This document shows, in pieces, positions 1 through 64,000 of a DNA stretch of 64,000 nt (the first letter of the stretch is position 1; each line of letters starts with the position of its first letter). The stretch covers positions 62,001-126,000 of the forward strand of contig NZ_LGKP01000015.1 of the NCBI RefSeq assembly GCF_001306135.1, written 5' to 3'. The notes below the pieces were generated by a model. It had not been told where the DNA came from. It saw only the letters and a list, made by a program, of their open reading frames with translations, and ran no database searches. The position numbers and the translations under genes are program-made. This DNA comes from Herpetosiphon geysericola. GTDB taxonomy: Bacteria > Chloroflexota > Chloroflexia > Chloroflexales > Herpetosiphonaceae.

Positions 1-2
1 CT

Positions 3-68
3 GAAACTGCGCCAAAGTTGGCCTATGCCTTGCAGCGCATGCAGCAGCTTGGGGTGGAATTGAATTAA
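3..68 (+). CDS. C-terminal end of an unidentified protein (cut by window edge)
   Basis: The third frame is open from the left edge to a TAA at 66-68 and encodes about 21 residues ending in QQLGVELN. The composition (Ala, Leu, Gln) is ordinary coding sequence. A strong terminator hairpin follows within four bases, which supports this being the true 3' end of a plus-strand gene. Too little is present to name the protein. Confidence 0.5.
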   Translation, partial: ETAPKLAYALQRMQQLGVELN

Positions 69-71
69 TTG

Positions 72-111
72 AAGAAGCAGCGGCTTGCGAAATAGCAAGG
101 CGCTGCTTCTT
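72..111. terminator. Bidirectional intrinsic terminator
   Basis: AAGAAGCAGCG (72-82) pairs with CGCTGCTTCTT (101-111), and inside it CTTGC (84-88) pairs with GCAAG (95-99). The hairpin lies between two convergent genes and has A/T-rich flanks on both sides, so it could serve both directions. Confidence 0.7.
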
Positions 112-120
112 TGCTTAGAT

Positions 121-588
121 TTATTGTGCCATCGCGAAGGCACCATACAGAATCAGAAAATTAATCATAACGATTGCAGCATGCACGATTAAGCCGTTGC
201 GTAATGTGGGTTGCGAGCCAAGATCAACCGCGTTATTAAATGGCACAAAAAGCCCGTGTTCGGCAGTTTGGGCATGCGTGTGCACGCGCAACCGCAACAG
301 ATCACTGGTTCGATATGGCCCTTCGGTGTAGGCATTGCGCAGCATGGGCACATATTTTCGGCCTATGATTAACCCAATTATGCCAACAATGATTAATTCA
401 GGAAAGGGTAGCGGTAATGCTCCGCGCTGAATCAAATAGCAAAATAGCCCAAAATATTGGCCAATGCTTAGCCAACGTAAACTATGCAGCAAAAACCAGC
501 GAATCGTTGTTTTGAAAAATGCATAGCCATAACACAAGCTGATCCAGCCAATTAATCCTATTCCGAGTAGAAAGAGATAGAAGAGCAT
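121..588 (-). CDS. Small multi-pass membrane protein, function unknown
   Basis: This 155-residue protein has about four hydrophobic segments: residues 1-25, about 37-52, about 62-78 and a C-terminal helix at about 132-152. A soluble stretch between the third and fourth contains several His and Arg residues. The ATG at 588 is preceded by GAGG with five bases between. It converges on the gene at the left edge, with the terminator at 72-111 between them. I do not recognise a family. No catalytic motif is visible. Confidence 0.7.
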   Translation of the reverse strand: MLFYLFLLGIGLIGWISLCYGYAFFKTTIRWFLLHSLRWLSIGQYFGLFCYLIQRGALPLPFPELIIVGIIGLIIGRKYVPMLRNAYTEGPYRTSDLLRLRVHTHAQTAEHGLFVPFNNAVDLGSQPTLRNGLIVHAAIVMINFLILYGAFAMAQ

Positions 589-893
589 AAAAACCTCGCA
601 CTTAAGCGTAAATGTTGCTTGGCAGTCAACTATTTTCTGTACAACATACTAAATCATAGGGTTATGGATCTAGGAATAAACACCACGCTTGTTGAGCATG
701 TTGATCGACTGAAGCGTGCTGAAATTAAGTGCAGGCAGAATGATGAGGCTTGGTGGTTGGTTGGCATGGAGCGACTCTTAATCTCGACGAGGAGCATAGC
801 AAAGCCAATTTGGCTTGTCAATAGCCCATTAACCCACAGCACCCGCTCGCACGGGGCAGAGAAGGTGCTGTGGAATGTAAGCTATGCGCGAAA
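589..893. other. Gap without a convincing gene
   Basis: About 305 bases between the membrane protein and ettA. A 92-codon frame crosses it on the plus strand, but it has no Shine-Dalgarno site and its composition does not look coding. No tRNA or known riboswitch was recognised. It presumably holds the promoter of the membrane protein at its left end. Confidence 0.4.
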
Positions 894-2573
894 TTAATCG
901 CGGCGCAGCTTGCGATAGGTGATGCGATGGGGATGATCGGCGGCGCTGCCTAAGCGTTTGCGGCGGTCGGCCTCATATTCGCTGTAGGTGCCTGGATACC
1001 AAACCACTTGGCTGTCGCCTTCAAAGGCCAGCATGTGGGTGGCAACCCGATCGAGGAACCAGCGATCGTGGGAAATGATCACTGCACAGCCGCCGAAATT
1101 TTCCAAGGCTTCTTCCAAGGCGCGCAAGGTATGCACGTCTAAGTCGTTGGTTGGTTCGTCGAGCAGGATGACGTTGGCGCCCGATTTGAGCATTTTGGCT
1201 AAATGGACGCGGTTGCGCTCGCCGCCTGAGAGGCTACCGACCTTCTTTTGTTGGTCTGAACCAGAGAAGTTGAAACGGGCGACATAGGCGCGCGAATTGA
1301 CCGTGCGTGGCCCTAACTGAATTTGTTCAGCGCCCTCGGAAATTTCTTCCCACACGGTTTTTTCTGGGTCGAGCGTTTCGCGGCTTTGGTCGACATACGC
1401 CAACTTGACGGTTGAGCCAACCTCAAACACCCCACTATCTGGCTGTTCTTGGCTGGTGATCATACGGAACAAGGTGGTTTTACCAGCGCCGTTTGGCCCA
1501 ATAATGCCCACAATCCCGCCCGCAGGTAAATCGAGGGTCAGGTTGTCATAAAGTAACTTGTCGCCAAATGATTTGCTCACATCGTTGGCGCGAATCACAA
1601 TATCGCCCAACCGTGGCCCTGGTGGAATGAAAATTTCCAATTCGCCTTGGGCTTTTTCAGTATTTTGGCTAAGCAATTGCTCGTAAGCGTTAATCCGCGC
1701 TTTGCTCTTGGTTTGGCGGGCTTTGGGCGCCATATTAATCCAATCCAACTCGCGTTGGAGGGTTTTTTGGCGTTGTGATTCGGCTTTTTCTTCGTTGGCA
1801 AGGCGATTTTGCTTTTGCTCAAGCCACGATGAATAATTGCCCTTCCATGGAATCCCTTGGCCACGATCCAGTTCCAAAATCCAGCCAGCCACATTATTTA
1901 AGAAGTGGCGGTCGTGGGTTACGGCGATAACCGTGCCGGGGTATTCTTGCAAGTGCTTTTCGAGCCAAGCCACCGATTCAGCATCGAGGTGGTTGGTTGG
2001 TTCGTCGAGCAGCAAAATGCTCGGTTCTTCGAGCAACAAGCGACAGAGCGCAACCCGACGACGTTCACCCCCAGAAAGCACCTCGACTGGTGTATCTGAT
2101 GGTGGGCAGCGCAATGCATCCATGGCGAAATCGAGGCGGCTATCCAAATCCCAGGCATTCATTTGATCAAGTTTATCTTGAACTTCGCCTTGGCGTTGGA
2201 TCAGCGCATCCATTTCGTCGTCGCTCATTGATTCGCCGAATTTGGCGTTAATTTCGTCGTATTCACGTAGCGCATCGACGACTGGTTTAACCGCTTCTTC
2301 AACGATTTGGCGCACAGTTTTGCCTGCGGCTAATTGTGGTTCTTGCTCAAGGTAGCCAATGGTATAGCCTGGCGCGAGCACCGTTTCGCCTTGAAACTCT
2401 TGGTCAACGCCCGCCAAAATGCGCAATAGGCTTGATTTACCGGAACCGTTTGTCCCAAGCACGCCAATTTTTGCGCCCAAAAAATAGGATAATGAAATAT
2501 CCTTCAATACTTGCTTATTGGGCGGATGAATTTTGCTCACCCGAACCATCGAGTAGATAACTTTGTTATCCAC
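894..2573 (-). CDS. ettA: Energy-dependent translational throttle protein EttA (ABC-F ATPase)
   Basis: An ABC-F protein with two ATPase domains on one chain and no membrane part. Family members bind the ribosomal E site and gate the first peptide bond according to ATP/ADP level. Domain 1 has Walker A GTNGSGKS (about residues 40-47), LSGGE and LLDEPTNHLD. Domain 2 has GPNGAGKT, LSGGERNR and LLDEPTNDLD. The arm/linker lies between them. The start is placed at the GTG at 2573, which has GAGGTG just upstream. This gives 559 residues, the usual EttA length, and an N-terminus (VDNKVIYSMVRVSKIHPPNK) that aligns with EttA from the first residue. A longer open frame to 2708 runs into intergenic repeat sequence and is rejected as coding. 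Confidence 0.93.
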   Translation of the reverse strand: MDNKVIYSMVRVSKIHPPNKQVLKDISLSYFLGAKIGVLGTNGSGKSSLLRILAGVDQEFQGETVLAPGYTIGYLEQEPQLAAGKTVRQIVEEAVKPVVDALREYDEINAKFGESMSDDEMDALIQRQGEVQDKLDQMNAWDLDSRLDFAMDALRCPPSDTPVEVLSGGERRRVALCRLLLEEPSILLLDEPTNHLDAESVAWLEKHLQEYPGTVIAVTHDRHFLNNVAGWILELDRGQGIPWKGNYSSWLEQKQNRLANEEKAESQRQKTLQRELDWINMAPKARQTKSKARINAYEQLLSQNTEKAQGELEIFIPPGPRLGDIVIRANDVSKSFGDKLLYDNLTLDLPAGGIVGIIGPNGAGKTTLFRMITSQEQPDSGVFEVGSTVKLAYVDQSRETLDPEKTVWEEISEGAEQIQLGPRTVNSRAYVARFNFSGSDQQKKVGSLSGGERNRVHLAKMLKSGANVILLDEPTNDLDVHTLRALEEALENFGGCAVIISHDRWFLDRVATHMLAFEGDSQVVWYPGTYSEYEADRRKRLGSAADHPHRITYRKLRRD

Positions 2574-2633
2574 AAACACCTCACATCTAGACCAGATTTC
2601 ATTCGGCCTTATTGTACTTGAATTTGGGGGGAG

Positions 2634-2804
2634 TAGAACATAGAGCAAAGAACATAGAACATTAGGATTTAAGGAGAGGGGTTTGATCCATGAAGTTTTT
2701 TGAGCCACAAATTACACGAATTACACGAACTCTCCTATTAAACGTAATGGTTATTGCCAATTACTCCATCCCTTATGTTCTATGCTCTATGTTCTATGCT
2801 CTTT
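2634..2804. repeat. Intergenic repeat-word cluster between trpC and ettA
   Basis: Contains the word family GAACATAGAGCAAAGAACAT (2637-2656) and its reverse-complement form GTTCTATGCTCTATGTTCTA (2777-2796). Between them is GCCACAAATTACACGAATTA (2704-2723). The two outer copies face each other and could form an imperfect stem. The right copy ends on the TAA of trpC (2803-2805). The same words recur in other gaps of this window. Confidence 0.75.
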
Positions 2805-3621
2805 ACTCGGTTTGGCTCAAGGCGCGGACGTGGGCGGCATGATCGGGGGCGAGCACAATCGATTCGCCGACGAGAATTGCATCAACGCCCCATGCGCGCA
2901 GGGTTGGCAGCACGTCAGGGCCATGAATGCCGCTTTCGGCCACCAACACAGGCCGTTGTGGGTCGCCGATGGCTGGCAAGCTGGCGCCAACTCGCTGGGT
3001 TGTGGCAATATCGACGCTAAAACTATGCAAGTCGCGGTTGTTGATGCCAATAATTTGAGCTTGCAGCGCTTGGGCACGGGCCATTTCAGCTTCAGTATGC
3101 ACTTCGACCAAGGCTTCCATACCCAATCCATAGGTCAATGCATACAACTCCTGCAACGTTTGATCATCGAGCATGCCGACGATTAACAAAATTGCATCAG
3201 CGCCATAGACCCGTGCTTCGTAAATTTGGTAGGGATCGTAGATGAAATCTTTGCGCAACAACGGCGTAGCATAGCCTAATTTGTCGAGATGTTCATGAAT
3301 GGTGCGCAAATAGATCAGGCTGCCTTGAAAAAACCGCACATCAGTTAACACCGAAATGGCTGCCGCCCCGTTGCGTGCATAGGTTTCTGCAAGCTCGGTA
3401 GGGTTGAAATGCTCCAAAAAGACCCCTTTGGATGGACTGGCCTTTTTGACTTCGGCGATCAAACTAATTCGATCTGGTTGACGCAATGCTTGGCGCAAAC
3501 TACGTGGGGCTGGCGAGGTTCCCAATTGCTGGTCAAGCTTGGCTTGGGGAACCTTCAATTTTTGGCGTTCGACCTCGGTGCGTTTATGGGCAAAAATCTG
3601 ATCTAAAATTGTCGCATTCAT
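2803..3621 (-). CDS. trpC: Indole-3-glycerol-phosphate synthase TrpC
   Basis: Catalyses ring closure of carboxyphenylaminodeoxyribulose phosphate to indole-3-glycerol phosphate in tryptophan synthesis. It is a TIM-barrel enzyme of 272 residues with the family signatures in order: KKASPSKG (catalytic Lys, phosphate site), ISVLTD, LLRKDFIYDPYQI, IGINNRDL and VAESGI. The ATG at 3621 is preceded by GAGGTTTCCC; the open frame upstream (to 4173) overlaps the divergent pabBC gene and is not coding. No other trp gene lies next to it, so the tryptophan pathway is dispersed here. Confidence 0.95.
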   Translation of the reverse strand: MNATILDQIFAHKRTEVERQKLKVPQAKLDQQLGTSPAPRSLRQALRQPDRISLIAEVKKASPSKGVFLEHFNPTELAETYARNGAAAISVLTDVRFFQGSLIYLRTIHEHLDKLGYATPLLRKDFIYDPYQIYEARVYGADAILLIVGMLDDQTLQELYALTYGLGMEALVEVHTEAEMARAQALQAQIIGINNRDLHSFSVDIATTQRVGASLPAIGDPQRPVLVAESGIHGPDVLPTLRAWGVDAILVGESIVLAPDHAAHVRALSQTE

Positions 3622-3720
3622 TGGGAAACCTCGTGGGCTAGAAACAGCAGTGCATGGCGCTAGAGTAGCATATGGTTTAGTGCTATGCCAATTGGCTTTA
3701 TTGTTGGGAGGCAACAATTC

Positions 3721-5472
3721 GTGAGTGCGATCTATGGGCGTTTTGATTTTGCCGATGCGACTGGTCAACCCCAAGCGTTGGAGTTTCGCCAACCATTGGC
3801 GGTCTATCGGGCGACAACCAGCGCCGAAGTGCTTCCGACGATTCAAGCTGCGCAGGCTGCGGCCCAAACTGGGGCGTATGTGATTGGTTATTTGAGCTAC
3901 GAGGCGGCAGCGGCGTTTGATCCTGCTTTGGCTTGCCATGCTCCGGCGAGCTTGCCGTTGGTCTGGTTTGCAGCTTTTGCGGCACCGCAGGTTGTGGAGC
4001 CAACAACTCAACACTATCAAATCTCGGCGTGGCAACCAAGCATGGGCCTTGAGCAATATCGACAGGCAATTAGCGCAATTCATGCGGCGATTGCGCGCGG
4101 TGAAACCTACCAAGTTAACTATACTTTGCGCTTGCGTGCCGATTTCAGCGGCGATCCATTGGCGTTCTACCACGATTTACGGGCTGCCCAAGCGGCCAAT
4201 TATTGTGCCTACCTCGATCTCGGCGAGTATCAAATTCTTTCTGCTTCGCCTGAACTCTTTTTCGATTGGCGCGAGCAGCGGCTGACCACCAAGCCAATGA
4301 AAGGCACTGCGCCACGTGGACGTTGGCTCGAAGAGGATGAACGCTTGGCCCGTCAATTACAGACCTCGGAGAAAAATCGGGCCGAAAATCTGATGATTGT
4401 TGATCTGTTGCGCAACGATTTGGGGCGGGTTGCTGCGATTGGCAGCGTTGGCGTACCCCGTTTGTTTGAGCTAGAGCGCTATCGCACGCTGTGGCAACTG
4501 ACCTCGACGGTTGCCGCCAAAACCAAGCCCAACACCAGTTTGCTCGATATTCTGCAAGCGCTGTTTCCGTGTGGCTCGATTACTGGCGCGCCTAAAGTCA
4601 AAACGATGGAATTAATTCGCCAGCTTGAGGCTGAGCCGCGGGCGGTCTATTGTGGCGCGCTTGGCATGCTCCGGCCTGATGGCAGCACAACCTTTAATGT
4701 GGCAATTCGCACCGTTTGGATCGATCAGCGCCAGCAGCAGGCAGAATATGGCGTTGGCGGCGGCATAACCTGGGATTCGCAGGCTGATGACGAATATGCA
4801 GAGGCTCAGCTTAAAGCCCAATTATTGACCGAGCGCTGGCCCGAATTCGACTTAATCGAAACCTTGCGCTGGGATGGTCAAGCCTACTGGTTGTTGGAGC
4901 AGCACTTGCAGCGCTTGCAGGCTTCGGCGGCCTATTTTGGCTTTGCGTATGATCGAACGGCGCTGATTGCTGCGCTCAACCAGCATAGCCAAGCTTGCCC
5001 AACGCCTTTACGGGTGCGTTTGAACCTCACCCCTGCGGGTGAGATCGCAATTGCCAGCACGCCAGTAACGCCGACCGCCGATGGCCAAAAGGTGATTCTG
5101 GCTCCCACAGCGGTTAACTCGCACCATCGCTTTCTCTACCACAAAACAACTAACCGTAGGGTGTATGAAGAATTCACCCAACTCTCCCCCACCTATTTTG
5201 ATGTCTTGCTCTGGAATGAGCATGGTCAGTTGACCGAATTTACCAGAGGCAATGTTGTGCTTGAGCTTAATGGCCAGCGTTGGACTCCCCCAGTTAGCGC
5301 AGGATTATTAGCTGGCACATATCGCGCCGAATTGTTGCAACAACACGCTATCCACGAGCGTACTTTAGTCCTAGCCGATCTGCAAGCGGCAAGCCGAATT
5401 TGGCTGATTAACAGTATCCGAGGTTGGGTCTTAGTTGAGCTGAATACTACAGACGTTACCAATTCTTGCTAA
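3721..5472 (+). CDS. pabB: Fused aminodeoxychorismate synthase component I and aminodeoxychorismate lyase (PabB-PabC)
   Basis: A 583-residue two-domain enzyme of folate (p-aminobenzoate) synthesis. The N-terminal chorismate-binding domain carries KPMKGTAPRG (Lys about 194; the K in PxKGT marks PabB rather than anthranilate synthase), ENLMIVDLLRNDLGR and CGSITGAPK. From about residue 375 a class IV PLP aminotransferase fold begins, with the likely Schiff-base lysine in YHKTTNR (about 475), followed by TEFTRGNVV and PPVSAGLLAGTYR. The GTG at 3721 has GGGAGG (3706-3711) nine bases upstream, while the ATG at 3685 has none, so the GTG is preferred. No pabA lies nearby. It is divergent from trpC, and the roughly 100-bp gap must hold both promoters. 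Confidence 0.92.
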   Translation: MSAIYGRFDFADATGQPQALEFRQPLAVYRATTSAEVLPTIQAAQAAAQTGAYVIGYLSYEAAAAFDPALACHAPASLPLVWFAAFAAPQVVEPTTQHYQISAWQPSMGLEQYRQAISAIHAAIARGETYQVNYTLRLRADFSGDPLAFYHDLRAAQAANYCAYLDLGEYQILSASPELFFDWREQRLTTKPMKGTAPRGRWLEEDERLARQLQTSEKNRAENLMIVDLLRNDLGRVAAIGSVGVPRLFELERYRTLWQLTSTVAAKTKPNTSLLDILQALFPCGSITGAPKVKTMELIRQLEAEPRAVYCGALGMLRPDGSTTFNVAIRTVWIDQRQQQAEYGVGGGITWDSQADDEYAEAQLKAQLLTERWPEFDLIETLRWDGQAYWLLEQHLQRLQASAAYFGFAYDRTALIAALNQHSQACPTPLRVRLNLTPAGEIAIASTPVTPTADGQKVILAPTAVNSHHRFLYHKTTNRRVYEEFTQLSPTYFDVLLWNEHGQLTEFTRGNVVLELNGQRWTPPVSAGLLAGTYRAELLQQHAIHERTLVLADLQAASRIWLINSIRGWVLVELNTTDVTNSC

Positions 5473-5507
5473 TACCGCTAGCGGTACTAGGACTAAAGGT
5501 ATAGCAA

Positions 5508-5540
5508 AAAGTGGTATAACGCCCGATGTTATACCACTTT
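5508..5540 (+). terminator. Intrinsic terminator after pabBC
   Basis: AAAGTGGTATAAC (5508-5520) pairs perfectly with GTTATACCACTTT (5528-5540) across a 7-base loop. Thirty-five bases after the stop. The T run is short but the stem is perfect. Confidence 0.75.
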
Positions 5541-5767
5541 ATATTCATATAATTATGATATACGCGCGCATTTGCATAGCTAACTAGCTATTAACTGATT
5601 CACCTTTAGCGGTGATCAAAGAGAGGACTAAAGAATGCGCTTTGGGTGATAGACATAGGCTTGTTGGATAGATTAAGGTAGTACTCAGGTAATTAGCTTA
5701 ATCGCCATGTGTTGCCCTGAGAAAGCACAGATGGTCGTCCGGGTAGAACGTGTAGATGAGGTATGTT

Positions 5768-6067
5768 ATGCCAACCACAACACACCTACAACCGTCAGCG
5801 AGAACGGTTCCAGTGCCAATTCCCAAGCTGGAAGCGTCGGTTGCTGAACTGGATTCGCTCGATCCAGTTTGGCAAACCACAACTATCGTAGCTCCGAAAC
5901 TGATTGTATTGAGTCAAACAGCCCCCAAGACGCGGCTTAATGCACAAGCTATGCAAACTCAACGAAACAATTGGCGTATGGCAAATCAGCAAGCATTCAA
6001 CGATCAATTGGCATGCGCAGGCAACCCTGTTGCTCGGGCCAATTGGCGAGTGCTGCCTGAAAAGTAG
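5768..6067 (+). CDS. Small hypothetical protein upstream of terpene cyclase
   Basis: A 99-residue frame starting MPTTTHLQPS, rich in Thr, Gln, Ala and Val, without hydrophobic segments or recognisable motifs. The ATG at 5768 has GAGG seven bases upstream (5757-5760); an in-frame ATG at 5756 has none. It lies 70 bases before the terpene cyclase on the same strand, so the two may share a transcript. Its N-terminus resembles that of the cyclase only in the opening MPT. It could be a short leader peptide-like protein or a real partner of unknown role. Confidence 0.5.
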   Translation: MPTTTHLQPSARTVPVPIPKLEASVAELDSLDPVWQTTTIVAPKLIVLSQTAPKTRLNAQAMQTQRNNWRMANQQAFNDQLACAGNPVARANWRVLPEK

Positions 6068-6137
6068 AGATGAATTATTTGCTTGAGAAGCAACCAACAC
6101 AGAGTTAGGTTTGTCAAGCATTTAGGAGATTGACTCA

Positions 6138-7154
6138 ATGCCAACCCGTACTACATTGCATTACTTAGCGACGCTTATGCCCCGCGATCTTCCTGTGCTC
6201 TATTGTCCATTTCCGGCAGCTATTCATCCCGATGCGCTTGCGATTCAAGCCTCAACCCAAGCTTGGGCTGATAGCTTTGGCTTGCTTGACGATTTGGAAA
6301 CTCGGATCTCATTCAACCAACGTGGCTATGGCACGTTGATGGCCCGCGCCTATCCCAATGCCTTGGCCGAGCGTATGCCAACCATTGCCGATTGGAGCAC
6401 CAGCCTCTTTCTGCTTGATGATCAACTCGATCGTTTTGGCCGCGATCACGATGCCAGCGCCATGGCGATCCTCTTGCAACGCTTGATGAAAGTGCTCAAA
6501 GGTTCGCCAGCCAAACGTCACGATTTGCCCATTGTTCAAGCTATGGGCGATGTGACCAACCGCTTGGTGCAGGGTTCGCCAGAAGCATGGCAACATTTCT
6601 TCTTCGATTCGTTGCGCAAATCGTTTGCTGCGGTGCAATGGGAAGCCAACAACCGTGCTCAGGGCTATATTCCAACCCAAAAAACCTATGCTATGCAACG
6701 TTTGTATACGAGTGGCACGTATTTGTGCTTAGCCTTGATTGAATTCGGCAATAACGAATTTTTGCATCCTCAAGTGCGGTTGCATCCAATGGTGCGGCGT
6801 TTGTGCGAGTATGTCAATCGGGTGGTGTTCTACTCGAATGATATTATTTCGTTGCGCAAAGAATTATTAGCTGGCGATTGGCAGAATTTGGTCTATTTGA
6901 TTCACGCCCAACATCAATTGCCGATTGGCGAAGCATTAAATTACGTTGCTCGTTTGCATAACGATACGATTAATCAATTTACCCGCGAGCGAATGATGCT
7001 TGATAAGCTGGCACCGGAAATTTGCTCGCCAACGCTCTATCGTTTTGTCGATGGCTTGGCAACCTGGATGCGGGCCAATCACGATTGGTCAACCATGACC
7101 TCGCGCTATCAAACCTCAACCGAAGGCTTGCATGGCTCGCAATATTGTGCGTAG
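6138..7154 (+). CDS. Class I terpene cyclase (sesquiterpene-synthase type)
   Basis: A 338-residue soluble, all-helical prenyl-diphosphate cyclase of the bacterial class I type. It shows the aspartate-rich Mg motif DDQLD (residues 94-98), the NSE motif NDIISLRKE (234-242), an Arg at about 188 in the diphosphate-sensor position and the C-terminal RY pair (323-324). Length and motif spacing fit single-domain enzymes acting on farnesyl or geranyl diphosphate. The product cannot be read from the sequence. AGGAG lies seven bases before the ATG. A P450 occurs 51 kb away in this window, too far to call a cluster. A terminator follows, so the downstream hen1 operon is separate. Confidence 0.9.
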   Translation: MPTRTTLHYLATLMPRDLPVLYCPFPAAIHPDALAIQASTQAWADSFGLLDDLETRISFNQRGYGTLMARAYPNALAERMPTIADWSTSLFLLDDQLDRFGRDHDASAMAILLQRLMKVLKGSPAKRHDLPIVQAMGDVTNRLVQGSPEAWQHFFFDSLRKSFAAVQWEANNRAQGYIPTQKTYAMQRLYTSGTYLCLALIEFGNNEFLHPQVRLHPMVRRLCEYVNRVVFYSNDIISLRKELLAGDWQNLVYLIHAQHQLPIGEALNYVARLHNDTINQFTRERMMLDKLAPEICSPTLYRFVDGLATWMRANHDWSTMTSRYQTSTEGLHGSQYCA

Positions 7155-7188
7155 CACTTGATTGGTTGTTGAAGTAGTGTGTTGGATG

Positions 7189-7227
7189 AAGGAACTGTGT
7201 TGTGAGATATACAGTTCTTTTCTTTTT
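7189..7227 (+). terminator. Intrinsic terminator after terpene cyclase
   Basis: AAGGAACTGT (7189-7198) pairs with ACAGTTCTTT (7211-7220), with one G-U pair. It is followed by TCTTTTT, giving a clear stem plus U tract 35 bases after the cyclase stop. Confidence 0.8.
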
Positions 7228-7232
7228 AAGCT

Positions 7233-7339
7233 GCTAGAATTGTTGGGCATGTCCAGCGTGCAGTGGCTGTCAATTCTAGCGCTCAGTCGAATGATGAAGC
7301 TCGGTTTCCCTCTTGCGATGGATTGCAAGCGGGTTTTTT
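7233..7339 (+). promoter_or_regulatory. Structured leader with terminator-like hairpin before hen1
   Basis: GCTAGAATTG (7233-7242) pairs with CAATTCTAGC (7271-7280). Then CTTGC (7312-7316) pairs with GCAAG (7325-7329), extended by CCC/GGG (7308-7310 with 7331-7333) around one mismatch. T6 (7334-7339) follows. The second hairpin is a textbook terminator only 47 bases before the hen1 ATG. It could attenuate the RNA-repair operon or end a small RNA. No known riboswitch class is recognised. Confidence 0.5.
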
Positions 7340-7386
7340 GTGGTTAAATAGCCATACCGCCGAGCTGAATTTAGAGGGAGCTTCGT

Positions 7387-8784
7387 ATGGTGATGACGTT
7401 ATCTACAACCCACACGCCCGCCACCGATTTGGGTTTTATTTTACATAAGCATCCTGATCGGGTGCAGCAATTTGAATTGCCATTTGGCACAGCCCATGTT
7501 TTTTATCCAGCAGCCAGCCCTGAATATTGTCGCGTGGCCTTGCTGCTTGAGGTTGATCCGGTGGCCTTGGTGCGTGGCAATCCTGGCGGCCAAGGTATGC
7601 TCAGCCAATATGTAAACGATCGCCCGTATGTGGCATCGTCGTTGCTGAGCGTTGCGTTGGGCGCGGTGTTTTCGAGCGCAATTGCTGGAGTTTGTAACAA
7701 ACGGCCAGAATTGGTCGAGCAACGTATGCCGTTAACCGTTGAGCTGCCAGTTGTAGCAGTGCGGGCCAAAGCTGGTTTGGGCTTGGTGCAACGGTTGTTT
7801 GAACCATTGGGATATAGCGTAGAAGCAACGCCAATTGAGCTTGATCCCAGCCAAACTGCGAGCCACCATGCGTATCTATCCCTTAAATTAAGTGCCAATC
7901 TCACGGTAAAACAATTGCTCACGCACATATATGTGCTCATCCCTGTGTTGGATAATAGCAAGCACTATTGGATTGGCCAAGATGAGGTGAGCAAATTGTT
8001 ACGCAAAGGTGATGGTTGGTTGGCGCAACACCCTGAATGTGAATTAATTACAATGCGCTATTTGTGCTATCAAAAAAGCCTTGCCAACACTGCGCTTGAG
8101 CAGCTGTTGCAAGCGACCGCGCCAGAAACGGTTGAGCAAACTGAAGCTGTTGATGATGAAACAGCAACGCCCGAAGTTCGCCAACCAAGTCTACATACCC
8201 AGCGCCACACCGTGATTGTGCAGCGTTTGAAGGCAGCAGGCGCCCAACGGATCTTGGATTTGGGCTGTGGCGAGGGCAAACTCCTGCGTGAGTTGCTCAA
8301 AGATGCGCAATTTAGTACGGTGGTTGGCATGGAGTTGAGCACACGCTCGTTGGCGATTTTGCAGCAACGAGCTGAACGCTTGCCTGCGCATCAACGCCAA
8401 CGCCTCAGCTTATTACACGGCTCGTTGCTCTATCGTGATCAACGATTAAAGGGCTTCGACGCGGCGGCGATTGTCGAAGTGCTGGAGCACCTTGAGCTTG
8501 GCCATTTGGCTTCCTTCGAGCAAACAGTGTTTGGCTTTGCGCACCCGAAATTGGTGCTAGTAACAACCCCAAACCGTGAGTACAACCAATTGTTTCCGAG
8601 CTTGCCGACTGATCAGTTGCGCCACAGCGACCATCGTTTTGAGTGGACGCGAGCCGAGTTTGCCGCTTGGGCCGAGCGCGTTGCCGCAAGCTACAACTAT
8701 CGCGTGACAATCGAGCCATTAGGCCCAGAAGATGCTAACCATGGCGCGCCTTCGCAATTGGGGGTGTTTGAAGATGCAAGCTAA
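7387..8784 (+). CDS. hen1: Bacterial Hen1: 3'-terminal RNA ribose 2'-O-methyltransferase
   Basis: A 465-residue two-domain protein. Residues 1 to about 240 match the bacterial Hen1 N-terminal domain, which in this family associates with the ligase module of Pnkp. The C-terminal SAM methyltransferase domain has DLGCGEG (291-297), the metal-binding EVLEHL (E364, E367, H368), TTPNREYN (393-400) and RHSDHRFEWTR with H416. These are the Hen1 signatures that set it apart from ordinary methyltransferases. Known role: 2'-O-methylation at the broken end before ligation, so the repaired RNA resists re-cleavage. AGAGGGAG lies six bases before the ATG at 7387. It overlaps the next gene by 11 bases and is the first gene of the cassette with pnkp. 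Confidence 0.95.
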   Translation: MVMTLSTTHTPATDLGFILHKHPDRVQQFELPFGTAHVFYPAASPEYCRVALLLEVDPVALVRGNPGGQGMLSQYVNDRPYVASSLLSVALGAVFSSAIAGVCNKRPELVEQRMPLTVELPVVAVRAKAGLGLVQRLFEPLGYSVEATPIELDPSQTASHHAYLSLKLSANLTVKQLLTHIYVLIPVLDNSKHYWIGQDEVSKLLRKGDGWLAQHPECELITMRYLCYQKSLANTALEQLLQATAPETVEQTEAVDDETATPEVRQPSLHTQRHTVIVQRLKAAGAQRILDLGCGEGKLLRELLKDAQFSTVVGMELSTRSLAILQQRAERLPAHQRQRLSLLHGSLLYRDQRLKGFDAAAIVEVLEHLELGHLASFEQTVFGFAHPKLVLVTTPNREYNQLFPSLPTDQLRHSDHRFEWTRAEFAAWAERVAASYNYRVTIEPLGPEDANHGAPSQLGVFEDAS

Positions 8785-9670
8785 ACTTCATTTGGCGCTC
8801 GGAACCCATGTGGTTTTGTTGCGCTCAATCGAAAACCAAACCAAGCATAGCGTAGCCCAAGTAGTTGCAACGCCTTGCGAGCATAGCGAGCGCTACACGG
8901 TGCGTTGTGTCGATGGCACGCTCTTGCAATTAACCCGCCAAGATTTTGGCTTGCGTAAACAATTCAACGACCCACTCGTGGCCTTGGAGCAATCAAATTT
9001 GGCCGAACAGCGCGACTGGATTCACTATCGCTGCGTGATTGGCTCGCGAGCCTATGGCCTCGATACGCCCGAATCGGATACAGATTGGCGCGGCTTTTTT
9101 GTGCCGCCAGCAGAGGTGCATTGGGGGCTGGCTGGCATTCCTGAGCAATATGAATTGAGCGAAACCCAGGAGCATTATTGGGAAGTGCAAAAATTCTTGA
9201 ATTTGCTGTTGCGGGCCAATCCAAGTGCCTTGGAATGTTTGTATAGCGATTTGGTTGAGCATGCCTCGCCATTGGCGTTGGAGCTACGGGCAATACGCCA
9301 TCGCCTGCTGACCAGCCGCATTTATCAAAGCCACAATAGCTATGTGCTGGCCCAATTTCGCCTGCTCGAACGCGATTTGCGCACCAACGGCAGCCTGCGC
9401 TGGAAACATGTGATGCATCTAATTCGACTGTTGCTCAGTGGGATTCATGGCTTGCGCCATGGCGAATTACGCTTGCACCATGTTGAATATCGCGAGCAAC
9501 TTATGGCGATTCGCGCTGGCGAAATGCAATGGGAAGCGATTAACCGCTGGCGGATCGCCCTGCATGCTGAGTTTGAACAAGCCTATGCCACCACCAAATT
9601 GCCAATTTTGCCCGATCTCGCGGCGGCAAATGCTTGGCTCTTAGCTGTGCGCCGCGCTCAAGTGGCCTAA
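8774..9670 (+). CDS. RlaP-like nucleotidyltransferase of the RNA-repair cassette
   Basis: A 298-residue protein with the polymerase-beta-type nucleotidyltransferase signature GSRAYGLDTPESDTDWRG (GS followed by the DxD pair), then a helical C-terminal part with HVMHLIRLLLSG and HGELRL. Proteins of this type recur beside pnkp/hen1 and are known as the RNA-ligase-associated polymerase-beta family; their reaction is not settled. The ATG at 8774 overlaps the end of hen1 and has GGGGTG seven bases upstream; a longer frame starting at 8732 lies wholly within hen1. Pnkp follows after 12 bases, so the three are almost certainly translated from one message. Confidence 0.85.
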   Translation: MQAKLHLALGTHVVLLRSIENQTKHSVAQVVATPCEHSERYTVRCVDGTLLQLTRQDFGLRKQFNDPLVALEQSNLAEQRDWIHYRCVIGSRAYGLDTPESDTDWRGFFVPPAEVHWGLAGIPEQYELSETQEHYWEVQKFLNLLLRANPSALECLYSDLVEHASPLALELRAIRHRLLTSRIYQSHNSYVLAQFRLLERDLRTNGSLRWKHVMHLIRLLLSGIHGLRHGELRLHHVEYREQLMAIRAGEMQWEAINRWRIALHAEFEQAYATTKLPILPDLAAANAWLLAVRRAQVA

Positions 9671-9682
9671 GGAGAGATATTG

Positions 9683-12247
9683 ATGGAACTAGGAATACCC
9701 GAATTTTGTTTAGTGGTTTTGATTGGCGCTTCTGGGGCTGGTAAATCGACCTTTGCCCAGCGCCATTTCAAGCCAACCGAAATTATTTCTTCCGATACCT
9801 GCCGCGCCATGCTCTGCGATGATGAAACTGATCAAGCGGTTTCGGCAGATGCCTTCGATTTGGTGTATACGATTGCTGCCAAACGACTGGCTTTGGGCCG
9901 TTTGACCGTTATTGACGCAACCAATGTCCAAGCGGCAGCGCGCCAACCATTGATGGCCTTGGCGCGCCATTATCATGTTTGGCCAGTGGCGATTGTGCTG
10001 CAAACGCCTGAAAAGGTTTGTTTGGAGCGCAACGTAGGCCGCGCCAACCGCAACTTTGGCGATTTTGTGGTCAAGCGTCAAGTCGATAATTTACGCCGTT
10101 CGCTGCGCACCCTGCGCGATGAAGGGTTTCGGGTTGTGTATACCATTACGCCAGAGCAGGTTGATGCCATTGAAATTGTGCGCCAACGAGCGTGGAGCAA
10201 CCGCAAAACCGAGCATGGCCCGTTCGATATTATTGGCGATGTCCATGGTTGTTACCCTGAACTAGAGCGTTTGTTGTTGGAATTGGGCTACAGCATTAAC
10301 CTCACGCCAGGCCATAATTATGGCTTTACGGTCACGCCACCTGCTGGCCGTCGCGCTGTGTTCGTTGGCGATTTAGTTGATCGTGGGCCGGATTCGGTGG
10401 GCGTGTTGCGGCTGGTGATGAGCATGGTTGAAACGGGCGCTGCCTTGTGTGTGCCCGGCAATCACGACGATAAATTAGCCCGCGCCTTGGCTGGGCGCAA
10501 CGTGAAGCAAACCCATGGCTTGGCCGAAACTATGCAAGCCTTGGTCGAAACCGACGAAACTTTTCGCCAAGCAGTGCGCCGGTTTATTGAAGCCATGGTC
10601 AGCCACCTGATTTTTGACGATGGTAAATTGGTTGTGGCCCATGCTGGCATGAAGCAAGAATTGCAAGGGCGCATGTCGAAGCAGGTGCGCGAATTTGCCT
10701 TGTATGGCGAAACGACCGGAGAAACCGATGAATTTGGCTTGCCCGTGCGCTACCCATGGGCCAAGGAATATCGCGGCGAAGGCTTGGTGGTCTATGGCCA
10801 CACGCCAATTCCGCAGCCTGAATGGCTCAATAATACGGTGGATATTGATACTGGGTGTGCCTTTGGCGGAGCCTTAACTGCCTTGCGCTACCCTGAGCGC
10901 GAGTTTGTGCAGGTGCCAGCATTTGCCCAATATGCAATTCCAAAACGACCCTTGGAATACAACGCAACGCAACTTGCGGCGCAGCAGGAAAATGACCAAG
11001 TGCTTAATTTGAGTGATTTTCAAGGCAAGCTCAAATTGAGCACCAGCCTGATGAGCCAAATCACTTTGCGCGAAGAACAAACCGCCGCCGCCTTGGAAGT
11101 GATGAGTCGCTTTGCCATCGAGCCGCAATGGCTGATGTATCTGCCGCCAACTATGTCGCCCTCGGAAACCAGTCAACTTGATGGTTTCTTGGAGCATCCC
11201 GCCGAAGCGCTCGATTACTATCGGCGGGCGGGAGTTAACGAGGTTGTCTGCGAAGCCAAACATATGGGTTCGCGCGCCATCGTGATTATTTGCCGCGACA
11301 GTGCTGTGGCCCAAGCTCGGTTTGGCGTGGTTGGCGAGCAAATCGGGGTTTGTTATACCCGCACTGGGCGGCGTTTCTTTAACGATCCTGAGCTAGAGAC
11401 CGCCTTTTTGCAACGGGTGCAGCAGGCAATTAGCAAGCTGAATTGGTGGGAAAGCTTTGATTCGGGCTGGTTTGCTTTGGATTGCGAGCTGTTGCCATGG
11501 TCGGCCAAAGCCCAAGATTTGATTCGTCATCAATATGCACCAGTTGGCGCTGCTGCGACCGCCAGCATAAGCGCGGCCCAAACAGCCTTGCAACAAACTG
11601 TCACTCGTTTGCCCGAATCGGTTGAATTGCAAGCCCTGATTGCCCATACCCAACTGCGCCAACAGGCAGTCCAAGGCTATGTTGATGTCTATCAGCACTA
11701 TTGCTGGCCAGTACAAAGCCTTGATGATTTGCGGCTTGCTCCCTTTCATCTCTTGGCCTGCGAGCAACGCCCATTCTACGACCGTGATCACGAATGGCAT
11801 ATGCAAACTTTGGCTACGTTGGCTGAAGCCGAGCCGCGTTTGTTTATTGCCACCGAGTATCGCGTGGTCGATTTGCACGATCAAGCCAAGGTTGAGCAAG
11901 CAATCGAATGGTGGCAAAGCCTGACCGCAGCTGGTGGCGAAGGCATGGTCGTCAAGCCCAAGCAATGGGTTGTCCAGAATGCGCGCGGCCTTGTGCAGCC
12001 TGCAATCAAATGTCGCGGCCCTGAATATCTGCGGATTATCTATGGACCCGAATACGATTTGCCCGAAAATCTCGCCCGTTTGCGCAAACGTGGCCTGAGT
12101 GGCAAGCGTTCGCTGGCCTTGCGCGAATTGGCCTTGGGCCTCGAAGCCCTTGATCGTTTTGTTAATCGCGAGCCATTGCGGCGGGTGCATGAATGTGTTT
12201 TTGGTGTGCTTGCCCTCGAAAGCGAGCCAGTTGACCCGCGTTTGTAG
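9683..12247 (+). CDS. pnkp: Polynucleotide kinase-phosphatase-adenylyltransferase Pnkp
   Basis: An 854-residue RNA-repair enzyme with three catalytic modules. (1) 5'-OH kinase: P-loop GASGAGKST (15-23). (2) 2',3'-phosphatase of the binuclear metallophosphoesterase fold: GDVHGC (185-190), GDLVDRGPDS (229-238), GNHDDKL (259-265), and later GHTP. (3) Ligase-like adenylyltransferase: EAKHMGSR with the nucleotidyl-lysine at K526, later GEGMVVKP. Together they heal and seal RNA ends, with Hen1 methylating the 3' end first. In characterised systems Pnkp needs Hen1 to complete ligation, which fits this operon. The start is the ATG at 9683 behind GGAGAG (9671-9676). Length is close to the studied clostridial enzyme (about 870). 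Confidence 0.96.
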   Translation: MELGIPEFCLVVLIGASGAGKSTFAQRHFKPTEIISSDTCRAMLCDDETDQAVSADAFDLVYTIAAKRLALGRLTVIDATNVQAAARQPLMALARHYHVWPVAIVLQTPEKVCLERNVGRANRNFGDFVVKRQVDNLRRSLRTLRDEGFRVVYTITPEQVDAIEIVRQRAWSNRKTEHGPFDIIGDVHGCYPELERLLLELGYSINLTPGHNYGFTVTPPAGRRAVFVGDLVDRGPDSVGVLRLVMSMVETGAALCVPGNHDDKLARALAGRNVKQTHGLAETMQALVETDETFRQAVRRFIEAMVSHLIFDDGKLVVAHAGMKQELQGRMSKQVREFALYGETTGETDEFGLPVRYPWAKEYRGEGLVVYGHTPIPQPEWLNNTVDIDTGCAFGGALTALRYPEREFVQVPAFAQYAIPKRPLEYNATQLAAQQENDQVLNLSDFQGKLKLSTSLMSQITLREEQTAAALEVMSRFAIEPQWLMYLPPTMSPSETSQLDGFLEHPAEALDYYRRAGVNEVVCEAKHMGSRAIVIICRDSAVAQARFGVVGEQIGVCYTRTGRRFFNDPELETAFLQRVQQAISKLNWWESFDSGWFALDCELLPWSAKAQDLIRHQYAPVGAAATASISAAQTALQQTVTRLPESVELQALIAHTQLRQQAVQGYVDVYQHYCWPVQSLDDLRLAPFHLLACEQRPFYDRDHEWHMQTLATLAEAEPRLFIATEYRVVDLHDQAKVEQAIEWWQSLTAAGGEGMVVKPKQWVVQNARGLVQPAIKCRGPEYLRIIYGPEYDLPENLARLRKRGLSGKRSLALRELALGLEALDRFVNREPLRRVHECVFGVLALESEPVDPRL

Positions 12248-12249
12248 GG

Positions 12250-12602
12250 ATTGGGGATCGGTTGTTAGGGGTCGGGGATCAGGTTTGATCCACGAAGGGC
12301 ACGAAAATGGGCTATAGGATTTTGGCGAGCGGAATTATGTGGTTTTCCATCAGTTGTTCCGCTCGCCGGAAGCTTTCAATTTCCGATCCACGAAGCGCAC
12401 GAAGGATACGAAGAATGGGAACCGCGAAGGACGCGAAGAGCGCGAAGGTTGGGTTTTTGCCACAGATTGGCACAGATTTTTGGGATTATGTTTCGATAGC
12501 CTATAGCCATCATTGCTCTGCGCCGCTGCGTTAAAATCAACTTTCTGACTTTTGCCTTCTGCCTTACAATCTATAGCCTATAGTCACATTCCTCTGCGTT
12601 AA
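12250..12602. repeat. Intergenic repeat-word cluster between pnkp and trmD
   Basis: Begins three bases after the pnkp stop. Recognisable words: GGGGATCGG/GGGGTCGGGGATC, GATCCACGAAGGGCACGAA and the variant ACCGCGAAGGACGCGAAGAG, GCCACAGATTGGCACAGATT, CTATAGCCAT, TTGCTCTGCGCCGCTGCGTT and CTTTCTGACTTTTGCCTTCT. All recur in other gaps of the window. No coding frame of merit. Confidence 0.75.
12324..12367. terminator. Perfect long hairpin between convergent pnkp and trmD
   Basis: GGCGAGCGGAA (12324-12334) pairs perfectly with TTCCGCTCGCC (12357-12367). The loop is 22 bases with TTTT inside. There is no U tract directly after the stem, so it may act as an mRNA 3'-end stabiliser or a weak terminator. 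Confidence 0.5.
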
Positions 12603-12612
12603 CCCAGTTTTT

Positions 12613-13356
12613 TCAGCTTTCTGACTTTTCTTGCCATCCCCACTCTTTGAGCAATTGGCGGTCTTTTTTGGAGAGCGTGGCGTGGCGCAGCATATCGGGG
12701 CGGCGCTCCAGCGTGCGACGCAGGCGTTGCTCATGGCGCCATTTGGCAATATTCGCGTGATGCCCGCTGAGCAAAATCGGCGGTACTGCGACGCCATTCC
12801 AATCGGCTGGTTTGGTATAGTGCGGATACTCCAAAAGCCCATCATCGTGGCTTTCGTGGGCCAGCGATTCAGGGTCGAGCACTTCGGGCACGAGCCGCCC
12901 AACTGCATCAACAATCGTCATCGCCGCTAGCTCTCCACCGGTTAACACAAAATCGCCAAGCGACACTTGATCGGTCACATAGCGCTCGATATAGCGTTCG
13001 TCGATGCCTTCATAATGGCCACAAACCAACACCAAGCGTGGCAATTTGGCCCATTCGCGAGCCATAGTTTGGTTAAATACCCGTCCACTGGGAGTCATCA
13101 ACACCACCGGAGCAGGATTTGGATCGGCGGCCAAAACCGCTTCGGTGCAGAGCGCCAACGGGCCTGGCTTCATCACCATGCCTGCGCCGCCGCCGGTTGG
13201 CGAATCGTCAACCATCTTGTGTTTGTCGGTGGCGTAATCGCGAATATCGTGCAGCTGAAATTGCAATAATTCTGCTTGGGCTGCTCGTTTTAAAATGCTT
13301 TCAGTTAGCGGGCCAGTAAACATGGCCGGAAACAAGGTCAAAATATCAAAGCGCAT
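12613..13356 (-). CDS. trmD: tRNA (guanine-37-N1)-methyltransferase TrmD
   Basis: A 247-residue SPOUT methyltransferase that makes m1G37 in tRNAs, preventing +1 frameshifting. It begins [13 protein letters not shown] and carries the family's knot region: [41 protein letters not shown] and [10 protein letters not shown]. The ATG at 13356 is preceded by AGGA; the upstream 12 residues of the longer frame have no support. The usual partners rpsP, rimM and rplS are absent, so the gene stands alone between two convergent or divergent neighbours. Confidence 0.95.
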
Positions 13357-13794
13357 TGTAAAAATCCTATCGTGCCAATTGCGAGGCTTCATTGAGGAGT
13401 GTTGGTTCTCTAACTATGATACTCGATGGCTTGGGGCTGATGCAAAATAGTGGGTAAATTGGCATGAATCTGATCTTCCATGCAGGCAATGGAATTGGTA
13501 CAATGCCAGCAACACTTTACCATAATGATTATCAATCCTCAATTGGCGATCACTACTGAAAGGGCGTTTATTGGCAGCGTGATCGGGAAATAACCAGCAG
13601 TAACATCTCGTCAATAGCTTAAAGTGATATACGTATGCTCAATCAGCAACCTTTTAACCGAGAGATTGAGCAATCCACCCTAAAGACCAAGCGCCTGATT
13701 GTCGGTTGCTGATTCGGCGCTATTGAACCTCGCGAACCAACCAGAGACCGTTGCTAGTGTAGCAGAGTGTGGACTACAACGGGAGGTATGAATA
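13357..13794 (+). promoter_or_regulatory. Promoter region and structured leader of the secreted LysM-type protein
   Basis: No gene in these 438 bases. An extended -10, TGGTACAAT, lies at 13496-13504, with only a weak -35. Downstream, GCTCAATC (13637-13644) can pair with GATTGAGC (13664-13671), or the overlapping AATCAGCAACC (13641-13651) can pair with GGTTGCTGATT (13704-13714); the two exclude each other. CCGTTG (about 13750) pairs with CAACGG (about 13777), which abuts and partly covers the GGGAGG ribosome-binding site. This looks like a regulatory leader but matches no class I know. The minus-strand promoter of trmD must also lie at its left end. Confidence 0.4.
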
Positions 13795-16119
13795 ATGAGC
13801 CGACGTGCTGGAATTTTAATTATTGCAATTATTAGTTTGGCGATGATGCTGGGCTTAACCGCTTATGCGCTGGCGGTGCGGCCAGTAGTTGACCAATTAG
13901 CACCAAGCTCGCCAACCCTTTTTACCCAACTTCAATACCCATTTAATGCAAGTCTGATTCCGGTTGGCGAAGTGCTCACGGTGCATTCGCGATCTTGGGG
14001 CAGCGAGCCAATCGAGAATGTGGAATTGTGGGCTGATGGCCAGCCGTGGGATCTGCAAGCTGCCAATAATGCGACCCTCTACGAAGGGTTTTTTGCTTGG
14101 CAATCGCGCAGTTTAGGCGACCATAGTTTGGTGGCGCGCACCAACGATGCAACCAAAATTCCCTCAACCTCGGCAATTGTGCGCCTGAATGCGGTGTTGC
14201 CCTACGAACCAGTTGCGACCTTCCAAGTGCAACAAGCAGCTGGAGAAAGCATCGAAAGCCTTGGCAAAGCCTTCGGCATTGAACCACAAACGCTCTTGAA
14301 GCTCAATCCACAACTTGGCGATCTGCCTGTTAATCAGCCCTTGGGCCGTGACCAGTTGATCACGGTTCAGCTTGCTGGCCAGTTTACGCCAATTAGTAAT
14401 ACAACTGGTTTAAGCCCCAACCAAGCCAGTTTGCCAGCAAATTTGGCGAGCCTGCCGCTTGCCACGCCCTATGATCCCAATACAATCTGGTTTGATTTGC
14501 AGCGGCGTTTTGGCACTGCTAGCTTGCCCTTAGCGCCTGAGGTCTTGGTTGGCAGCAGCAATTGTACAACCGAACTGGTCTTTACGCCCAAATCCGACGC
14601 TGCCGATGGCTTTTTTATCTATCGTGCAGGGCCAGATCAAAGCCAATTTAATCTGGTGGCGACGGTTGCTGCTAATGGTGCTGGCCCTCAGCGTTGGCAA
14701 GAGCCAGCAGCGTTTGGCCAAACGCTCTATTATGTGGTGGCTTTTAATCCAGCGGGCGCTGCAACCAGCCCAGTCGTGGCCTTGAATAATGCTGATCCTG
14801 CTTGCTCAAGTTTGCAAGTGCCGCATTTTGCGAGCCTTATTCTTATCCCTACAACGGCGGTCAACGAGGTTTATTGCTATAGTTCGTTAGCCAATGGCCC
14901 ATGGCAACGCGTGCCCGACCAAGGTTTTTTAGCGCCGCTTGCTGGCGGCTACGATTTAGCCAGTGCCTTGCCATTGAGCGCAAGCAGCGCCAGCCAAAGC
15001 TGGAATTTGGAATGTTGGGGCTGGAATGGCAGCCAACCGCAGTTATTGGGCGCTACTAGCACAACGTTAAATTTGGGCCAAACCCAAGCCATCGCGCTTG
15101 ATGCTGATTTATTCAGCGTGCAAGGCCAATTGCAAACAGCAACCACAACGCAGCAACTGCCGACCCTGAGTTCAATTGCCCCGCCAACCAACCTACGTCT
15201 AACCACCACGCTTGATGAATGTCTGCAAGCAGCACCCCAAGCTGATGATTTTTGGCGTACTGCGTGCAGCACTAATCTGGCGGCGGGGGCAACGGTATTA
15301 ATTTGGGACTGGAACGAGCAAGCCTGTTTTCCAACTGCTGAGGGTCAAGATTGTAGCGCCAACGCCAATCTTGAAGGCTTTCAAGTGAGCGATCGTTTGG
15401 CTGGAACGCCGCTCGAATTAACCAGGGTTGCTGCTGCTCAACGCTTGCTGTTTTTGGCTCCGCGCACCGCGCCAAGCGCAACCGACGAATGTTTGAGCGT
15501 GCGCGCCTATCGTGGGTTGGCAATTTCGCTGGCTAGTGAAGTGGTTTGTTTGCCAGCATTCAAATTGGCCGCTGGGAGCTATCAACTGCTGCCAAGCCAA
15601 TTTCAATTTGGCGCTGGCCTTGCCCAAGCAACGGTTGGTGGTGATTGCCCTGCGTTGCCGATTAATCAAAGCCAACAAACCACCCAACCCTATCCTTATG
15701 CCAGCAGTTTGTTGTTGCTGCAACGCTATAGTGTGGCTGAAACGAGCTGTCGCCGCTACACTGCTAGCTGGTTTGATGGCGCTGTGAGCTTTGTTTTGCC
15801 GCGGCTTGATCAAACAGTGACGAGCTTAGAATTAACCTTTAATCGCACCAGTGAGCGTGAACCAAACGAGGCTGAACCGTGCAACGCCAATGCCAGCTTG
15901 CAAATTGGCAGCGCAACCCAAACCATTACTTGGCAAAGCTTGCCAGCGAATGGTGAGATTAAACTCATAGTTGATCAGGCTTTGCTTGCGCAACTTGGCC
16001 AAGCCAACGCCCCGAAATTGAGTTTTATGCTGCAAGCTGAGCGCCAACTTGCCAACCTCAACCAACGGTGTAGCAGCGAGCTTAGCGATTTTTCACTGAA
16101 ACTAACGGTGCAACCATGA
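13795..16119 (+). CDS. Large exported protein with Ig-like and LysM-like regions
   Basis: A 774-residue protein with an N-terminal signal or anchor helix (residues 4-28, after SRRAG). It then has an Ig-like segment (about 45-130; ASLIPVGEVLTVHSR, WADGQPW), a LysM-like stretch (about 140-192; FQVQQAAGESIESLGKAFGI followed by TLLKLNPQLG) and a long Cys-containing beta-rich region with fibronectin-like features. It probably acts at the cell surface, perhaps binding peptidoglycan. GGGAGG stands eight bases before the ATG. Its last four bases overlap the ATG of the following lipoprotein, so the pair is translationally coupled. No enzyme motif is visible and the family is not recognised. Confidence 0.75.
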   Translation: MSRRAGILIIAIISLAMMLGLTAYALAVRPVVDQLAPSSPTLFTQLQYPFNASLIPVGEVLTVHSRSWGSEPIENVELWADGQPWDLQAANNATLYEGFFAWQSRSLGDHSLVARTNDATKIPSTSAIVRLNAVLPYEPVATFQVQQAAGESIESLGKAFGIEPQTLLKLNPQLGDLPVNQPLGRDQLITVQLAGQFTPISNTTGLSPNQASLPANLASLPLATPYDPNTIWFDLQRRFGTASLPLAPEVLVGSSNCTTELVFTPKSDAADGFFIYRAGPDQSQFNLVATVAANGAGPQRWQEPAAFGQTLYYVVAFNPAGAATSPVVALNNADPACSSLQVPHFASLILIPTTAVNEVYCYSSLANGPWQRVPDQGFLAPLAGGYDLASALPLSASSASQSWNLECWGWNGSQPQLLGATSTTLNLGQTQAIALDADLFSVQGQLQTATTTQQLPTLSSIAPPTNLRLTTTLDECLQAAPQADDFWRTACSTNLAAGATVLIWDWNEQACFPTAEGQDCSANANLEGFQVSDRLAGTPLELTRVAAAQRLLFLAPRTAPSATDECLSVRAYRGLAISLASEVVCLPAFKLAAGSYQLLPSQFQFGAGLAQATVGGDCPALPINQSQQTTQPYPYASSLLLLQRYSVAETSCRRYTASWFDGAVSFVLPRLDQTVTSLELTFNRTSEREPNEAEPCNANASLQIGSATQTITWQSLPANGEIKLIVDQALLAQLGQANAPKLSFMLQAERQLANLNQRCSSELSDFSLKLTVQP

Positions 16120-17150
16120 AACGATTGCTTGGAATAGTGCTGATTGGCATCTTGGCCGCGTGCCAGCAACAAGCGCCTGCGCCAAGTCCAGCCCAAATTG
16201 TGCCCCAAGTTTGGATTGACGCGCCCTTAGCGGGAAGCTCGCTGGAGCTTGGCCCAATTCAGGTGCTGGCTCATGGCTATCATCCATTGGGCTTGAGCGT
16301 AATCGAATTAAGCGTTAATGGCGCAGTTGTGGGCAGTCAACAGCCAACGATGCGTGGCTCGCAATTTGGCTATGCAAGCTTCAACTGGCAAGCAAGCGAA
16401 GCCACTGCCTATCGTTTGGCGGTTCGCACCCAAAGTAGCCAAGGCCAATGGAGCGATGTGGCAATTGCTGAGGTTGCGGTTAGCCAAAATAATACACTGA
16501 GTATCGCCGCCTTGCCGAGTGCAACCAGCCTGCCAACCGCCACAATTACGCCCACCGCAACGCCAACCAGTTCGCCAACCTTGACTGCTATCCCGACACG
16601 CCCAGTTGCGAGCGCCACAATCCAGCCATCGCCAACGCGGGTGCGTCCTTCAAATACGCCAGTGCGGCCAACCAATCTGCCTGCCATTCCACCAACCGAC
16701 ACGCCGATTCCTCCAACTGACACACCTATCCCGCCAACTGACACGCCAGTGCCGCCCACCGCAACTGACACGCCAGCACCGCCAACGGCAACTGACACAC
16801 CAGTGCCGATCTTGCCGCCAGTGTTTGGTGAACCATCAGCCTCGACCAATGAATTTACCAATGTTGCTGGTTGCGCGTATCCCGATAGCGTCTCAATTAG
16901 CGTCTCGGTCGCGAACTTTCCCGCTGGTGATGTGAGTTTGTACTACCACGCTGGCCCAAGTCGTTGGCAATCGACGGTGATGCAACCTGATGGCCGTGGC
17001 AACTGGAACCGCACAATTCGCGGGGCGCGTGAGATGTCGGGCCAACGTTACGGTGGCTTTGAATATTACATTTTGGCCCAGGGCAGCGATGGTCAATCGG
17101 CCCAAACCCAAATCTATGGCGGCATCGAGTTTCTGCCATGTAAACCATAG
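16116..17150 (+). CDS. Surface lipoprotein with Ig-like domain and Pro/Thr-rich linker
   Basis: A 344-residue protein starting MKRLLGIVLIGILAACQQQ. The lipobox LAAC puts the lipidated Cys at residue 16. An Ig-like domain (about 30-125; ELGPIQVLAHGYHPLGL) resembles that of the upstream gene. It is followed by a low-complexity spacer of TPT and PPTDTPI/PVPPTATDTP units (about 140-238) and a C-terminal beta domain with WQSTVMQPDG. ATGA overlap couples it to the preceding gene, so both likely form one surface assembly. Function unknown. The repeated linker codons are a likely site of length variation between strains. Confidence 0.8.
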   Translation: MKRLLGIVLIGILAACQQQAPAPSPAQIVPQVWIDAPLAGSSLELGPIQVLAHGYHPLGLSVIELSVNGAVVGSQQPTMRGSQFGYASFNWQASEATAYRLAVRTQSSQGQWSDVAIAEVAVSQNNTLSIAALPSATSLPTATITPTATPTSSPTLTAIPTRPVASATIQPSPTRVRPSNTPVRPTNLPAIPPTDTPIPPTDTPIPPTDTPVPPTATDTPAPPTATDTPVPILPPVFGEPSASTNEFTNVAGCAYPDSVSISVSVANFPAGDVSLYYHAGPSRWQSTVMQPDGRGNWNRTIRGAREMSGQRYGGFEYYILAQGSDGQSAQTQIYGGIEFLPCKP

Positions 17151-17154
17151 TTAA

Positions 17155-17341
17155 GGATGAATTATGAATTATGAGGACAAAAGTCGGAAGGCAAAAGTCA
17201 AAATAAGAACAGAGAGCAAAGAACTTAAGGATGAAGGATGAAGGATGAAGGATGAAGGATGAAGGATGAAGGATGAAGGATGAAGGATGAAGGATGAAGG
17301 ATGAAGGATGAAGGATGAAGGATGAAGGATGAAGGATGAAA
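17155..17341. repeat. Intergenic repeat-word cluster with tandem array
   Basis: Starts five bases after the lipoprotein stop. Words in order: AAGGATGAATTATGAATTAT, AAAAGTCGGAAGGCAAAAGT, AACAGAGAGCAAAGAACTTA, then the 7-bp tandem array listed separately. The same words occur in the gaps near 39.8, 50.3, 54.8 and 61.9 kb. Confidence 0.75.
17227..17340 (+). repeat. Perfect 7-bp tandem repeat, about 16 copies
   Basis: The unit AAGGATG is repeated 16 times without a mismatch, plus two bases. On the minus strand it keeps one frame open and would encode SSFILHP repeats, which is an artefact. The unit is the same word (GGATGAA) found once to three times in other gap clusters, so the array seems to be a local expansion of that word. 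No spacers, hence not a CRISPR array. Confidence 0.95.
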
Positions 17342-17471
17342 TACCCCTCGCTGATGTTCCGTAAGCGAGAGGTTGGGTTTCAAGTCTAGGTCGTAGTGCT
17401 AATGCTCCGAACCACGCTATTCTTGGCTCAGCGCTGCTTGCTTTCCAAATAAATGTCATTTTAGGGGGTGC

Positions 17472-17529
17472 AGGGGGATGAAAACCTCCCTGCGTCTCCC
17501 GCCTTGAGGCAGGAAGGGTGGGTGAATTC
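17472..17529. repeat. Dispersed palindromic repeat, copy 1
   Basis: Shares TGAAAACC..CCTGCGT.TCCCGCC...GG..GGAAGGGTGG..GAAT with a second copy at 28040-28096. The centre CCCGCCTtgAGGCAGG is an imperfect palindrome. It sits 22 bases beyond the 3' end of the VOC gene. The rest of the gap (17342-17471) holds a small stem, CTCGCT/AGCGAG, and no gene. Confidence 0.55.
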
Positions 17530-17551
17530 CAATTAATGAGAGCTGTTAAAT

Positions 17552-17974
17552 CTATTCATGTGCGCCAGTATATTGGGCTGAATAAGCTTCTGAGGCTGGA
17601 ATATTCGTAATCACATCAATCAGCACCCCATTGGGATCGGCAGTAATAAAATGGCGTTGGCCCCATTCCTCGCTGCGTAGATCAAGCAGCACTGGCAGGC
17701 CTGCTTCCGTGATCAAGCGTGTATACAGCGCATCAACATGCTCGACCTCGAAATTAAGCAGCAACCCAGTTGTTGGGCGTTGGCCAGCTACTGGCACACT
17801 GACATGGCTATAGTCGAGCACTGCAAGCTCGTGGTGCTGGGCAGTAGCGTGGCGCAAACTAACATACCAATCCGATTCAAACGTTGCGTTAAAGCCAAAG
17901 TGCTGAATATAGAAAGCTGCTGTTTCGGCAATTCGATCAGTCATAATCACTGGGTACATGCTGCTAAGTTGCAT
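17552..17974 (-). CDS. VOC-family (glyoxalase/bleomycin-resistance fold) protein
   Basis: A 140-residue single VOC domain: [23 protein letters not shown] at the start, a central [11 protein letters not shown] and the closing [16 protein letters not shown]. The likely metal-coordinating set is one acidic or His residue per repeat, but the substrate cannot be read. Family members include dioxygenases, glyoxalases and drug-binding resistance proteins. AGGAG precedes the ATG at 17974. It is divergent from a TetR regulator, and two palindromes between them suggest it is the regulator's target, perhaps a detoxification or resistance protein. Confidence 0.85.
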
Positions 17975-18004
17975 ACTCACTCCTAATCCACTATACTTTA
18001 CAGA

Positions 18005-18057
18005 AAACATACAGATTGTATGTTTATTTTTAAGTACTATACATACATGCTGTATGT
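18005..18057. promoter_or_regulatory. Two TetR-type operators in the divergent VOC/tetR promoter
   Basis: Operator 1: AAACATACA-gat-TGTATGTTT (18005-18025), perfect 9-bp arms. Operator 2: ACATACA-tgc-TGTATGT (18041-18057), perfect 7-bp arms. Shared consensus ACATACA-N3-TGTATGT; centres 34 bp apart. A possible plus-strand promoter TTGTAT (18016) - 16 bp - TATACA (18038) is overlapped by both sites, predicting autorepression. A -10-like TATAGT faces the VOC gene. Confidence 0.8.
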
Positions 18058-18080
18058 TTGTCAATAGCAGGAGCTTGCTA

Positions 18081-18668
18081 ATGCCGACCAAGCAGGAACA
18101 ACGAGCAGCCACGATGGCAAAACTAATTGCAGTTGCGCGGGCGCAATTTGCCGAACATGGCTATGCCCATGCCGCAACCGAGCAAATTGTGCAGTTGGCT
18201 GGCGTAACCAGAGGCGCGCTGTATCACTATTTTGATTCCAAAGAGGGCTTGTTTCGCGCAGTAGTAGCCGAAATTCAACGTGATTTGGCTCAACGAATTA
18301 TCAGCGCTACCGAGTCAATCAGCGATCCATGGCAGCAGCTGTTGGTTGGCTGTCGCGCATTTTTGAGCGCCAGCCTTGATCGCGATATTCAACGGATTGG
18401 CTTACTTGACGGCCCGGCAATTCTTGGCTGGGAAGCCTGGCGCAAGCTTGATGCAGAAAACTCAATGCGCCTACTGGAGTCGTCAATTCAGCAATTGGCT
18501 GATAGCGGCATCATTGCGCCTGCTTCGGTAGTTGCTGCTACGCATTTACTTTCGGGGGCAATGAACGAGGCAGTGTTGTGGATTGCCCAGGCAGCAGAAC
18601 CACAACAGGCCCTCGATGCAACGATCGCTGTGCTTGAACAATTGCTCAGCGGCTTGCGCCAAAATTAA
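18081..18668 (+). CDS. TetR/AcrR-family transcriptional regulator
   Basis: A 195-residue repressor with an N-terminal helix-turn-helix (about residues 10-55: [38 protein letters not shown] pattern, shown here only by its key parts [16 protein letters not shown] and SKEGLF) and a helical C-terminal ligand/dimer domain containing [14 protein letters not shown]. That C-terminal element is frequent in this branch of TetR proteins. Start ATG 18081 behind CAGGAG; the longer frame upstream would run through the operators. It most likely represses itself and the divergent VOC gene through the palindromes at 18005-18057. Confidence 0.92.
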
Positions 18669-18675
18669 TACTTTT

Positions 18676-18704
18676 TTGACATTTTTATTAAGATCATTTA
18701 ATAT
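18676..18704 (+). promoter_or_regulatory. Sigma-70-type promoter for the M14 carboxypeptidase
   Basis: TTGACA (18676-18681), 17-bp spacer, TAATAT (18699-18704), starting eight bases after the tetR stop. It leaves a leader of about 130 bases that includes a perfect 16-bp palindrome CGAACAAGCTTGTTCG (18792-18807) and the pair GTGTC/GACAC (near 18762 and 18779). Confidence 0.7.
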
Positions 18705-18842
18705 ATTTTTTATCCACCCCAAACCATCAAGCGACACCACTCCCTCGTGACAACACCTGTGTCGAATTAGTGGCGTTCAGACACTATCGAGCGAACAAGC
18801 TTGTTCGTGTGGTTGGTTCAATCCCTATCTCTAGGAGGGTTC

Positions 18843-20732
18843 ATGAAGCCGTCACGCATCGTTCGGTTGGTTGGTTCACTCGCTTTAACGGTAGGTCTAA
18901 TGGCTCCGCTCAGTGCTTTAGGCCAAACGCGGCAGCCAGTTCAGCAAACGGAGCCGCTTGATCAGGCACGCGCTTATCATCTTGAAGGCGTTACCACCCG
19001 CGAAGATCGCAATGCGATTGCCGCAACTGGTGCTTCAATTGATGCAGTTCATGGCAAGGTGTTGGATATTACGGCGAACGCAGAAGAAGCTGCTGCAATT
19101 GAGCGTTTGGGTTTTAAGTTGGTCGAATTGCCTGAATTAACAGATTTCCCAGGGGCCGATTCAGCCTACCACAACTATGCTGAAATGACCGCCAACGTTG
19201 CAGCGGTGGTTGCCAGCAAACCGAACATTGTGAGCCGCTTCAGCATTGGTCGCTCGTATGAAAATCGCGATTTGATTGCAGTTAAAATTAGCGATAATGT
19301 TGGCACCGACGAGAACGAGCCAGAAGCCTTGTTCATTGGTCAACACCATGCCCGCGAGCACCTGACCGTCGAAATGACCTTGTATCTGTTGCACTTGTTG
19401 GTCGATAACTATGGCCTCGACAATCGCATTACCAACATCGTCAATAATCGCGAAATTTACATCGTGTTCAGCTTGAATCCTGATGGTAGCGAATACGATG
19501 TGGCAACTGGCAGCTATCGTAGCTGGCGCAAAAATCGCCAACCAAACAGTGGCTCATCATACGTAGGTATCGACCTCAACCGCAACTATAGCTACAAATG
19601 GGGCTGCTGTGGCGGCTCTAGTGGCTCAACCTCGAGCGATACCTATCGCGGGGCTAGTGCGTTTTCTGCACCTGAAACTCAAGCTATTCGCAACTTTGTG
19701 GCAAGTCGGGTGGTTGGTGGCAAGCAACAAATCAAAACCTCGATTTCATTTCACACCTATAGCGAGTTGGTGTTGTGGCCCTATGGCTACACCTACGATT
19801 CATATCCTAGCGATATGGTACGCGATGATTATGATGCGATGGCCGCGCTTGGCCGCACCATGGCTTCGAGCAATGGCTACACGCCGCAACAAGCAAGCGA
19901 TTTGTACGTAGCCGATGGCACCTATGAAGATTGGGCTTATGGTGTGCATCGGATTTTTGCTTATACCTTTGAAATGTATCCAACCAGCGCCAGCCCAGGC
20001 TTCTACCCACCTGATGAAGTGATTACCCGTGAAACCAGCCGCAACCGCGAATCGGTCTTGTATCTGTTGGAACAAACCGATTGTCCGTATCGTGCGATTG
20101 GCAAAGAAGCCCAATATTGTGGTGGTGGCACGCCAACCCCAACCCCCGGCCCAACCGCAACACCTGGCCCAACCGCAACCCCAAGCCCAGTTGTTACTGT
20201 GTTCAGCGACGATTTTGAAACCAACAAAGGTTGGACGGTTAACCCCAACAGCACCGACACCGCGACAACTGGCGCATGGGAACGTGGCGACCCAGAAGCA
20301 ACCGATAGCAACGGAGCTAAACAACTTGGCACAACCGTCAATGGCAGCAACGACTTGGTAACTGGGCGCTTGGCTGGTAGCTCAGCAGGAGTCTACGACC
20401 TTGATGGTGGTTCCTCGTCAGTCCGTTCGCCAGCCTTTACCTTGCCAAGTTCTGGTAATTTAAGCCTGAGCTTCAGCTACTACTTGGCTCATGGCTCGAA
20501 CGCCAGCAGCGCCGATTACTTCCGCGTCTCGGTTGTAACCAGCTCTGGCACGGTCAAAGTCTTTGAAAAATTAGCCAGCGCCAGCGATGTTGATGCAGGT
20601 TGGACGATTGCCAATGTAAGCTTGAATAGCTATGCTGGTCAATCAGTACGGCTTGTGTTCGAGGCTTCCGATGCAAGTAGCGCGAGCTTGGTAGAAGCCG
20701 CCGTGGATAACATTAGCGTTACCCAACGCTAA
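18843..20732 (+). CDS. Secreted M14 zinc carboxypeptidase with C-terminal accessory domain
   Basis: A 629-residue exported peptidase that removes C-terminal residues from peptides. Signal peptide 1 to about 27 ([23 protein letters not shown]). A propeptide-like region runs to about 105. The M14 domain (about 108-395) has zinc ligands H169 and E172 in HHAREH and H304 in SFHTYSE, with catalytic E377 in YTFEMYP. A Pro/Thr linker ([10 protein letters not shown]) leads to a beta-sandwich, MAM-like or jelly-roll C-terminal domain (about 455-629; [11 protein letters not shown] start, DNISV end). The ATG at 18843 follows AGGAGG. Such enzymes suit a predatory or scavenging lifestyle. Confidence 0.92.
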
Positions 20733-20759
20733 GCTTTAGCAAATCGGATTTTCAGCATG

Positions 20760-20796
20760 ATCCCGTCTGCGCTCTTTGGGTGCAGACGGGATTGAT
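20760..20796 (+). terminator. Intrinsic terminator after carboxypeptidase
   Basis: ATCCCGTCTGC (20760-20770) pairs perfectly with GCAGACGGGAT (20782-20792) across an 11-base loop. A weak T-rich tail (TGATTT) follows. Confidence 0.75.
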
Positions 20797-20823
20797 TTAA
20801 CTCGTCATAATGTGATAGGGCGT

Positions 20824-20852
20824 TTGACGCGACTGGGTATCGCGCCTATAAT
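20824..20852 (+). promoter_or_regulatory. Consensus promoter of secDF
   Basis: TTGACG (20824-20829), 17-bp spacer, TATAAT (20847-20852). Transcription from here starts after the upstream in-frame codons of the longer open frame, which supports the GTG at 20947 as the secD start. Confidence 0.8.
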
Positions 20853-20946
20853 GCGCTGTTGCGATGGGAGTTTCTTTAGGTATCTCTGGGTGGGCTGTAT
20901 TCCTCGCCACGCCCATCCCTCACCAAACACGGAGGCAGCGTTCGTT

Positions 20947-22467
20947 GTGCGTAAGCAAGTAATTAGTGCCCTCGTCGTGACGATTGTGGTAGTTGCTTTG
21001 GCATCTTGGATTGTTTTCTTTCCCAAGTCGTTTCAAAGCTTGACCGGTCGCGATGTATCAACCCACCTAGGTCTCGACCTACAAGGCGGCTCGCAAATCT
21101 TTTTACGTCCCGCCGACCCCAACGAAGCAGATTTGACCGCTAAACTCGAAAATGCCGCTGGCGTAATTGAACGCCGTGTCAATGGGCTTGGCGTGAGCGA
21201 ATCAGTTGTTCAAGTTGTGAACGGCGATAGCATTGTCGTCGAATTGCCGGGGGTCAAAGATCCTGCGGCAGCTTCGGAAGCACTCAAAGGTGCTGGTAAC
21301 CTCGAGTTTATTGATCCTCAAGGTCAATATTTGCCTGAAGGTACCGAAGTATGTACCACGGCTACGCCCCGCTATCCAATCACGGTGCAGTTGCCAAGCA
21401 GCATAACTGGCACCAGTGGCGTAACCACCACCGATAGCTTGAGCAACACCAATCCGTTGTCGCCAACCAGCAATTTGACGACGACGACCCCAACGACGCC
21501 AACTGAGCGACCTTGTGATACGCCATACACGACAATTGCTCGTGGGACGGATCTCGACACCAGCCAAGTTGCTTTGACGACTGATCAAGCTGGCCGTCCA
21601 GCGGTGTTCTTCCGTTTCCAAACCAACTCGGACTCGGCCAACCAAATCGCGAGCTTTACCAGCCAAAATGTTGGTCGGCCAATGTCGATTGTGGTCGATA
21701 ACCGGGTTATTTCTAGCCCTCAAGTCAATGGTTCCTTGCCTGGCGAAGGGATTATTACGATGGGCTCGACGGGCACAACCGTTGCTGAGCAAAATTCGCA
21801 AGCCCAAGCGCTGCAAAACCAACTCAAATATGGTGCCTTGCCAGTAACCTTGATCGAAGATAGTAACCGCAGCATTAGCGCAACCCTTGGCAACGATTCA
21901 ATCGAAGCCAGTAAAGTTGCTGGCGCGGTTGGCTTGATCGCGGTTATGTTGTTTATGCTGATGTACTATCGATTGCCTGGCTTGATCGCCAACATCGCGC
22001 TCCTTATCTACACTGTGCTCTCATTTGCGGTCTATAACTTGGTTCCGGTCACCTTGACCTTGCCAGGGATCGCCGGTTTTATTTTGTCGATCAGCTTAGC
22101 TGTTGACGCAAACGTGTTGATTTTCGCACGGATCAAAGAAGAACTGCATCGTGGCCGCTCATTGGAACGAGCAGTTGAAGATGGCTTCAACCATGCATGG
22201 CCATCAATCCGCGACTCCAACGCCTCAACCTTGATTACAAGCTTTATCTTGTATGTTTTGGGTAACGGGCTGGGTGTAAGTATCATTCAAGGCTTTGCAT
22301 TAACCTTGGCCTTGGGGATTATCATCAGCTTGTTTACGGCAATCACGGTTTCGCGCATGTTGTTGCGCTTAACCATTGATCTTGGGGTTTCGAATGCACG
22401 TTGGTTCGGGGTCAACCCCGAAGAAGATGCTGCCGAAGTTGCAGCCTTGTCGTCAGAGCAAGCTTAA
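20947..22467 (+). CDS. secD: Protein translocase subunit SecD
   Basis: A 506-residue RND-type membrane protein that, with SecF, uses proton motive force to pull secreted proteins across the membrane after SecA. It has a first membrane helix (about 5-25), the family signature THLGLDLQGGSQIFL (about 39-53), two periplasmic subdomains, and a C-terminal five-helix bundle containing ALPVTL, SISLAVDANVLIF and a serine/threonine-rich ASTLITSFIL segment. A Thr/Ser/Pro-rich insert lies within the first periplasmic domain (around residues 150-200). GTG start at 20947 with GGAGG (20931-20935) upstream. secF follows after 40 bases. Confidence 0.95.
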   Translation: MRKQVISALVVTIVVVALASWIVFFPKSFQSLTGRDVSTHLGLDLQGGSQIFLRPADPNEADLTAKLENAAGVIERRVNGLGVSESVVQVVNGDSIVVELPGVKDPAAASEALKGAGNLEFIDPQGQYLPEGTEVCTTATPRYPITVQLPSSITGTSGVTTTDSLSNTNPLSPTSNLTTTTPTTPTERPCDTPYTTIARGTDLDTSQVALTTDQAGRPAVFFRFQTNSDSANQIASFTSQNVGRPMSIVVDNRVISSPQVNGSLPGEGIITMGSTGTTVAEQNSQAQALQNQLKYGALPVTLIEDSNRSISATLGNDSIEASKVAGAVGLIAVMLFMLMYYRLPGLIANIALLIYTVLSFAVYNLVPVTLTLPGIAGFILSISLAVDANVLIFARIKEELHRGRSLERAVEDGFNHAWPSIRDSNASTLITSFILYVLGNGLGVSIIQGFALTLALGIIISLFTAITVSRMLLRLTIDLGVSNARWFGVNPEEDAAEVAALSSEQA

Positions 22468-22507
22468 TAGTTGATTTTCAGCTATATCATCGATAAAGGA
22501 TTGGGCT

Positions 22508-23473
22508 ATGTTAGATTTAGTGCGTCGGCGCTATTTATGGTTTGCGATTTCGATCCTAACCATTATTCCAGGCTTGATTAGCATTCTGGTATTTGGCATG
22601 AACCTTGGGGTTGACTTCTCTGGCGGCGCGCGCTGGGAAATTCATATTCCAAGCATTAGCCAAACCCGTGATGGCTTGGAAAACGAGATTAATGACGTTT
22701 TCACCAATAGCGGCATCGAGGGTGCGCGCACCCAATTGTCACAAGGCACAACCAACAACCAACAATTTGTGATTGCCTTTGTGCGTTCCAAGTTGGTGCA
22801 GAGCGATTCAGCTGAACGCAAAGCAGTTGAAACTGGCTTGATCAGCAAGTTCGGCGCTGATACCCGGATCGAAACCTTGCAAACCGTTGGTGAAACGGTG
22901 CGTGGCCGTTCGATTCGTAATGCGATTGTGGCGATCTTTATTGCCTCGTTGGCGATTATGGGCTATTTGTGGGCCGCCTTCCGTGGCACACCCAACCCAC
23001 TTCGCTACGGCGTTTGCGCCATCATCGCGATGTTGCACGACGTCTTGGTCGTTATCGGCATGGCTTCAATTTTGGGTTGGTTAATTGGCCTCGAAGTTGA
23101 TGCGCTGTTTATGACCGCCGTTTTGACCGTGATTAGCTTCTCGGTTCACGATACAATTGTGGTGTTCGACCGCGTGCGCGAAAACTTGCGCCGCTCAAGC
23201 GACGATTACGAACGGGTGGTCAATCGCTCGATTGTTCAAACCTTGACCCGCTCGATCAACACCCAATTTACCTCGTTCTTTACCTTGACAGCCTTGTTGC
23301 TGTTTGGTGGCGAAAGCATTCGCTCGTTTGTTTTGATTCTGTTGCTTGGTTTGATCAGCGGTACCTATTCATCGATCTTCAACGCTGCCCAATTGTTGGT
23401 GGTATGGGAAAATCGCGAATGGCGCAACTGGTTTGGCCGTGGCAAAGATAAAGCCAAACCAGCCGCTGCCTAA
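22508..23473 (+). CDS. secF: Protein translocase subunit SecF
   Basis: A 321-residue, six-helix partner of SecD in the Sec holotranslocon. It begins MLDLVRRRYLWFAIS with helix 1. LGVDFSGGARWEIH marks the P1 domain start, GETVRG closes it, and LTVISFSVHDTIVVFDRVREN is the conserved helix 4-5 region, followed by RSINTQFTSFFTL. AAAGGA precedes the ATG by seven bases. Short spacing to secD and the terminator right after show a two-gene operon. Confidence 0.96.
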   Translation: MLDLVRRRYLWFAISILTIIPGLISILVFGMNLGVDFSGGARWEIHIPSISQTRDGLENEINDVFTNSGIEGARTQLSQGTTNNQQFVIAFVRSKLVQSDSAERKAVETGLISKFGADTRIETLQTVGETVRGRSIRNAIVAIFIASLAIMGYLWAAFRGTPNPLRYGVCAIIAMLHDVLVVIGMASILGWLIGLEVDALFMTAVLTVISFSVHDTIVVFDRVRENLRRSSDDYERVVNRSIVQTLTRSINTQFTSFFTLTALLLFGGESIRSFVLILLLGLISGTYSSIFNAAQLLVVWENREWRNWFGRGKDKAKPAAA

Positions 23474-23503
23474 TTGATCCTGCCCATCGCAGATCCAAAA
23501 ATG

Positions 23504-23535
23504 CCCCGCTCGTTGCTACGAGCGGGGTTTTCTGT
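23504..23535 (+). terminator. Strong intrinsic terminator after secF
   Basis: CCCCGCTCGT (23504-23513) pairs perfectly with ACGAGCGGGG (23518-23527) across a 4-base loop and is followed by TTTTCTGTTT. Confidence 0.92.
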
Positions 23536-23554
23536 TTCTCCTCACAAAAGGATG

Positions 23555-24178
23555 TTAATCTGCTGACTTCACCAACTGCTCGAAATAGGCAGTAATTCGC
23601 CCTCCCACATAGTCGTTGAAGCGCGGGCGCTTGCGGCGATAATAACAATCCCAGTAGCTGACAATCCGCTGCTTGGTTTTGAAATAATATTCAGGGTTCG
23701 CCAGCAGAAAATTGCGATACACAGCTTTGTTCAAATATGGCAGTTGATCATCGATCAGCAGCAGAATATTTTCAACATATTCAGCTGCAAGCTGCACCAC
23801 AAACGGCACAACCCATTCAATATCCGCCGCATTTGATGCAAAAAGCATGCGCAGAGCCGCCTCACGCTGATAGCCGTTGTGATGGCGGGTATATAAACAG
23901 GCATTCAGCATGCGTTGAATAAATGGCAATTGGGCTGTGTCAGCGTCGCGCTCAAAAAAATGTTGGATTCGTTGCAGCGGCGATAGCTGCAATCCAGCAA
24001 AATCGCGCTCAAAATAAACCCGTTGAGGAAGTTTAACCTGTTCAACACCAACGTTGATCTCTGTCGAAGCATGGGGTTCGATCGCTGCACTGAAATCTTT
24101 GCTGTGCAGCAAATGTTCAAGATCGTTGGCAAGGGAGGAAGGAAACGCTTGACGTAATAATTGATCATGGCGTGACAT
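23555..24178 (-). CDS. Hypothetical soluble protein
   Basis: A 207-residue protein, predicted mostly helical, with many aromatic and basic residues towards the end (RIVSYWDCYYRRKRPRF). No signal peptide, no membrane helix. A conserved-looking patch is AEYVENILLLIDDQLPYLNKAVY. The ATG at 24178 is preceded by GGAGG with seven bases between. It starts 61 bases after the stop of the multi-GAF histidine kinase on the same strand, so it may be co-transcribed and related to that signalling pathway. I do not recognise the family. Confidence 0.7.
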   Translation of the reverse strand: MSRHDQLLRQAFPSSLANDLEHLLHSKDFSAAIEPHASTEINVGVEQVKLPQRVYFERDFAGLQLSPLQRIQHFFERDADTAQLPFIQRMLNACLYTRHHNGYQREAALRMLFASNAADIEWVVPFVVQLAAEYVENILLLIDDQLPYLNKAVYRNFLLANPEYYFKTKQRIVSYWDCYYRRKRPRFNDYVGGRITAYFEQLVKSAD

Positions 24179-24239
24179 GGGCAATCCTCCAAAATTTCTT
24201 CTCTCACCGAAATTAAGCAGGCAACGGGGTTGAGGAAAC

Positions 24240-27200
24240 TCAAGCAATTGGAATAGTCAGCAGGAAGAGTGCGCCTGGGCCATCATCATTCGCAACCCAA
24301 ATCCGCCCGCCGTGGGTTTCGACCGCCAAACGGCAGTAGGTCAAACCAAGCCCTGTGCCTTTGATGCCAGTTTGCTTAACTTGGGCAAATTTTTCAAAAA
24401 CTCGTTCGCGGTATTGGGCTGGAATGCCAGGCCCAGCGTCGCGCACGCCCAACAAAATCCATTGGCCATGAGGATGATCGTTGGGCAATTGGCCAGCTTG
24501 GGCTTTGTGTACATCAATGGTGATGGTTGATGAAGCTGGGCTGAACTTAATTGCATTATCGAGCAGGTTTTGCACAACCCGCTCCAGCGTTTGCACATCA
24601 ACCGAGGCTTTGGGGGTATTCTCGGCAATATTCAAGGCCACATGAACTTTGCGTTCGTTGAGTAATGGCTCATAATTTTGCATTACAGAACGAATCACAT
24701 CATCGACCGCCACCGTGATTGGCGTAATCGGCATTTGGCCTGCTTCCAACTTGCTAATATCCATCAACAAATTGACCATATCCAGCAGGCGTGCGCTGCT
24801 GCGGAGCGCAATTTTGACAATCTTATCTTGGCCTTCGCTGAGGTCGCCAACCATCTTTTTGGCCAGCATATCCAGTGAGGTCATGACTGAACTTAGTGGC
24901 CCGCGCAAGTCGTGAATCATCATATAGGTCAAGTCGTGGCGCAGGTTTTCGGCTTCAATCTCGGTCGTAATATCACGCAGCACAATAATAATGGGGTGTG
25001 GGCTTTGATTGGCGGCACTTTGCACCGGCAGGGTTGTCCATTCTAGCCATTGGCTGCGCAAGCCGCCCAATTCCAATTGGCCGCGACCTTCAGCCAAGCG
25101 CCCACGGCTGACCTTGTAAATCGCCAAGGTCAATTCGCTCCACGCTTCCTCAGATTTGTTCCATTGCGCGCACCAATGCGTAAGCAGCAAATCGACTGGC
25201 TCGCCCAGCAATTCGGCAACTTCGCTGCTGCCGATCATGGTTTGAGCAGCAGCATTAACTTCGACCACCTTTAGCTCGGAGCTAAGCAAAATAATGCCTT
25301 CTTCAGTCGAGGCCAAAATTGAGGCTAAACGGTCGCGGCCATTGCTGACTTCTTCGGCCAACCGCCTGGTTTCGACCGCCACTGCTGCTTGGCCAACAAA
25401 CAACGAAAGCAAATCTTGGGCTTCGCGGTTGGGCAAAGTTTCGGGATACCACAAGTAAATCACGCCCAAGGTTTGGTGGGTCGCCAACAAGGGCAACATC
25501 ACCAAGGCTTGGCCGCCCAACTCGCGCAGCACGCTCGGCAATTGCGCGCTATCGCCAAGCAACAAGGGCTTGTCGCGTTCGAGCACTTTATGGGCAAATT
25601 GAATAATCGCCTCATCAGGTATGTGCTCAATCCCCAAGCCATCAATTGGTTGCAAGGTTGTAGGATCGTTGGGATCGCTGAGCAACACGCCTGCTCCCAG
25701 CGCTCCCGTCCAATCGACCATCCCGCCGACGGTAAATTGCCAAATCGCTTGGGCATCGCTGAAGGTGCTGTTAATCGCCATGCCCAGTGCGCTCAAGGCG
25801 GTCAGGCCTTCGACTGTTTGGCGCTGGCGGTCGTAAAGCCGATTGTTTTCGAGCGCAACCGCCAATTGCGTAGCAAAAATCTCCAGCATCTGAATTTGAT
25901 CGGTGGTTGGTTGCAGCCCATTTTTAGGTGCATAGACCGTCAACAAGCCCAAGAGATCGCCATTGGTGCTGCGTAAGACCGCAAACAAGCTATCGTTGGG
26001 ATGCCACATACCAGTGCGCAACTCGGGCACTTCGACCGCATTTGGTGGGTCGGGCCACAAACGGGCATCGCCATTGCGCCGATGATCGATGTAGTAGGTC
26101 GATTCGCCGCGCCGATATTGGGGTTTGAGTAAGGCCTCGACCCGCGCAGGCTCAATTGTAATGCTTGCTTGGGCGGCAAAAATTTGGCTATCGATACCAG
26201 CGCTGGCAACGCGTTTGATAATTGGTTTGTGGCCAGGCGTGGTTTGGACCAAGCTGATCGTTACTTGATTAAACCCAGTTGCGCTTTGGACTGCTTGGGC
26301 CAAATCAGGCAGAACTGCGCCGAGATTTGATGCCGCTTTGAGCGCATTGCCAATTTGCACAATCTCTTGGAACTGCTTATTGCGTTGGTCAAGCTCGCTA
26401 ATGCGGCGGGTCAAAGCTTGATCGGTTTGGGTGTAGAGATTGGCGTTTTCAATCGCGATGACTGCTTGGTCGGCCACGGCTTCGAGCAAGGCGCGGTCGG
26501 CGGCGGTAAAAGGCAAGCCACTGCGATGATTGAGAATTTCAATCACGCCCTTGACTCCACCAGCCCCCAACAAAGGCACACACAGCAAATCGCGGGTTTC
26601 GTGGCCCACCAACATATCAATGCCCGTATAAAACGCTGGATGATCGCCAGCGCGATTGGCAATTAATGATTCGCCAGTGCGCAGCACCAGGCCTGCGATG
26701 CCAACATTCGAAGGAATGCGATTGCCAAGCAATTGCTGGCCAACCGGACTCAAGCTATAGCGAAACACCAGTTCGTTGGTGGCTTCGTCGAGCAACAGCA
26801 ACGAACCTTCTTCAACATTCAACAGCTCTTGCACCCGACCCATAATCAACGATGGCACGGCCTCAAAATCGAGGGTTGAGGTGATAGTGCGGCCAAGTTC
26901 ATTCAGCAATTCAAGTTGGCGGGCTTGGCGGGTTGTACGTTCATAGAGTCGAGCTTGCTCAAAATTATCAGCAGCGCGGTGCGCCAACATCTCCAATTTA
27001 CGCAAGGTGTCGGCGTTGTAGCGCACCTCTGGTTCGCGGGTATAAATCACCAACGTGCCCAAAACCCGCTCGCCAAAACGCAATGGCACGCCAGCCCAAA
27101 ACAGCGGCGGCGTATCATCATCAATAAACAATGGCGTAACGTGATAGTGGGCACAGGTTTCGAGATAGCGATCGGTGATAATTGGCTCGTTGCGTCGAAT

Positions 27201-27548
27201 AATCACCCCAGTTAAGCCATGCGCCACCGTCCATTGCGAATTTGGGGTAGTGCTGTGGCCATCGGCGTAGAAATGGGCCGCCACTTGAAACAACTGCGAA
27301 TCGGTATCATACAAGGTCACAAACAGATTTTGTGGCCCAAACATCTGTTGAATGCCGCGATTGACCGCCTCGATCAACGGCCCAAGTTCAAGCGAGCTAT
27401 TCAAGCGTTGGCTAATCAAGTTAAACTGGGTCAATTCGCGCAGTTCGGCGACCAATTGTTGGTGATGGTGCACATGCTGGCAGCCGCTTGGAACGCCAAC
27501 GCTAACAGCTGTTGATCGCTTGGTTGGGCTTCGGGCAAGGCCAGCCAA
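24240..27548 (-). CDS. Multi-GAF/PAS sensor histidine kinase (main part)
   Basis: An open frame of 1102 codons encoding four GAF-type domains (about residues 50-190, 210-360, 385-555, 575-735), a PAS-like domain (about 745-860), a HisKA phosphoacceptor with MMIHDLRGPLSS (His about 879) and an HATPase_c domain: N box NLLDNAIKF, G1 DAGPGIP, G2 GTGLGL. No membrane segment, so a cytoplasmic sensor. The GAF domains may bind small ligands or chromophores; no phytochrome-type Cys is evident. The first about 23 codons of the frame are unlikely to be used: the protein sequence continues naturally from an upstream frame (27431-27868). The two probably form one protein broken by a frameshift. A plausible independent start is the GTG that begins VHHHQQLVAELREL, without a clear ribosome-binding site. 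Confidence 0.9.
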   Translation of the reverse strand: MAGLARSPTKRSTAVSVGVPSGCQHVHHHQQLVAELRELTQFNLISQRLNSSLELGPLIEAVNRGIQQMFGPQNLFVTLYDTDSQLFQVAAHFYADGHSTTPNSQWTVAHGLTGVIIRRNEPIITDRYLETCAHYHVTPLFIDDDTPPLFWAGVPLRFGERVLGTLVIYTREPEVRYNADTLRKLEMLAHRAADNFEQARLYERTTRQARQLELLNELGRTITSTLDFEAVPSLIMGRVQELLNVEEGSLLLLDEATNELVFRYSLSPVGQQLLGNRIPSNVGIAGLVLRTGESLIANRAGDHPAFYTGIDMLVGHETRDLLCVPLLGAGGVKGVIEILNHRSGLPFTAADRALLEAVADQAVIAIENANLYTQTDQALTRRISELDQRNKQFQEIVQIGNALKAASNLGAVLPDLAQAVQSATGFNQVTISLVQTTPGHKPIIKRVASAGIDSQIFAAQASITIEPARVEALLKPQYRRGESTYYIDHRRNGDARLWPDPPNAVEVPELRTGMWHPNDSLFAVLRSTNGDLLGLLTVYAPKNGLQPTTDQIQMLEIFATQLAVALENNRLYDRQRQTVEGLTALSALGMAINSTFSDAQAIWQFTVGGMVDWTGALGAGVLLSDPNDPTTLQPIDGLGIEHIPDEAIIQFAHKVLERDKPLLLGDSAQLPSVLRELGGQALVMLPLLATHQTLGVIYLWYPETLPNREAQDLLSLFVGQAAVAVETRRLAEEVSNGRDRLASILASTEEGIILLSSELKVVEVNAAAQTMIGSSEVAELLGEPVDLLLTHWCAQWNKSEEAWSELTLAIYKVSRGRLAEGRGQLELGGLRSQWLEWTTLPVQSAANQSPHPIIIVLRDITTEIEAENLRHDLTYMMIHDLRGPLSSVMTSLDMLAKKMVGDLSEGQDKIVKIALRSSARLLDMVNLLMDISKLEAGQMPITPITVAVDDVIRSVMQNYEPLLNERKVHVALNIAENTPKASVDVQTLERVVQNLLDNAIKFSPASSTITIDVHKAQAGQLPNDHPHGQWILLGVRDAGPGIPAQYRERVFEKFAQVKQTGIKGTGLGLTYCRLAVETHGGRIWVANDDGPGALFLLTIPIA

Positions 27549-27868
27549 CCGCGTAAGGTAACGTGTAAGAGTGGCAGCATCGTCCAGCGCAGCTTATCGG
27601 CAGTTGTGATCGTCAGAATAATGCCTTGCTCAAGCTGCTCTTGTTGGCTGCTTGAAAGCATTAAATCCAAGGGAATTTCAGGCTGCGTTTCGGCTAAATC
27701 AAGCCAAACCAGATGATAATGTGGATTGTGGCGAAATTGCTTGAGGGCGGCGCTTAACGTCGTGTGCAACCCATTGATGGTGGTGGCAGTAGCCAAACGG
27801 GGAAGCCACTCAATCATTAAGCGTGCAGGTGAATCTTCAAATGCCTGTTCTTGGGGTTGCATACACAT
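27431..27868 (-). CDS. N-terminal GAF-like part of the histidine kinase, out of frame
   Basis: A 145-codon frame with a good start (ATG 27868, GAGG four bases upstream). Its last domain, LPLLHVTLRGWLALPEAQPSDQQLLALAFQAAASM, has the closing pattern of a GAF domain. Such a domain normally leads straight into a helix like QLVAELRELTQFNLISQRLN, and exactly that helix is found in the -1 frame at the same place. The reading frame therefore changes near 27465-27490. It may be a sequencing error, a strain-specific mutation, or a natural split into two proteins. Confidence 0.65.
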   Translation of the reverse strand: MCMQPQEQAFEDSPARLMIEWLPRLATATTINGLHTTLSAALKQFRHNPHYHLVWLDLAETQPEIPLDLMLSSSQQEQLEQGIILTITTADKLRWTMLPLLHVTLRGWLALPEAQPSDQQLLALAFQAAASMCTITNNWSPNCAN

Positions 27869-28039
27869 CACGCCTCACATGTGACTGGCCTATCTTACCA
27901 AATCTTAGGCTTTTTGACAAAGCTTGTGAAGCGATTTTCGGTTATGAGAATTGGCAGAATGAACAAAAATATGGAAAGCATGAAGAATTTGTAGGTGAGG
28001 ATGTGGAAGAAGCAGAATATTCCACCACATAAATATTTT

Positions 28040-28096
28040 GGAGGGCTGAAAACCCCTGCGTTTCCCGCCGGTGGCGGGACGGAAGGGTGGCGAATC
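28040..28096. repeat. Dispersed palindromic repeat, copy 2
   Basis: Second copy of the element at 17472-17529. Here the centre is a perfect stem, CCCGCC-ggt-GGCGGG. It lies upstream of the oxidoreductase promoter. The rest of the 27869-28183 gap contains no gene; the kinase promoter must lie at its left end. Confidence 0.55.
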
Positions 28097-28125
28097 AGAT
28101 CGCATTAAAAATGGCTAGCTTTGGC

Positions 28126-28154
28126 TTGGTTGCTGGCATAAGCAGTGCTACAAT
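28126..28154 (+). promoter_or_regulatory. Promoter of the molybdopterin oxidoreductase
   Basis: TTGGTT (28126-28131), 17-bp spacer ending in TGC, TACAAT (28149-28154): an extended -10 promoter 30 bases before the start codon. Confidence 0.7.
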
Positions 28155-28183
28155 AACAGTATTGTGCAAGAAGGAGCTACTCA

Positions 28184-28801
28184 ATGTTCGATGCCTTCAA
28201 AAAGAAGTTTGATGCCACTCCCGAAGGAATGGAAGAACGCGTGCCACCAGGCCAGTACGTAACCCAAAAATTTCCAGTCTTGCACTACGGCGAGACTCCG
28301 GTTTATAAAGAGCTTGAACAAACCTGGGATTTACGGGTTTTTGGCGAGCTTGAGGCCCCAAAAACCTTTTCATATAGCGAATTTCGTGCTTTGCCAACCG
28401 TCACCATCGAAAATATCGATATTCACTGCGTGACTCGCTGGAGCAAATTAGCCACCACCTGGACAGGCGTGCGCTTCCGTGACTTTATCCAGCATATTCC
28501 TGCGCTCAAGCCAAGCGCCAAGTATGTGCTGGCCCACTCCGAGGGCGGCTATACTGCCAATATGCCCTTGGAAATTATGTACGATGACGATGTGTTGCTG
28601 GCCTATTTGTACGAAGGCGAGGAGCTAGCGCCTGACCATGGCTTTCCATTGCGCTTGTTTGTGCCCAAAAAATACTTTTGGAAGAGTGCTAAATGGCTGC
28701 GCGGCATCGAATTTATGAGCGCCGATCGCTTAGGCTTTTGGGAACGCTATGGCTACCATAACAACGCCGACCCATGGCAAGAAGAACGGCACGCCGAGTA
28801 A
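28184..28801 (+). CDS. Sulfite-oxidase-fold molybdopterin-dependent oxidoreductase
   Basis: A 205-residue protein with the molybdopterin-binding fold of the sulfite oxidase family. It has ENIDIHCVTRWS with the Mo-coordinating Cys at 82, ARG-type cofactor contacts, the segment AHSEGGYTANMPLE, and the closing HGFPLRLFVPKKYFWKSAKWLRGIEF. The short length and lack of a heme domain or Tat signal point to the small cytoplasmic branch related to the catalytic subunit MsrP/YedY. The substrate is unknown. AAGGAG precedes the ATG by seven bases. It is monocistronic between the promoter at 28126 and the terminator at 28817. Confidence 0.88.
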   Translation: MFDAFKKKFDATPEGMEERVPPGQYVTQKFPVLHYGETPVYKELEQTWDLRVFGELEAPKTFSYSEFRALPTVTIENIDIHCVTRWSKLATTWTGVRFRDFIQHIPALKPSAKYVLAHSEGGYTANMPLEIMYDDDVLLAYLYEGEELAPDHGFPLRLFVPKKYFWKSAKWLRGIEFMSADRLGFWERYGYHNNADPWQEERHAE

Positions 28802-28816
28802 TTAACTTTAACTAAA

Positions 28817-28861
28817 AAGAACGCTGGTGCTCCTTTGAATTCAGTAGCGCCAGCGTTCTTT
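28817..28861. terminator. Bidirectional terminator between oxidoreductase and SPFH genes
   Basis: AAAGAACGCTGG (28817 onward) pairs with CCAGCGTTCTTT (28850-28861), and the stem continues inward with TGCT/AGCG-type pairs. A run on the left and TTTG on the right serve both convergent genes. Confidence 0.88.
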
Positions 28862-28869
28862 GTTTAATG

Positions 28870-29826
28870 TTATGGAGTGATGGTTTGGGTTGGATTGACC
28901 AATTCGCTGACATCGACCAACGGTGTTGCGCCCTCGCCGCTAAAGACTGGCAATTTACCATCCCAGCGCAAGGCCATTTGATAGCGAATCAAGGCATCGG
29001 TGACGCTTTCGGCCAGCAGGCGGTTGGCATCTGCTTGGGCTTCAGCCCGAATCAAAATCGAGTCTGCATCGCCTTTTGCGGTAGCACGTTGGGCTTCGGC
29101 GCGGCCTTGGGCCTCAACTTTATCTTGCTCGGCCTTGATTTGGGCTTGTTCAAGCTCGTATTTTTGGCGTTCGGCAGCTTGTTGAGCAGTGATTTTGTTT
29201 TCCAAGGCTTGCTTCAAATTATCGGGCAAGTGCACTTCGCGAATCACAAAATCTTCCAAAATCAAGTGCCGACGTTCAAATTCAATAATCAGCTGTTCCT
29301 TAACTTTATCAGCCAGTTCAGCCCGTTTGTCGCCACTGATGCTTTCCCAGGTGTACAGACCAGCAATCGTGGTCAAAATCGAACGGCTTTGTTGGCGTAC
29401 AACTTGAAGTTCAATCACATCAAGATCTTGGCCGCCCCAATCGGTGTAAAGTGCCGCAGCTTCTTCTTTTTTAACCCGATATTGCACTGCAATGTCGAGG
29501 TTTAGTTGCTGAGCTTCGCTCGATTGCACTTTGACTGAATCGTCGCCACCGGTGCGACCTTCATCGCTACTTTGCACCATAATATAGGTTTGCAGCGTGA
29601 ATGGGTATTCTTGAATCGCCGTGGTAAACGGATTAATCAAGGTCCAGCCTGGTTCGATTGTGGTTGTAACATTATTATTGGCTTTGTTGAAAGCAATCCC
29701 AACATAGCCTGGTGGAATCGTCTTCCATGATGCCGTTAACAGCACCAAGCCAATCACGGCGACAACGATCGCAATGGCAATCGTGCCAATGCGACGGCCC
29801 GATGGGCGCTTGCTAGCGTTGCTCAT
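28870..29826 (-). CDS. SPFH/Band 7 (prohibitin-like) membrane protein
   Basis: A 318-residue protein: basic N-terminus (SNASKRPSGRRIG), one membrane helix (about 15-38), the SPFH domain (about 40-210; IPPGYVGIAFNKANN, QLNLDIAVQYRVKKEEAAALY, RREVHLPDNL-type end) and a long Ala/Glu/Gln-rich coiled coil (about 215-285). SPFH proteins form ring or cage scaffolds in membranes and often regulate FtsH-like proteases or lipid domains. The start is the ATG at 29826 with AAGGA seven bases upstream. The start region overlaps the end of a 52-residue membrane protein, suggesting coupled translation. Confidence 0.88.
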   Translation of the reverse strand: MSNASKRPSGRRIGTIAIAIVVAVIGLVLLTASWKTIPPGYVGIAFNKANNNVTTTIEPGWTLINPFTTAIQEYPFTLQTYIMVQSSDEGRTGGDDSVKVQSSEAQQLNLDIAVQYRVKKEEAAALYTDWGGQDLDVIELQVVRQQSRSILTTIAGLYTWESISGDKRAELADKVKEQLIIEFERRHLILEDFVIREVHLPDNLKQALENKITAQQAAERQKYELEQAQIKAEQDKVEAQGRAEAQRATAKGDADSILIRAEAQADANRLLAESVTDALIRYQMALRWDGKLPVFSGEGATPLVDVSELVNPTQTITP

Positions 29827-29971
29827 GGTCATTCCTTTCAATATCATCTTGGCCAGCGGAGCGTAACCCGCGCCACCAATCCATAATCATGGGAGCTAAT
29901 TCAAGCCCTAAACGGTAGCATAAGACGAGGACAACGATAGCAATAGCGAGCTCGCCTAATGTTCTACTCAT
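29813..29971 (-). CDS. 52-residue single-pass membrane protein upstream of SPFH gene
   Basis: Encodes MSRTLGELAIAIVVLVLCYR followed by LGLELAPMIMDWWRG and a charged tail: one membrane helix (about 7-25) and a short cytoplasmic end. AGGAGG stands five bases before the ATG at 29971, an ideal start. It overlaps the SPFH start by 14 bases. Likely a small partner of the SPFH scaffold; the family is not recognised. Confidence 0.65.
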   Translation of the reverse strand: MSRTLGELAIAIVVLVLCYRLGLELAPMIMDWWRGLRSAGQDDIERNDHEQR

Positions 29972-30042
29972 AACAGCCTCCTGTGAGGTATTAGCACTCA
30001 CAGCATCTACTACGTGGCTCATGCGCCAGAGTTGCAATTAAA

Positions 30043-31143
30043 TTAGCCGATTTTGTGCTCAGCAAGCAACACTTTGTAGCGTTGATCGCCTGCTAGTTCG
30101 CGCACGTTGCCCAAATCAGCTTCGAGCAATGGCTCATAGCGTAAAAAACGATTGGCCACAATCACCAATTGGCCGTTTGGAGCAAGCACTTGAGCTGCTT
30201 GTTTCAAGAGATTTTCGGCCAATTGCGGGCTTTGCACCCGCCCAACGTGAAATGGTGGATTCGACACAATCAAATCAAATTGCTCGCCACTGACTGCCTG
30301 CGTGCCATCAGAGGCTAGCACACGTCCGCTAAGTTGGTTAGTTTGCAAATTGCGTTTGGTTGCTTCGATTGCTACCATGGTACTATCGATATAGGTTAAA
30401 TCAAGCGTTGCTTCGCGTCTTTGCAGAACCATGCCCAAAATGCCTGCACCGCAGCCAAGATCAAGCACCCGCTGATTGGGTTGTACGTGGACTGCATCGA
30501 GCACCATGGCGCTCGCAGGATCAAGCTGGCCTTGGGCAAACACGCCTGCTGTTGCTTCAACCGCTAATTCAACATTGCCATGCTTAATCAGATGTTGGCT
30601 TGCTTGGCTGGTTTGGGCTTGCCAATGCAATGGGCGAAACGACATGACTACATGATGACCTTTTTTATACAAGGTTTTGACGCTTGGCCCGACAATACTT
30701 TCTAAAAGTGTCGTGGCTCCGCTTAAACCAGCTTGCTTGCCGCCGCCAATCGCCACAATCCCGCCAGCATTGGTATGTTGGGCCGCCAAATTAATCAGTT
30801 CTGCGCCACGCTGGTTGTCGCTCCACCACAAAATGTTTATCAACACCAGATCAAATGGTTTGCTGGGCTTTAAATCGGTAGTGCTAAAAAATTGGGCTGG
30901 TAATTTGGCTTGGGCGAAGCTTTGGCGGGCGGCGGCCAAGGCCACAATCGAATCATCGGCAAAGCTCACATGTGCGCCTGCGCGAGCAAGCGCTAAGCCA
31001 ATGCGGCCAGTGCCAGCGCCGATCACCAAAGCATGTTGGCCAGGTGTGACGACACTCGCTCCCCATTCGGCCAACAAGGTAGCCCCCCAATCGTCGCGTT
31101 CGGTATCAAATGGCACTGGCAACAACCAAGCATTCATAGGCAT
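30043..31143 (-). CDS. RsmC/RlmG-like rRNA guanine-N2 methyltransferase
   Basis: A 366-residue duplicated methyltransferase. The N-terminal half keeps a degenerate SAM fold (VIGAGTGRIGLALARAG, about 40-56) without a catalytic motif. The C-terminal half is complete, with VLDLGCGAGILG (226-237) and VSNPPFH (293-299). This inactive-plus-active arrangement and the NPPFH motif are typical of enzymes making m2G in 16S (G1207) or 23S rRNA. Which rRNA position is modified cannot be decided. AAGGA lies four bases before the ATG at 31143. Monocistronic, facing away from the DUF1028 gene. Confidence 0.85.
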   Translation of the reverse strand: MPMNAWLLPVPFDTERDDWGATLLAEWGASVVTPGQHALVIGAGTGRIGLALARAGAHVSFADDSIVALAAARQSFAQAKLPAQFFSTTDLKPSKPFDLVLINILWWSDNQRGAELINLAAQHTNAGGIVAIGGGKQAGLSGATTLLESIVGPSVKTLYKKGHHVVMSFRPLHWQAQTSQASQHLIKHGNVELAVEATAGVFAQGQLDPASAMVLDAVHVQPNQRVLDLGCGAGILGMVLQRREATLDLTYIDSTMVAIEATKRNLQTNQLSGRVLASDGTQAVSGEQFDLIVSNPPFHVGRVQSPQLAENLLKQAAQVLAPNGQLVIVANRFLRYEPLLEADLGNVRELAGDQRYKVLLAEHKIG

Positions 31144-31256
31144 AGCATCCTTTATAGTGCGCTACAGGTGTAGCACTGCTGATTTTGGTAGAATAGCTGC
31201 ATCATTTTAATCGTGATTGGCTGGTTGCGCTATAGATAGTTTTGAGGAAGGCTGCA

Positions 31257-32114
31257 ATGACGTTTTCAATTGTTGGCTACGACCCAACCACTGGCGATTT
31301 GGGTGTGGCGGTCGCTTCTAAATTTTTGGCAGTTGGCTCGGTGGTAAGTTGGGCGCAGGCCGAGGCTGGCGCGATTGCAACTCAATCGTATGCCAACATG
31401 AGTTTTGGCCCGAATGGCTTGGCGTTGTTGGCTCAAGGCCAATCGGCTGAGGCCACGCTTGATCAATTGTTGGCTGCTGATGAAGGCCGTGAGCAACGTC
31501 AAGTGGGCGTGGTTGATGCCCAAGGTAACGCCGCAACCTGGACTGGCAACGCTTGCCATGGCTGGGCTGGCGGACGAATTGGCGCAGGTTATGCTGCTCA
31601 AGGCAACATCTTAACTGGGGCCGATGTGGTTGATGCCATGGCGACCGCCTTCGAGCAAACCCAAGGCGAATTAGCTGAACGCTTGCTGGCAGCGCTTTTA
31701 GCTGGCGATCAAGCTGGCGGCGATCAGCGCGGGCGCCAATCGGCGGCGTTGTATGTGGCCCGCAAGGGTGGCGCATATGGCGGGGTGCTCGATCGCTATA
31801 TTGATTTGCGGGTTGATGATCATCAAAACCCAGTGCCTGAGCTTGGGCGCTTGCTTGGGTTGCATCGTTTTTACCTTACGCCGCCTAAGACCGACGATTT
31901 ATTGCTGATTGATGCGGAGCTGGCGCGCGAAATTCAGACCATGTTGCAGCACTTTGGCTATTATCAAGGCGAGCTTTCTGGTGATTATGATGCTGTGACG
32001 CACGCAGCGTTACAAGCCTATGGTGGAGTTGAAAACCTTGAAGAACGCTTGGTGAGCGCTACCCATATTGATCGCCAGGTGCTTAATTATTTGCGTGAGC
32101 ACTTTGTGCGCTAA
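31257..32114 (+). CDS. DUF1028 protein with C-terminal peptidoglycan-binding-like domain
   Basis: A 285-residue protein. Residues 1 to about 205 form the DUF1028 domain, assigned to the Ntn-hydrolase superfamily: TFSIVGYDPTTGDLGVAVAS, WAQAEAGAIATQSYAN, and GRQSAALYVA. The N-terminal Thr after Met could be the nucleophile if Met is removed, as in Ntn hydrolases. Residues about 225-285 (AREIQTMLQHFGYYQGELSGDY) look like a peptidoglycan-binding repeat. The start ATG 31257 follows GAGGAAGG; the frame from 31242 adds five unsupported residues. Reaction unknown. Confidence 0.85.
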   Translation: MTFSIVGYDPTTGDLGVAVASKFLAVGSVVSWAQAEAGAIATQSYANMSFGPNGLALLAQGQSAEATLDQLLAADEGREQRQVGVVDAQGNAATWTGNACHGWAGGRIGAGYAAQGNILTGADVVDAMATAFEQTQGELAERLLAALLAGDQAGGDQRGRQSAALYVARKGGAYGGVLDRYIDLRVDDHQNPVPELGRLLGLHRFYLTPPKTDDLLLIDAELAREIQTMLQHFGYYQGELSGDYDAVTHAALQAYGGVENLEERLVSATHIDRQVLNYLREHFVR

Positions 32115-32399
32115 TTGAAGAAACCGCAAGGGCCAAAATTGGTTAAAAAAAGCGCCAAATTGGCCCTAAAAACAGGCTTGCGCTAGTTGACTCAGGCACC
32201 GGTGTGTGCGATAATGGCGCGTGCGGTGTCTGGAAGGGCCAGACAGTAGGGACATGCGTTGGGATCGTGAACATTGACGGGATTCATCCTCTGCCTCAAA
32301 AGCGTAAACACATTCCCTCACTATTTGGAATCCTCCAATTGGCAGCCCTGTGATGCGGGCTTATTTTTGTGTAACCGCTTGTGGTAACGAAAGACGACT
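32115..32399 (+). other. Long leader before the chelatase gene
   Basis: About 285 bases with no gene. A perfect stem TGTCTGG/CCAGACA (32227-32233 with 32239-32245, loop of 5) is the main structure. A cobalamin riboswitch would suit a chelatase gene, but I cannot find a convincing B12 box, so none is claimed. No strong ribosome-binding site precedes the ATG at 32400. Confidence 0.35.
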
Positions 32400-33494
32400 A
32401 TGCAACCATATATTCGACCAACCTACCCATTTAGTGCGCTTGTTGGTCAGCCTCGCTTGAAACAAGCACTGGTGCTGAATGCAGTGAATCCGCGAATTGG
32501 CGGCGTGTTGATTCGTGGCGAAAAAGGCACTGCCAAATCAACGGCTGTTCGGGCGTTGGCACATTTGCTGCCATTAATCACCGTTGTGGCTGATTGCCCT
32601 TATAGCTGCCCACCAGATCAGCTTGATCGGATGTGTAGTTCGTGTCGTAGTCGTTTGCAAGCTGGCGAAGAATTGCCATTGGCTCAACGGCCAACCCGCT
32701 TGGTCGAATTGCCTGTTAGCGCCTCGGAAGATCGCTTGGTTGGTTCGCTTGACCTTGAACATGCCTTGGTCGAAGGTCAACGGCGCTTTGAGCCAGGCCT
32801 ATTGGCCCAAGTTAATCGTGGTTTGCTCTATGTCGATGAAGTGAATCTTTTGGATGATCACTTGGTTGATATTTTGCTTGATGCTGCGGCTATGGGCATT
32901 AACACGGTCGAACGCGAAGGCATTTCGGTTTCGCACCCAGCGCGCTTCATCTTGGTTGGCACCATGAACCCAGAAGAAGGCGAACTCCGGCCTCAATTGC
33001 TGGATCGCTTTGGCTTAGTGGTAGAAATTGGTGGCCTAAAAAATGTCCGCGAACGGGTTGACGTAATTCAACGCCGCATGGAATACGATGCAGATCCTGA
33101 GCAATTTGTGCAACGCTGGAGCAGCAACGAGCATAATTTGACTGAAGAAATTGCTGCGGCCAAAAAACTCTTGCCCCAAGTGCAAATTTCTGAGCAAGAT
33201 ATGGCTGCGGTGGCGATGCTCTCGCTCGAATTGGGCGTTGATGGTCATCGTGCAGATTTGGCAATTCTCGAAACTGCGCGAACCCACGCTGCGCTTGAAG
33301 GCCGCACAACGATTTCGCTTGAAGATATTCGGGTTGCAGCCCAATTGGCATTACCGCACCGTATGCGGCGCCAACCATTTGCCGAAGTTCGGCTTGATGA
33401 GCAACAGCTCAGCGATGTGCTGAACAAGGCAGCCCAAGAGCGCCAACGCGGCAACGAAGAAACTGCGGGGCACGAAGAGCTAAAAAAAGCTTAG
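32400..33494 (+). CDS. Chelatase AAA+ subunit (ChlI/BchI-like), zero-frame product
   Basis: A 364-residue ATPase of the Mg/Co-chelatase family. It has Walker A GEKGTAKST (40-48) and a four-Cys zinc-like insert, CPYSCPPDQLDRMCSSC (C66, C70, C79, C82), which is typical of the hybrid ChlI-ChlD proteins linked to cobaltochelatase. YVDEVNLLDDHLVD is Walker B, GTMNPEEGELRPQLLDRFG holds sensor 1/Arg finger, and a helical C-terminal domain follows. It provides ATP-driven insertion of a divalent metal into a tetrapyrrole. Herpetosiphon-like bacteria lack chlorophyll, so cobalt for B12 is the likely metal. The stop follows directly after an A7 run that can shift ribosomes into the downstream VWA frame. 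Confidence 0.9.
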   Translation: MQPYIRPTYPFSALVGQPRLKQALVLNAVNPRIGGVLIRGEKGTAKSTAVRALAHLLPLITVVADCPYSCPPDQLDRMCSSCRSRLQAGEELPLAQRPTRLVELPVSASEDRLVGSLDLEHALVEGQRRFEPGLLAQVNRGLLYVDEVNLLDDHLVDILLDAAAMGINTVEREGISVSHPARFILVGTMNPEEGELRPQLLDRFGLVVEIGGLKNVRERVDVIQRRMEYDADPEQFVQRWSSNEHNLTEEIAAAKKLLPQVQISEQDMAAVAMLSLELGVDGHRADLAILETARTHAALEGRTTISLEDIRVAAQLALPHRMRRQPFAEVRLDEQQLSDVLNKAAQERQRGNEETAGHEELKKA

Positions 33495-33498
33495 CCCC
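33467..33498 (+). promoter_or_regulatory. Apparent programmed -1 ribosomal frameshift site
   Basis: The zero frame reads CTA AAA AAA GCT TAG (33480-33494). A7 (33482-33488) allows both lysyl-tRNAs to slip back one base, after which AGC TTA GCC CCG continues in the VWA frame. The run sits in the loop of a possible stem, GGGGC (33467-33471) with GCCCC (33494-33498). No strong upstream Shine-Dalgarno-like stimulator is seen. Programmed frameshifting producing both chelatase subunits from one chlD-type gene is established for related genes. Confidence 0.8.
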
Positions 33499-34468
33499 GT
33501 CGGAGGAAGCGTCCAGCGATAGCGAAGAAGCGGGCGATGAAGAACCACCGACTGGGGCGCCGAAAGGCTCGCCACCCCAAAGCAGTAGCCAAGCAGAAAA
33601 AGGCGATGGCAAAGTTTTTAACATTGCCCAAGAATATCGTCCCAAGCGGTTGGAAAGCCAAGCTGACTCGATGCGCCGCAAGGCTGGTGGCCGTCGCACC
33701 CGCACGCGAACTGAGCGCAAGCAAGGTCGCTATATTACCAGTCGCGTGCCACGCGGCCAATTAACCGATGTGGCCTTTGATGCAACGTTGCGGGCGGCAG
33801 CTCCATTTCAGCGTCAACGCCGCCAGCCGCATATCAAACGGGCGGTGGTGTTGCAACGCAGCGATTTACGCGAAAAAGTTCGGGTGCGCCGAACGCGTAA
33901 CGCAGTCTGTTTTGTGGTTGATGCAAGCTGGTCGATGGCAGCAGAAACTCGCATGCAAGCAACCAAAGCTGCCGTGCTTTCATTGCTGCGCGATGCCTAT
34001 CAACGGCGCGACTTGGTTGGGTTGGTGAGTTTTGCCCGCGATCGGGCGACGGTGCTCTTGCCGCTGACCAACAGCGTGGAAATGGCGCAACAACGCTTGC
34101 GCACCATGCCAACCGGGGGCAAAACCCCGCTGAGCCGTGGGATGATGGCAGGCTTTGAACTGCTTGCCCGCGCCAAATTGCGCGATCGCGAAATTTTACC
34201 CTTGATGGTGTTGTTGACCGATGGCCATGCCAATGTCTCGATGACTGGCCAGCCACCACAACAAGAAGCCTACCAACTGGCCGAGTTTATCGCCAGCCAA
34301 CAGATTCCGACGGTGGTGATTGATACTGAATTGCCAAATTTCTATCGCGGCTTGGCCAAAGAATTGGCTGATCGCTTGAATGGCTCGTATTATCAACTGG
34401 AAGAACTGAGTGTTGGCCTTGCCGAACTGGTACGCTCACACCAAGAATTATCACAGATAAAAATCTAA
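33488..34468 (+). CDS. Chelatase VWA/integrin-like subunit part (ChlD-like), reached by -1 frameshift
   Basis: Continuation of the AAA+ gene in the -1 frame: 326 residues, giving a fused product of about 689, the usual size for ChlI-ChlD hybrids. First comes an acidic, Pro-rich linker (SLAPSEEASSDSEEAGDEEPP), then VFNIAQEYRPKRL and a basic GGRRTRTRTERKQGRY patch. A VWA domain follows with MIDAS DASWS (Asp about 508 of the fusion), the TPLSRGM segment and LLTDGHANV. The linker is clearly coding but has no start codon of its own; the first candidates (TTG 33650, ATG 33671) would truncate it. This domain bridges the ATPase ring to the large chelatase subunit, which is not in the window. Confidence 0.88.
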   Translation, partial: SLAPSEEASSDSEEAGDEEPPTGAPKGSPPQSSSQAEKGDGKVFNIAQEYRPKRLESQADSMRRKAGGRRTRTRTERKQGRYITSRVPRGQLTDVAFDATLRAAAPFQRQRRQPHIKRAVVLQRSDLREKVRVRRTRNAVCFVVDASWSMAAETRMQATKAAVLSLLRDAYQRRDLVGLVSFARDRATVLLPLTNSVEMAQQRLRTMPTGGKTPLSRGMMAGFELLARAKLRDREILPLMVLLTDGHANVSMTGQPPQQEAYQLAEFIASQQIPTVVIDTELPNFYRGLAKELADRLNGSYYQLEELSVGLAELVRSHQELSQIKI

Positions 34469-34672
34469 ATCTGTGTAGCTCGCCGATACATTTTGGTCTT
34501 TGCTCTGATGCTTGTGAATGTAGCGTTTCCCCACAAGCATTGAGCTGAAGCACCATGAGTTGGATTTGATGGCACGGTCTAGGAATTGGTATGCCACCCA
34601 ACATGGCAATACTTAGATCGCGAATGCGGTATTGGGTTGGAAACGCAATGATCTGCTATGGAGGCTGCTCGA
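34469..34672 (+). other. Structured leader of the S1-domain gene
   Basis: No gene. ATGCTTGTG (34508-34516) pairs with CACAAGCAT (34532-34540), and the loop segment GCGTTTCC (34523-34530) can instead pair with GGAAACGC (about 34638-34645), close to the ribosome-binding site. The two stems would compete sterically, suggesting control by RNA structure. Confidence 0.35.
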
Positions 34673-36202
34673 ATGACGGACGAAGCGCAAAATGTCAGCG
34701 CGACTAACGGTGAAGAGGAAAAAGAGGGCGTATTGCAAAAGCTGGCCGATAAGGCTCGCGAAGTAGTCGCCGAAGTGAAGGAAGAACTGGCTGAAGTGAA
34801 GGAAGATCTTGGCGAAGCATTGGCTGACGCTCGCGAAAAAGCAAGCGAAGTCTTGGCTGAAGTCAAAGAGCGGGTTGGCTTAGGTGGTGGTGAAGAAACC
34901 AGCGAAGAGACGACGCAAGAAGCAACCCAAGAAACCACCGATGAAGCTGGCGCAACCTTTGAACCAAGCGGCGAAGAAGATGGCACTACGCCACGTCGTT
35001 TGGCCGATTTGCACGCTGGCATGGAACTTGAAGGCCGCGTCACCAGCACCGCTTTGTATGGCGTGTTTGTTGACATCGGCGTTGGCCGCGATGGTTTGGT
35101 CCACATCTCAGAAATGAGCGACCAACGGATCGAATCGCCAACCGATGTTGTGCAAATTGGTGATATGGTCAAAGTTCGGGTCAAGAGTGTTGATCCCGAT
35201 GCTCGCCGCATCAGCTTGACAATGCGCTCGCCTCGTTCAGAAGGCCGCCGCCGCGCACCCAAGCGCCCAGAAGTCAACAACGACAAATTGGGCGAATTGA
35301 AGCCAGGCGATTTGGTTGATGGCACGGTTAATGGCATCGCGCCATTCGGCGTGTTCGTTGACATCGGTGTTGGCAAAGATGGTTTGGTCCACATTTCAGA
35401 GCTTTCAGAAAGCCGTGTGGAAAAAGCCGAAGATGCAGTCACCGTTGGCCAAAGCTACACCTTCCGCGTGTTGGAAGTTGACACTGGCGCACAACGCATT
35501 AGCTTAAGCTTGCGCCGCGCCAAGGAAGATTTCCAAGAACGGCCAAAAACCCCACGCCGCCGCGAAGTAAACTTGGATGTGATTGCTCCAGGCACCGTGC
35601 TTGATGGCAAAGTCAGCGGGATTGCTCCTTTCGGCGCATTCGTTGACCTTGGCGTTGGCCGCGATGGTTTGGTTCACATCTCAGAGCTTTCCGAAGGTCG
35701 GGTTGGCAAAGTTGACGATGTGGTTAAAGTTGGCGATCCGGTCAAGGTTCGCGTCTTGGAAGTCGATCCCGATTCAAAACGGATCAGCTTGACCATGCGG
35801 GTTGAAGAAGCCCCAACCACCCCAATCTCAACCAGTGGCTCATCACGCTTGGATCGCGACTGGACGAACCCAGCTGCGCGTGAAGACCGCCGTGGTGGTG
35901 GCAACGCTGGTGGCAATGCTGGCGGCAACGCTGGTGGTGGCCGCCGCAACGAACGCCGCGATCGCCCAGCCCGCGAACCAGAAATTTATAGCGTTGGGGT
36001 TACTGAAGAAGAAGATTTTGGTGGTAATGCAACCCTCGACGATTTGTTGTCGAAGTTTGGTTCAGGCCACGACGATCGTCGCTCAGCACGCCGCCGCTAC
36101 GAAAAGCCTGAAGAACAAGAAGATGACGGCTTCGAAAACCGTGAATCACGTGCTCGCCGCGATGCAATTCGCCGCACCTTGCGCGATTCACAAGAAGACT
36201 AA
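34673..36202 (+). CDS. S1 RNA-binding protein with three S1 domains (ribosomal S1-like)
   Basis: A 509-residue protein. Residues 14-70 form a charged helix (KLADKAREVVAEVKEELAE pattern), followed by a Glu/Thr-rich stretch. Three S1 domains lie at about 115-187, 209-281 and 303-376. Each has the FGVFVDIGVG..GLVHISE core and an RISL(T/S)(M/L)R end. The tail has GNAGG repeats and a basic RRNERRDR region, then acidic ends. It binds single-stranded RNA and probably serves as the S1-type ribosomal protein or a general RNA chaperone; with three domains it is shorter than the six-domain S1 of proteobacteria. ATG 34673 has GGAGG eight bases upstream. Terminator at 36223. Confidence 0.88.
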   Translation: MTDEAQNVSATNGEEEKEGVLQKLADKAREVVAEVKEELAEVKEDLGEALADAREKASEVLAEVKERVGLGGGEETSEETTQEATQETTDEAGATFEPSGEEDGTTPRRLADLHAGMELEGRVTSTALYGVFVDIGVGRDGLVHISEMSDQRIESPTDVVQIGDMVKVRVKSVDPDARRISLTMRSPRSEGRRRAPKRPEVNNDKLGELKPGDLVDGTVNGIAPFGVFVDIGVGKDGLVHISELSESRVEKAEDAVTVGQSYTFRVLEVDTGAQRISLSLRRAKEDFQERPKTPRRREVNLDVIAPGTVLDGKVSGIAPFGAFVDLGVGRDGLVHISELSEGRVGKVDDVVKVGDPVKVRVLEVDPDSKRISLTMRVEEAPTTPISTSGSSRLDRDWTNPAAREDRRGGGNAGGNAGGNAGGGRRNERRDRPAREPEIYSVGVTEEEDFGGNATLDDLLSKFGSGHDDRRSARRRYEKPEEQEDDGFENRESRARRDAIRRTLRDSQED

Positions 36203-36222
36203 TTCGTTCTGATGCTTAACAT

Positions 36223-36255
36223 CAACAGGGATGGGCTTTTGGCTCGTCCCTGTTG
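36223..36255 (+). terminator. Terminator-like hairpin after S1 gene
   Basis: CAACAGGGA (36223-36231) pairs with TCCCTGTTG (36247-36255). The loop can pair further (GGGC/GCTC). No long U tract, but the perfect arms 20 bases after the stop fit a terminator. Confidence 0.6.
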
Positions 36256-36341
36256 GCATTTAAGCGTATACTTAATGCAACCTATTAAACTGTAGCGATG
36301 TTTGATAGCTACTGGATTTTATGCTGTGAGGATTGGATGCC

Positions 36342-36740
36342 ATGCGGACATTTCGCATGATTTGGGCTAGCGCTGCTGGTTGGATGACCGATTATTTTCT
36401 GACGATGTTAATCGTGCCGCTCGGGTATGCAGCGCTCAGTATTGATACGCCCAATGATATTCAATTGACCAATCCGCTGCACATTGTTGTGGCGTTGATC
36501 TTGCCCGCATTGATGACCATGATTGGTGGTGGGGTTGCAGGCCGCTTGGCACTGGAAAATCCAACCCCTGCTGGGGCCTTAGTTGGTGGTTGGGGCTTGC
36601 TGATGTTGTTCGATACGCCATTGGAGCAAAATAACTTTAGCTTAGCGATGCTGATTACCCAATGTGTTGCGACCATCGGCGCGGCGCTTATGGCAAACTA
36701 TATTGCCAAACGCACCTTGCAAAAAAGCTCGCTAGAATAA
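36342..36740 (+). CDS. Four-helix membrane protein, function unknown
   Basis: A 132-residue integral membrane protein with helices at about 5-35, 47-68 (with GGGVAGRLAL), 78-92 and 100-122. The glycine-rich pattern MTMIGGGVAGRLA and GALVGGWGLLM recalls small transporter-like or TIGR04086-like proteins, but I cannot assign it. Start: ATG 36342 with GTGAGG ten bases upstream; the longer TTG frame from 36333 adds only three codons. The receiver-like protein starts 12 bases after its stop, so the two are co-transcribed. Confidence 0.7.
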   Translation: MRTFRMIWASAAGWMTDYFLTMLIVPLGYAALSIDTPNDIQLTNPLHIVVALILPALMTMIGGGVAGRLALENPTPAGALVGGWGLLMLFDTPLEQNNFSLAMLITQCVATIGAALMANYIAKRTLQKSSLE

Positions 36741-36752
36741 GGATTTTTAGCT

Positions 36753-37121
36753 ATGCAAACAATTGTGGCCTATGTGCCAGATTTAATGTTTGGGATTCGC
36801 GTGCGCGATGTGCTGCAACAACTTGGCTATCACGCAATTGTGGCCGATAGCTTGGCTGCCGCCCAACAGGCTTTAGCCGCCGATTTAGGCTTATTGATTG
36901 TTGATCTGCGCAGCGAGAGCGAAGCGACCAGTGCTTTGGTGCAGGCCGCCAAAGCGCTTGATCCGCAATTGCCAGTGCTGGCCTTTGGCTCACACGTTGA
37001 TGTTGAGCGCCAAAAAGCCGCCCGAGCTGCTGGTTGTGATCGGGTGGTGGCTAATTCGAAGTTTAGTAGTGATCTACCCAACCTGATTGCTACCCTTGTG
37101 CGGCCTCAGAGCGCAAGCTAA
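36753..37121 (+). CDS. Degenerate receiver-domain protein
   Basis: A 122-residue stand-alone domain with the alternating beta/alpha fold of response regulators. The phospho-acceptor position is kept (LLIVDLRSE, Asp 51), and AFGS (Ser 80) stands where Thr/Ser is expected. The N-terminal acidic pair is replaced (AYVPD), and the lysine is only weakly matched (NSKF). It may therefore bind Mg2+ poorly and act as a pseudo-receiver. Twelve bases after the membrane protein; a true receiver follows after 125 bases behind its own promoter. Confidence 0.7.
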   Translation: MQTIVAYVPDLMFGIRVRDVLQQLGYHAIVADSLAAAQQALAADLGLLIVDLRSESEATSALVQAAKALDPQLPVLAFGSHVDVERQKAARAAGCDRVVANSKFSSDLPNLIATLVRPQSAS

Positions 37122-37137
37122 GTACTGCTAGCGTGCA

Positions 37138-37166
37138 TTGCCTAAGATGGCGCTATCCGTTATACT
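37138..37166 (+). promoter_or_regulatory. Promoter of receiver/FAD-oxidoreductase pair
   Basis: TTGCCT (37138-37143), 17-bp spacer, TATACT (37161-37166). It leaves a leader of about 75 bases before the ATG at 37247. Confidence 0.7.
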
Positions 37167-37246
37167 GCATCTGTTTTTATGGCTGCGCGTTTGCACCCAA
37201 CCCGTGTTAACTACGCTCGCTTAGAGGTACCTTTGTGGAGGCGACA

Positions 37247-37633
37247 ATGACAAATGCTGTTCGCAACCCTGCTATTATTTTGGTTGAGGACGAACCTGAT
37301 ATCTTGATCATTTTGCATCGGATTATGCGCGATTTGACCGGCGGTTATGATATCGTCACGGTCAACAGCGCGCAAGATGCGCTAGGGGTGCTGACCGAAC
37401 GCTCATGCCCTTTGTTGATCACCGACCATAACATGCCTGGCATGACCGGCACCCAACTTACCCAAGTGGTCAAGCAAGATTATGCCGATACGAAGGTGAT
37501 TATTATTACCGCCTATGCTACGCCAGAAGTTGAGCGCACCGCCCGTACTGCTGGCGTCGATTACTTCTTGACCAAGCCGTTCTCGCTTGATCGTTTGGAG
37601 CAAATTATCAAGGAAGTGCTGGGCAAGGTATGA
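37247..37633 (+). CDS. Single-domain response regulator (CheY-like)
   Basis: A 128-residue receiver domain with all key residues: acidic pair E14/D15 (VEDEPD), phospho-acceptor D60 (LLITDHNMPG), T88 (IIITAYAT) and K110 (LTKPFS). No output domain, so it works through protein contacts or phosphorelay. ATG 37247 is preceded by GTGGAGG with five bases between. Its stop overlaps the ATG of the FAD oxidoreductase (ATGA at 37630), an unexpected coupling. A candidate partner kinase is the multi-GAF protein 10 kb away, but nothing shows this directly. Confidence 0.92.
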   Translation: MTNAVRNPAIILVEDEPDILIILHRIMRDLTGGYDIVTVNSAQDALGVLTERSCPLLITDHNMPGMTGTQLTQVVKQDYADTKVIIITAYATPEVERTARTAGVDYFLTKPFSLDRLEQIIKEVLGKV

Positions 37634-38775
37634 GTGTTGGGCTGTGGCAAACTCCTGAGCCAACAGCCCAGCCTACGCTTGTCAAGACCTTGGTGATTGG
37701 TGCGGGCTTAATTGGCTCGTACTTAGCCTTACAAAGCAAGGCCGAGGTTGTGCTCGATGCGCGGCACGTTGCTGGCGGTGCTTCTGGGCGCAACGGCGGC
37801 CTTTTGTTGACTGGGATTGCTAATTCGTATCAGGCGGCTTGCGCTGAGTATGGCCGCGATTTGGCCCAAGCTTTGTGGCGTACCACGATTCGCAATCGCG
37901 AGTTGATGATTGAATGGGCGACCAAGCTTGGCTCGCCAGTGCGCCGCTGTGGCTCGTTGATTTTTGCCTATAGCGAGCAAGAACATGCAGAGCTTGCCGC
38001 TGCTGCAAGCATGATGCACGACGATGGCTTTGCCACCGAGTGGCACGCTGAAGATCCAACCAACCGCGGTTTTTGGGGCGCGTTGCACAATCCCGACGAT
38101 GGCGCGATTCAGGCAGCGCTGTTGACTGAAGCGTTGTTACGTGAAAGCGGCGCTACGCTGTATGAAGCCAGCGAAGTCTATGCGCTCGAATCAACTGCCG
38201 ATGGCGTGTTGGTGCGCGCCCGCACTGGCAATTGGCTGGCCCAACAGGTTTTGGTGGCAACCAACGCCTGGACAGGTTTGCTGTTGCCAGAATTTGGCTC
38301 GTTGGTGATTCCAGCCCGTGGCCAGTTGTTGGCAACTGCGCCAATCGAGCCAATTTTAGTCCAAGCCTGCTATTGCGATTATGGCTTCACCTATTTTCAG
38401 CAAACGCCTGCTGGTAATTTAGTCATTGGCGGGTTTCGCAATCGCGCCATTGCTGAAGAACAAACCTTTGCTGATTGCACCACGCCAATCATTCAAGAGT
38501 TGCTAGATGGCTTTTTGCAGCGCCACTTTCCTGAGGCAGCAGATGCGCCGATTGAACGGCGTTGGGCTGGTACGATGGGCTTTGCGCCCGATCATCGGCC
38601 TTTGGTTGGGCGTTTGCGTCGCGACGAGCGGATTGGCTTCGCAGTGGGGTTTAGCGGCCATGGGCTTGGCTTGGGCCTCGTTGCTGCCGATGAGCTGCTG
38701 GCAGAATTGGCTGGTACGCCTGCGACGTTATTTAGCGCTCGCCGTTTTAGTGAAACTAACCACCTGTTCGTCTGA
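37630..38775 (+). CDS. FAD-dependent oxidoreductase of the DAO family
   Basis: A 381-residue flavoenzyme of the D-amino-acid oxidase / glycine oxidase type. The dinucleotide motif VIGAGLIGSYLA is at about 22-33. ASGRNGGLLLTG and a C-terminal IERRWAGTMGFAPDHRPLVG, GFSGHGLGLG close the FAD site. It probably oxidises a secondary or amino-acid amine; the substrate is unknown. It starts inside the stop codon of the receiver gene, so the two are translated together. No membrane helix or signal. Confidence 0.85.
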   Translation: MSVGLWQTPEPTAQPTLVKTLVIGAGLIGSYLALQSKAEVVLDARHVAGGASGRNGGLLLTGIANSYQAACAEYGRDLAQALWRTTIRNRELMIEWATKLGSPVRRCGSLIFAYSEQEHAELAAAASMMHDDGFATEWHAEDPTNRGFWGALHNPDDGAIQAALLTEALLRESGATLYEASEVYALESTADGVLVRARTGNWLAQQVLVATNAWTGLLLPEFGSLVIPARGQLLATAPIEPILVQACYCDYGFTYFQQTPAGNLVIGGFRNRAIAEEQTFADCTTPIIQELLDGFLQRHFPEAADAPIERRWAGTMGFAPDHRPLVGRLRRDERIGFAVGFSGHGLGLGLVAADELLAELAGTPATLFSARRFSETNHLFV

Positions 38776-38803
38776 TCAGGCTTAAACATCGGTCGCATGA
38801 CCG

Positions 38804-38832
38804 TTGAGTGATTGTGCTTTGGACATTACACT
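38804..38832 (+). promoter_or_regulatory. Promoter of the SDR gene
   Basis: TTGAGT (38804-38809), 17-bp spacer, TACACT (38827-38832). The ATG follows about 32 bases after the predicted start of transcription. Confidence 0.6.
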
Positions 38833-38871
38833 CTGCGTTCGTGCGATTGTTGTTTTAGGAGGATCAGCTTG

Positions 38872-39753
38872 ATGACGACCAAAGCTTTAGCTGGAAAAGT
38901 GGCGTTGGTGGCTGGGGCAACTCGTGGTTGTGGCCGTGGCATTGCAGTAAGTTTGGGCGAGGCTGGCGCAACCGTCTATTGTACAGGCCGCACGACGCGC
39001 ACTCAACGTTCGCCAATCAATCGGGCTGAAACGATCGAGGATACTGCTGAGATGGTGACGGCAGCTGGCGGTCAGGGCATTGCCATCCAAGTTGATCATA
39101 GTGATCCGGCCCAAGTGCAAGCACTCATTCAACGGATTGACGCTGAACAAGCAGGTCAACTCGATCTTGTGGTCAACGATATTTGGGGCGGAGAGACGGC
39201 GGTGGTCTGGGGCCAAAAGTTCTGGGAAGGCGATATTCACAAAAATCTGAACCTCTTGCACAACTCGATTGATACCCACTTAATTACCTCATTTTATGCA
39301 GCGCCACTGCTGGTTGCCCGTGGTCAGGGCTTGATCATCGAAGTTACCGATGGCGATACGCTGAATTATCGTGGCCATAGCATCTACGATTTGATTAAAA
39401 CGAGTGTGATGCGCATCGCCGTTGGCATGCACGAAGATTTAAAAGATCATGGCGTAACTGCATTAACTGTAACGCCAGGCTTTTTGCGCTCTGAGCAAAT
39501 GCTCGACCACTTTGGCGTAGCCGAGGAGAATTGGCGCGATGCGATTGCCAAAGAGCCGCATTATAGCGAATCCGAAACACCTTATTATCTTGGGCGTGGG
39601 ATTGTGGCCTTAGCCAGCGACCCTAACGTTACCCAAAAAGCTGGCAAAACCTGGGCCTCGTGGACATTGATGGAAGAATATGGCTTCTTCGATGTTGATG
39701 GCCGTCAGCCCAATTGGGGCGCGTATTACGCCAAAGTGCTAGAACAAGCATAA
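38872..39753 (+). CDS. Short-chain dehydrogenase/reductase
   Basis: A 293-residue NAD(P)-binding Rossmann protein. The cofactor motif GATRGCGRGIA (about 15-25), with TGR after strand 2, suggests NADP preference. The catalytic pair Y172/K176 lies in IYDLIK; the usual Ser about 13 residues earlier is replaced by Thr (EVTDGD, T159). Longer than the classic 250-residue SDR because of inserts such as WGGETAVVWGQKFWEG. The substrate is unknown. AGGAGG precedes the ATG at 38872; the longer frame to 38812 overlaps the promoter. A repeat cluster begins right after its stop. Confidence 0.88.
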   Translation: MTTKALAGKVALVAGATRGCGRGIAVSLGEAGATVYCTGRTTRTQRSPINRAETIEDTAEMVTAAGGQGIAIQVDHSDPAQVQALIQRIDAEQAGQLDLVVNDIWGGETAVVWGQKFWEGDIHKNLNLLHNSIDTHLITSFYAAPLLVARGQGLIIEVTDGDTLNYRGHSIYDLIKTSVMRIAVGMHEDLKDHGVTALTVTPGFLRSEQMLDHFGVAEENWRDAIAKEPHYSESETPYYLGRGIVALASDPNVTQKAGKTWASWTLMEEYGFFDVDGRQPNWGAYYAKVLEQA

Positions 39754-39755
39754 AG

Positions 39756-40215
39756 TCAAAAGTCAGAAGGCAAAAATCAAAAAAGAATCATCGTGGAACG
39801 TAGCGGCGCAGAGTTTTACAAGGATGAATTATGAGGGATGAGGGATGAAGTTGAGAACATAGAACATAGAGCAAAGAACATAAGGGATGAAATTTAACCA
39901 CGAAGAACACGAAGAGCACGAAGGAAAATGGCTGAAGGCTCTTGGCTATTGGCTATCGGAATATAATTTGTGTAATTCGTGCAATTCGTGGCTAAAAAAT
40001 GGTTGTTGGCTGTTGGCTAGTGGCTGTGGGCTATCGGCAATAAGTTGGAAACATTAAAACCTATATCATATAGCCTTGCTTGCTCTGCGCCTCTGCGTTA
40101 AAAACTTATTGTCTGAATTGTGGGCAAATATTGTGATAGCTCCCAGCCACTAGCCTATTCTGACATTGATATTTAATTTTATTCTTCTGATTTTTGAGTT
40201 TTGCCTTCTGACTTC
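39756..40215. repeat. Intergenic repeat-word cluster, SDR to GNAT gene
   Basis: A 460-bp mosaic starting two bases after the SDR stop. Words in order: AGTCAAAAGTCAGAAGGCAA, GTAGCGGCGCAGAG, AAGGATGAATTATGAGGGAT, GAACATAGAACATAGAGCAA, AACCACGAAGAACACGAAGA, CTCTTGGCTATTGGCTATCG, AATTCGTGCAATTCGTGGCT, TTGCTCTGCGCCTCTGCGTT, CTGATTTTTGAGTTTTGCCT. This is the clearest single example, since it holds nearly every word family seen in the window. No gene. Confidence 0.85.
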
Positions 40216-40219
40216 ATTC

Positions 40220-40768
40220 TTACTCAACTGCTGCGTTTAAGCGGACATAATGAATATGATCTTCCCAAGTGCCATTGATTTTGAGATATTTGCGGGCCAA
40301 GCCTTCGTGCTCAAAGCCTAGTTTTTCGACCACCCGAATCGAGCGTTGATTGCGCGGCATAATGTTGGCTTCGATGCGGTGCAAGCGTAAATCAACAAAC
40401 GCATACTCAATTACTGCCTGCAAGGCTTCGCTGATATAGCCGCGCTTGGCATAGGCTTGATGAACTTCGTAGCCAAGATGGCACGACCAAAACGCGCCAC
40501 GCACAATATTGCGCAAGGCAACCATGCCAACGATTGATTGTTGATCGATTTCGGTCAGCCAGAGGGCTAAGCCCTGCTCGCGATCACGCCCAATCCGATC
40601 GCTGCGTAAGCGTTCGCGCTGACCCTCAAGGGTCAGAAAACTGGCATCCATCGTCGGCGACCAAGGCTGGCGAAATTCTGCATTGGCCTGATAGAACTCC
40701 AAAACCCGCTGAGCATCGTATTCTTCGAGCACATGCAGTTGCAGCCGCTCGGTTTGACGTAACAGCAT
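40220..40768 (-). CDS. GNAT-family N-acetyltransferase (RimJ/RimL type)
   Basis: A 182-residue acetyltransferase using acetyl-CoA. It has the RimJ/L pattern: TERLQLHVLEEYDA at the start, SIVGMVALRNI, CHLGYEVHQAYAKRGYISEALQAVIEYAF (acetyl-CoA site AKRGYISEA) and the closing RIEANIMPRNQRSIRVVEKLGFEHEGL. Related enzymes acetylate the N-termini of ribosomal proteins or small amines; the target is unknown. Of two in-frame ATGs, 40768 has AGGAG seven bases upstream and is chosen over 40774, where the site would touch the codon. Confidence 0.9.
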   Translation of the reverse strand: MLLRQTERLQLHVLEEYDAQRVLEFYQANAEFRQPWSPTMDASFLTLEGQRERLRSDRIGRDREQGLALWLTEIDQQSIVGMVALRNIVRGAFWSCHLGYEVHQAYAKRGYISEALQAVIEYAFVDLRLHRIEANIMPRNQRSIRVVEKLGFEHEGLARKYLKINGTWEDHIHYVRLNAAVE

Positions 40769-40834
40769 CGCCATTCTCCTAAATCAAAATGCTAGCAAGA
40801 ATGAGTCTTGAGTAGGCTAAAATCTTGCAGGGAC

Positions 40835-40867
40835 AAAAAAGCACTGGTGGAATTGCTCCACCAGTGC
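40835..40867 (-). terminator. Intrinsic terminator of the nuo operon after nuoH
   Basis: On the minus strand GCACTGGTGGA pairs with TCCACCAGTGC (plus-strand 40841-40851 and 40857-40867, 5-base loop), followed by six T (plus-strand A run 40835-40840). It ends the operon only 20 bases after nuoH. Confidence 0.92.
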
Positions 40868-40886
40868 TTGCAACCAAAGCTTTGGT

Positions 40887-41960
40887 TTAGAGTGGGTTGG
40901 TCAAAACGACAATCACGGCGGTAGCCACGACGGTTGCCAAGGAAACTGGCAACAAGCGCTTCCAACCAAAATCCATCAGCTTGTCGTAGCGAATCCGTGG
41001 CAAGCTTGCGCGAACCCAAATCGACAAGAACAAGAAGAAGAAGATTTTAGCGGCGATGACCACAAAGCCAACCAATGCGCCCCAATTGCCTGCAATGTCT
41101 TCGAGGTATGGGAAGCGCCAGCCACCAAGGAACATGGTTGCTGCAAAGCCGCTCATGGCGATCAGCTTCATATATTCGGCCATGAAGAACAATGCAAATT
41201 TCATCGAGCTATATTCGGTTGCATAGCCACCGACCAACTCTTGTTCTGCTTCAACCAAGTCGAAGGGTGCGCGGGTCACTTCAGCAGTGGCCGCAATCAA
41301 GAACAAGAAGAAGGCCACAAAGCCGGTTGGTGTAAAGACAAACCACTTGGGAATAAAGCCCAGCCATGTGCCAGCCTGCGCGTTGACCATCTGCACCAAA
41401 TCAAGCGAGCCAAAGCCATCTGCTGAGCGCGAGGCTGTCAACATCACTGGAACCAGCACCGAAAGCCCAAAGGCTAATTCATAGCTGATCATTTGCGCTG
41501 CCGAACGAACCCCGCCAAGCATTGAATACTTGTTATTCGAGGCCCAACCAGCAAGGGTAATCCCATACACGCCGATTGAGGTTACGGCCAAGAAATAGAG
41601 CAAGCCAATGTTCAAACTGGCGAATGCCAACGGAATGCGCTCGCCAAAAACGATCAAATCGGGGCCGAGCGGAATCACCGCGAAGATTACAATTGCCGGA
41701 ATCGTCGCCAAAATGGGAGCAATCGTAAAAACCCATTTATCGGCGGTCGATGGCATAATATCTTCTTTGAACATCAACTTGACAGCATCGGCCAACGGTT
41801 GCAAATAGCCATTGGGGCCAGCCTGATTAGGGCCGACCCGATGTTGCAAGCGCGCCAATACCTTGCGTTCCATCAGCGTGAGGTAGGCAAAGCTGGTTAA
41901 TGCAGCAAATGCTAATACCACAGCGTGGATAATCATCACCCATAGTGAGCGATCTTGCAT
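40887..41960 (-). CDS. nuoH: NADH-quinone oxidoreductase subunit H
   Basis: A 357-residue, roughly eight-helix membrane subunit that forms part of the quinone cavity and links it to the proton channels of complex I. Family markers: LTLMERKVLARLQHRVGPN (about 27-45), GPNGYLQPLADAVKLMFKED, the loop DLVEAEQELVGGYATEYSS and FFLFLSIWVRASLPRIRYDKLM. GGGAGG lies eight bases before the ATG at 41960. It follows nuoG by three bases and is the last gene of the operon; a terminator comes directly after. nuoI to nuoN are not here. Confidence 0.96.
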   Translation of the reverse strand: MQDRSLWVMIIHAVVLAFAALTSFAYLTLMERKVLARLQHRVGPNQAGPNGYLQPLADAVKLMFKEDIMPSTADKWVFTIAPILATIPAIVIFAVIPLGPDLIVFGERIPLAFASLNIGLLYFLAVTSIGVYGITLAGWASNNKYSMLGGVRSAAQMISYELAFGLSVLVPVMLTASRSADGFGSLDLVQMVNAQAGTWLGFIPKWFVFTPTGFVAFFLFLIAATAEVTRAPFDLVEAEQELVGGYATEYSSMKFALFFMAEYMKLIAMSGFAATMFLGGWRFPYLEDIAGNWGALVGFVVIAAKIFFFLFLSIWVRASLPRIRYDKLMDFGWKRLLPVSLATVVATAVIVVLTNPL

Positions 41961-41963
41961 GGC

Positions 41964-44705
41964 CTAGGCCTCCCGACGAATGGCTACTGGCGTTGCGCCA
42001 CCTTCGACGACGCTGACCAAGCCCACATTATTAACCCCAACAGGTACGACGACCACGCCTTCGGGCGCAAGTTTGGTACGGTGAACTGGCAAACTGAGGC
42101 TGCCACGACCTGAGCTAACGGTCACGCGCTCGCCATTTTTGACCCCAAGCTTATCTGCATCAACTGGGTTGAGTGCGAGCACAGCCTTGGCTTTGCGGTT
42201 GTTCAACAAGTCGGTGTCAGTCAGCAACGCACCATCATCATACAAGAAGGTTGCGCCAACCAAGGTCCATGGACGGTCGGCAACGCTGGCTGGCGTGCTA
42301 ACGCTGAATGGCTGCAAGGTTTGGATTGAGCTGGTTTCAACCGCTGCTGGCAATTGCACACCCAAGCCACCAGTATTTTGATAGGAAGTGCCATCGAAAT
42401 AGTAGTTTTCGTTGGCTTGGCGGCCCCATTGACCAGTTGGGCCTTGCAAGCTGGCATAGCTCACGCCTTTGTAACCAGCAACATTGGCTTGAATATCCAT
42501 CAAAATTTCTGCTGGCGAAGCATACGTCCATTCGCTGCGCACCCGGGCTTTATCTTCTTCGCGGCGGGCTTGCTTGCGGCTCTTATCGCCACCAGCGGTG
42601 CTCAGCACTGCTTCAGAAACCAATTGATTGGCCAAGGCTTGCAAAATTTGCCAGTCGGGCCGAGCATTGATCGTTGGACGAATTGCTTGGCGGAAGCGCT
42701 GCACGCGGCGTTCGGCGTTGGTGTAGGTTCCTTCGCGCTCGGCAACGCTCAAGACTGGCAAGACCACATCGGCCAATTTGGCGGTTTCGGTCAAGAACAG
42801 CTCTTGCACAACCAAGAAACCAAGTTTCTTCAAGCTCTCGGCGGCAACTGGATTATCGCCAACGGGATCAACTCCAGCCACATACAGGGCTTTGAGTTTG
42901 CCTTCGCGGGCGGCGCTCAACATTTGCTTGGCATCAAGGCCTACATTGCTCAAGGCTGCGTAATTTGGCCCACGGTCTGGCCGTACACCCAAATCAAGCG
43001 CGCCACGAGCATTTGCGCCCTTGAGCAAGCTGATCAAGCCGCTATTGGCAGCGCCAGCTTTGCGGGTCATCACCAAGAGGTTGGCCAAGCCAGCAGGCAC
43101 GCTTGCGCCAGCAGTCAAGGCATCGCGACCATAGAAGATCACCAAGTTTTCGGCGCTGTTAATGAGCTCGGCAACTGCATTGAGTTTATCGGCGCTAATG
43201 CCGCTCGCTTGTTCATCGAGATTGAAGCCTTTGAGCGAGGCAACCAAATCGTTGAAGCCGCGCAAGGTCGCACGTTTGCCATCTGCTGGAGTGCTATCGA
43301 GCAATGGCTTGAGCAAGGCTGCCAAAATCGCGCTTTCGCTGCCATATTTGTAGCGCAAAGCGTGCTTTGCAATGCTATCGAGCTTGGTTGGGCGACCATT
43401 GAGCGTAATCACGCTGCCGCCACGGGTGTTGATGCCGCGAATCCGCAGCAAGTGCACTGGCGCTTCTTCTTCGGGATCGGCGCCAAACACCAGCACAACC
43501 GTGCCTTTGCCAAGGGTTGAAAGATCGGTGCCGCTGCGAATGCCATATTGGGCACCAACGTCATCAAGTGGCAAATCTAAGGCCGAGCCTGAGCGATGAT
43601 CGATATTCGCCGAGCCAAGCGTTTCGCGGAAGAAGCATTGGAAGGCGTAGAGATCTTCGTTGGCCAACGATGTGCCTGCCAAACCACCGATGGCTTTGCC
43701 GCCAGTCGTGCTGCGAATGCCATCAAGTTGTTGGGCAACGATGCTCAAGGCTTCTTCCCAAGTCGCTTCTTGCAGTTTGCCAGCCTTGCGCACCAATGGC
43801 GTGGTTAGGCGTTGCTTGCTGGTATTGAAGTGATGGCCGAAGCGTCCACGATCACACAGCCAAATTTCATTGACTGCATCGTTTTCGCGGGGCATTACCC
43901 GTTTGATATCGTTCGAGCGGGTATCGAAGGTCATGTTACAGCCGACTGAGCAGTGATTACAGACCGTTGGAATTGGCTGCAATTCCCAAACCCGAGCTTT
44001 GAAGCGAAAGTCTGCTGAGGTCAACGCACCCACCGGACAGATGTCGGTGGTGTTGCCCGAAAACTTGCTATCAAATTCTGGGTCGGATTGCGAAATGATG
44101 TGCCAAGCACGGCCACGATTGTAGAAGCCGAGCACTGGATCGCCAGCAATTTCATCTTGGAAACGCACACAGCGGGCGCACAAGATACAGCGTTCGCGGT
44201 CGAGATAAATCAAATCGCCCAGTGGTACTGGCTTTTCAAAGTGCACTTTATCGTTGTAGTCGAAGCGGGTTTTGCCCGGCCCCCAACCCATGGTCAAGTT
44301 TTGCAATGGGCATTCGCCGCCCTTATCGCAAACTGGGCAATCGAGTGGGTGGCTGGTAAGCAAGGCTTCCAACACGCCGCGCTGAGCGTGCTCAACTTCG
44401 GAATCTTGGGTAACCACAACCATTCCTTCGCTGACTGGCGTGGTACAGGCGGTTTGCAAGCGTGGCATCATCGCAATGACTGATTTGCCATCAGCGTCAA
44501 CGACTGGCTGGCGGGTGGCTGGGTCCATCTTGGGCGTGCCCACCTTGACCACACACATCCGGCACATGCCGACGGGAGCCATTTTGGGGTGATAGCAGAA
44601 CACCGGAATCAGATTTTCGACTTGACGGGCAGCTTCGACGACCAAGGTGCCTTTTGGCACCGAGACCGTCTGCCCATCAATCGTCAACGTAACCATATCA
44701 GGCAT
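41964..44705 (-). CDS. nuoG: NADH-quinone oxidoreductase subunit G
   Basis: A 913-residue iron-sulfur subunit of the peripheral arm. N-terminal [2Fe-2S] domain: CYHPKMAPVGMCRMC. His/Cys cluster site: HPLDCPVCDKGGECPLQ. [4Fe-4S] ligands: RERCILCARCVRF. Molybdopterin-oxidoreductase-like part with CNHCSVGC, the extra cluster site found in many bacterial NuoG proteins. The remainder is the inactive molybdopterin-binding fold and an MopB C-terminal domain (KLGVKNGERVTVSSGRGS). ATG 44705 with AAAGG upstream. The gap to nuoF is 618 bases, far larger than other gaps in this operon, and is filled by the GxxExxY cassette. Confidence 0.95.
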   Translation of the reverse strand: MPDMVTLTIDGQTVSVPKGTLVVEAARQVENLIPVFCYHPKMAPVGMCRMCVVKVGTPKMDPATRQPVVDADGKSVIAMMPRLQTACTTPVSEGMVVVTQDSEVEHAQRGVLEALLTSHPLDCPVCDKGGECPLQNLTMGWGPGKTRFDYNDKVHFEKPVPLGDLIYLDRERCILCARCVRFQDEIAGDPVLGFYNRGRAWHIISQSDPEFDSKFSGNTTDICPVGALTSADFRFKARVWELQPIPTVCNHCSVGCNMTFDTRSNDIKRVMPRENDAVNEIWLCDRGRFGHHFNTSKQRLTTPLVRKAGKLQEATWEEALSIVAQQLDGIRSTTGGKAIGGLAGTSLANEDLYAFQCFFRETLGSANIDHRSGSALDLPLDDVGAQYGIRSGTDLSTLGKGTVVLVFGADPEEEAPVHLLRIRGINTRGGSVITLNGRPTKLDSIAKHALRYKYGSESAILAALLKPLLDSTPADGKRATLRGFNDLVASLKGFNLDEQASGISADKLNAVAELINSAENLVIFYGRDALTAGASVPAGLANLLVMTRKAGAANSGLISLLKGANARGALDLGVRPDRGPNYAALSNVGLDAKQMLSAAREGKLKALYVAGVDPVGDNPVAAESLKKLGFLVVQELFLTETAKLADVVLPVLSVAEREGTYTNAERRVQRFRQAIRPTINARPDWQILQALANQLVSEAVLSTAGGDKSRKQARREEDKARVRSEWTYASPAEILMDIQANVAGYKGVSYASLQGPTGQWGRQANENYYFDGTSYQNTGGLGVQLPAAVETSSIQTLQPFSVSTPASVADRPWTLVGATFLYDDGALLTDTDLLNNRKAKAVLALNPVDADKLGVKNGERVTVSSGRGSLSLPVHRTKLAPEGVVVVPVGVNNVGLVSVVEGGATPVAIRREA

Positions 44706-44750
44706 GAGGCTGCCCTTTCTTGTATAAAGTACGTTTCAAGTATTATTTTT

Positions 44751-45298
44751 TAGCCACGAATTACACGAATTTCACAGATTGGGTTCTTGGATAATTATTA
44801 TTTTGTCTATTCATTATTATTCAACATAAACGCTATTTTACAATTCGTTTATATTGAAGCGAATTCGCGCCAAAATTAATCAATAAACCCAAACGAAAAC
44901 CCGTTAATGTTATGTAGTTCAGTGTTTGAGCTTCATGCTTTGGATGTAAGGTTGATATTGCTTTTATTTCGATAATAATGCATGTATCAATCACAAAATC
45001 CGCAATGAAATCCCCGACAATTGCTTCTTTATAGCGAACTATCAGCGGAACTTGTTCCTCAAACACTACTTGACGTAACAAAAGTTCACGAGCTAGGGCT
45101 TTTTGATAAACTGATTCTAAAAATCCTGGCCCCAGTGTTCGATGAACTTCCATCGCCGAACCAATAACTTGATATGATAATTCTCCGTGAATAATATTGG
45201 CCATTGCTTACTCCAGTATCTGGTCAAGTGCCATGGCTCCATTTGTAAGCTACAATGTTGGCAATAATTATTCGTGTAATTCGTGCAATTCGTGGCTA
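44751..45298. mobile_element. GxxExxY cassette with inverted-repeat ends inside nuo operon
   Basis: The left end begins TAGCCACGAATTACACGAAT (44751-44770). The right end is its reverse complement, ATTCGTGCAATTCGTGGCTA (45279-45298); the arms, 21 bases when counted in full, differ at one position. One gene lies inside. The ends carry TA on the outside, as expected for insertion at TA, though this is not proof. The same end word occurs alone in the gaps near 2.7, 40.0, 59.8 and 62.0 kb. No transposase is encoded, so any movement would need a helper or another route. Confidence 0.6.
44833..45204 (-). CDS. GxxExxY-family protein (PD-(D/E)XK-like)
   Basis: A 123-residue protein with the family-naming motif GFLESVY (G-x-x-E-x-x-Y), preceded by IGSAMEVHRTLGPG. 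An ADFVIDTCIIIEIKA segment resembles the D...ExK core of PD-(D/E)XK nucleases. It ends YITLTGFRLGLLINFGA. The family is widespread and of unproven function. GGAG stands six bases before the ATG at 45204. It is in the same direction as nuo, so the operon can be read through it, but it has no known role in complex I. Confidence 0.9.
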   Translation of the reverse strand: MANIIHGELSYQVIGSAMEVHRTLGPGFLESVYQKALARELLLRQVVFEEQVPLIVRYKEAIVGDFIADFVIDTCIIIEIKAISTLHPKHEAQTLNYITLTGFRLGLLINFGANSLQYKRIVK

Positions 45299-45323
45299 GC
45301 GAAACTGAAACGATCAATAATGC

Positions 45324-46592
45324 TTAGTGCTGTGCATCGATCGCTGCATCAAGCTCAGGACGGAAGAATTTGATCGCGCTATTGACCGCTGAGACTGATG
45401 AATCGCCCAGTGGGCAGAAACACTTGCCAAGCATCTGCTTACCAACATCAGCCAGCAACTCAATATCGCCAACCCGCCCGTGGCCTTCGTCGATCCGCTC
45501 CCAAACCTTGACCAAGAAGTGCGTGCCTTCGCGACAGGGCGAACACTTGCCACACGATTCGTGTTTGAAGAATTCGTCGACCTTCAAGGCCGCCCGCACA
45601 ACCGGAACCGAGGTATCGAGCACGACCATCGCGCCTGAGCCAAGCATCGTTCCCGCAGCGGCCATATCATCCCATGTCATTGGCAAATCGAGGTGTTCCT
45701 CGGTTAGCCAGTTGGATGAAGCGCCGCCTGGAATGATGAACTTCAAGGGCAAATTCGGGTCGCGCATCCCGCCAGCCCAATCGAAAATGAACTCGCGAAT
45801 CGTGATGCCCAAGGGAATTTCATAGTTGCCAGGGTTTTTGACGTGGCCACTAATCGAAACAGCCTTGGTGCCAGGCGATTTTTCGGTGCCGAACGAGCGG
45901 AACCAATCAGCGCCTTTTTCGATAATCCGTGGCACGTTGGTCAAGGTTTCGACGTTGTTGACCACAGTTGGCTTGGCATACAAGCCAGCGACTGCTGGGA
46001 AGGGTGGCTTCAAGCGTGGCTGGCCAATTTTGCCTTCGAGCGATTCGAGCAATGCGGTTTCTTCGCCACAAATGTAGGCTCCAGCGCCGCGATGGACATA
46101 AATTTCCACATCGTAGCCTGAGCCAAACAAATTCTTGCCAATTAAGCCACGTTCGCGAGCTTCAGCAATTTTTTGCTCAAGGAAGCGTGCACCATAGGCA
46201 AATTCGCCGCGAATGTAGATATAAGCGACGTTTGCGCCAATTGCAAAGGCACTAATCACAATGCCTTCGAGCAATTGATGCGGATTTTCGTCAATAATTT
46301 CATGGTTGTTGAACGTGCCTGGCTCGCTCTCATCGGCATTAACCACCAAATATTTGGGGTTTAATTCCTTGGGAACGAAGCTCCATTTAACCCCGGTGGG
46401 GAAGCCAGCGCCGCCACGACCGCGCAAGCCCGATTTTTTCACTTCGTCGATAATGGCGGCTGGAGTCATGCTGGTCAAGGCTTGCTTGGCCATTGCATAG
46501 CCACCATTTGCCAGATACACATCGAGATCGCGAATATTTTCAATATCGCGATTGCGCATCACAATATGTTCTTTGATTTCTGTCTTAGGCAT
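45324..46592 (-). CDS. nuoF: NADH-quinone oxidoreductase subunit F
   Basis: A 422-residue subunit carrying FMN, the NADH site and one [4Fe-4S] cluster. Markers: SGLRGRGGAGFPTGVKW (FMN/NADH glycine-rich loop), NADESEPGTFNNHEI, YIYIRGEFAYGA, GAGAYICGEETALLESLEG and the cluster ligands ESCGKCSPCREGT plus a later Cys in MLGKCFCPLG. The start is ATG 46592 with GGAG five bases upstream, rather than GTG 46598. Its 5' gap to nuoE is 98 bases of repeat words; its 3' gap holds the GxxExxY cassette. Confidence 0.96.
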   Translation of the reverse strand: MPKTEIKEHIVMRNRDIENIRDLDVYLANGGYAMAKQALTSMTPAAIIDEVKKSGLRGRGGAGFPTGVKWSFVPKELNPKYLVVNADESEPGTFNNHEIIDENPHQLLEGIVISAFAIGANVAYIYIRGEFAYGARFLEQKIAEARERGLIGKNLFGSGYDVEIYVHRGAGAYICGEETALLESLEGKIGQPRLKPPFPAVAGLYAKPTVVNNVETLTNVPRIIEKGADWFRSFGTEKSPGTKAVSISGHVKNPGNYEIPLGITIREFIFDWAGGMRDPNLPLKFIIPGGASSNWLTEEHLDLPMTWDDMAAAGTMLGSGAMVVLDTSVPVVRAALKVDEFFKHESCGKCSPCREGTHFLVKVWERIDEGHGRVGDIELLADVGKQMLGKCFCPLGDSSVSAVNSAIKFFRPELDAAIDAQH

Positions 46593-46600
46593 AAGCACTC

Positions 46601-46687
46601 CAAAAGTCAGAAGTCAGAAGTCAAAAGTCAAAAGCTCAAAGTCCGATAAATTAAACTTTTTGCCTTTTGCCCTTTGCCTTTTGACTT
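46601..46687. repeat. Repeat-word cluster between nuoE and nuoF
   Basis: Copies of GTCAGAAGTCAGAAGTCAAA on the left and the reverse-complement form TTTTTGCCTTTTGCCCTTTG on the right. AAGTCAAAAG (46618-46627) pairs with CTTTTGACTT (46678-46687), so the transcript can form a stem between two operon genes. Confidence 0.75.
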
Positions 46688-46690
46688 GAT

Positions 46691-47215
46691 TTAGCGTTCT
46701 GCAAGGCGGCCAGAGATGCTGACGGGCTTGCCAGCTTCGACATCGTTGCGCAGCTTGGTGAGCATGGCTTCGACTTTATCGGGCAAGACGCGGTTGTGAA
46801 ACTCTAAGTTGGCTTGCAGCACGGGGGCTTGATCGCAAGCAGCAATACATTTCACGCGGCGCAGCGTAAAGACCTTATCCTTGGTCGTTTCGCCAGCTTT
46901 GATCCCAAGCCGATTTTCTAAGTCGGCGACCAGCTCTTCTGCGCCACAGAAGCAGCATGGCACGTCATCGCAGACATCGAGCACAATCTTGCCAACGTCT
47001 TCGTTATAAAAGAGTGTATAAAAACCTACGACCTCAAAAACATCGGTATAGGGCAAATCGAGAATCTCGGCCACTTCGCGAATCGAATCGCGATTCAAAC
47101 GACCATAGACATCTTGGGCCAAATATAACAACGGCAACAAGGCCGAGCGTTTGCGATCAACTGGGTAACGGGCCAAAATTCCATCAATTTCAGCCTTGTG
47201 TTGTTCGTACAGCAC
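46691..47215 (-). CDS. nuoE: NADH-quinone oxidoreductase subunit E
   Basis: A 174-residue thioredoxin-fold subunit with one [2Fe-2S] cluster ligated by two Cys in CDDVPCC and two in KCIAACDQAP. An N-terminal helical part has RSALLPLLYLAQDVYG. GTG start at 47215 with AAGGAG six bases upstream. It begins 14 bases after the nuoD stop. Works with NuoF in NADH oxidation. Confidence 0.95.
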   Translation of the reverse strand: MLYEQHKAEIDGILARYPVDRKRSALLPLLYLAQDVYGRLNRDSIREVAEILDLPYTDVFEVVGFYTLFYNEDVGKIVLDVCDDVPCCFCGAEELVADLENRLGIKAGETTKDKVFTLRRVKCIAACDQAPVLQANLEFHNRVLPDKVEAMLTKLRNDVEAGKPVSISGRLAER

Positions 47216-47229
47216 CAGAGGCTCCTTAC

Positions 47230-48498
47230 TTAACGATCCACTTCCCCAAGCACCGGATCGATGCTCGCAATCAATGCCACCAAGTCGGCCATCAATTTGC
47301 CTTTGGCGATGTGGGGCAAGGCTTGCAAATTAATAAATGAAGGTGCGCGGAAGTGGACACGCCATGGTTGGGGAGTGCCATCGCTCACCACATAACAGCC
47401 AATTTCACCCCGTGGTGATTCGATTGCCATATAGGCGGAACCACGCGGTGGGCGGAAGCCTTCCGTCCACAGCTTAAAGTGGTGAATGAGCGATTCCATG
47501 CTGTAGGTAATTTCGCTCTTTGGTGGTGGCGCAACTTTCCGGTTATCGGTGATGTAGGGCTGGCCATGCATTTGTTTCAGCCGCTCGATTGCTTGGCGGG
47601 CAATCTTGACGCTTTCGCGCATTTCTTGCACGCGGCAACGATAGCGATCGTAAATATCGCCATTTTGGCCAACTGGCACATCAAATTGATAGGTTTCATA
47701 GCCGCTGTAGGGCATGGTTTTGCGCAAGTCCCAATCGACTCCGCTGGCGCGCAGGTTTGCGCCCGACAAGCCGAGGGCAATCGCATCGGCTGCATTGACC
47801 ACGCCTACGCCGAGGGTACGTTGCTTCCACAGCAAGTTGTTGGTCAACAAATCTTCGTATTCGTCGACCTTAGGCAAAAAGTGGGTTAAGAAATCTTCGA
47901 CGGTTGGAATGAAGTCGGCGGGAATATCCCACGCCAAGCCACCAACCCGGAAATAGCTGGTCATCATACGTGCGCCAGTGAGCATTTCGAAAATATCGAG
48001 AATGTATTCACGTTCGCGCATCGCATAGAAGAAGACGCTCATTGCTGCCAAGTCGAGCGCGTGCGTGCCAAGCCAAACCAAGTGCGAGTTGATGCGGGTA
48101 ATTTCCAGCAACAAAACTCGCAAGGTTTGAGCGCGTTCTGGCACATCTTGCTTCATCAACTTTTCGATCGCCGCCACATACACCATATTGTTCGACATTG
48201 GCGCAAGGTAATCCATGCGGTCGGTCAGCACAATCGATTTGGTGTAGGTTTTGGTTTCAATCGTTTTTTCGATGCCAGTGTGCAAAAAACCCACGTCGGG
48301 CGCAAGTTGCACCACGTTTTCGCCATTGAGTTCGACGGCTAGGCGCAACACCCCGTGAGTTGAAGGGTGTTGCGGCCCCATGCTCAAAATCATGGATTGC
48401 TCGCCGTTTTCATCAGGCTCGTTATCTAAGGCCACCGCCGCAATCTGCGAGGGGGTTGGAATTTCAATATTGGGGTACGCATGTGCGTGCATCACCAT
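47230..48498 (-). CDS. nuoD: NADH-quinone oxidoreductase subunit D
   Basis: A 422-residue 49-kDa-type subunit at the quinone site. Markers: MGPQHPSTHGVLRL (the conserved HPSTHG loop), DVGFLHTGIEKTIE, TDRMDYLAPMSNN, RINSHLVWLGTHALDLAA, and the C-terminal PPRGSAYMAIESPRGEIGCYVVSDG and LMADLVALIASIDPVLGEVDR. An N-terminal extension of about 35 residues precedes the core. The ATG at 48498 uses GAAGGAG, which is the end of nuoC, so nuoC and nuoD are coupled. Confidence 0.97.
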   Translation of the reverse strand: MVMHAHAYPNIEIPTPSQIAAVALDNEPDENGEQSMILSMGPQHPSTHGVLRLAVELNGENVVQLAPDVGFLHTGIEKTIETKTYTKSIVLTDRMDYLAPMSNNMVYVAAIEKLMKQDVPERAQTLRVLLLEITRINSHLVWLGTHALDLAAMSVFFYAMREREYILDIFEMLTGARMMTSYFRVGGLAWDIPADFIPTVEDFLTHFLPKVDEYEDLLTNNLLWKQRTLGVGVVNAADAIALGLSGANLRASGVDWDLRKTMPYSGYETYQFDVPVGQNGDIYDRYRCRVQEMRESVKIARQAIERLKQMHGQPYITDNRKVAPPPKSEITYSMESLIHHFKLWTEGFRPPRGSAYMAIESPRGEIGCYVVSDGTPQPWRVHFRAPSFINLQALPHIAKGKLMADLVALIASIDPVLGEVDR

Positions 48499-48504
48499 AG
48501 CGCA

Positions 48505-49020
48505 TTACTCCTTCGCGAAGGGCTTATTGGCGTAAATCCAATCTTCGTTATGGGTGAAAGCCACTTCCTCATAGCCCAAGGGATGATCTTTGCGCTGTGG
48601 ATGGCCTAACCAATCTTCGGGCATCAAAATGCGTTCGAGGCCAGGATGCCCAGTGAAGATGATGCCAAACATATCGTAGGTTTCGCGCTCTTGGAAGTTG
48701 GCGGTTGGAAATAGCAGAGCCAAAGTTGGGATGGTTGGGTCAGCTTCGGGCACTTCGATATGCAAGGTGACCCGCATTTTATTTTGGAACGAGGTTAAAT
48801 GGACAACGACCTCGAAGCGTGGCTCACGCCCAAGGTAATCGACCCCGCAAAGTTGATTTAAAAAAGTAAAGCTGAGGTCTGGCTCATCGCGGAGCCAGCC
48901 AGCGAGTGCTGGCAACAGCTCACGTTCGACTGTGAAGCACAGATCGCCTGCTTCATCGCCAATGCGAACGGTAGGGAATTGGGCAGAGACGCGCTGCTCC
49001 AAGGTTGCTCTATCTATCAT
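48505..49020 (-). CDS. nuoC: NADH-quinone oxidoreductase subunit C
   Basis: A 171-residue 30-kDa-type subunit. Markers: LCGVDYLGREPRFEVVVHL and the signature ANFQERETYDMFGIIFTGHP, followed by LERILMPEDWLGHPQRKDHPLGYE. ATG 49020 with GAGG upstream; the longer frame adds 16 unsupported residues. It is separated from nuoB by 146 bases holding a strong hairpin, unlike the tight joints elsewhere. Confidence 0.96.
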   Translation of the reverse strand: MIDRATLEQRVSAQFPTVRIGDEAGDLCFTVERELLPALAGWLRDEPDLSFTFLNQLCGVDYLGREPRFEVVVHLTSFQNKMRVTLHIEVPEADPTIPTLALLFPTANFQERETYDMFGIIFTGHPGLERILMPEDWLGHPQRKDHPLGYEEVAFTHNEDWIYANKPFAKE

Positions 49021-49106
49021 AGCTTCCTCAATGAAGAGTGACGTAGCCACGGCGAAACGCTGCTCCATTAAGAAGACAGCGTAATGATTGCCCCAAATAC
49101 GGCGTA

Positions 49107-49147
49107 GGGCAAGGCGCTTGATCGCCGGTGATCAAGGCCGCTTGCCC
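49107..49147 (-). promoter_or_regulatory. Intercistronic hairpin between nuoB and nuoC
   Basis: Plus-strand GGGCAAG (49107-49113) pairs with CTTGCCC (49141-49147), and CTTGATC (49117-49123) with GATCAAG (49130-49136), with a small internal bulge. No U tract. It may mark an mRNA processing site or set the ratio of upstream and downstream subunits. Confidence 0.55.
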
Positions 49148-49166
49148 CACGCTCAATTGGCGACAT

Positions 49167-49706
49167 TTAGCCAAGTGGCTTAAGTGCGCCACGTTCTGCT
49201 TGTTCGACCCGAATCGGCTTGCCATCGGCGTGATCGGTAATTTTGTCGCGCTTGATCTTTTCGTGCAATTGCAAAATTCCGTCGATCAAGGCTTCTGGGC
49301 GGGGTGGGCAGCCAGCAACATAGACATCAACTGGCACAATTTCATCAACCCCTTGCACGATGGCATAGTTGTTGTAGACCCCACCACACGAGGCGCAATC
49401 GCCCATGGCCACAACCCACTTGGGCTCTGGCATTTGGTCGTAGAGGCGGCGCAAGACTGGGGCCATTTTGCGGCTCACCCGTCCAGCGACAATCATCAGA
49501 TCTGCTTGCCGCGGTGAGGCCCGCATCAACTCAAGCCCAAAGCGTGACATGTCGTAATTTGAGGCTTGGCCCGCCATCATTTCGATTGCGCAGCATGCCA
49601 AACCAAACAACATTGGCCACATGGCCTTGGTGCGACCCCAGTTGACGACCCCTTCAAGGGTTGTGGTGACAATCCCCAAGTCGCCAGCTTTTTCTTCTAA
49701 TCCCAT
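49167..49706 (-). CDS. nuoB: NADH-quinone oxidoreductase subunit B
   Basis: A 179-residue subunit holding cluster N2, the last iron-sulfur centre before quinone. Ligands: the adjacent Cys pair in [10 protein letters not shown], then GDCASCGG and [10 protein letters not shown]. Also [27 protein letters not shown] 49706 overlaps the end of nuoA by 10 bases; AAGGGAG lies upstream. The C-terminal tail ([14 protein letters not shown]) is slightly longer than the core fold needs. Confidence 0.97.
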
Positions 49707-50053
49707 CGGAGCGCTCCCTTCCGCCAGATGTAGATAAAGCCAACTAGCAGAATGCCCATAAACGCGCCCATTTCGGCTAGCCCAAATAGGCCCATTTGAC
49801 GGAAATAGAGTGCATAGGGCATTAAAAAGATAATTTCAATATCGAACAAGATGAACAGCATGGCAACTACATAGAAACGGACTGGCATCCGTTGCATTGC
49901 TTCGCCCAGCGGGGTCATCCCCGATTCGTAAGGGATGAGTTTGCGCTTTGTTGCCTTTTTGGGGCCAAGGATGGCTGACAGCACCAAGGCTGCCACTGGA
50001 ATAACCACCCCTACAACAAAGATAATGAAGATCGGCAAAAATGGCCGTAGCAT
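49697..50053 (-). CDS. nuoA: NADH-quinone oxidoreductase subunit A
   Basis: A 118-residue, three-helix membrane subunit. Markers: [36 protein letters not shown] (the YESG..P loop and the FDIE segment facing the quinone cavity). ATG 50053 has CGGAGGAG nearby upstream; the longer frame runs into the leader. First gene of the operon, about 38 bases after the -10 element. Confidence 0.96.
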
Positions 50054-50072
50054 AAGCTGCTCCTCCGGCACG

Positions 50073-50119
50073 GACACAATCGGCATAAAGAATTATATCC
50101 TTATTGATGATTGTGTCAA
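50073..50119 (-). promoter_or_regulatory. nuo operon promoter with flanking inverted repeat
   Basis: On the minus strand: TTGACA (plus 50114-50119), 16-bp spacer, TATAAT (plus 50092-50097), both perfect matches to consensus. GACACAATC (50073-50081) and GATTGTGTC (50109-50117) form a perfect 9-bp inverted repeat: one arm overlaps the -35, the other lies near +12 to +20. This is a possible operator pair for an unknown regulator. Confidence 0.85.
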
Positions 50120-50230
50120 AAAGGACAAAGTAGGCTCACCCGCGTTTTGCGGCAATCTGACGCGGCTAAATTGACTTTGCGTTCTAGCCCCTATCATACT
50201 CGATTCAGCCAATTTTGAGTAGCGCTATAA

Positions 50231-50705
50231 AAGGATGAAGGATGAGGGATGAGGGATGAATGCCAGAAGGCAGAAGTCAAAAGTCAAAAGGAAAATTGGG
50301 GAAAAGAATAAAGAGGGGATGAAATCAAAAGTCAAAAGGCAGAAAGCAGAAGCCAAAAGGCGAAGGATCAGGGGTCGGGGGCTGGGGATCGGACTTTTAA
50401 CGCAGCGGCGCAAAGCGATTGAATTATGAGGGATGAAATTTAACGCAGAGGCGCAGAGAGTAAAGTAAGGATGAAGGATGAATTATGAGGGATGAAATTT
50501 AACGCATCGGCGCAGAGGAGGTATGGCTTTGAGCTATGGGTTATTGGAACAATAATCAAACTAATCTGTGCAATCTGTGGCTAAAAACATCCTTCGCGAT
50601 CTTCGCGTTCTTCGTGGTTTCAACCCTTCGTGGATCACATGCTTAACGCAGCGGCGTAGAGAATTAAAAGCTTATTTTCTCTGCGCCTCTGCGTTAATCG
50701 CTACT
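50231..50705. repeat. Intergenic repeat-word cluster between nuoA and ATP-grasp gene
   Basis: About 475 bp of mosaic: AAGGATGAAGGATGAGGGAT (50231-50250), GCAGAAGTCAAAAGTCAAAA, TCAGGGGTCGGGGGCTGGGG, TTAACGCAGCGGCGCAAAG and TTAACGCAGAGGCGCAGAGA, AATCTGTGCAATCTGTGGCT, CGATCTTCGCGTTCTTCGTG, TTCTCTGCGCCTCTGCGTTA. No gene. A possible -10 for the next gene (TGGTATGCT, about 50712) follows directly. Confidence 0.85.
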
Positions 50706-50758
50706 CTACCTTGGTATGCTACACTCAACACTATTAAACCCATAGAAGGGAGAATGTG

Positions 50759-51664
50759 ATGCTAGTACTTTTTCCTGCCGAACCATTTAATCTGCCTCAG
50801 GTTGAGCCTGTCTATATTGCGGAAGCGGCGGCTGCCCAACAGCTTGGCCTAGCGTGGGCCGTGATCGATCTTGAAGCGTTAATCAATGGCGCGATCACGC
50901 AGGCCTTGCGCCGCGTGCCCGTTGCCGCTAGCCCAACTGTGGCCGTCTATCGCGGTTGGATGCTGAGCCTTAACCAGTATCAGGATTTAGCCCAAGGCTT
51001 GGCGGCGCGAAATTATCAATTAATTAACGACCCTGCCAGCTATGCCCATTGTCATCATTTGCCCAATGTGTTGCCATTGCTTGGCGACCAAACTCCAGCT
51101 AGTTTGGTATTTCCACAGGAACAAGGCTTGGATGCAGCGAGCATCGCCCAACAAGCAGCAGGCTATTTTGGTCAGCAAGCACTGATCATCAAAGATTACG
51201 TGAAATCGCGTAAGCACGAATGGCATGAAGCTTGTTTTATTCCCAATGCCAGCGACCAAGCCCAGAGTGCCACGGTGATTCAAACGTTTATCGAGCGCCA
51301 AGGGGCCGATTTGGTTGGCGGTGTGGTGTTGCGGGCTTGGCATGCGCTAGAAATTTGGCAAACCCATCAGCAAAGCGGCCTTGCCTTGGCCTACGAATAT
51401 CGGAGCTTTTGGCTGGATGGCAGGCTGTTGTCGGCCACGCCCTACTGGGATCATCAGCCAAGCCAGCCAACCCCTGATTGGGCGCGCTATGCCGAGCTTG
51501 CTCAGCAAGTCCAAAGCCGTTTTTGGACTTTGGATCTGGCACTAACCCAAACAGGTGATTGGCTGATTATTGAGCTTGGCGATGGTCAGGTTTCAGGCTT
51601 ACCCGACCATGCCAATGCTCACGAATTTTTGCAGACTTTGGCTCAACGCTTGGCTGCATCGTGA
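50759..51664 (+). CDS. ATP-grasp protein of the R2K clade (DUF4343-like)
   Basis: A 301-residue protein matching the R2K-type ATP-grasp pattern: N-terminal MLVLFPAEPFNLPQVEP fold, LIIKDYVKSRKHEW (nucleotide-binding Lys and the R/K pair that names the clade), FIERQGADLVGGVVLRAWHALEIW and the closing Mg site WLIIELGDGQVSGLP. Family members ligate carboxylates to amines or modify proteins; the substrate is unknown. ATG 50759 with GGGAG upstream. It converges on the DUF4180 gene, and the two coding ends overlap by 22 bases. Confidence 0.85.
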   Translation: MLVLFPAEPFNLPQVEPVYIAEAAAAQQLGLAWAVIDLEALINGAITQALRRVPVAASPTVAVYRGWMLSLNQYQDLAQGLAARNYQLINDPASYAHCHHLPNVLPLLGDQTPASLVFPQEQGLDAASIAQQAAGYFGQQALIIKDYVKSRKHEWHEACFIPNASDQAQSATVIQTFIERQGADLVGGVVLRAWHALEIWQTHQQSGLALAYEYRSFWLDGRLLSATPYWDHQPSQPTPDWARYAELAQQVQSRFWTLDLALTQTGDWLIIELGDGQVSGLPDHANAHEFLQTLAQRLAAS

Positions 51665-52023
51665 CGGGCAAACCAAGCTTCAGCTTCGGCCACGGTGGCG
51701 CAGAAATAGCAAAAACCACGTTTGTTCTCTTCGTAGGCCATTTCGGCAAAATATTGGCTATGGGGATAAGTGGTTAAATCCACAATAATTGCTGCATGAA
51801 TACCATATTGGCGCAGCTTGGTTAAAATTTCGCCAGCCTCACGGCTGCTTAAATCAAAAAAGCCTGGGGTTAAATTTTCAGGATACAATACTAAATTCTC
51901 GCAACTTTCGCCCAAGCTATATTCTATAATCAGGCTAATATCACTCAGTTTTTGCAAAACTGGTTGCTGTTGTGGCCCAATCAGGTAGCGTAGGGTTGGC
52001 TTTTCGACAAGCAGAAGCTCCAT
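51643..52023 (-). CDS. DUF4180-like protein
   Basis: A 126-residue small alpha/beta protein. It has the DUF4180 pattern: ENLVLYPENLTPGFFDLSSREAGEILTKLRQYGIHAAIIVDLTTY, then EENKRGFCYFCATVAEAEAWF. Function unknown in the family. ATG 52023 has AAGGAG eight bases upstream. Its 3' end overlaps the ATP-grasp gene on the other strand, so the two transcripts would be antisense there. Confidence 0.8.
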   Translation of the reverse strand: MELLLVEKPTLRYLIGPQQQPVLQKLSDISLIIEYSLGESCENLVLYPENLTPGFFDLSSREAGEILTKLRQYGIHAAIIVDLTTYPHSQYFAEMAYEENKRGFCYFCATVAEAEAWFARHDAAKR

Positions 52024-52184
52024 GCACAATTCTCCTTATTCTACAAGTAACATATCAACTGGGCTATTGAACCATACATACGCACAACAGGCCTAGGCCA
52101 TTGGGTGCATTTGCGCTGGGCTTTAAGATGGATTTGCTGATTGTTAAGCGAAATACTGCAAAATCTCACCAAGTTCTTAGTTAG

Positions 52185-52214
52185 TTGGCACGAAGTTTGC
52201 CCGCTTGCTATGCT
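52185..52214 (+). promoter_or_regulatory. Promoter of the lytic transglycosylase gene
   Basis: TTGGCA (52185-52190), 18-bp spacer ending in TGC, TATGCT (52209-52214). A transcript starting about 52221 leaves room only for the ATG at 52248, which supports that start over the earlier in-frame ATG codons. Confidence 0.6.
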
Positions 52215-52247
52215 ACAATGGCTTTTATGAAGCGCGATGAGATTCTT

Positions 52248-54551
52248 ATGCTTAAAAAATTTCCTCAAGTGGCATTAATTGTGCTGCTGTTAGCGAGTTG
52301 TAGCCGCGATGTTGTCGGCCAACCAACGCCCACGCCGCTGCCGTCTCCTGGCCAATTGTTGCAACAAGCAGAGCAACATCAACAGGCCGATCAAGTTGAT
52401 CAGGCCTTAAGCGATTATCAACAGGTGTTGTTGCAATATCCCGATGCGCCCGAAGCGCGGGTTGCCAAGTTTGGCATTGGCTACAGTGCCTTTTTGCGCC
52501 ACGATTGGCCAGCAGCATGGTCGCAATTAAGCTCGTTCATCAACGAGCAAATTCATGATCAATGGCATTTGCGGGCCTTGTTTTTGCTGGGCCGCGTAGC
52601 CGAAATCCAAGGCGATCATACAGTTGCCATCCAAGCCTATCAACAATATGAAGATCTTAAAGGCTTGTTGAGTGGCTATGCAGCCCAGCGCCGCGCCGCC
52701 CAACTGCAAGCAACCAACCAAACCGACCAAGCAATTGCGGCCTATGCTGCCAGCGGTCGCTACGATATGGCTGGGCCTGAACGGGTTGCGAGCCTCAACA
52801 AAGCGCTCGAATTTTATGATCAAACTGGTCAGCCAGCCCAAGCTCTAGCCCAGCTTGAAGTAATTTTGAGCTTTGCCCGCACACCGAGCTTTCGCGCCAC
52901 AACCTTGCTTGATGCAGCTCGGAGAGCACAAAACTTGGGCAATATGGAACAAGCCAAAACATGGCTGCGCGAAATTATCAACCAGCACCCAACCATGGGC
53001 GAAGCACCAATTGCGCTTGATGAACTGGCAGCCTTGGGCGAATCAACCCCAGTGCTTGCTGCCGCAGGCATTGCCTACAGCCATGGCGAGTATCTTGATG
53101 CGGTGAGTTTGTTCGACCAAGTGCTTGCCAATGGCCTGAGTGGCGAGGAAGGCGCTGAAATCGAGCGCAAACGGGCCTTAGCCTTGCGCCAACTTAATGA
53201 TTTTGCTGGCGCACAAGCAGGCTTCAATAGCATTGCCGAACGCTTTGCTGATTTGCCAATTGGCCGCCAAGCGCGGCTTGATGCGATTCAGACCCAAGGC
53301 CAAGCAGGCGATCGTGAAGGCTCGCGTTTGGCTTATTTGGCCTTTGCCGAGAGCTATCCCGACGATCCATTAGCACCAGAAGCCTTGCGCCGCGTGGTCG
53401 AAATTACCTCGTGGAGCGGCGATCCTGCTGCGACGGCCAATGCCCAAATTATGCTTGGCCAGCGCTACCCATGGAGCCGCGAGGGCCAACAAGCCTTACA
53501 TGCTGCTGGGCGTTATGCTTGGGATACTGGCCAAGTTGAGCAGGCGGCAGCTGTTTGGCAATTGCTGGGCGATAGCAACATTGGCCCACCGCGCGCCGAA
53601 GGCTATTATTGGCTTGGCCGCTTGGAAATTAGCCGTGGCAATCGCGAAAAAGGCGAGCAATTGTTGCGCTCGGCCCAAGCTGCTGATCCAAATTCGTATT
53701 ATGCGGCGCGGGTTGCCGATGCGCTTAATATCAACGATGGCGACCAATTGCCGATTGGTGCACCGATTAGCCCCGAGGCCGAGCAAGCAGGCTGGCAATG
53801 GATCGCCACGTGGTCAACCGCGCCAACCAGCGATACCTTGGATACAGAGCCATATAGTTTGCGCGCCGAAGAATTAAGTTGGACCGATTTGCATAGCGAA
53901 GCCCAAGCAGAGTGGATTGCGGCCCGCGATGCAGCCTTGGATAATCCATTTAGCATCTATCGGGTAGCCTTGGCAGCCATGCGCAGCGATAAGCCGTATG
54001 CGGCGGTAACTACGGCTCAGCGTTTGGTGCAACTTGCGCCGATTGAAGCTGGCGAGCCAAGCATGGCAATTCGCCAATTGCTCTATCCAACGCCCTATCC
54101 AAGCGCCATGATCACCAAGAGCCAGGAATTTGGGCTTGATCCACGAGTGTTGTATGCCTTGATGCGTCAAGAGAGTATTTTCAACCCGAATGCAACGTCG
54201 TGGGTTGGGGCGCGTGGTTTAGCCCAAGTAATGCCAACCACAGGCGAGGGCATTGCCCAGAATTTGGGCATCCAAGGCTTTAGCGTTGATGATTTGTATA
54301 ATCCAGTGACCTCGATTCGCTTTGGCGCTTATTATATCGATGCCCAAATTGAATATATGAATGGCAGTTTGCCTGGCGCGTTTGCGGCTTATAACGGCGG
54401 CCCCGGCAATGCAGAGCGTTGGGCTGATGGCCGGATTGTGGCCGACCCTGACCGTTTTATTGAAATTATCGATTATGCCGAAACGCGCCACTACGTTGAG
54501 ATCGTGTATGCCAACTATGGAGCCTATCGGCGCTTGTATCAGCAACCGTAA
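52248..54551 (+). CDS. Lytic transglycosylase lipoprotein with TPR region (Slt70-like)
   Basis: A 767-residue lipoprotein. Signal MLKKFPQVALIVLLLASC gives a lipidated Cys at 18. Long superhelical TPR-like region (about 40-600; repeated units such as ALSDYQQVLLQYPDAPEA and AIQAYQQYEDL). C-terminal goose-lysozyme-type catalytic domain with RQESIFNPNA (catalytic Glu 642), GARGLAQVMPTTG and AAYNGGPGNAERW. It cleaves the MurNAc-GlcNAc bond of peptidoglycan to form anhydro-sugars and probably works in wall turnover or assembly of machines. The start is decided by the promoter at 52185 and the lipobox. Confidence 0.92.
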   Translation: MLKKFPQVALIVLLLASCSRDVVGQPTPTPLPSPGQLLQQAEQHQQADQVDQALSDYQQVLLQYPDAPEARVAKFGIGYSAFLRHDWPAAWSQLSSFINEQIHDQWHLRALFLLGRVAEIQGDHTVAIQAYQQYEDLKGLLSGYAAQRRAAQLQATNQTDQAIAAYAASGRYDMAGPERVASLNKALEFYDQTGQPAQALAQLEVILSFARTPSFRATTLLDAARRAQNLGNMEQAKTWLREIINQHPTMGEAPIALDELAALGESTPVLAAAGIAYSHGEYLDAVSLFDQVLANGLSGEEGAEIERKRALALRQLNDFAGAQAGFNSIAERFADLPIGRQARLDAIQTQGQAGDREGSRLAYLAFAESYPDDPLAPEALRRVVEITSWSGDPAATANAQIMLGQRYPWSREGQQALHAAGRYAWDTGQVEQAAAVWQLLGDSNIGPPRAEGYYWLGRLEISRGNREKGEQLLRSAQAADPNSYYAARVADALNINDGDQLPIGAPISPEAEQAGWQWIATWSTAPTSDTLDTEPYSLRAEELSWTDLHSEAQAEWIAARDAALDNPFSIYRVALAAMRSDKPYAAVTTAQRLVQLAPIEAGEPSMAIRQLLYPTPYPSAMITKSQEFGLDPRVLYALMRQESIFNPNATSWVGARGLAQVMPTTGEGIAQNLGIQGFSVDDLYNPVTSIRFGAYYIDAQIEYMNGSLPGAFAAYNGGPGNAERWADGRIVADPDRFIEIIDYAETRHYVEIVYANYGAYRRLYQQP

Positions 54552-54552
54552 A

Positions 54553-54955
54553 GAGCATAGATCTAAACAGTTTTGATCCACGAAGGGCACGAAGGACACG
54601 AAGAACGTTTTAGCCACAGATTAGCCCAGATTATTCACTTCCTAGAGCCAAAAGCCAACAGCCTATAGCCTTGATTGCTCTGCGCCTCTGCGCTAACGAA
54701 TTGATCCACGAAGCACACGAAGGGCACGAAATTGGAACCACGAAGACCGCGAAGAGCGCGAAGGTTAAGTTCTGATCCTATGTTCTCTGCTCTTCAGCCT
54801 TCATCGTTTTCTGTTCTCTGCTCTTTGCCCCTGTTTTGATTTTCGCCTTCTGCCTTTTGATTTTCTTTTCATCCTTCATCCTTTTCTGTTCTACGCTCTT
54901 TCCTTTTTTGATTTTTGCCTTCTGCCTTTTGATTTTACGTTCATCCTTCATCCTT
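54553..54955. repeat. Intergenic repeat-word cluster after the transglycosylase
   Basis: Begins at the stop codon. Words: GATCCACGAAGGGCACGAAG, TTTTAGCCACAGATTAGCCC, AAAAGCCAACAGCCTATAGC, TTGCTCTGCGCCTCTGCGCT, AACCACGAAGACCGCGAAGA, then reverse-oriented TTCTGTTCTCTGCTCTTTGC, TTCGCCTTCTGCCTTTTGAT and TTCATCCTTCATCC repeated twice in the same order. That order, repeated within about 100 bp, suggests a local duplication. No gene. Confidence 0.85.
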
Positions 54956-55005
54956 ATCTTATGGTATGCTTACAGTATTTGTCAGCCGTACCAGAGGGAT
55001 GGTCT

Positions 55006-56679
55006 ATGCTCAACGTATCGAATGATCTGCGGGTATTTTTAGAAACCCAAGCCAGCGTTGGCGACGATTGGCTGCCACCAACCAAAATTCGAGCGCTCTA
55101 CCTGAATGATCCCGCAGCGATTTGGCTTGAGCATCATGGCGCAGCCCATGGCTTTGTGCCCGAAACCCTCAGCTATGCCTTTTTGGATTTTTTGGCCGAA
55201 AAAGGCCAGCAATTTGAGCAAGCATGGCTTAAACGCAACGCTCCCGAAGCAGTGCAGGTGTGTGATCAACCCTACGAGGGTCGCGAAGCTCAGCGAGTGC
55301 TGCAAACGCTTGATCTGATGCAAGCTGGCGTGCCGGTGATTGCCCAACCAGCCCTGTGGTGGCCTGCTGAGCGAATTTTTGGCACCCCCGATTTGATTGT
55401 GCTCAGTTCGTGGTTTCGCGAGCGCTACCCCGAACAAGCGCATTTGGTCGGCGAAACTGAGCATTATTTGGTGCTCGATTTGAAGTTCTCCAGCAATCTC
55501 GATAAGCGCGAGAAGGCTGCCGATTTGAGCTGCTACAGCGCCCAAACCCGGATGTATAGCTATATGTTGGGCCAGATTCAGGGCATTATGCCCCAACACG
55601 CCTTCTTAATTACCCGCGATCGTTTACATAATCCAATTCCAATTCCAATTGAAGTGCAGCTTGGCCAGCCGCTTGATGCTGATATTCGTCAAAATTGTGA
55701 GCGCTATGTTGAAATTGTGCAGTTTGGTGGCCAATATGTGCCGTGGAATGACCCAATTGTGCAGCTGAACCCCAACGTGAGCGATGAACGCTGGAGCAAA
55801 GCCCGCGCCCAAATTCGCCAACGTCAACCAGGCGGCGAGATGTTGCGGCTGTGGAATATTGGGCCAACCGCGCAACAAAAATTAGTCAACGCTGGGATTA
55901 CCACTTTGTTGGGCTTGATGAATGCAGCTAGCCAGAGCATTCCCAAGGGCATTATGAAGTTTCCCGACCCCATGAAGGCGATTATGCAGGCCAATCACAC
56001 GGGTGTTGCGTTGCGTGCACCAGGCATTGCCCCAGCCGCCAAACAATGGGAATTTTTTGTTGATTTCGAGTTTTTCAGCAATCTCAATGTTGATTTTGAG
56101 CAGCAATGGCCCCAGCTCAAAGGAACGCCCATGATCTTTATGATTGGGATTGGTTGGCTGACTGATGGGCAATGGCACTATCGCGAATGTATTGCCGAGC
56201 GCGAAGATCATGCTGCTGAACAAGCAATTTTGGCCGAATTTATTGCAATTTTACAGGCCCAAACCAACAATCAACTCGACCAAGCTGTGCTTTACCATTG
56301 GCATAATGCAGAGCCAGTTGAATGTCGCCATGCTGCTGTGCGTCATCAATTGCCCAACGATCATATTTTGCTCAATTTGCCATGGTTCGATTTGAAAAAT
56401 GTGCTGGTTAATAATGCTTGTGCTGTGCCTGGTGCGTGGGATTATTCGCTCAAAAGCATTGCCAAAGCCTTGGCGGTGCTTGATGCTCAATATGACCCAG
56501 CATGGCCAACCGATTTGGCTGATGGTGCGCAGGCACAGTTAGTTGGCTGGTATGCTTATCGCCAAGCTGAGGCACGGACTAGCGCCGAAATGCAATTGCT
56601 TAGCCGCTATTTAGAGGCCGATTGTCGCGCCACATGGAAAATTTTGGCTTGGCTACGCGCCGACGATGGCGCTCATTGA
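55006..56679 (+). CDS. RecB-like nuclease with HhH and RNase H-like domains (TM0106 type)
   Basis: A 557-residue protein. The PD-(D/E)XK nuclease domain is at about 25-275: AEKGQQFE (64-71), GTPDLIV (Asp 129) and LVLDLK (Asp 158, Lys 160). A helix-hairpin-helix follows at about 282-306 (LWNIGPTAQQKLVNAGI). The C-terminal DEDD/RNase H-like domain starts at about 348, FVDFEFFSN (Asp 353, Glu 355), as in YprB-like proteins. The combination fits the TM0106 family of putative nucleases; the target is unknown. Start ATG 55006 with AGAGGG upstream; an extended -10 (TGGTATGCT) lies at about 54962. Confidence 0.85.
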   Translation: MLNVSNDLRVFLETQASVGDDWLPPTKIRALYLNDPAAIWLEHHGAAHGFVPETLSYAFLDFLAEKGQQFEQAWLKRNAPEAVQVCDQPYEGREAQRVLQTLDLMQAGVPVIAQPALWWPAERIFGTPDLIVLSSWFRERYPEQAHLVGETEHYLVLDLKFSSNLDKREKAADLSCYSAQTRMYSYMLGQIQGIMPQHAFLITRDRLHNPIPIPIEVQLGQPLDADIRQNCERYVEIVQFGGQYVPWNDPIVQLNPNVSDERWSKARAQIRQRQPGGEMLRLWNIGPTAQQKLVNAGITTLLGLMNAASQSIPKGIMKFPDPMKAIMQANHTGVALRAPGIAPAAKQWEFFVDFEFFSNLNVDFEQQWPQLKGTPMIFMIGIGWLTDGQWHYRECIAEREDHAAEQAILAEFIAILQAQTNNQLDQAVLYHWHNAEPVECRHAAVRHQLPNDHILLNLPWFDLKNVLVNNACAVPGAWDYSLKSIAKALAVLDAQYDPAWPTDLADGAQAQLVGWYAYRQAEARTSAEMQLLSRYLEADCRATWKILAWLRADDGAH

Positions 56680-56727
56680 TCGAATTTAGCAATGGGGGCT
56701 GCATGGGTTTGTGCAGCCCACCTCGCA

Positions 56728-58161
56728 TTAAACAGCTTGCAACACCAAATGCTTCCATGGAGCCAGCGCTAGCTCGCGAATTTTGCCCTCAGCAACGCTA
56801 TATAGCTCGCCTGTATTCACATCGCGGTACTGGGTTACGCTTGGCAATTGGCCATGCAGCGGTAAATCGAGCGCCCACGGGGTTTGATTATTGTTCAGCA
56901 CAATCACAAATTGGCTTTGTTCATCCCAGCGCGCGCAGGCAAAAATATTCATATCGTTGTCGGCGAACAGGGTTGCATAACGGCCAGTGCGTAAGGCTGT
57001 GTATTCGTGGCGAAATTTGACCCACTGCTTGGTCCAAGTTTGCAGCTCTGTTTGCCAGGTTTGGGGTTGATCCCACGGGAAACAGCGGCGACAATCGGGA
57101 TCTTTGCCGCCATGCAAGCCGATTTCATCGCCATAATAAATACATGGCGCACCTGGAAAGATTAATTTGAACAGCACCGCTAATTTCATTCGCTCCAAGG
57201 CCCATTTGCCCGCGCCCTCGGCAACGCTCAAAAAGCGCGCAGTATCGTGCGAGCCAAGCAAATTAAATTGTACGTAGGTTACTTGTGGCTGATAACGCAC
57301 AATTAAATGGTCGATTCCTGCTGCAAAATCGCCAGCACGCATGCTATAGCTGGCAAAGAAATCAGTACATAAATCACGAAAGAGATAATTCATCACTGCA
57401 TCAAATTGATCGCCTTGGAGCCATGCTGAGCCGTCAGTCCAAATTTCGCCCACAATATAAGCTTCTGGATTGATAGCTTTGACGATTGTGCGAAACTCAC
57501 GCCAAAAATCGTGATCATCAATTTCGTTGGGCACATCCAAGCGCCAGCCATCAATGCCCAATTCAATCCAATAGCGCGCTACATCGAGCAAATATTTGCG
57601 TACCGCAGGATTATCGGTATTGAATTTTGGCAGCTCGCGAAAATCCCACCATGTGCGATAATTGGCAGGATAGCGTGATTCGTAGGGATGAATTGGAAAG
57701 CGCGAGACATGAAACCAGTTGGTATACGGTGAATGCACACCATTTTCAATCACGTCGTGGAAGGCGAAAAAACCACGGCCACAATGATTAAACACCGCAT
57801 CGAGAATAACTTTAATTCCACGCTGATGCGCTTCGTTCAATAAGGTTTTAAATGTTTCGAGCGTGCCAAAATGCGGGTCAATCTTGAAATAATCGAAGGT
57901 ATTATATTTATGCGAGGTTGTGGCTTGAAAAATTGGGTTAAGATACAAGGCATTAATACCTAAATCAACCAAATAATCGAGCTGATCGATAATTCCTTGC
58001 AAATCGCCGCCCATGTAATTATAGAGGGTTGGGCTGGTTCCCCACGGTTGCACATTGGCTGGATCATTGCTGTGATCGCCATTGGCAAAGCGCTCAGGGA
58101 AAATCTGATAAAAAACGGCATGCTTGACCCATTCGGGCGTTTGCCAAGCGCTGGTTGTCAT
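56728..58161 (-). CDS. GH13 alpha-amylase (neopullulanase/maltogenic-amylase type)
   Basis: A 477-residue cytoplasmic glycoside hydrolase: no signal peptide and no N-terminal carbohydrate-binding domain. TIM-barrel motifs: FQIFPERFANGD near the start, DAVFNHCGRG (121-130), GWRLDVPNEI (nucleophile Asp 209), VGEIW (acid/base Glu 239) and LLGSHDTAR (Asp 306). The pattern matches the GH13 subfamily 20 group, which degrades cyclodextrins, pullulan or maltodextrins. ATG 58161 has AGGAG upstream; the longer frame to 58380 runs through a terminator hairpin and is rejected. Confidence 0.92.
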   Translation of the reverse strand: MTTSAWQTPEWVKHAVFYQIFPERFANGDHSNDPANVQPWGTSPTLYNYMGGDLQGIIDQLDYLVDLGINALYLNPIFQATTSHKYNTFDYFKIDPHFGTLETFKTLLNEAHQRGIKVILDAVFNHCGRGFFAFHDVIENGVHSPYTNWFHVSRFPIHPYESRYPANYRTWWDFRELPKFNTDNPAVRKYLLDVARYWIELGIDGWRLDVPNEIDDHDFWREFRTIVKAINPEAYIVGEIWTDGSAWLQGDQFDAVMNYLFRDLCTDFFASYSMRAGDFAAGIDHLIVRYQPQVTYVQFNLLGSHDTARFLSVAEGAGKWALERMKLAVLFKLIFPGAPCIYYGDEIGLHGGKDPDCRRCFPWDQPQTWQTELQTWTKQWVKFRHEYTALRTGRYATLFADNDMNIFACARWDEQSQFVIVLNNNQTPWALDLPLHGQLPSVTQYRDVNTGELYSVAEGKIRELALAPWKHLVLQAV

Positions 58162-58224
58162 AAGTGCTCCTGTTGGTTGTGGCTTCGCAGCGTATGGTAC
58201 CACAAGCAAGCAGGTCATTCTAAA

Positions 58225-58254
58225 AATCGGCATGGATACACATCCATGCCGATT
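58225..58254 (-). terminator. Intrinsic terminator after P450
   Basis: AATCGGCATGGAT (58225-58237) pairs perfectly with ATCCATGCCGATT (58242-58254) across ACAC. On the minus strand the stem is followed by TTTTTAGAAT, fitting termination of the P450 transcript 22 bases after its stop. Confidence 0.9.
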
Positions 58255-58276
58255 AATGACGTTGCATTCGATTAAC

Positions 58277-59647
58277 TTAGTGGTTGCGGCGTTTGACGAA
58301 GCGCAATTTGAATGAATTGTCGGGGGCGGGCGTAGGCGCAAAGACCTTTTTGAGCTTGTAATCAATTGGGTCGGCTTCAAACTTGGCGTAGTGCAGCAAG
58401 GCAGCAGTGGTCAGCATAATTTGCACTTCGGCCAGGCCAGCGCCCAAGCAGGTGTGCGAACCAGTGCTAAATGGGGCAAACGCGCCGGGAATTCGATGCT
58501 CGTTGCGTGGCGCAAGATAGCGATCAATATCGAATTTTTCTGGCTCAGGGTGTAGCTCTGGCAAGAAATGACCAACCGTGGTTGCCACCAGCATGCGCGT
58601 GCCTGGATCAACTCGATAGCCGCCAAATTCAAACGGTGCTTTGACCGTGCGCGGCACTGCTGGCGCAATCGGATACATACGGAAGTTTTCGAGCACCACC
58701 CGATGCAGGACATCCATTTTGCGCAAATCGGCTGGCTCGGGCACGCCATTAGCAAATAGCGCATCGGCCTCGGCCTCGACTTGTTTGTAGAGTTCGGGCT
58801 TGGTGGTCAAAACATACATCAAAAACGACATCGTATTGGCTACTGTGTCCAAACCTGCGATGTATGGTCCCAAGGCAGTCATCACCAAATCGCCTTCGGG
58901 CATCAGGGTTGGATCATTGGTTGCGGCAATAATATCGTCGATCAAGCTTGGTGGACGATTAGGATCGCGTTTGCCATTGCGGTGGGCATCGAGGACTTTT
59001 TGACTTAATTCAAGGCTACGGTCGCGGGCGCGGCGATATTGCGGCAATAGGCGCAGAAAGCCTGGGCGTTGGCGGGTGATGTGGGTCATCAAGGCAATGC
59101 GCACAAACGTCCGCACATCGTCGATATACTCGCCTGGGCCTTGGCCTGCGATCAACATGCCTAATTCATCAGTAATTAAGCGCTGGAGTTGCGGGACGGT
59201 CACCTGCGATGTGCCAACCGGCCATTGATCCAAAAAGCCATTGATGACATTCAGCACTGCGGGAAACTGGGTTTCGATGGTTTGGCGACTGTAGCCGCGT
59301 TTTTCCAAAGCCCGCAGGCGTGAATGTTGCTCACCATCAACACTAATTAATGATTGCGATGCGCCCATTTCAGCATCGAGCGAGTGCCAGGTATCCCATG
59401 AGCTAAGATGCTTTGATGCTTCGCGAGCTAGAAACAAGCAAGCCTCAGGGCCAGCGATCACCGTAAATTTATTATTTAAGGCCTTAATCCGAAAAATTGG
59501 GCCAAATTTTTGATATTGCTTGACCATAAAATCGGTTGGATCGCTGAGCATTGCCTGCATGCTGCCGACCAAGAATGAGCCATCGGCAAGAGGAGGCAAT
59601 GGCGCATCGGTTGGGCCACTCTTCCAGATCATCTGTTGGACAGTCAT
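58277..59647 (-). CDS. Cytochrome P450
   Basis: A 456-residue soluble monooxygenase. I-helix oxygen-activation motif AGLDTVANT, ExxR in ENFR (FRMYPIAPAVPR), and heme-binding loop FSTGSHTCLGAG with the thiolate Cys at about 400. No membrane anchor, as usual for bacterial P450s; redox partners are not adjacent. GGAGG precedes the ATG at 59647. The substrate is unknown. A terpene cyclase lies at 6.1 kb, but the 51-kb distance argues against a dedicated pair. Single-gene transcript ending at the terminator at 58225. Confidence 0.95.
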   Translation of the reverse strand: MTVQQMIWKSGPTDAPLPPLADGSFLVGSMQAMLSDPTDFMVKQYQKFGPIFRIKALNNKFTVIAGPEACLFLAREASKHLSSWDTWHSLDAEMGASQSLISVDGEQHSRLRALEKRGYSRQTIETQFPAVLNVINGFLDQWPVGTSQVTVPQLQRLITDELGMLIAGQGPGEYIDDVRTFVRIALMTHITRQRPGFLRLLPQYRRARDRSLELSQKVLDAHRNGKRDPNRPPSLIDDIIAATNDPTLMPEGDLVMTALGPYIAGLDTVANTMSFLMYVLTTKPELYKQVEAEADALFANGVPEPADLRKMDVLHRVVLENFRMYPIAPAVPRTVKAPFEFGGYRVDPGTRMLVATTVGHFLPELHPEPEKFDIDRYLAPRNEHRIPGAFAPFSTGSHTCLGAGLAEVQIMLTTAALLHYAKFEADPIDYKLKKVFAPTPAPDNSFKLRFVKRRNH

Positions 59648-59724
59648 AACACCTCCGCAAATCCTTAAAAAGGTTCAGCATAGCTCTCATCACTATAACA
59701 CGAAGTAATTGGCATTGACTAGTA

Positions 59725-59995
59725 TATTGATTCACGAAGACATAGACCCGCGAAGAGTACAAAGTTATTTTTTAGCCACGAATTGCACGAATCGCACGAA
59801 TAATTATTATTTTTGCTACAGATTCACAGATGTTGAGGAATATGATCGTGCTCTCCCAACGCCAATAGCCTATAGCCATACTTCCTCTGCGCCTCTGCGT
59901 TAAAGCCTTACCCTTACTATCTCCAACCACCTAGCCCCTGATTACTTTTGAATTCTGGTTTCATCCCTCATAATTCATAATTCATCCTTATAAGA
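59725..59995. repeat. Intergenic repeat-word cluster between P450 and ABC exporter
   Basis: Words: GATTCACGAAGACATAGACC, TTTTAGCCACGAATTGCACG continuing with further CACGAAT units, AATAATTATTATTTTTGCTA, CCAATAGCCTATAGCCATAC, TTCCTCTGCGCCTCTGCGTT, TTCATCCCTCATAATTCATA. The end word of the nuo cassette is here in an isolated copy, also with T run and TA before it. No gene in 59648-60096. Confidence 0.85.
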
Positions 59996-60096
59996 TCAGC
60001 GGGTTATATCCGACTTTGGGCGGTAGTGAGCTTGGCGAAAATCAACGATACTAACAAGGTCTTAACCAGCAAATCTGAGCTACCTGGGGTGAATTT

Positions 60097-61911
60097 ATGG
60101 GTTTTATTATGGATGGGCTTGATGCAGAGGCCTATGACCGTACCTATAGCGATGGTCAACTCTTGCGTCGCATCATGCACTATTTTACGCCTCAACGCCG
60201 CGCCATGGCAATTGCGGCAGGGGCGATTTTTTTGAATGCGGTGCTCGATACAGCATTGCCAATTTTTGTTTCAATCAGCCTTGATCAGCTGCAAGAAAAC
60301 CGCAACATGAGCACGTTTATCTATTTGGCAATTGGCTTAACGCTGATCGCGACCTTGGCGTGGGTGTTTAATGCCGTGCGCCAGCAACTTTCTAGCCGTG
60401 CGGTTGGCGATGTTGTGCTCGCCCTGCGCGAAGATGCCTGCGATGCTGTGCTTGAGCGCGATATGTCGTTCTACGATACCTTTCAATCGGGCAAAGTCGT
60501 CAGTCGGGTCAACTCCGATACCCAAGCTTTTTCGCAGGTGATGACGCTGACGCTTGATTTGCTTAGCCGTTTGTTGCTGGTCAGTTTGTTGATTGGCTAT
60601 CTGTTTACAATCAATGTCACGTTGACCTTCACCATGCTTGGTTTTGCCCCGATTATCTTTTTCTTCGCACTGGCTTTTCGTAAAATTGCCCGCACGACCA
60701 TCACCCAATCCCGGCGTATGACGGCGACCGTCAGTAGCCACATTCAAGAAACAGTCAGCGGGATTGGGGTGGCCAAAACCTTTCGTCAGGAGCCAGTGAT
60801 TTTTCGTGAGTTTCACGAAGTCAACGAGAAATCACGCAGTGTCAACCAAAAAACGCGCTTTGTGTTTAGCAGCATCTTCCCGTTGATGAATGGCTTGGCC
60901 GGGATTGGTACGGCCTTGCTGGTTTACTGGGGCGCGGTGACAGTTGATGCAGGCAGTTTGTCGGTTGGCGATTGGTTCTTGTTTGTCCAAGGGCTGACCA
61001 TGTTTTGGTTTCCTTTGACCAGCATTGCATCATTCTGGAGCCAATTTCAATTGGGCTTGGCTGCTGGCGAGCGGGTGTTTGCCTTGATCGATGCTGAATC
61101 GAATGTGGTGCAAAATAACAAGCTTAAACTTACACCAGTGCAAGGCCGCATCAACTTCAAAAACGTAAATTTCAGCTATACCCCCGAAGAGCCAGTGCTG
61201 CGCAATTTCGCGCTCGAAATTCAGCCAGGCGAGACAATTGCCTTGGTTGGGCATACTGGTTCGGGCAAATCGAGTATTGCCAAGTTGATCGCCCGCTTCT
61301 ACGAGTTTCAGGGTGGCAGCATCGAAATCGATGGCGTAGATATTCGCGATCTCGACCTTGGCGATTATCGCAGCCAATTGGGGATTGTAACCCAAACCCC
61401 GTTTTTGTTTGATGGCAATGTGCGCGAGAATATTCGCTATGGCAAGCCCGATGCCTCTGACGAGGAAGTGCAAACCGTGGCGCGCCTCGTGGGCGGCGGC
61501 GATTGGCTTGGCAGTTTGCCCAACGGTTTAGATACTGATGTTGGCGAGCGGGGCGGCAATCTTTCGCTTGGGCAACGTCAATTAGTGGCGTTGGCGCGGG
61601 TGCTGTTGCAAGATCCAGCAATTGTAATTCTCGATGAAGCGACTGCCAGCATCGATCCGCTGACCGAAGCGTTGATTCAAGAAGGGCTTGATGTGATTTT
61701 GCAGAATCGTTCGGCGATTGTGATTGCCCACCGACTTTCGACTGTGCGCCATGCGGATCGGATTATTGTGCTACGCAAAGGCGAAATTATCGAGACTGGC
61801 AGCCACGAGGGCTTGCTCGATCAAAATGGCCACTATGCAGAGCTGTATAACACCTACTTCCGCCACCAAAGCCTTGAGTATATTGAGTCCAGTGTAAAGT
61901 ATGAGGGATGA
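60097..61911 (+). CDS. ABC exporter (fused permease and ATPase)
   Basis: A 604-residue half-transporter that works as a dimer. Six membrane helices between about residues 35 and 325, with coupling-helix pattern YDTFQSGKVVSRVNSDT and AKTFRQEPVIFREFHEV. ATPase domain: Walker A GHTGSGKS (385-392), Q-loop TQTPFLFDGNVRENI, signature LSLGQRQ (about 487-493; LSLGQ instead of LSGGQ), Walker B VILDEATASID (about 510-520), H-loop IAHRLST. It could export lipids, drugs or peptides; the substrate is unknown. The stop codon TGA is supplied by the first repeat word of the following cluster (GAGGGATGAAGG), a sign that repeat sequence has reached the coding end. Confidence 0.92.
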   Translation: MGFIMDGLDAEAYDRTYSDGQLLRRIMHYFTPQRRAMAIAAGAIFLNAVLDTALPIFVSISLDQLQENRNMSTFIYLAIGLTLIATLAWVFNAVRQQLSSRAVGDVVLALREDACDAVLERDMSFYDTFQSGKVVSRVNSDTQAFSQVMTLTLDLLSRLLLVSLLIGYLFTINVTLTFTMLGFAPIIFFFALAFRKIARTTITQSRRMTATVSSHIQETVSGIGVAKTFRQEPVIFREFHEVNEKSRSVNQKTRFVFSSIFPLMNGLAGIGTALLVYWGAVTVDAGSLSVGDWFLFVQGLTMFWFPLTSIASFWSQFQLGLAAGERVFALIDAESNVVQNNKLKLTPVQGRINFKNVNFSYTPEEPVLRNFALEIQPGETIALVGHTGSGKSSIAKLIARFYEFQGGSIEIDGVDIRDLDLGDYRSQLGIVTQTPFLFDGNVRENIRYGKPDASDEEVQTVARLVGGGDWLGSLPNGLDTDVGERGGNLSLGQRQLVALARVLLQDPAIVILDEATASIDPLTEALIQEGLDVILQNRSAIVIAHRLSTVRHADRIIVLRKGEIIETGSHEGLLDQNGHYAELYNTYFRHQSLEYIESSVKYEG

Positions 61912-62118
61912 AGGATGAAGGTACGAGCATAGAACATAGAACATAGGATTCAGGGGTAGTTTTAACGCAGAGGCGCAGAGGAAGTATGGCTCTTGGCTAT
62001 GGGAACAGAATCGAATACATCTGGGCTAATCCTAAAAAATAATCATTCGTGCAATTCGTGGCTCAAAACGGAGCCTTCGTGCTCTTCGCGTGCTTCGCGG
62101 TTCCATTTTTCGCCCTCT
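61903..62118. repeat. Intergenic repeat-word cluster after ABC exporter
   Basis: Words in order: GAGGGATGAAGGATGAAGGT, GAGCATAGAACATAGAACAT, TTAACGCAGAGGCGCAGAGG, GGCTCTTGGCTATGGGAACA, AATCATTCGTGCAATTCGTG, CTTCGTGCTCTTCGCGTGCT. A compact full set of the word families in about 215 bp. Confidence 0.85.
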
Positions 62119-62131
62119 TCGTAGATCAAAA

Positions 62132-62167
62132 AACGCCGATCGCTGGTGCATGCCAACGATCGGCGTT
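62132..62167 (-). terminator. Intrinsic terminator of the kinase-isochorismatase operon
   Basis: AACGCCGATCG (62132-62142) pairs perfectly with CGATCGGCGTT (62157-62167). The stem extends with TGG/CCA. The plus-strand A run before it gives a U tract in the minus-strand transcript. Confidence 0.9.
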
Positions 62168-62172
62168 GCTGG

Positions 62173-62694
62173 TTAAAACTTTATATTGGGGCTTGAATAG
62201 ACGCGGGCAAAATTGCGCAAGACACTATTGTGATGGGCAATAATTTGGGCTGCTTTGAGCGCTTCGCCATCGAAGGTGCTGTGCGCATCGGCGGCAAGGC
62301 TTACCCGAAAACCTCGCGACCATGCAGCGCGACAAGTGGTGTCGATACATAATTCGGTTTGAAAACCAGCCAACACCAGATGTTTAATCTCGCGTTGGCG
62401 TAGCATTTCGGCCAAATCGGTGTGCAAAAAGGCATTGGGGGTTTCTTTTTGCAGCACCAAATCGCCAGCTTGCAATGTGCAAACCTCGTGTAACTGCCAG
62501 CCTGGGCTACCTGGCGCATCGGGATCATCGGGGCCGCCATTGTGTTGCACATAGACGATGGCTGCATGATTAGCGCGGGCTGCGTTAATTAATCTTTCGA
62601 TTGCTGCCAACACGCGTTCACTTGCATAGACGGTTGCCTCTGGTGTGAACAGATTGAGTTGAACATCCAGCAACACTAAGGCGGTTTGGCTCAT
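62173..62694 (-). CDS. Isochorismatase-family cysteine hydrolase
   Basis: A 173-residue hydrolase with the family triad D10 (LVLLDVQLNLF), K83 (LVLQKETPNAF) and C116 (GFQTELCIDTT). Related enzymes hydrolyse nicotinamide, isochorismate, N-carbamoyl compounds or ureas; the short form without extra domains fits the nicotinamidase/amidase-like branch, but the substrate is not readable. ATG 62694 with GAGGAG upstream overlaps the stop of the kinase gene (TAATG), so the two are coupled. Confidence 0.9.
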   Translation of the reverse strand: MSQTALVLLDVQLNLFTPEATVYASERVLAAIERLINAARANHAAIVYVQHNGGPDDPDAPGSPGWQLHEVCTLQAGDLVLQKETPNAFLHTDLAEMLRQREIKHLVLAGFQTELCIDTTCRAAWSRGFRVSLAADAHSTFDGEALKAAQIIAHHNSVLRNFARVYSSPNIKF

Positions 62695-64000
62695 TACCAC
62701 TCCTCGCGTACATCAGCGGCACAACGAAAGCCAACCTCAAAATCGGCATCATTGGCAGCGGCTATATTACGATTCGCACCACGTAAGGCATCTGGCGAAC
62801 AAGACCATGAGCCGCCGCGAGTGACACGCAAGCCTGCACTAGTGGGGAAATCACGGCCATCACCTGGGTCATAAGGATAGCGTTTATAGGCTGTATCCGT
62901 CCACTCCCAAATATTGCCAGCCATTTCTGCCGCGCCACATGGGCTATCGCCTTGGGGTGAGTAGGCTCCGATTGGCACGGTGCCGCCAGCGCCGCCATCG
63001 CGGGCATTGGCCCGATTCGCGTCCCACTGATCGCCCCACGGATAGACCCGCTTATGGCCGGTTGTTGCATCCCATGTTGCAGCTTTTTCCCATTCTGCTT
63101 CGGTTGGCAAGCGCTTGCCAGCCCACTGCGCATAGGCTCGGGCCTCATCATGGGTCACTTCAACCACCGGATGATCTTCGATAATATGTGGTGGCAATGG
63201 CCCACCCCAGTAGCGTGGCGGGGTTGTGCCAGTTTCTTGTACAAAGCGCGCATAATCGGCACAGGTTACTGGAAAACGGTCGATCAAAAAGGTTTTGAGA
63301 TCAAGCCGATGCACCGGAACCTCATCAGGGTCATTGCCTTCGCTGCCCATCGGCATGACGCCAGCCATCACCCGCACCATTTCGCGGTTATCGCCTTCCC
63401 ACATTATGCCATGCGGCAGGCGTTCGGCCCGCAATTCGCTTGGGACTTGCAATGGGCGACTTGGTTTGCCAGCATTGGTGCTTGAACGAGGCTGCGTACC
63501 AATCCGCGGCTGACTAATCACCGCTGATTCTGCTGCTGATTCTGCTATGGCATGCGCTGCTGCCTGCATGCTGCGGGCACTAGCGAATTGGGCGACCACG
63601 GCAGGTTGGCTGATACTGACCGCCTGATCTTGCTCAAGCACGCGCTCGAAAACCATATGTAAGGCAGCAGCGCTCGGCGGGCGATGCTCTGGCTCAATCG
63701 CCATAGCCCGATCGACGGCGCGAGCCATCAAGACTGGAATATCAGGCCGAGCTTGTTCGACGGTTTGCATCGAAATGCCGCGCAAGCGATTTGGTGCTTC
63801 TGGCGGCATTTTGCCAACCAACAGATGATAGAGTGTCGCACCTAGGGCATACAAATCAGAACGGGGATCGGTTCCTTGACCCAAATATTGCTCAATTGGT
63901 GAGTAGCCGCCAGAATAAGCTTGGGCTGCGCGATTGGTGGCTGTGCCATCGCGATATTCTTTAGCAATCCCCAAATCGATCACCATCAAATCGCCATTGG
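62694..64000 (-). CDS. Ser/Thr protein kinase fused to formylglycine-generating-enzyme-like domain (5' end beyond window)
   Basis: The frame is open to the right edge, where it reads NGDLMVIDLGIAKEY: the kinase Mg loop with DLG in place of DFG. The kinase C-lobe follows (GYSPIEQYLGQGTDPRSDLYALGATLYHLL, P+1 and helix F region). Then comes an Ala/Ser-rich linker and a C-terminal sulfatase-modifying-factor domain: MPMGSEGNDPDEVPVH, FLIDRFPVTCADYARF, GKRLPTEAEWEKAA, YPWGDQWDANRAN, GNIWEWT, RVTRGGSWSC and a closing GFRCA. Such fusions are typical of signalling-rich Chloroflexota and cyanobacteria; the FGE-like domain may bind or modify Cys-containing targets. Two Cys residues near the GGSWSC site could match the FGE active pair. 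The full N-lobe is outside the window. Confidence 0.88.
   Translation of the reverse strand, partial: NGDLMVIDLGIAKEYRDGTATNRAAQAYSGGYSPIEQYLGQGTDPRSDLYALGATLYHLLVGKMPPEAPNRLRGISMQTVEQARPDIPVLMARAVDRAMAIEPEHRPPSAAALHMVFERVLEQDQAVSISQPAVVAQFASARSMQAAAHAIAESAAESAVISQPRIGTQPRSSTNAGKPSRPLQVPSELRAERLPHGIMWEGDNREMVRVMAGVMPMGSEGNDPDEVPVHRLDLKTFLIDRFPVTCADYARFVQETGTTPPRYWGGPLPPHIIEDHPVVEVTHDEARAYAQWAGKRLPTEAEWEKAATWDATTGHKRVYPWGDQWDANRANARDGGAGGTVPIGAYSPQGDSPCGAAEMAGNIWEWTDTAYKRYPYDPGDGRDFPTSAGLRVTRGGSWSCSPDALRGANRNIAAANDADFEVGFRCAADVREEW

Follow-up and report, generated by a model that had tools for sequence, protein, structure and literature searches.

A GxxExxY gene between inverted words in a nuo operon and its relatives across phyla

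The cassette between nuoF and nuoG

The window, the whole 64,000-nucleotide stretch of Herpetosiphon geysericola DNA analysed here, contains a cassette of 548 bp (44751-45298, minus strand) between nuoF (45324-46598, minus strand) and nuoG (41964-44705, minus strand). The cassette carries a gene for a 123-residue GxxExxY protein with a predicted PD-(D/E)XK fold (44833-45204, minus strand), which is oriented like the nuo operon. Its inverted ends are TAGCCACGAATTACACGAATTTCAC, continuing ...AGATT, on the nuoG side (44751-44775, plus strand) and TAGCCACGAATTGCACGAATTACAC, as read on the minus strand, on the nuoF side (45274-45298). The initial annotation described a 548-bp GxxExxY unit in the operon whose 21-bp inverted repeats match in 20 positions; the open reading frame and the arms are confirmed, and the 21-bp repeats are contained in an inverse match of 23 out of 25 positions. 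Alignment of six Herpetosiphon-type genomes reveals that the nuoG-side end is a hybrid in which CACGAATT and CACAGATT units are combined.

The GxxExxY protein

The 123-residue protein matches two profiles alone, NCBIfam TIGR04256 (GxxExxY; 143.3 bits, cut-off 35) and Pfam PF13366 (PDDEXK_3; 135.3 bits, cut-off 22). Residues G25, G27, L29, E30, Y33, D69, K81, Q93, and N110 are invariant in 64 sequences, and E79, conserved in at least 90% of them, forms a D...ExK core together with D69 and K81. The predicted structure (pLDDT 93.8) is alpha-beta. Its best structural match is the Cas4-like protein SSO0001 (Z 10.2, rmsd 4.2 over 100 residues), followed at Z 7-8 by restriction enzymes and a Holliday junction resolvase; it also resembles lambda-type exonucleases, and Foldseek adds the R2 endonuclease. 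Sequence searches returned no solved homologue, and direct reading of the protein found no His-x-His motif of the HUH Y1 transposases. The earlier suggestion of a PD-(D/E)XK-like core suiting a DNA-cutting role agrees with the model, as the predicted fold and the conserved D-ExK core would fit a nuclease. Pfam (PF13366) already annotates the family with the nuclease fold. A literature search, with most subscription journals and preprints outside its coverage, found nothing on GxxExxY function and nothing that links GxxExxY genes with the words described below or prints these words.

Dispersed copies of the end word

The exact 12-mer TAGCCACGAATT of the cassette end also occurs at 39983-39994 and 59773-59784, as the solo words TAGCCACGAATTGCACGAATTACACAAATT (minus strand) and TAGCCACGAATTGCACGAATCGCACGAAT (plus strand). 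Another solo word, GAGCCACGAATTGCACGAAT, lies at 62053-62064 (minus strand), and a weaker one, GAGCCACAAATTACACGAATTACACGAA, at 2702-2731 (plus strand). Allowing up to two mismatches, the end word has 16 sites in the window as opposed to 6.1 +/- 2.2 expected, a number reached in none of 100 shuffles. Throughout the genome (6.1 Mb), GCCACGAATTNCACGAATT with up to three mismatches has 273 copies compared with 5 for the reversed control. The claim that the end word is dispersed in other gaps thus holds for window and genome alike. The TA noted outside each end is present at the window's cassette, where it is part of a common TTTTTAGCC start, but precedes only 29 of 41 copies of the word in a sample from this genome.

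The gaps of this genome are crowded with many word families. Among them, the heptamer families TTTTGACTTTTGCC, AGCCAAAAGCC, and CCCTGACCCCTGA (Herpetosiphon-type gaps, L156-L172) may belong to S23P, a second protein family discussed below. A strict CACAGATTN triplet is absent from the Herpetosiphon contigs searched; the unit spacing varies among its aligned copies.

Cassettes in Herpetosiphon-type genomes

Only two GxxExxY genes are present in this genome. The second adjoins a gene that reads as a cysteine desulfurase, sufS, and is accompanied by inverted words of another family, CCACGAAGnnCACGAAG. In the related genome G003, AACGCAGAGGCGCAGAG words stand at either end of a third copy. The nuoF-nuoG site is occupied in all six Herpetosiphon-type genomes, by two different cassettes, and the empty site anticipated there in related strains was not seen in any of the six. 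In four of these genomes, the GxxExxY protein is 63% identical to that of the window, NuoF is 98-99% identical, and CACAGATT words stand at both ends in place of CACGAATT. Gene type and ends therefore change together at this site.

The two unlike nuo cassettes share an outer TAGCCACGAA remnant, and the hybrid word is also present. At the locus of the third copy, the other five genomes are gene-free but hold word arrays, and the gene-free gap in G002 is flanked by the same outer inverted AACGCAGAGG words as the GxxExxY gap of G003. These arrangements would fit a homing-like process, in which the words would be pre-existing targets generated in some other way, for example by slippage or gene conversion; the nuclease would cut at or near gene-free words, and the cassette would be copied in by recombination between words. 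Such a process also agrees with the lack of target duplication reported below. It is a possible explanation, though an improbable one in view of the compact word pairs and the wordless empty sites described in later sections.

Stops or a frameshift disrupt several syntenic GxxExxY copies whose end words are retained: L036 and L042/L044 in G002, and L040 in G004. The persistence of words around broken copies is as expected of a dispensable element. Clean strain-level word insertions were not found in the Herpetosiphon-type genomes, the gaps of which are too scrambled. A 72-bp insert with one word, at about 3911072 of G002:C1 (position 211072 of the joined L286-L305), has no counterpart in G004 and G006 and is flanked by 18-bp near-repeats; it is a single case of a possible fresh insertion. 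An inverted repeat element of another kind, G+C-rich and about 130-210 bp long (TTCCCTCACCCCC...GGGGGTGAGGGAAC), displays clean presence/absence sites between related Herpetosiphon-type genomes (L306-L344 in G004:C5 and G006:C5, and gaps of G003/G000; for example, G004:C5 near 111397, 222841, and 225585). Long CRISPR-like arrays with the repeat ATTCAAATAACCAAAATCCTCGGAAGGGGATTAAAAC are located at G004:C5:368000-381500 and G006:C5:342800-347200.

Inverted words bracket GxxExxY genes across phyla

A broader survey combined one-genome-per-species data (80 loci) with a Chloroflexota sample (25 loci), and 99 of the loci are usable; the loci are the best-scoring relatives and not a random sample of the family. 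Bracketing is defined by the best local alignment of the upstream flank with the reverse complement of the downstream flank, with a score of at least 28 within 300 bp. Inward-facing inverted words bracket 79% of the 99 GxxExxY loci compared with 3.8% of 262 other ORFs at the same loci (Mann-Whitney p about 6e-37) and 2.6% of 154 small ORFs. In an extended set of 149 loci, obtained by adding 40 more loci along with the Herpetosiphon-type copies as a lower-scoring extension, the inverted-repeat score is at least 30 in 112.

A common grammar underlies the words: approximately T-N-A-CC and then three CRC-VRAK-N(1-2) units. In 58 of the 60 GxxExxY flanks that are periodic, the unit measures 8-10 bp. 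The letters of the unit are specific to the locus and include CACAGAG, CGCAGATT, CGCCAAG, CACGGAG, ACAGGAT, and CACGAATT, among others. The initial annotation proposed testing whether its inverted word is enriched around GxxExxY genes elsewhere. Inverted words are strongly enriched there; the TAGCCACGAATT word is not universal, and since the letters are particular to each cassette, a search elsewhere for that word alone would have failed. The broader proposal that GxxExxY genes make up the coding portion of an element with dispersed inverted ends gains support from the bracketing and from the match between dispersed words and the resident cassette.

Other gene families were considered as candidates for bracketing. 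Among about 630 other ORFs there were few matches, which proved to be more GxxExxY or S23P genes, neighbors sharing the words, or doubtful ORFs. An orientation bias of insertion was likewise rejected, as 48 of 69 GxxExxY genes are co-directional with both neighbors and control ORFs have the same ratio. Searches for carriage of GxxExxY by phages gave zero phage matches and 8 plasmid records, and PADLOC gave no match to defence systems.

Word letters follow the protein

Words and proteins were compared for 148 loci from 13 or more phyla, with a word counted as shared at a score of at least 36. Among cross-phylum pairs, the word is common in 76% at protein identities of at least 65%, in 31% at 60-65%, and in 1-2% below 50%; same-genome pairs below 50% identity share it in 0 of 46 cases. 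The observed correlation was reached in none of 300 permutations that shuffled words within phyla. The opposite-sense control is also raised, reaching 55% where cross-phylum pairs are closest; the presumable cause is that hairpin pairs, which carry the words in either sense, are present in many flanks. Same-phylum pairs share the word in 69% of cases vs 21% for this control. Cross-phylum alignment is limited to the word, with spacers, gene distance, and outer flanks all different, the exception being a syntenic Planctomycetes pair (L086 and L094). CACAGAG is common to Rhodocyclaceae and Chloroflexota, CGCCAAG to Planctomycetes and Deferrisomatales, and CGCAGATT to Nitrococcus, Verrucomicrobia, and Planctomycetes.

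Across phyla, the letters go with the protein rather than with the host. This tracking is the strongest evidence that the protein may read the word. Taken together with a dispersed family that fits the resident cassette, it makes the GxxExxY protein the likely specificity factor. A chance or compositional artefact of a repeat-rich Herpetosiphon-type genome, an idea to which the word-packed gaps lend themselves, is refuted by the within-locus controls over many phyla as well as by the reversed-pattern controls and permutations, and retains a negligible probability.

Resident words and minis

The generic pattern CRCVRAKNNCRCVRAKNNCRCVRAK was run over 251 Chloroflexota genomes. At least 10 words are present in 26 of the 49 genomes with GxxExxY vs 6 of the 202 others (p 2e-16, a value that overstates the weight of the comparison because the genomes are related by descent and not independent). 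S23P genomes without GxxExxY resemble the negatives in their word counts. Where compared, the dispersed letters also fit the resident cassette: CGCAGAT words number 84 in G020, whose own cassette bears them, 18 in G036, where the cassette L400 has related units, and 0-3 in twelve other genomes. The association has exceptions on both sides. Some genomes with no detected GxxExxY are rich in nonad words (G209, 90; G175, 81; G058, 30) and may represent either orphan word populations or cases in which the gene was missed or lost, and some GxxExxY genomes hold few words of the CRCVRAKNNCRCVRAKNNCRCVRAK grammar.

Word pairs were surveyed in five Anaerolineae genomes, one of them covered in part. Among the pairs listed, all 22 neighboring inverted pairs under 150 bp face inward, mostly with a spacing of 14-18 bp; of the 4 inward pairs that span 460-660 bp, 3 enclose GxxExxY genes. 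In G020, 13 close inverted pairs face inward and 2 outward. The short units, termed minis, into which many of the Anaerolineae words are arranged, are inward pairs of ~60-75 bp in unrelated contexts; they are intergenic and fold as hairpins (z -5.5, -7.1, and -2.3). Such compact inward minis suggest that the word pair is itself a unit, which argues against the homing-like process. At L276-L283 of G026, an inverted word pair lies within a repeated MITE-like element with the ends GGCTCTTCAGGATTAAGTGGGG / AAGAGCC and has been copied along with it.

S23P, a second family with the same layout

The S23P family (TIGR02436), a four-helix bundle, has the same cassette layout with 7-bp words. It is bracketed in 15 of 30 Chloroflexota loci and in 26 of 28 loci from 13 genomes of other phyla including cyanobacteria, although one of those 26 scores is inflated by masked bases, which leaves 25 of 27. 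The word period is 7 in 26 of 27 and in 31 of 35 periodic flanks. S23P occurs in genomes without GxxExxY, and GxxExxY cassettes are distinct from it in their alpha-beta fold and 8-10-bp period. Flanks with inverted words of 7-bp period are seen at the S23P loci L206-L235 and L345-L374. The S23P fold is related to that of Avd, the accessory protein of diversity-generating retroelements.

A host or third-party enzyme acting in trans, such as a transposase, reverse transcriptase, or recombinase, could spread both words and cassettes; GxxExxY and S23P would then be small genes, passengers or regulators, with products that bind the words. The one cassette layout in two unrelated protein families, the kinship with Avd, and the word-rich genomes that lack a detected GxxExxY fit such hitchhiking. 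It is nevertheless unlikely, somewhat more so than homing, given that the letters track GxxExxY across phyla and the dispersed words fit the resident cassette.

The S23P words agree with the published case of Coxiella, the intervening sequence of which has three tandem heptamers, GACAGAT, before the S23P gene (PMC4990558). RNase III excises the 23S rRNA intervening sequences that carry S23P (PMC4990558). This excision and the hairpin folding of the intergenic minis would suit a non-mobile role, in which the words are RNA-processing or regulatory signals (closing stems or terminators) needed by inserted small genes and kept by selection. Rfam gives no match, the strand context equals that of control ORFs, and letters specific to each cassette with presence/absence at one orthologous site, described next, are unexpected of a general signal; a non-mobile role is accordingly very improbable.

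One site in several states

The flanks of a GxxExxY cassette in G026 were searched in 57 congeners. The orthologous gap contains the gene with words at both ends in G026, G274, and G300; nothing but a mini, an inverted pair of words from that family, in G013; the left word alone in G294; and an inverted heptad pair in G308. It is empty by sequence, without any words, in G307 and G115, and empty by gap length (about 50 bp) in G272 and G278. Empty sites, not found at nuo, are thus seen in another genus. The wordless state in G307 and G115 suggests that target words may not be a precondition at this site, which counts against a homing-like process. The flanks are about 75-78% identical, so that exact junctions are unreadable here. 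Target-site duplication, the role that the flanking TA could have played, was sought outside 74 cassettes; direct repeats are not in excess there, their lengths equaling those of a mismatched-pair null. That no target duplication is detected argues against a DDE transposon.

A proposed mode of spread

The bracketing, the word specificity, and the element-like behavior are well supported, and gene and words together resemble a very small mobile DNA system of a hitherto undescribed kind. In the reading we prefer, at a probability of roughly 60%, GxxExxY is a PD-(D/E)XK protein that recognizes its cognate words and spreads both the cassette and non-autonomous minis. GxxExxY genes would be the coding part of small mobile cassettes, and the predicted nuclease would recognize the cognate word of its cassette, which consists of three 8-10-bp units and stands inverted at both ends. 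Cutting or nicking at the words would promote spread of the cassette and, in trans, that of non-autonomous word pairs and solo words. Binding of the word, cutting there, and cutting as the driver of spread are each inferred. The lack of duplications and the hybrid nuo word suggest copying by strand exchange or repair rather than by a classical cut-and-paste transposase.

Several observations weigh against this mobile-nuclease reading. There are word-rich genomes without detected GxxExxY and word-poor genomes with it, no intermediate and no strain-level series of fresh insertions with clean junctions was found, and GxxExxY copies may hitchhike on words spread otherwise. The main difficulty for a GxxExxY nuclease alone driving spread is S23P, which has the same layout and no known nuclease activity, so that this lifestyle does not, as a rule, require a nuclease.

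GxxExxY and S23P are widespread and annotated without a role, and both gain a testable substrate hypothesis. The association also suggests owners for many short intergenic repeats. DNA specificity has changed repeatedly among the natural protein-word pairs, which makes them useful for learning how a minimal PD-(D/E)XK protein of ~120 residues recognizes DNA.

Comparison with known systems

Homing endonuclease elements insert at a conserved site that their nuclease recognizes, and alleles without the gene keep this target intact; here, the nuo site is occupied in all six genomes, and the empty sites in G307 and G115 lack words. Insertion sequences and MITEs of the DDE type resemble the cassettes in their terminal inverted repeats and non-autonomous minis; the cassettes differ in having neither a DDE transposase nor a detected target-site duplication, and their ends are tandem triplets. 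The S23P-bearing 23S rRNA intervening sequences likewise combine a small gene, a short cassette, and inverted ends, but their protein has an unrelated fold, their units are 7 bp long, and the rRNA cassettes lie in one conserved gene.

Short-period intergenic repeats are also known as cyanobacterial STRR and as the GGGAATC-type heptamers of Xanthomonas and Nostoc, which differ from the GxxExxY words in their 7-bp period. In Xanthomonas, 70-75 convergent inverted pairs of heptamers of unexplained origin are described, and heptamer repeats are described as generally not associated with mobile elements (PMC4692102). In contrast, the 7-bp words reported here are tied to S23P genes. A tentative generalization, to which we give slightly less than even odds, is that GxxExxY with 8-10-bp words and S23P with 7-bp words form one general element class unrelated to known transposases, in which each protein variant recognizes a triplet 'word code' of its own, and that a large share of the short-period intergenic repeats known from cyanobacteria, xanthomonads, and Chloroflexota can be traced to the two.

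In REP/REPIN and RAYT systems, inverted repeat copies flank a small resident gene, dispersed copies are intergenic, doublets form hairpins, and the repeat family is co-resident with a specific gene (PMC3116915). The GxxExxY gene is similarly flanked by inverted words with many dispersed copies and inward hairpin doublets. The enzymes differ, GxxExxY being a predicted PD-(D/E)XK protein and RAYT (TnpA-REP) an HUH tyrosine transposase. The repeats differ as well: the words are direct triplets, such as CACGAATTN three times over, with neither a hairpin of their own nor a GTAG/CGTC tag, whereas REP is a tagged palindrome. The GxxExxY system is best explained as functionally analogous to RAYT-REPIN but outside that group, as both enzyme and repeat are unrelated.
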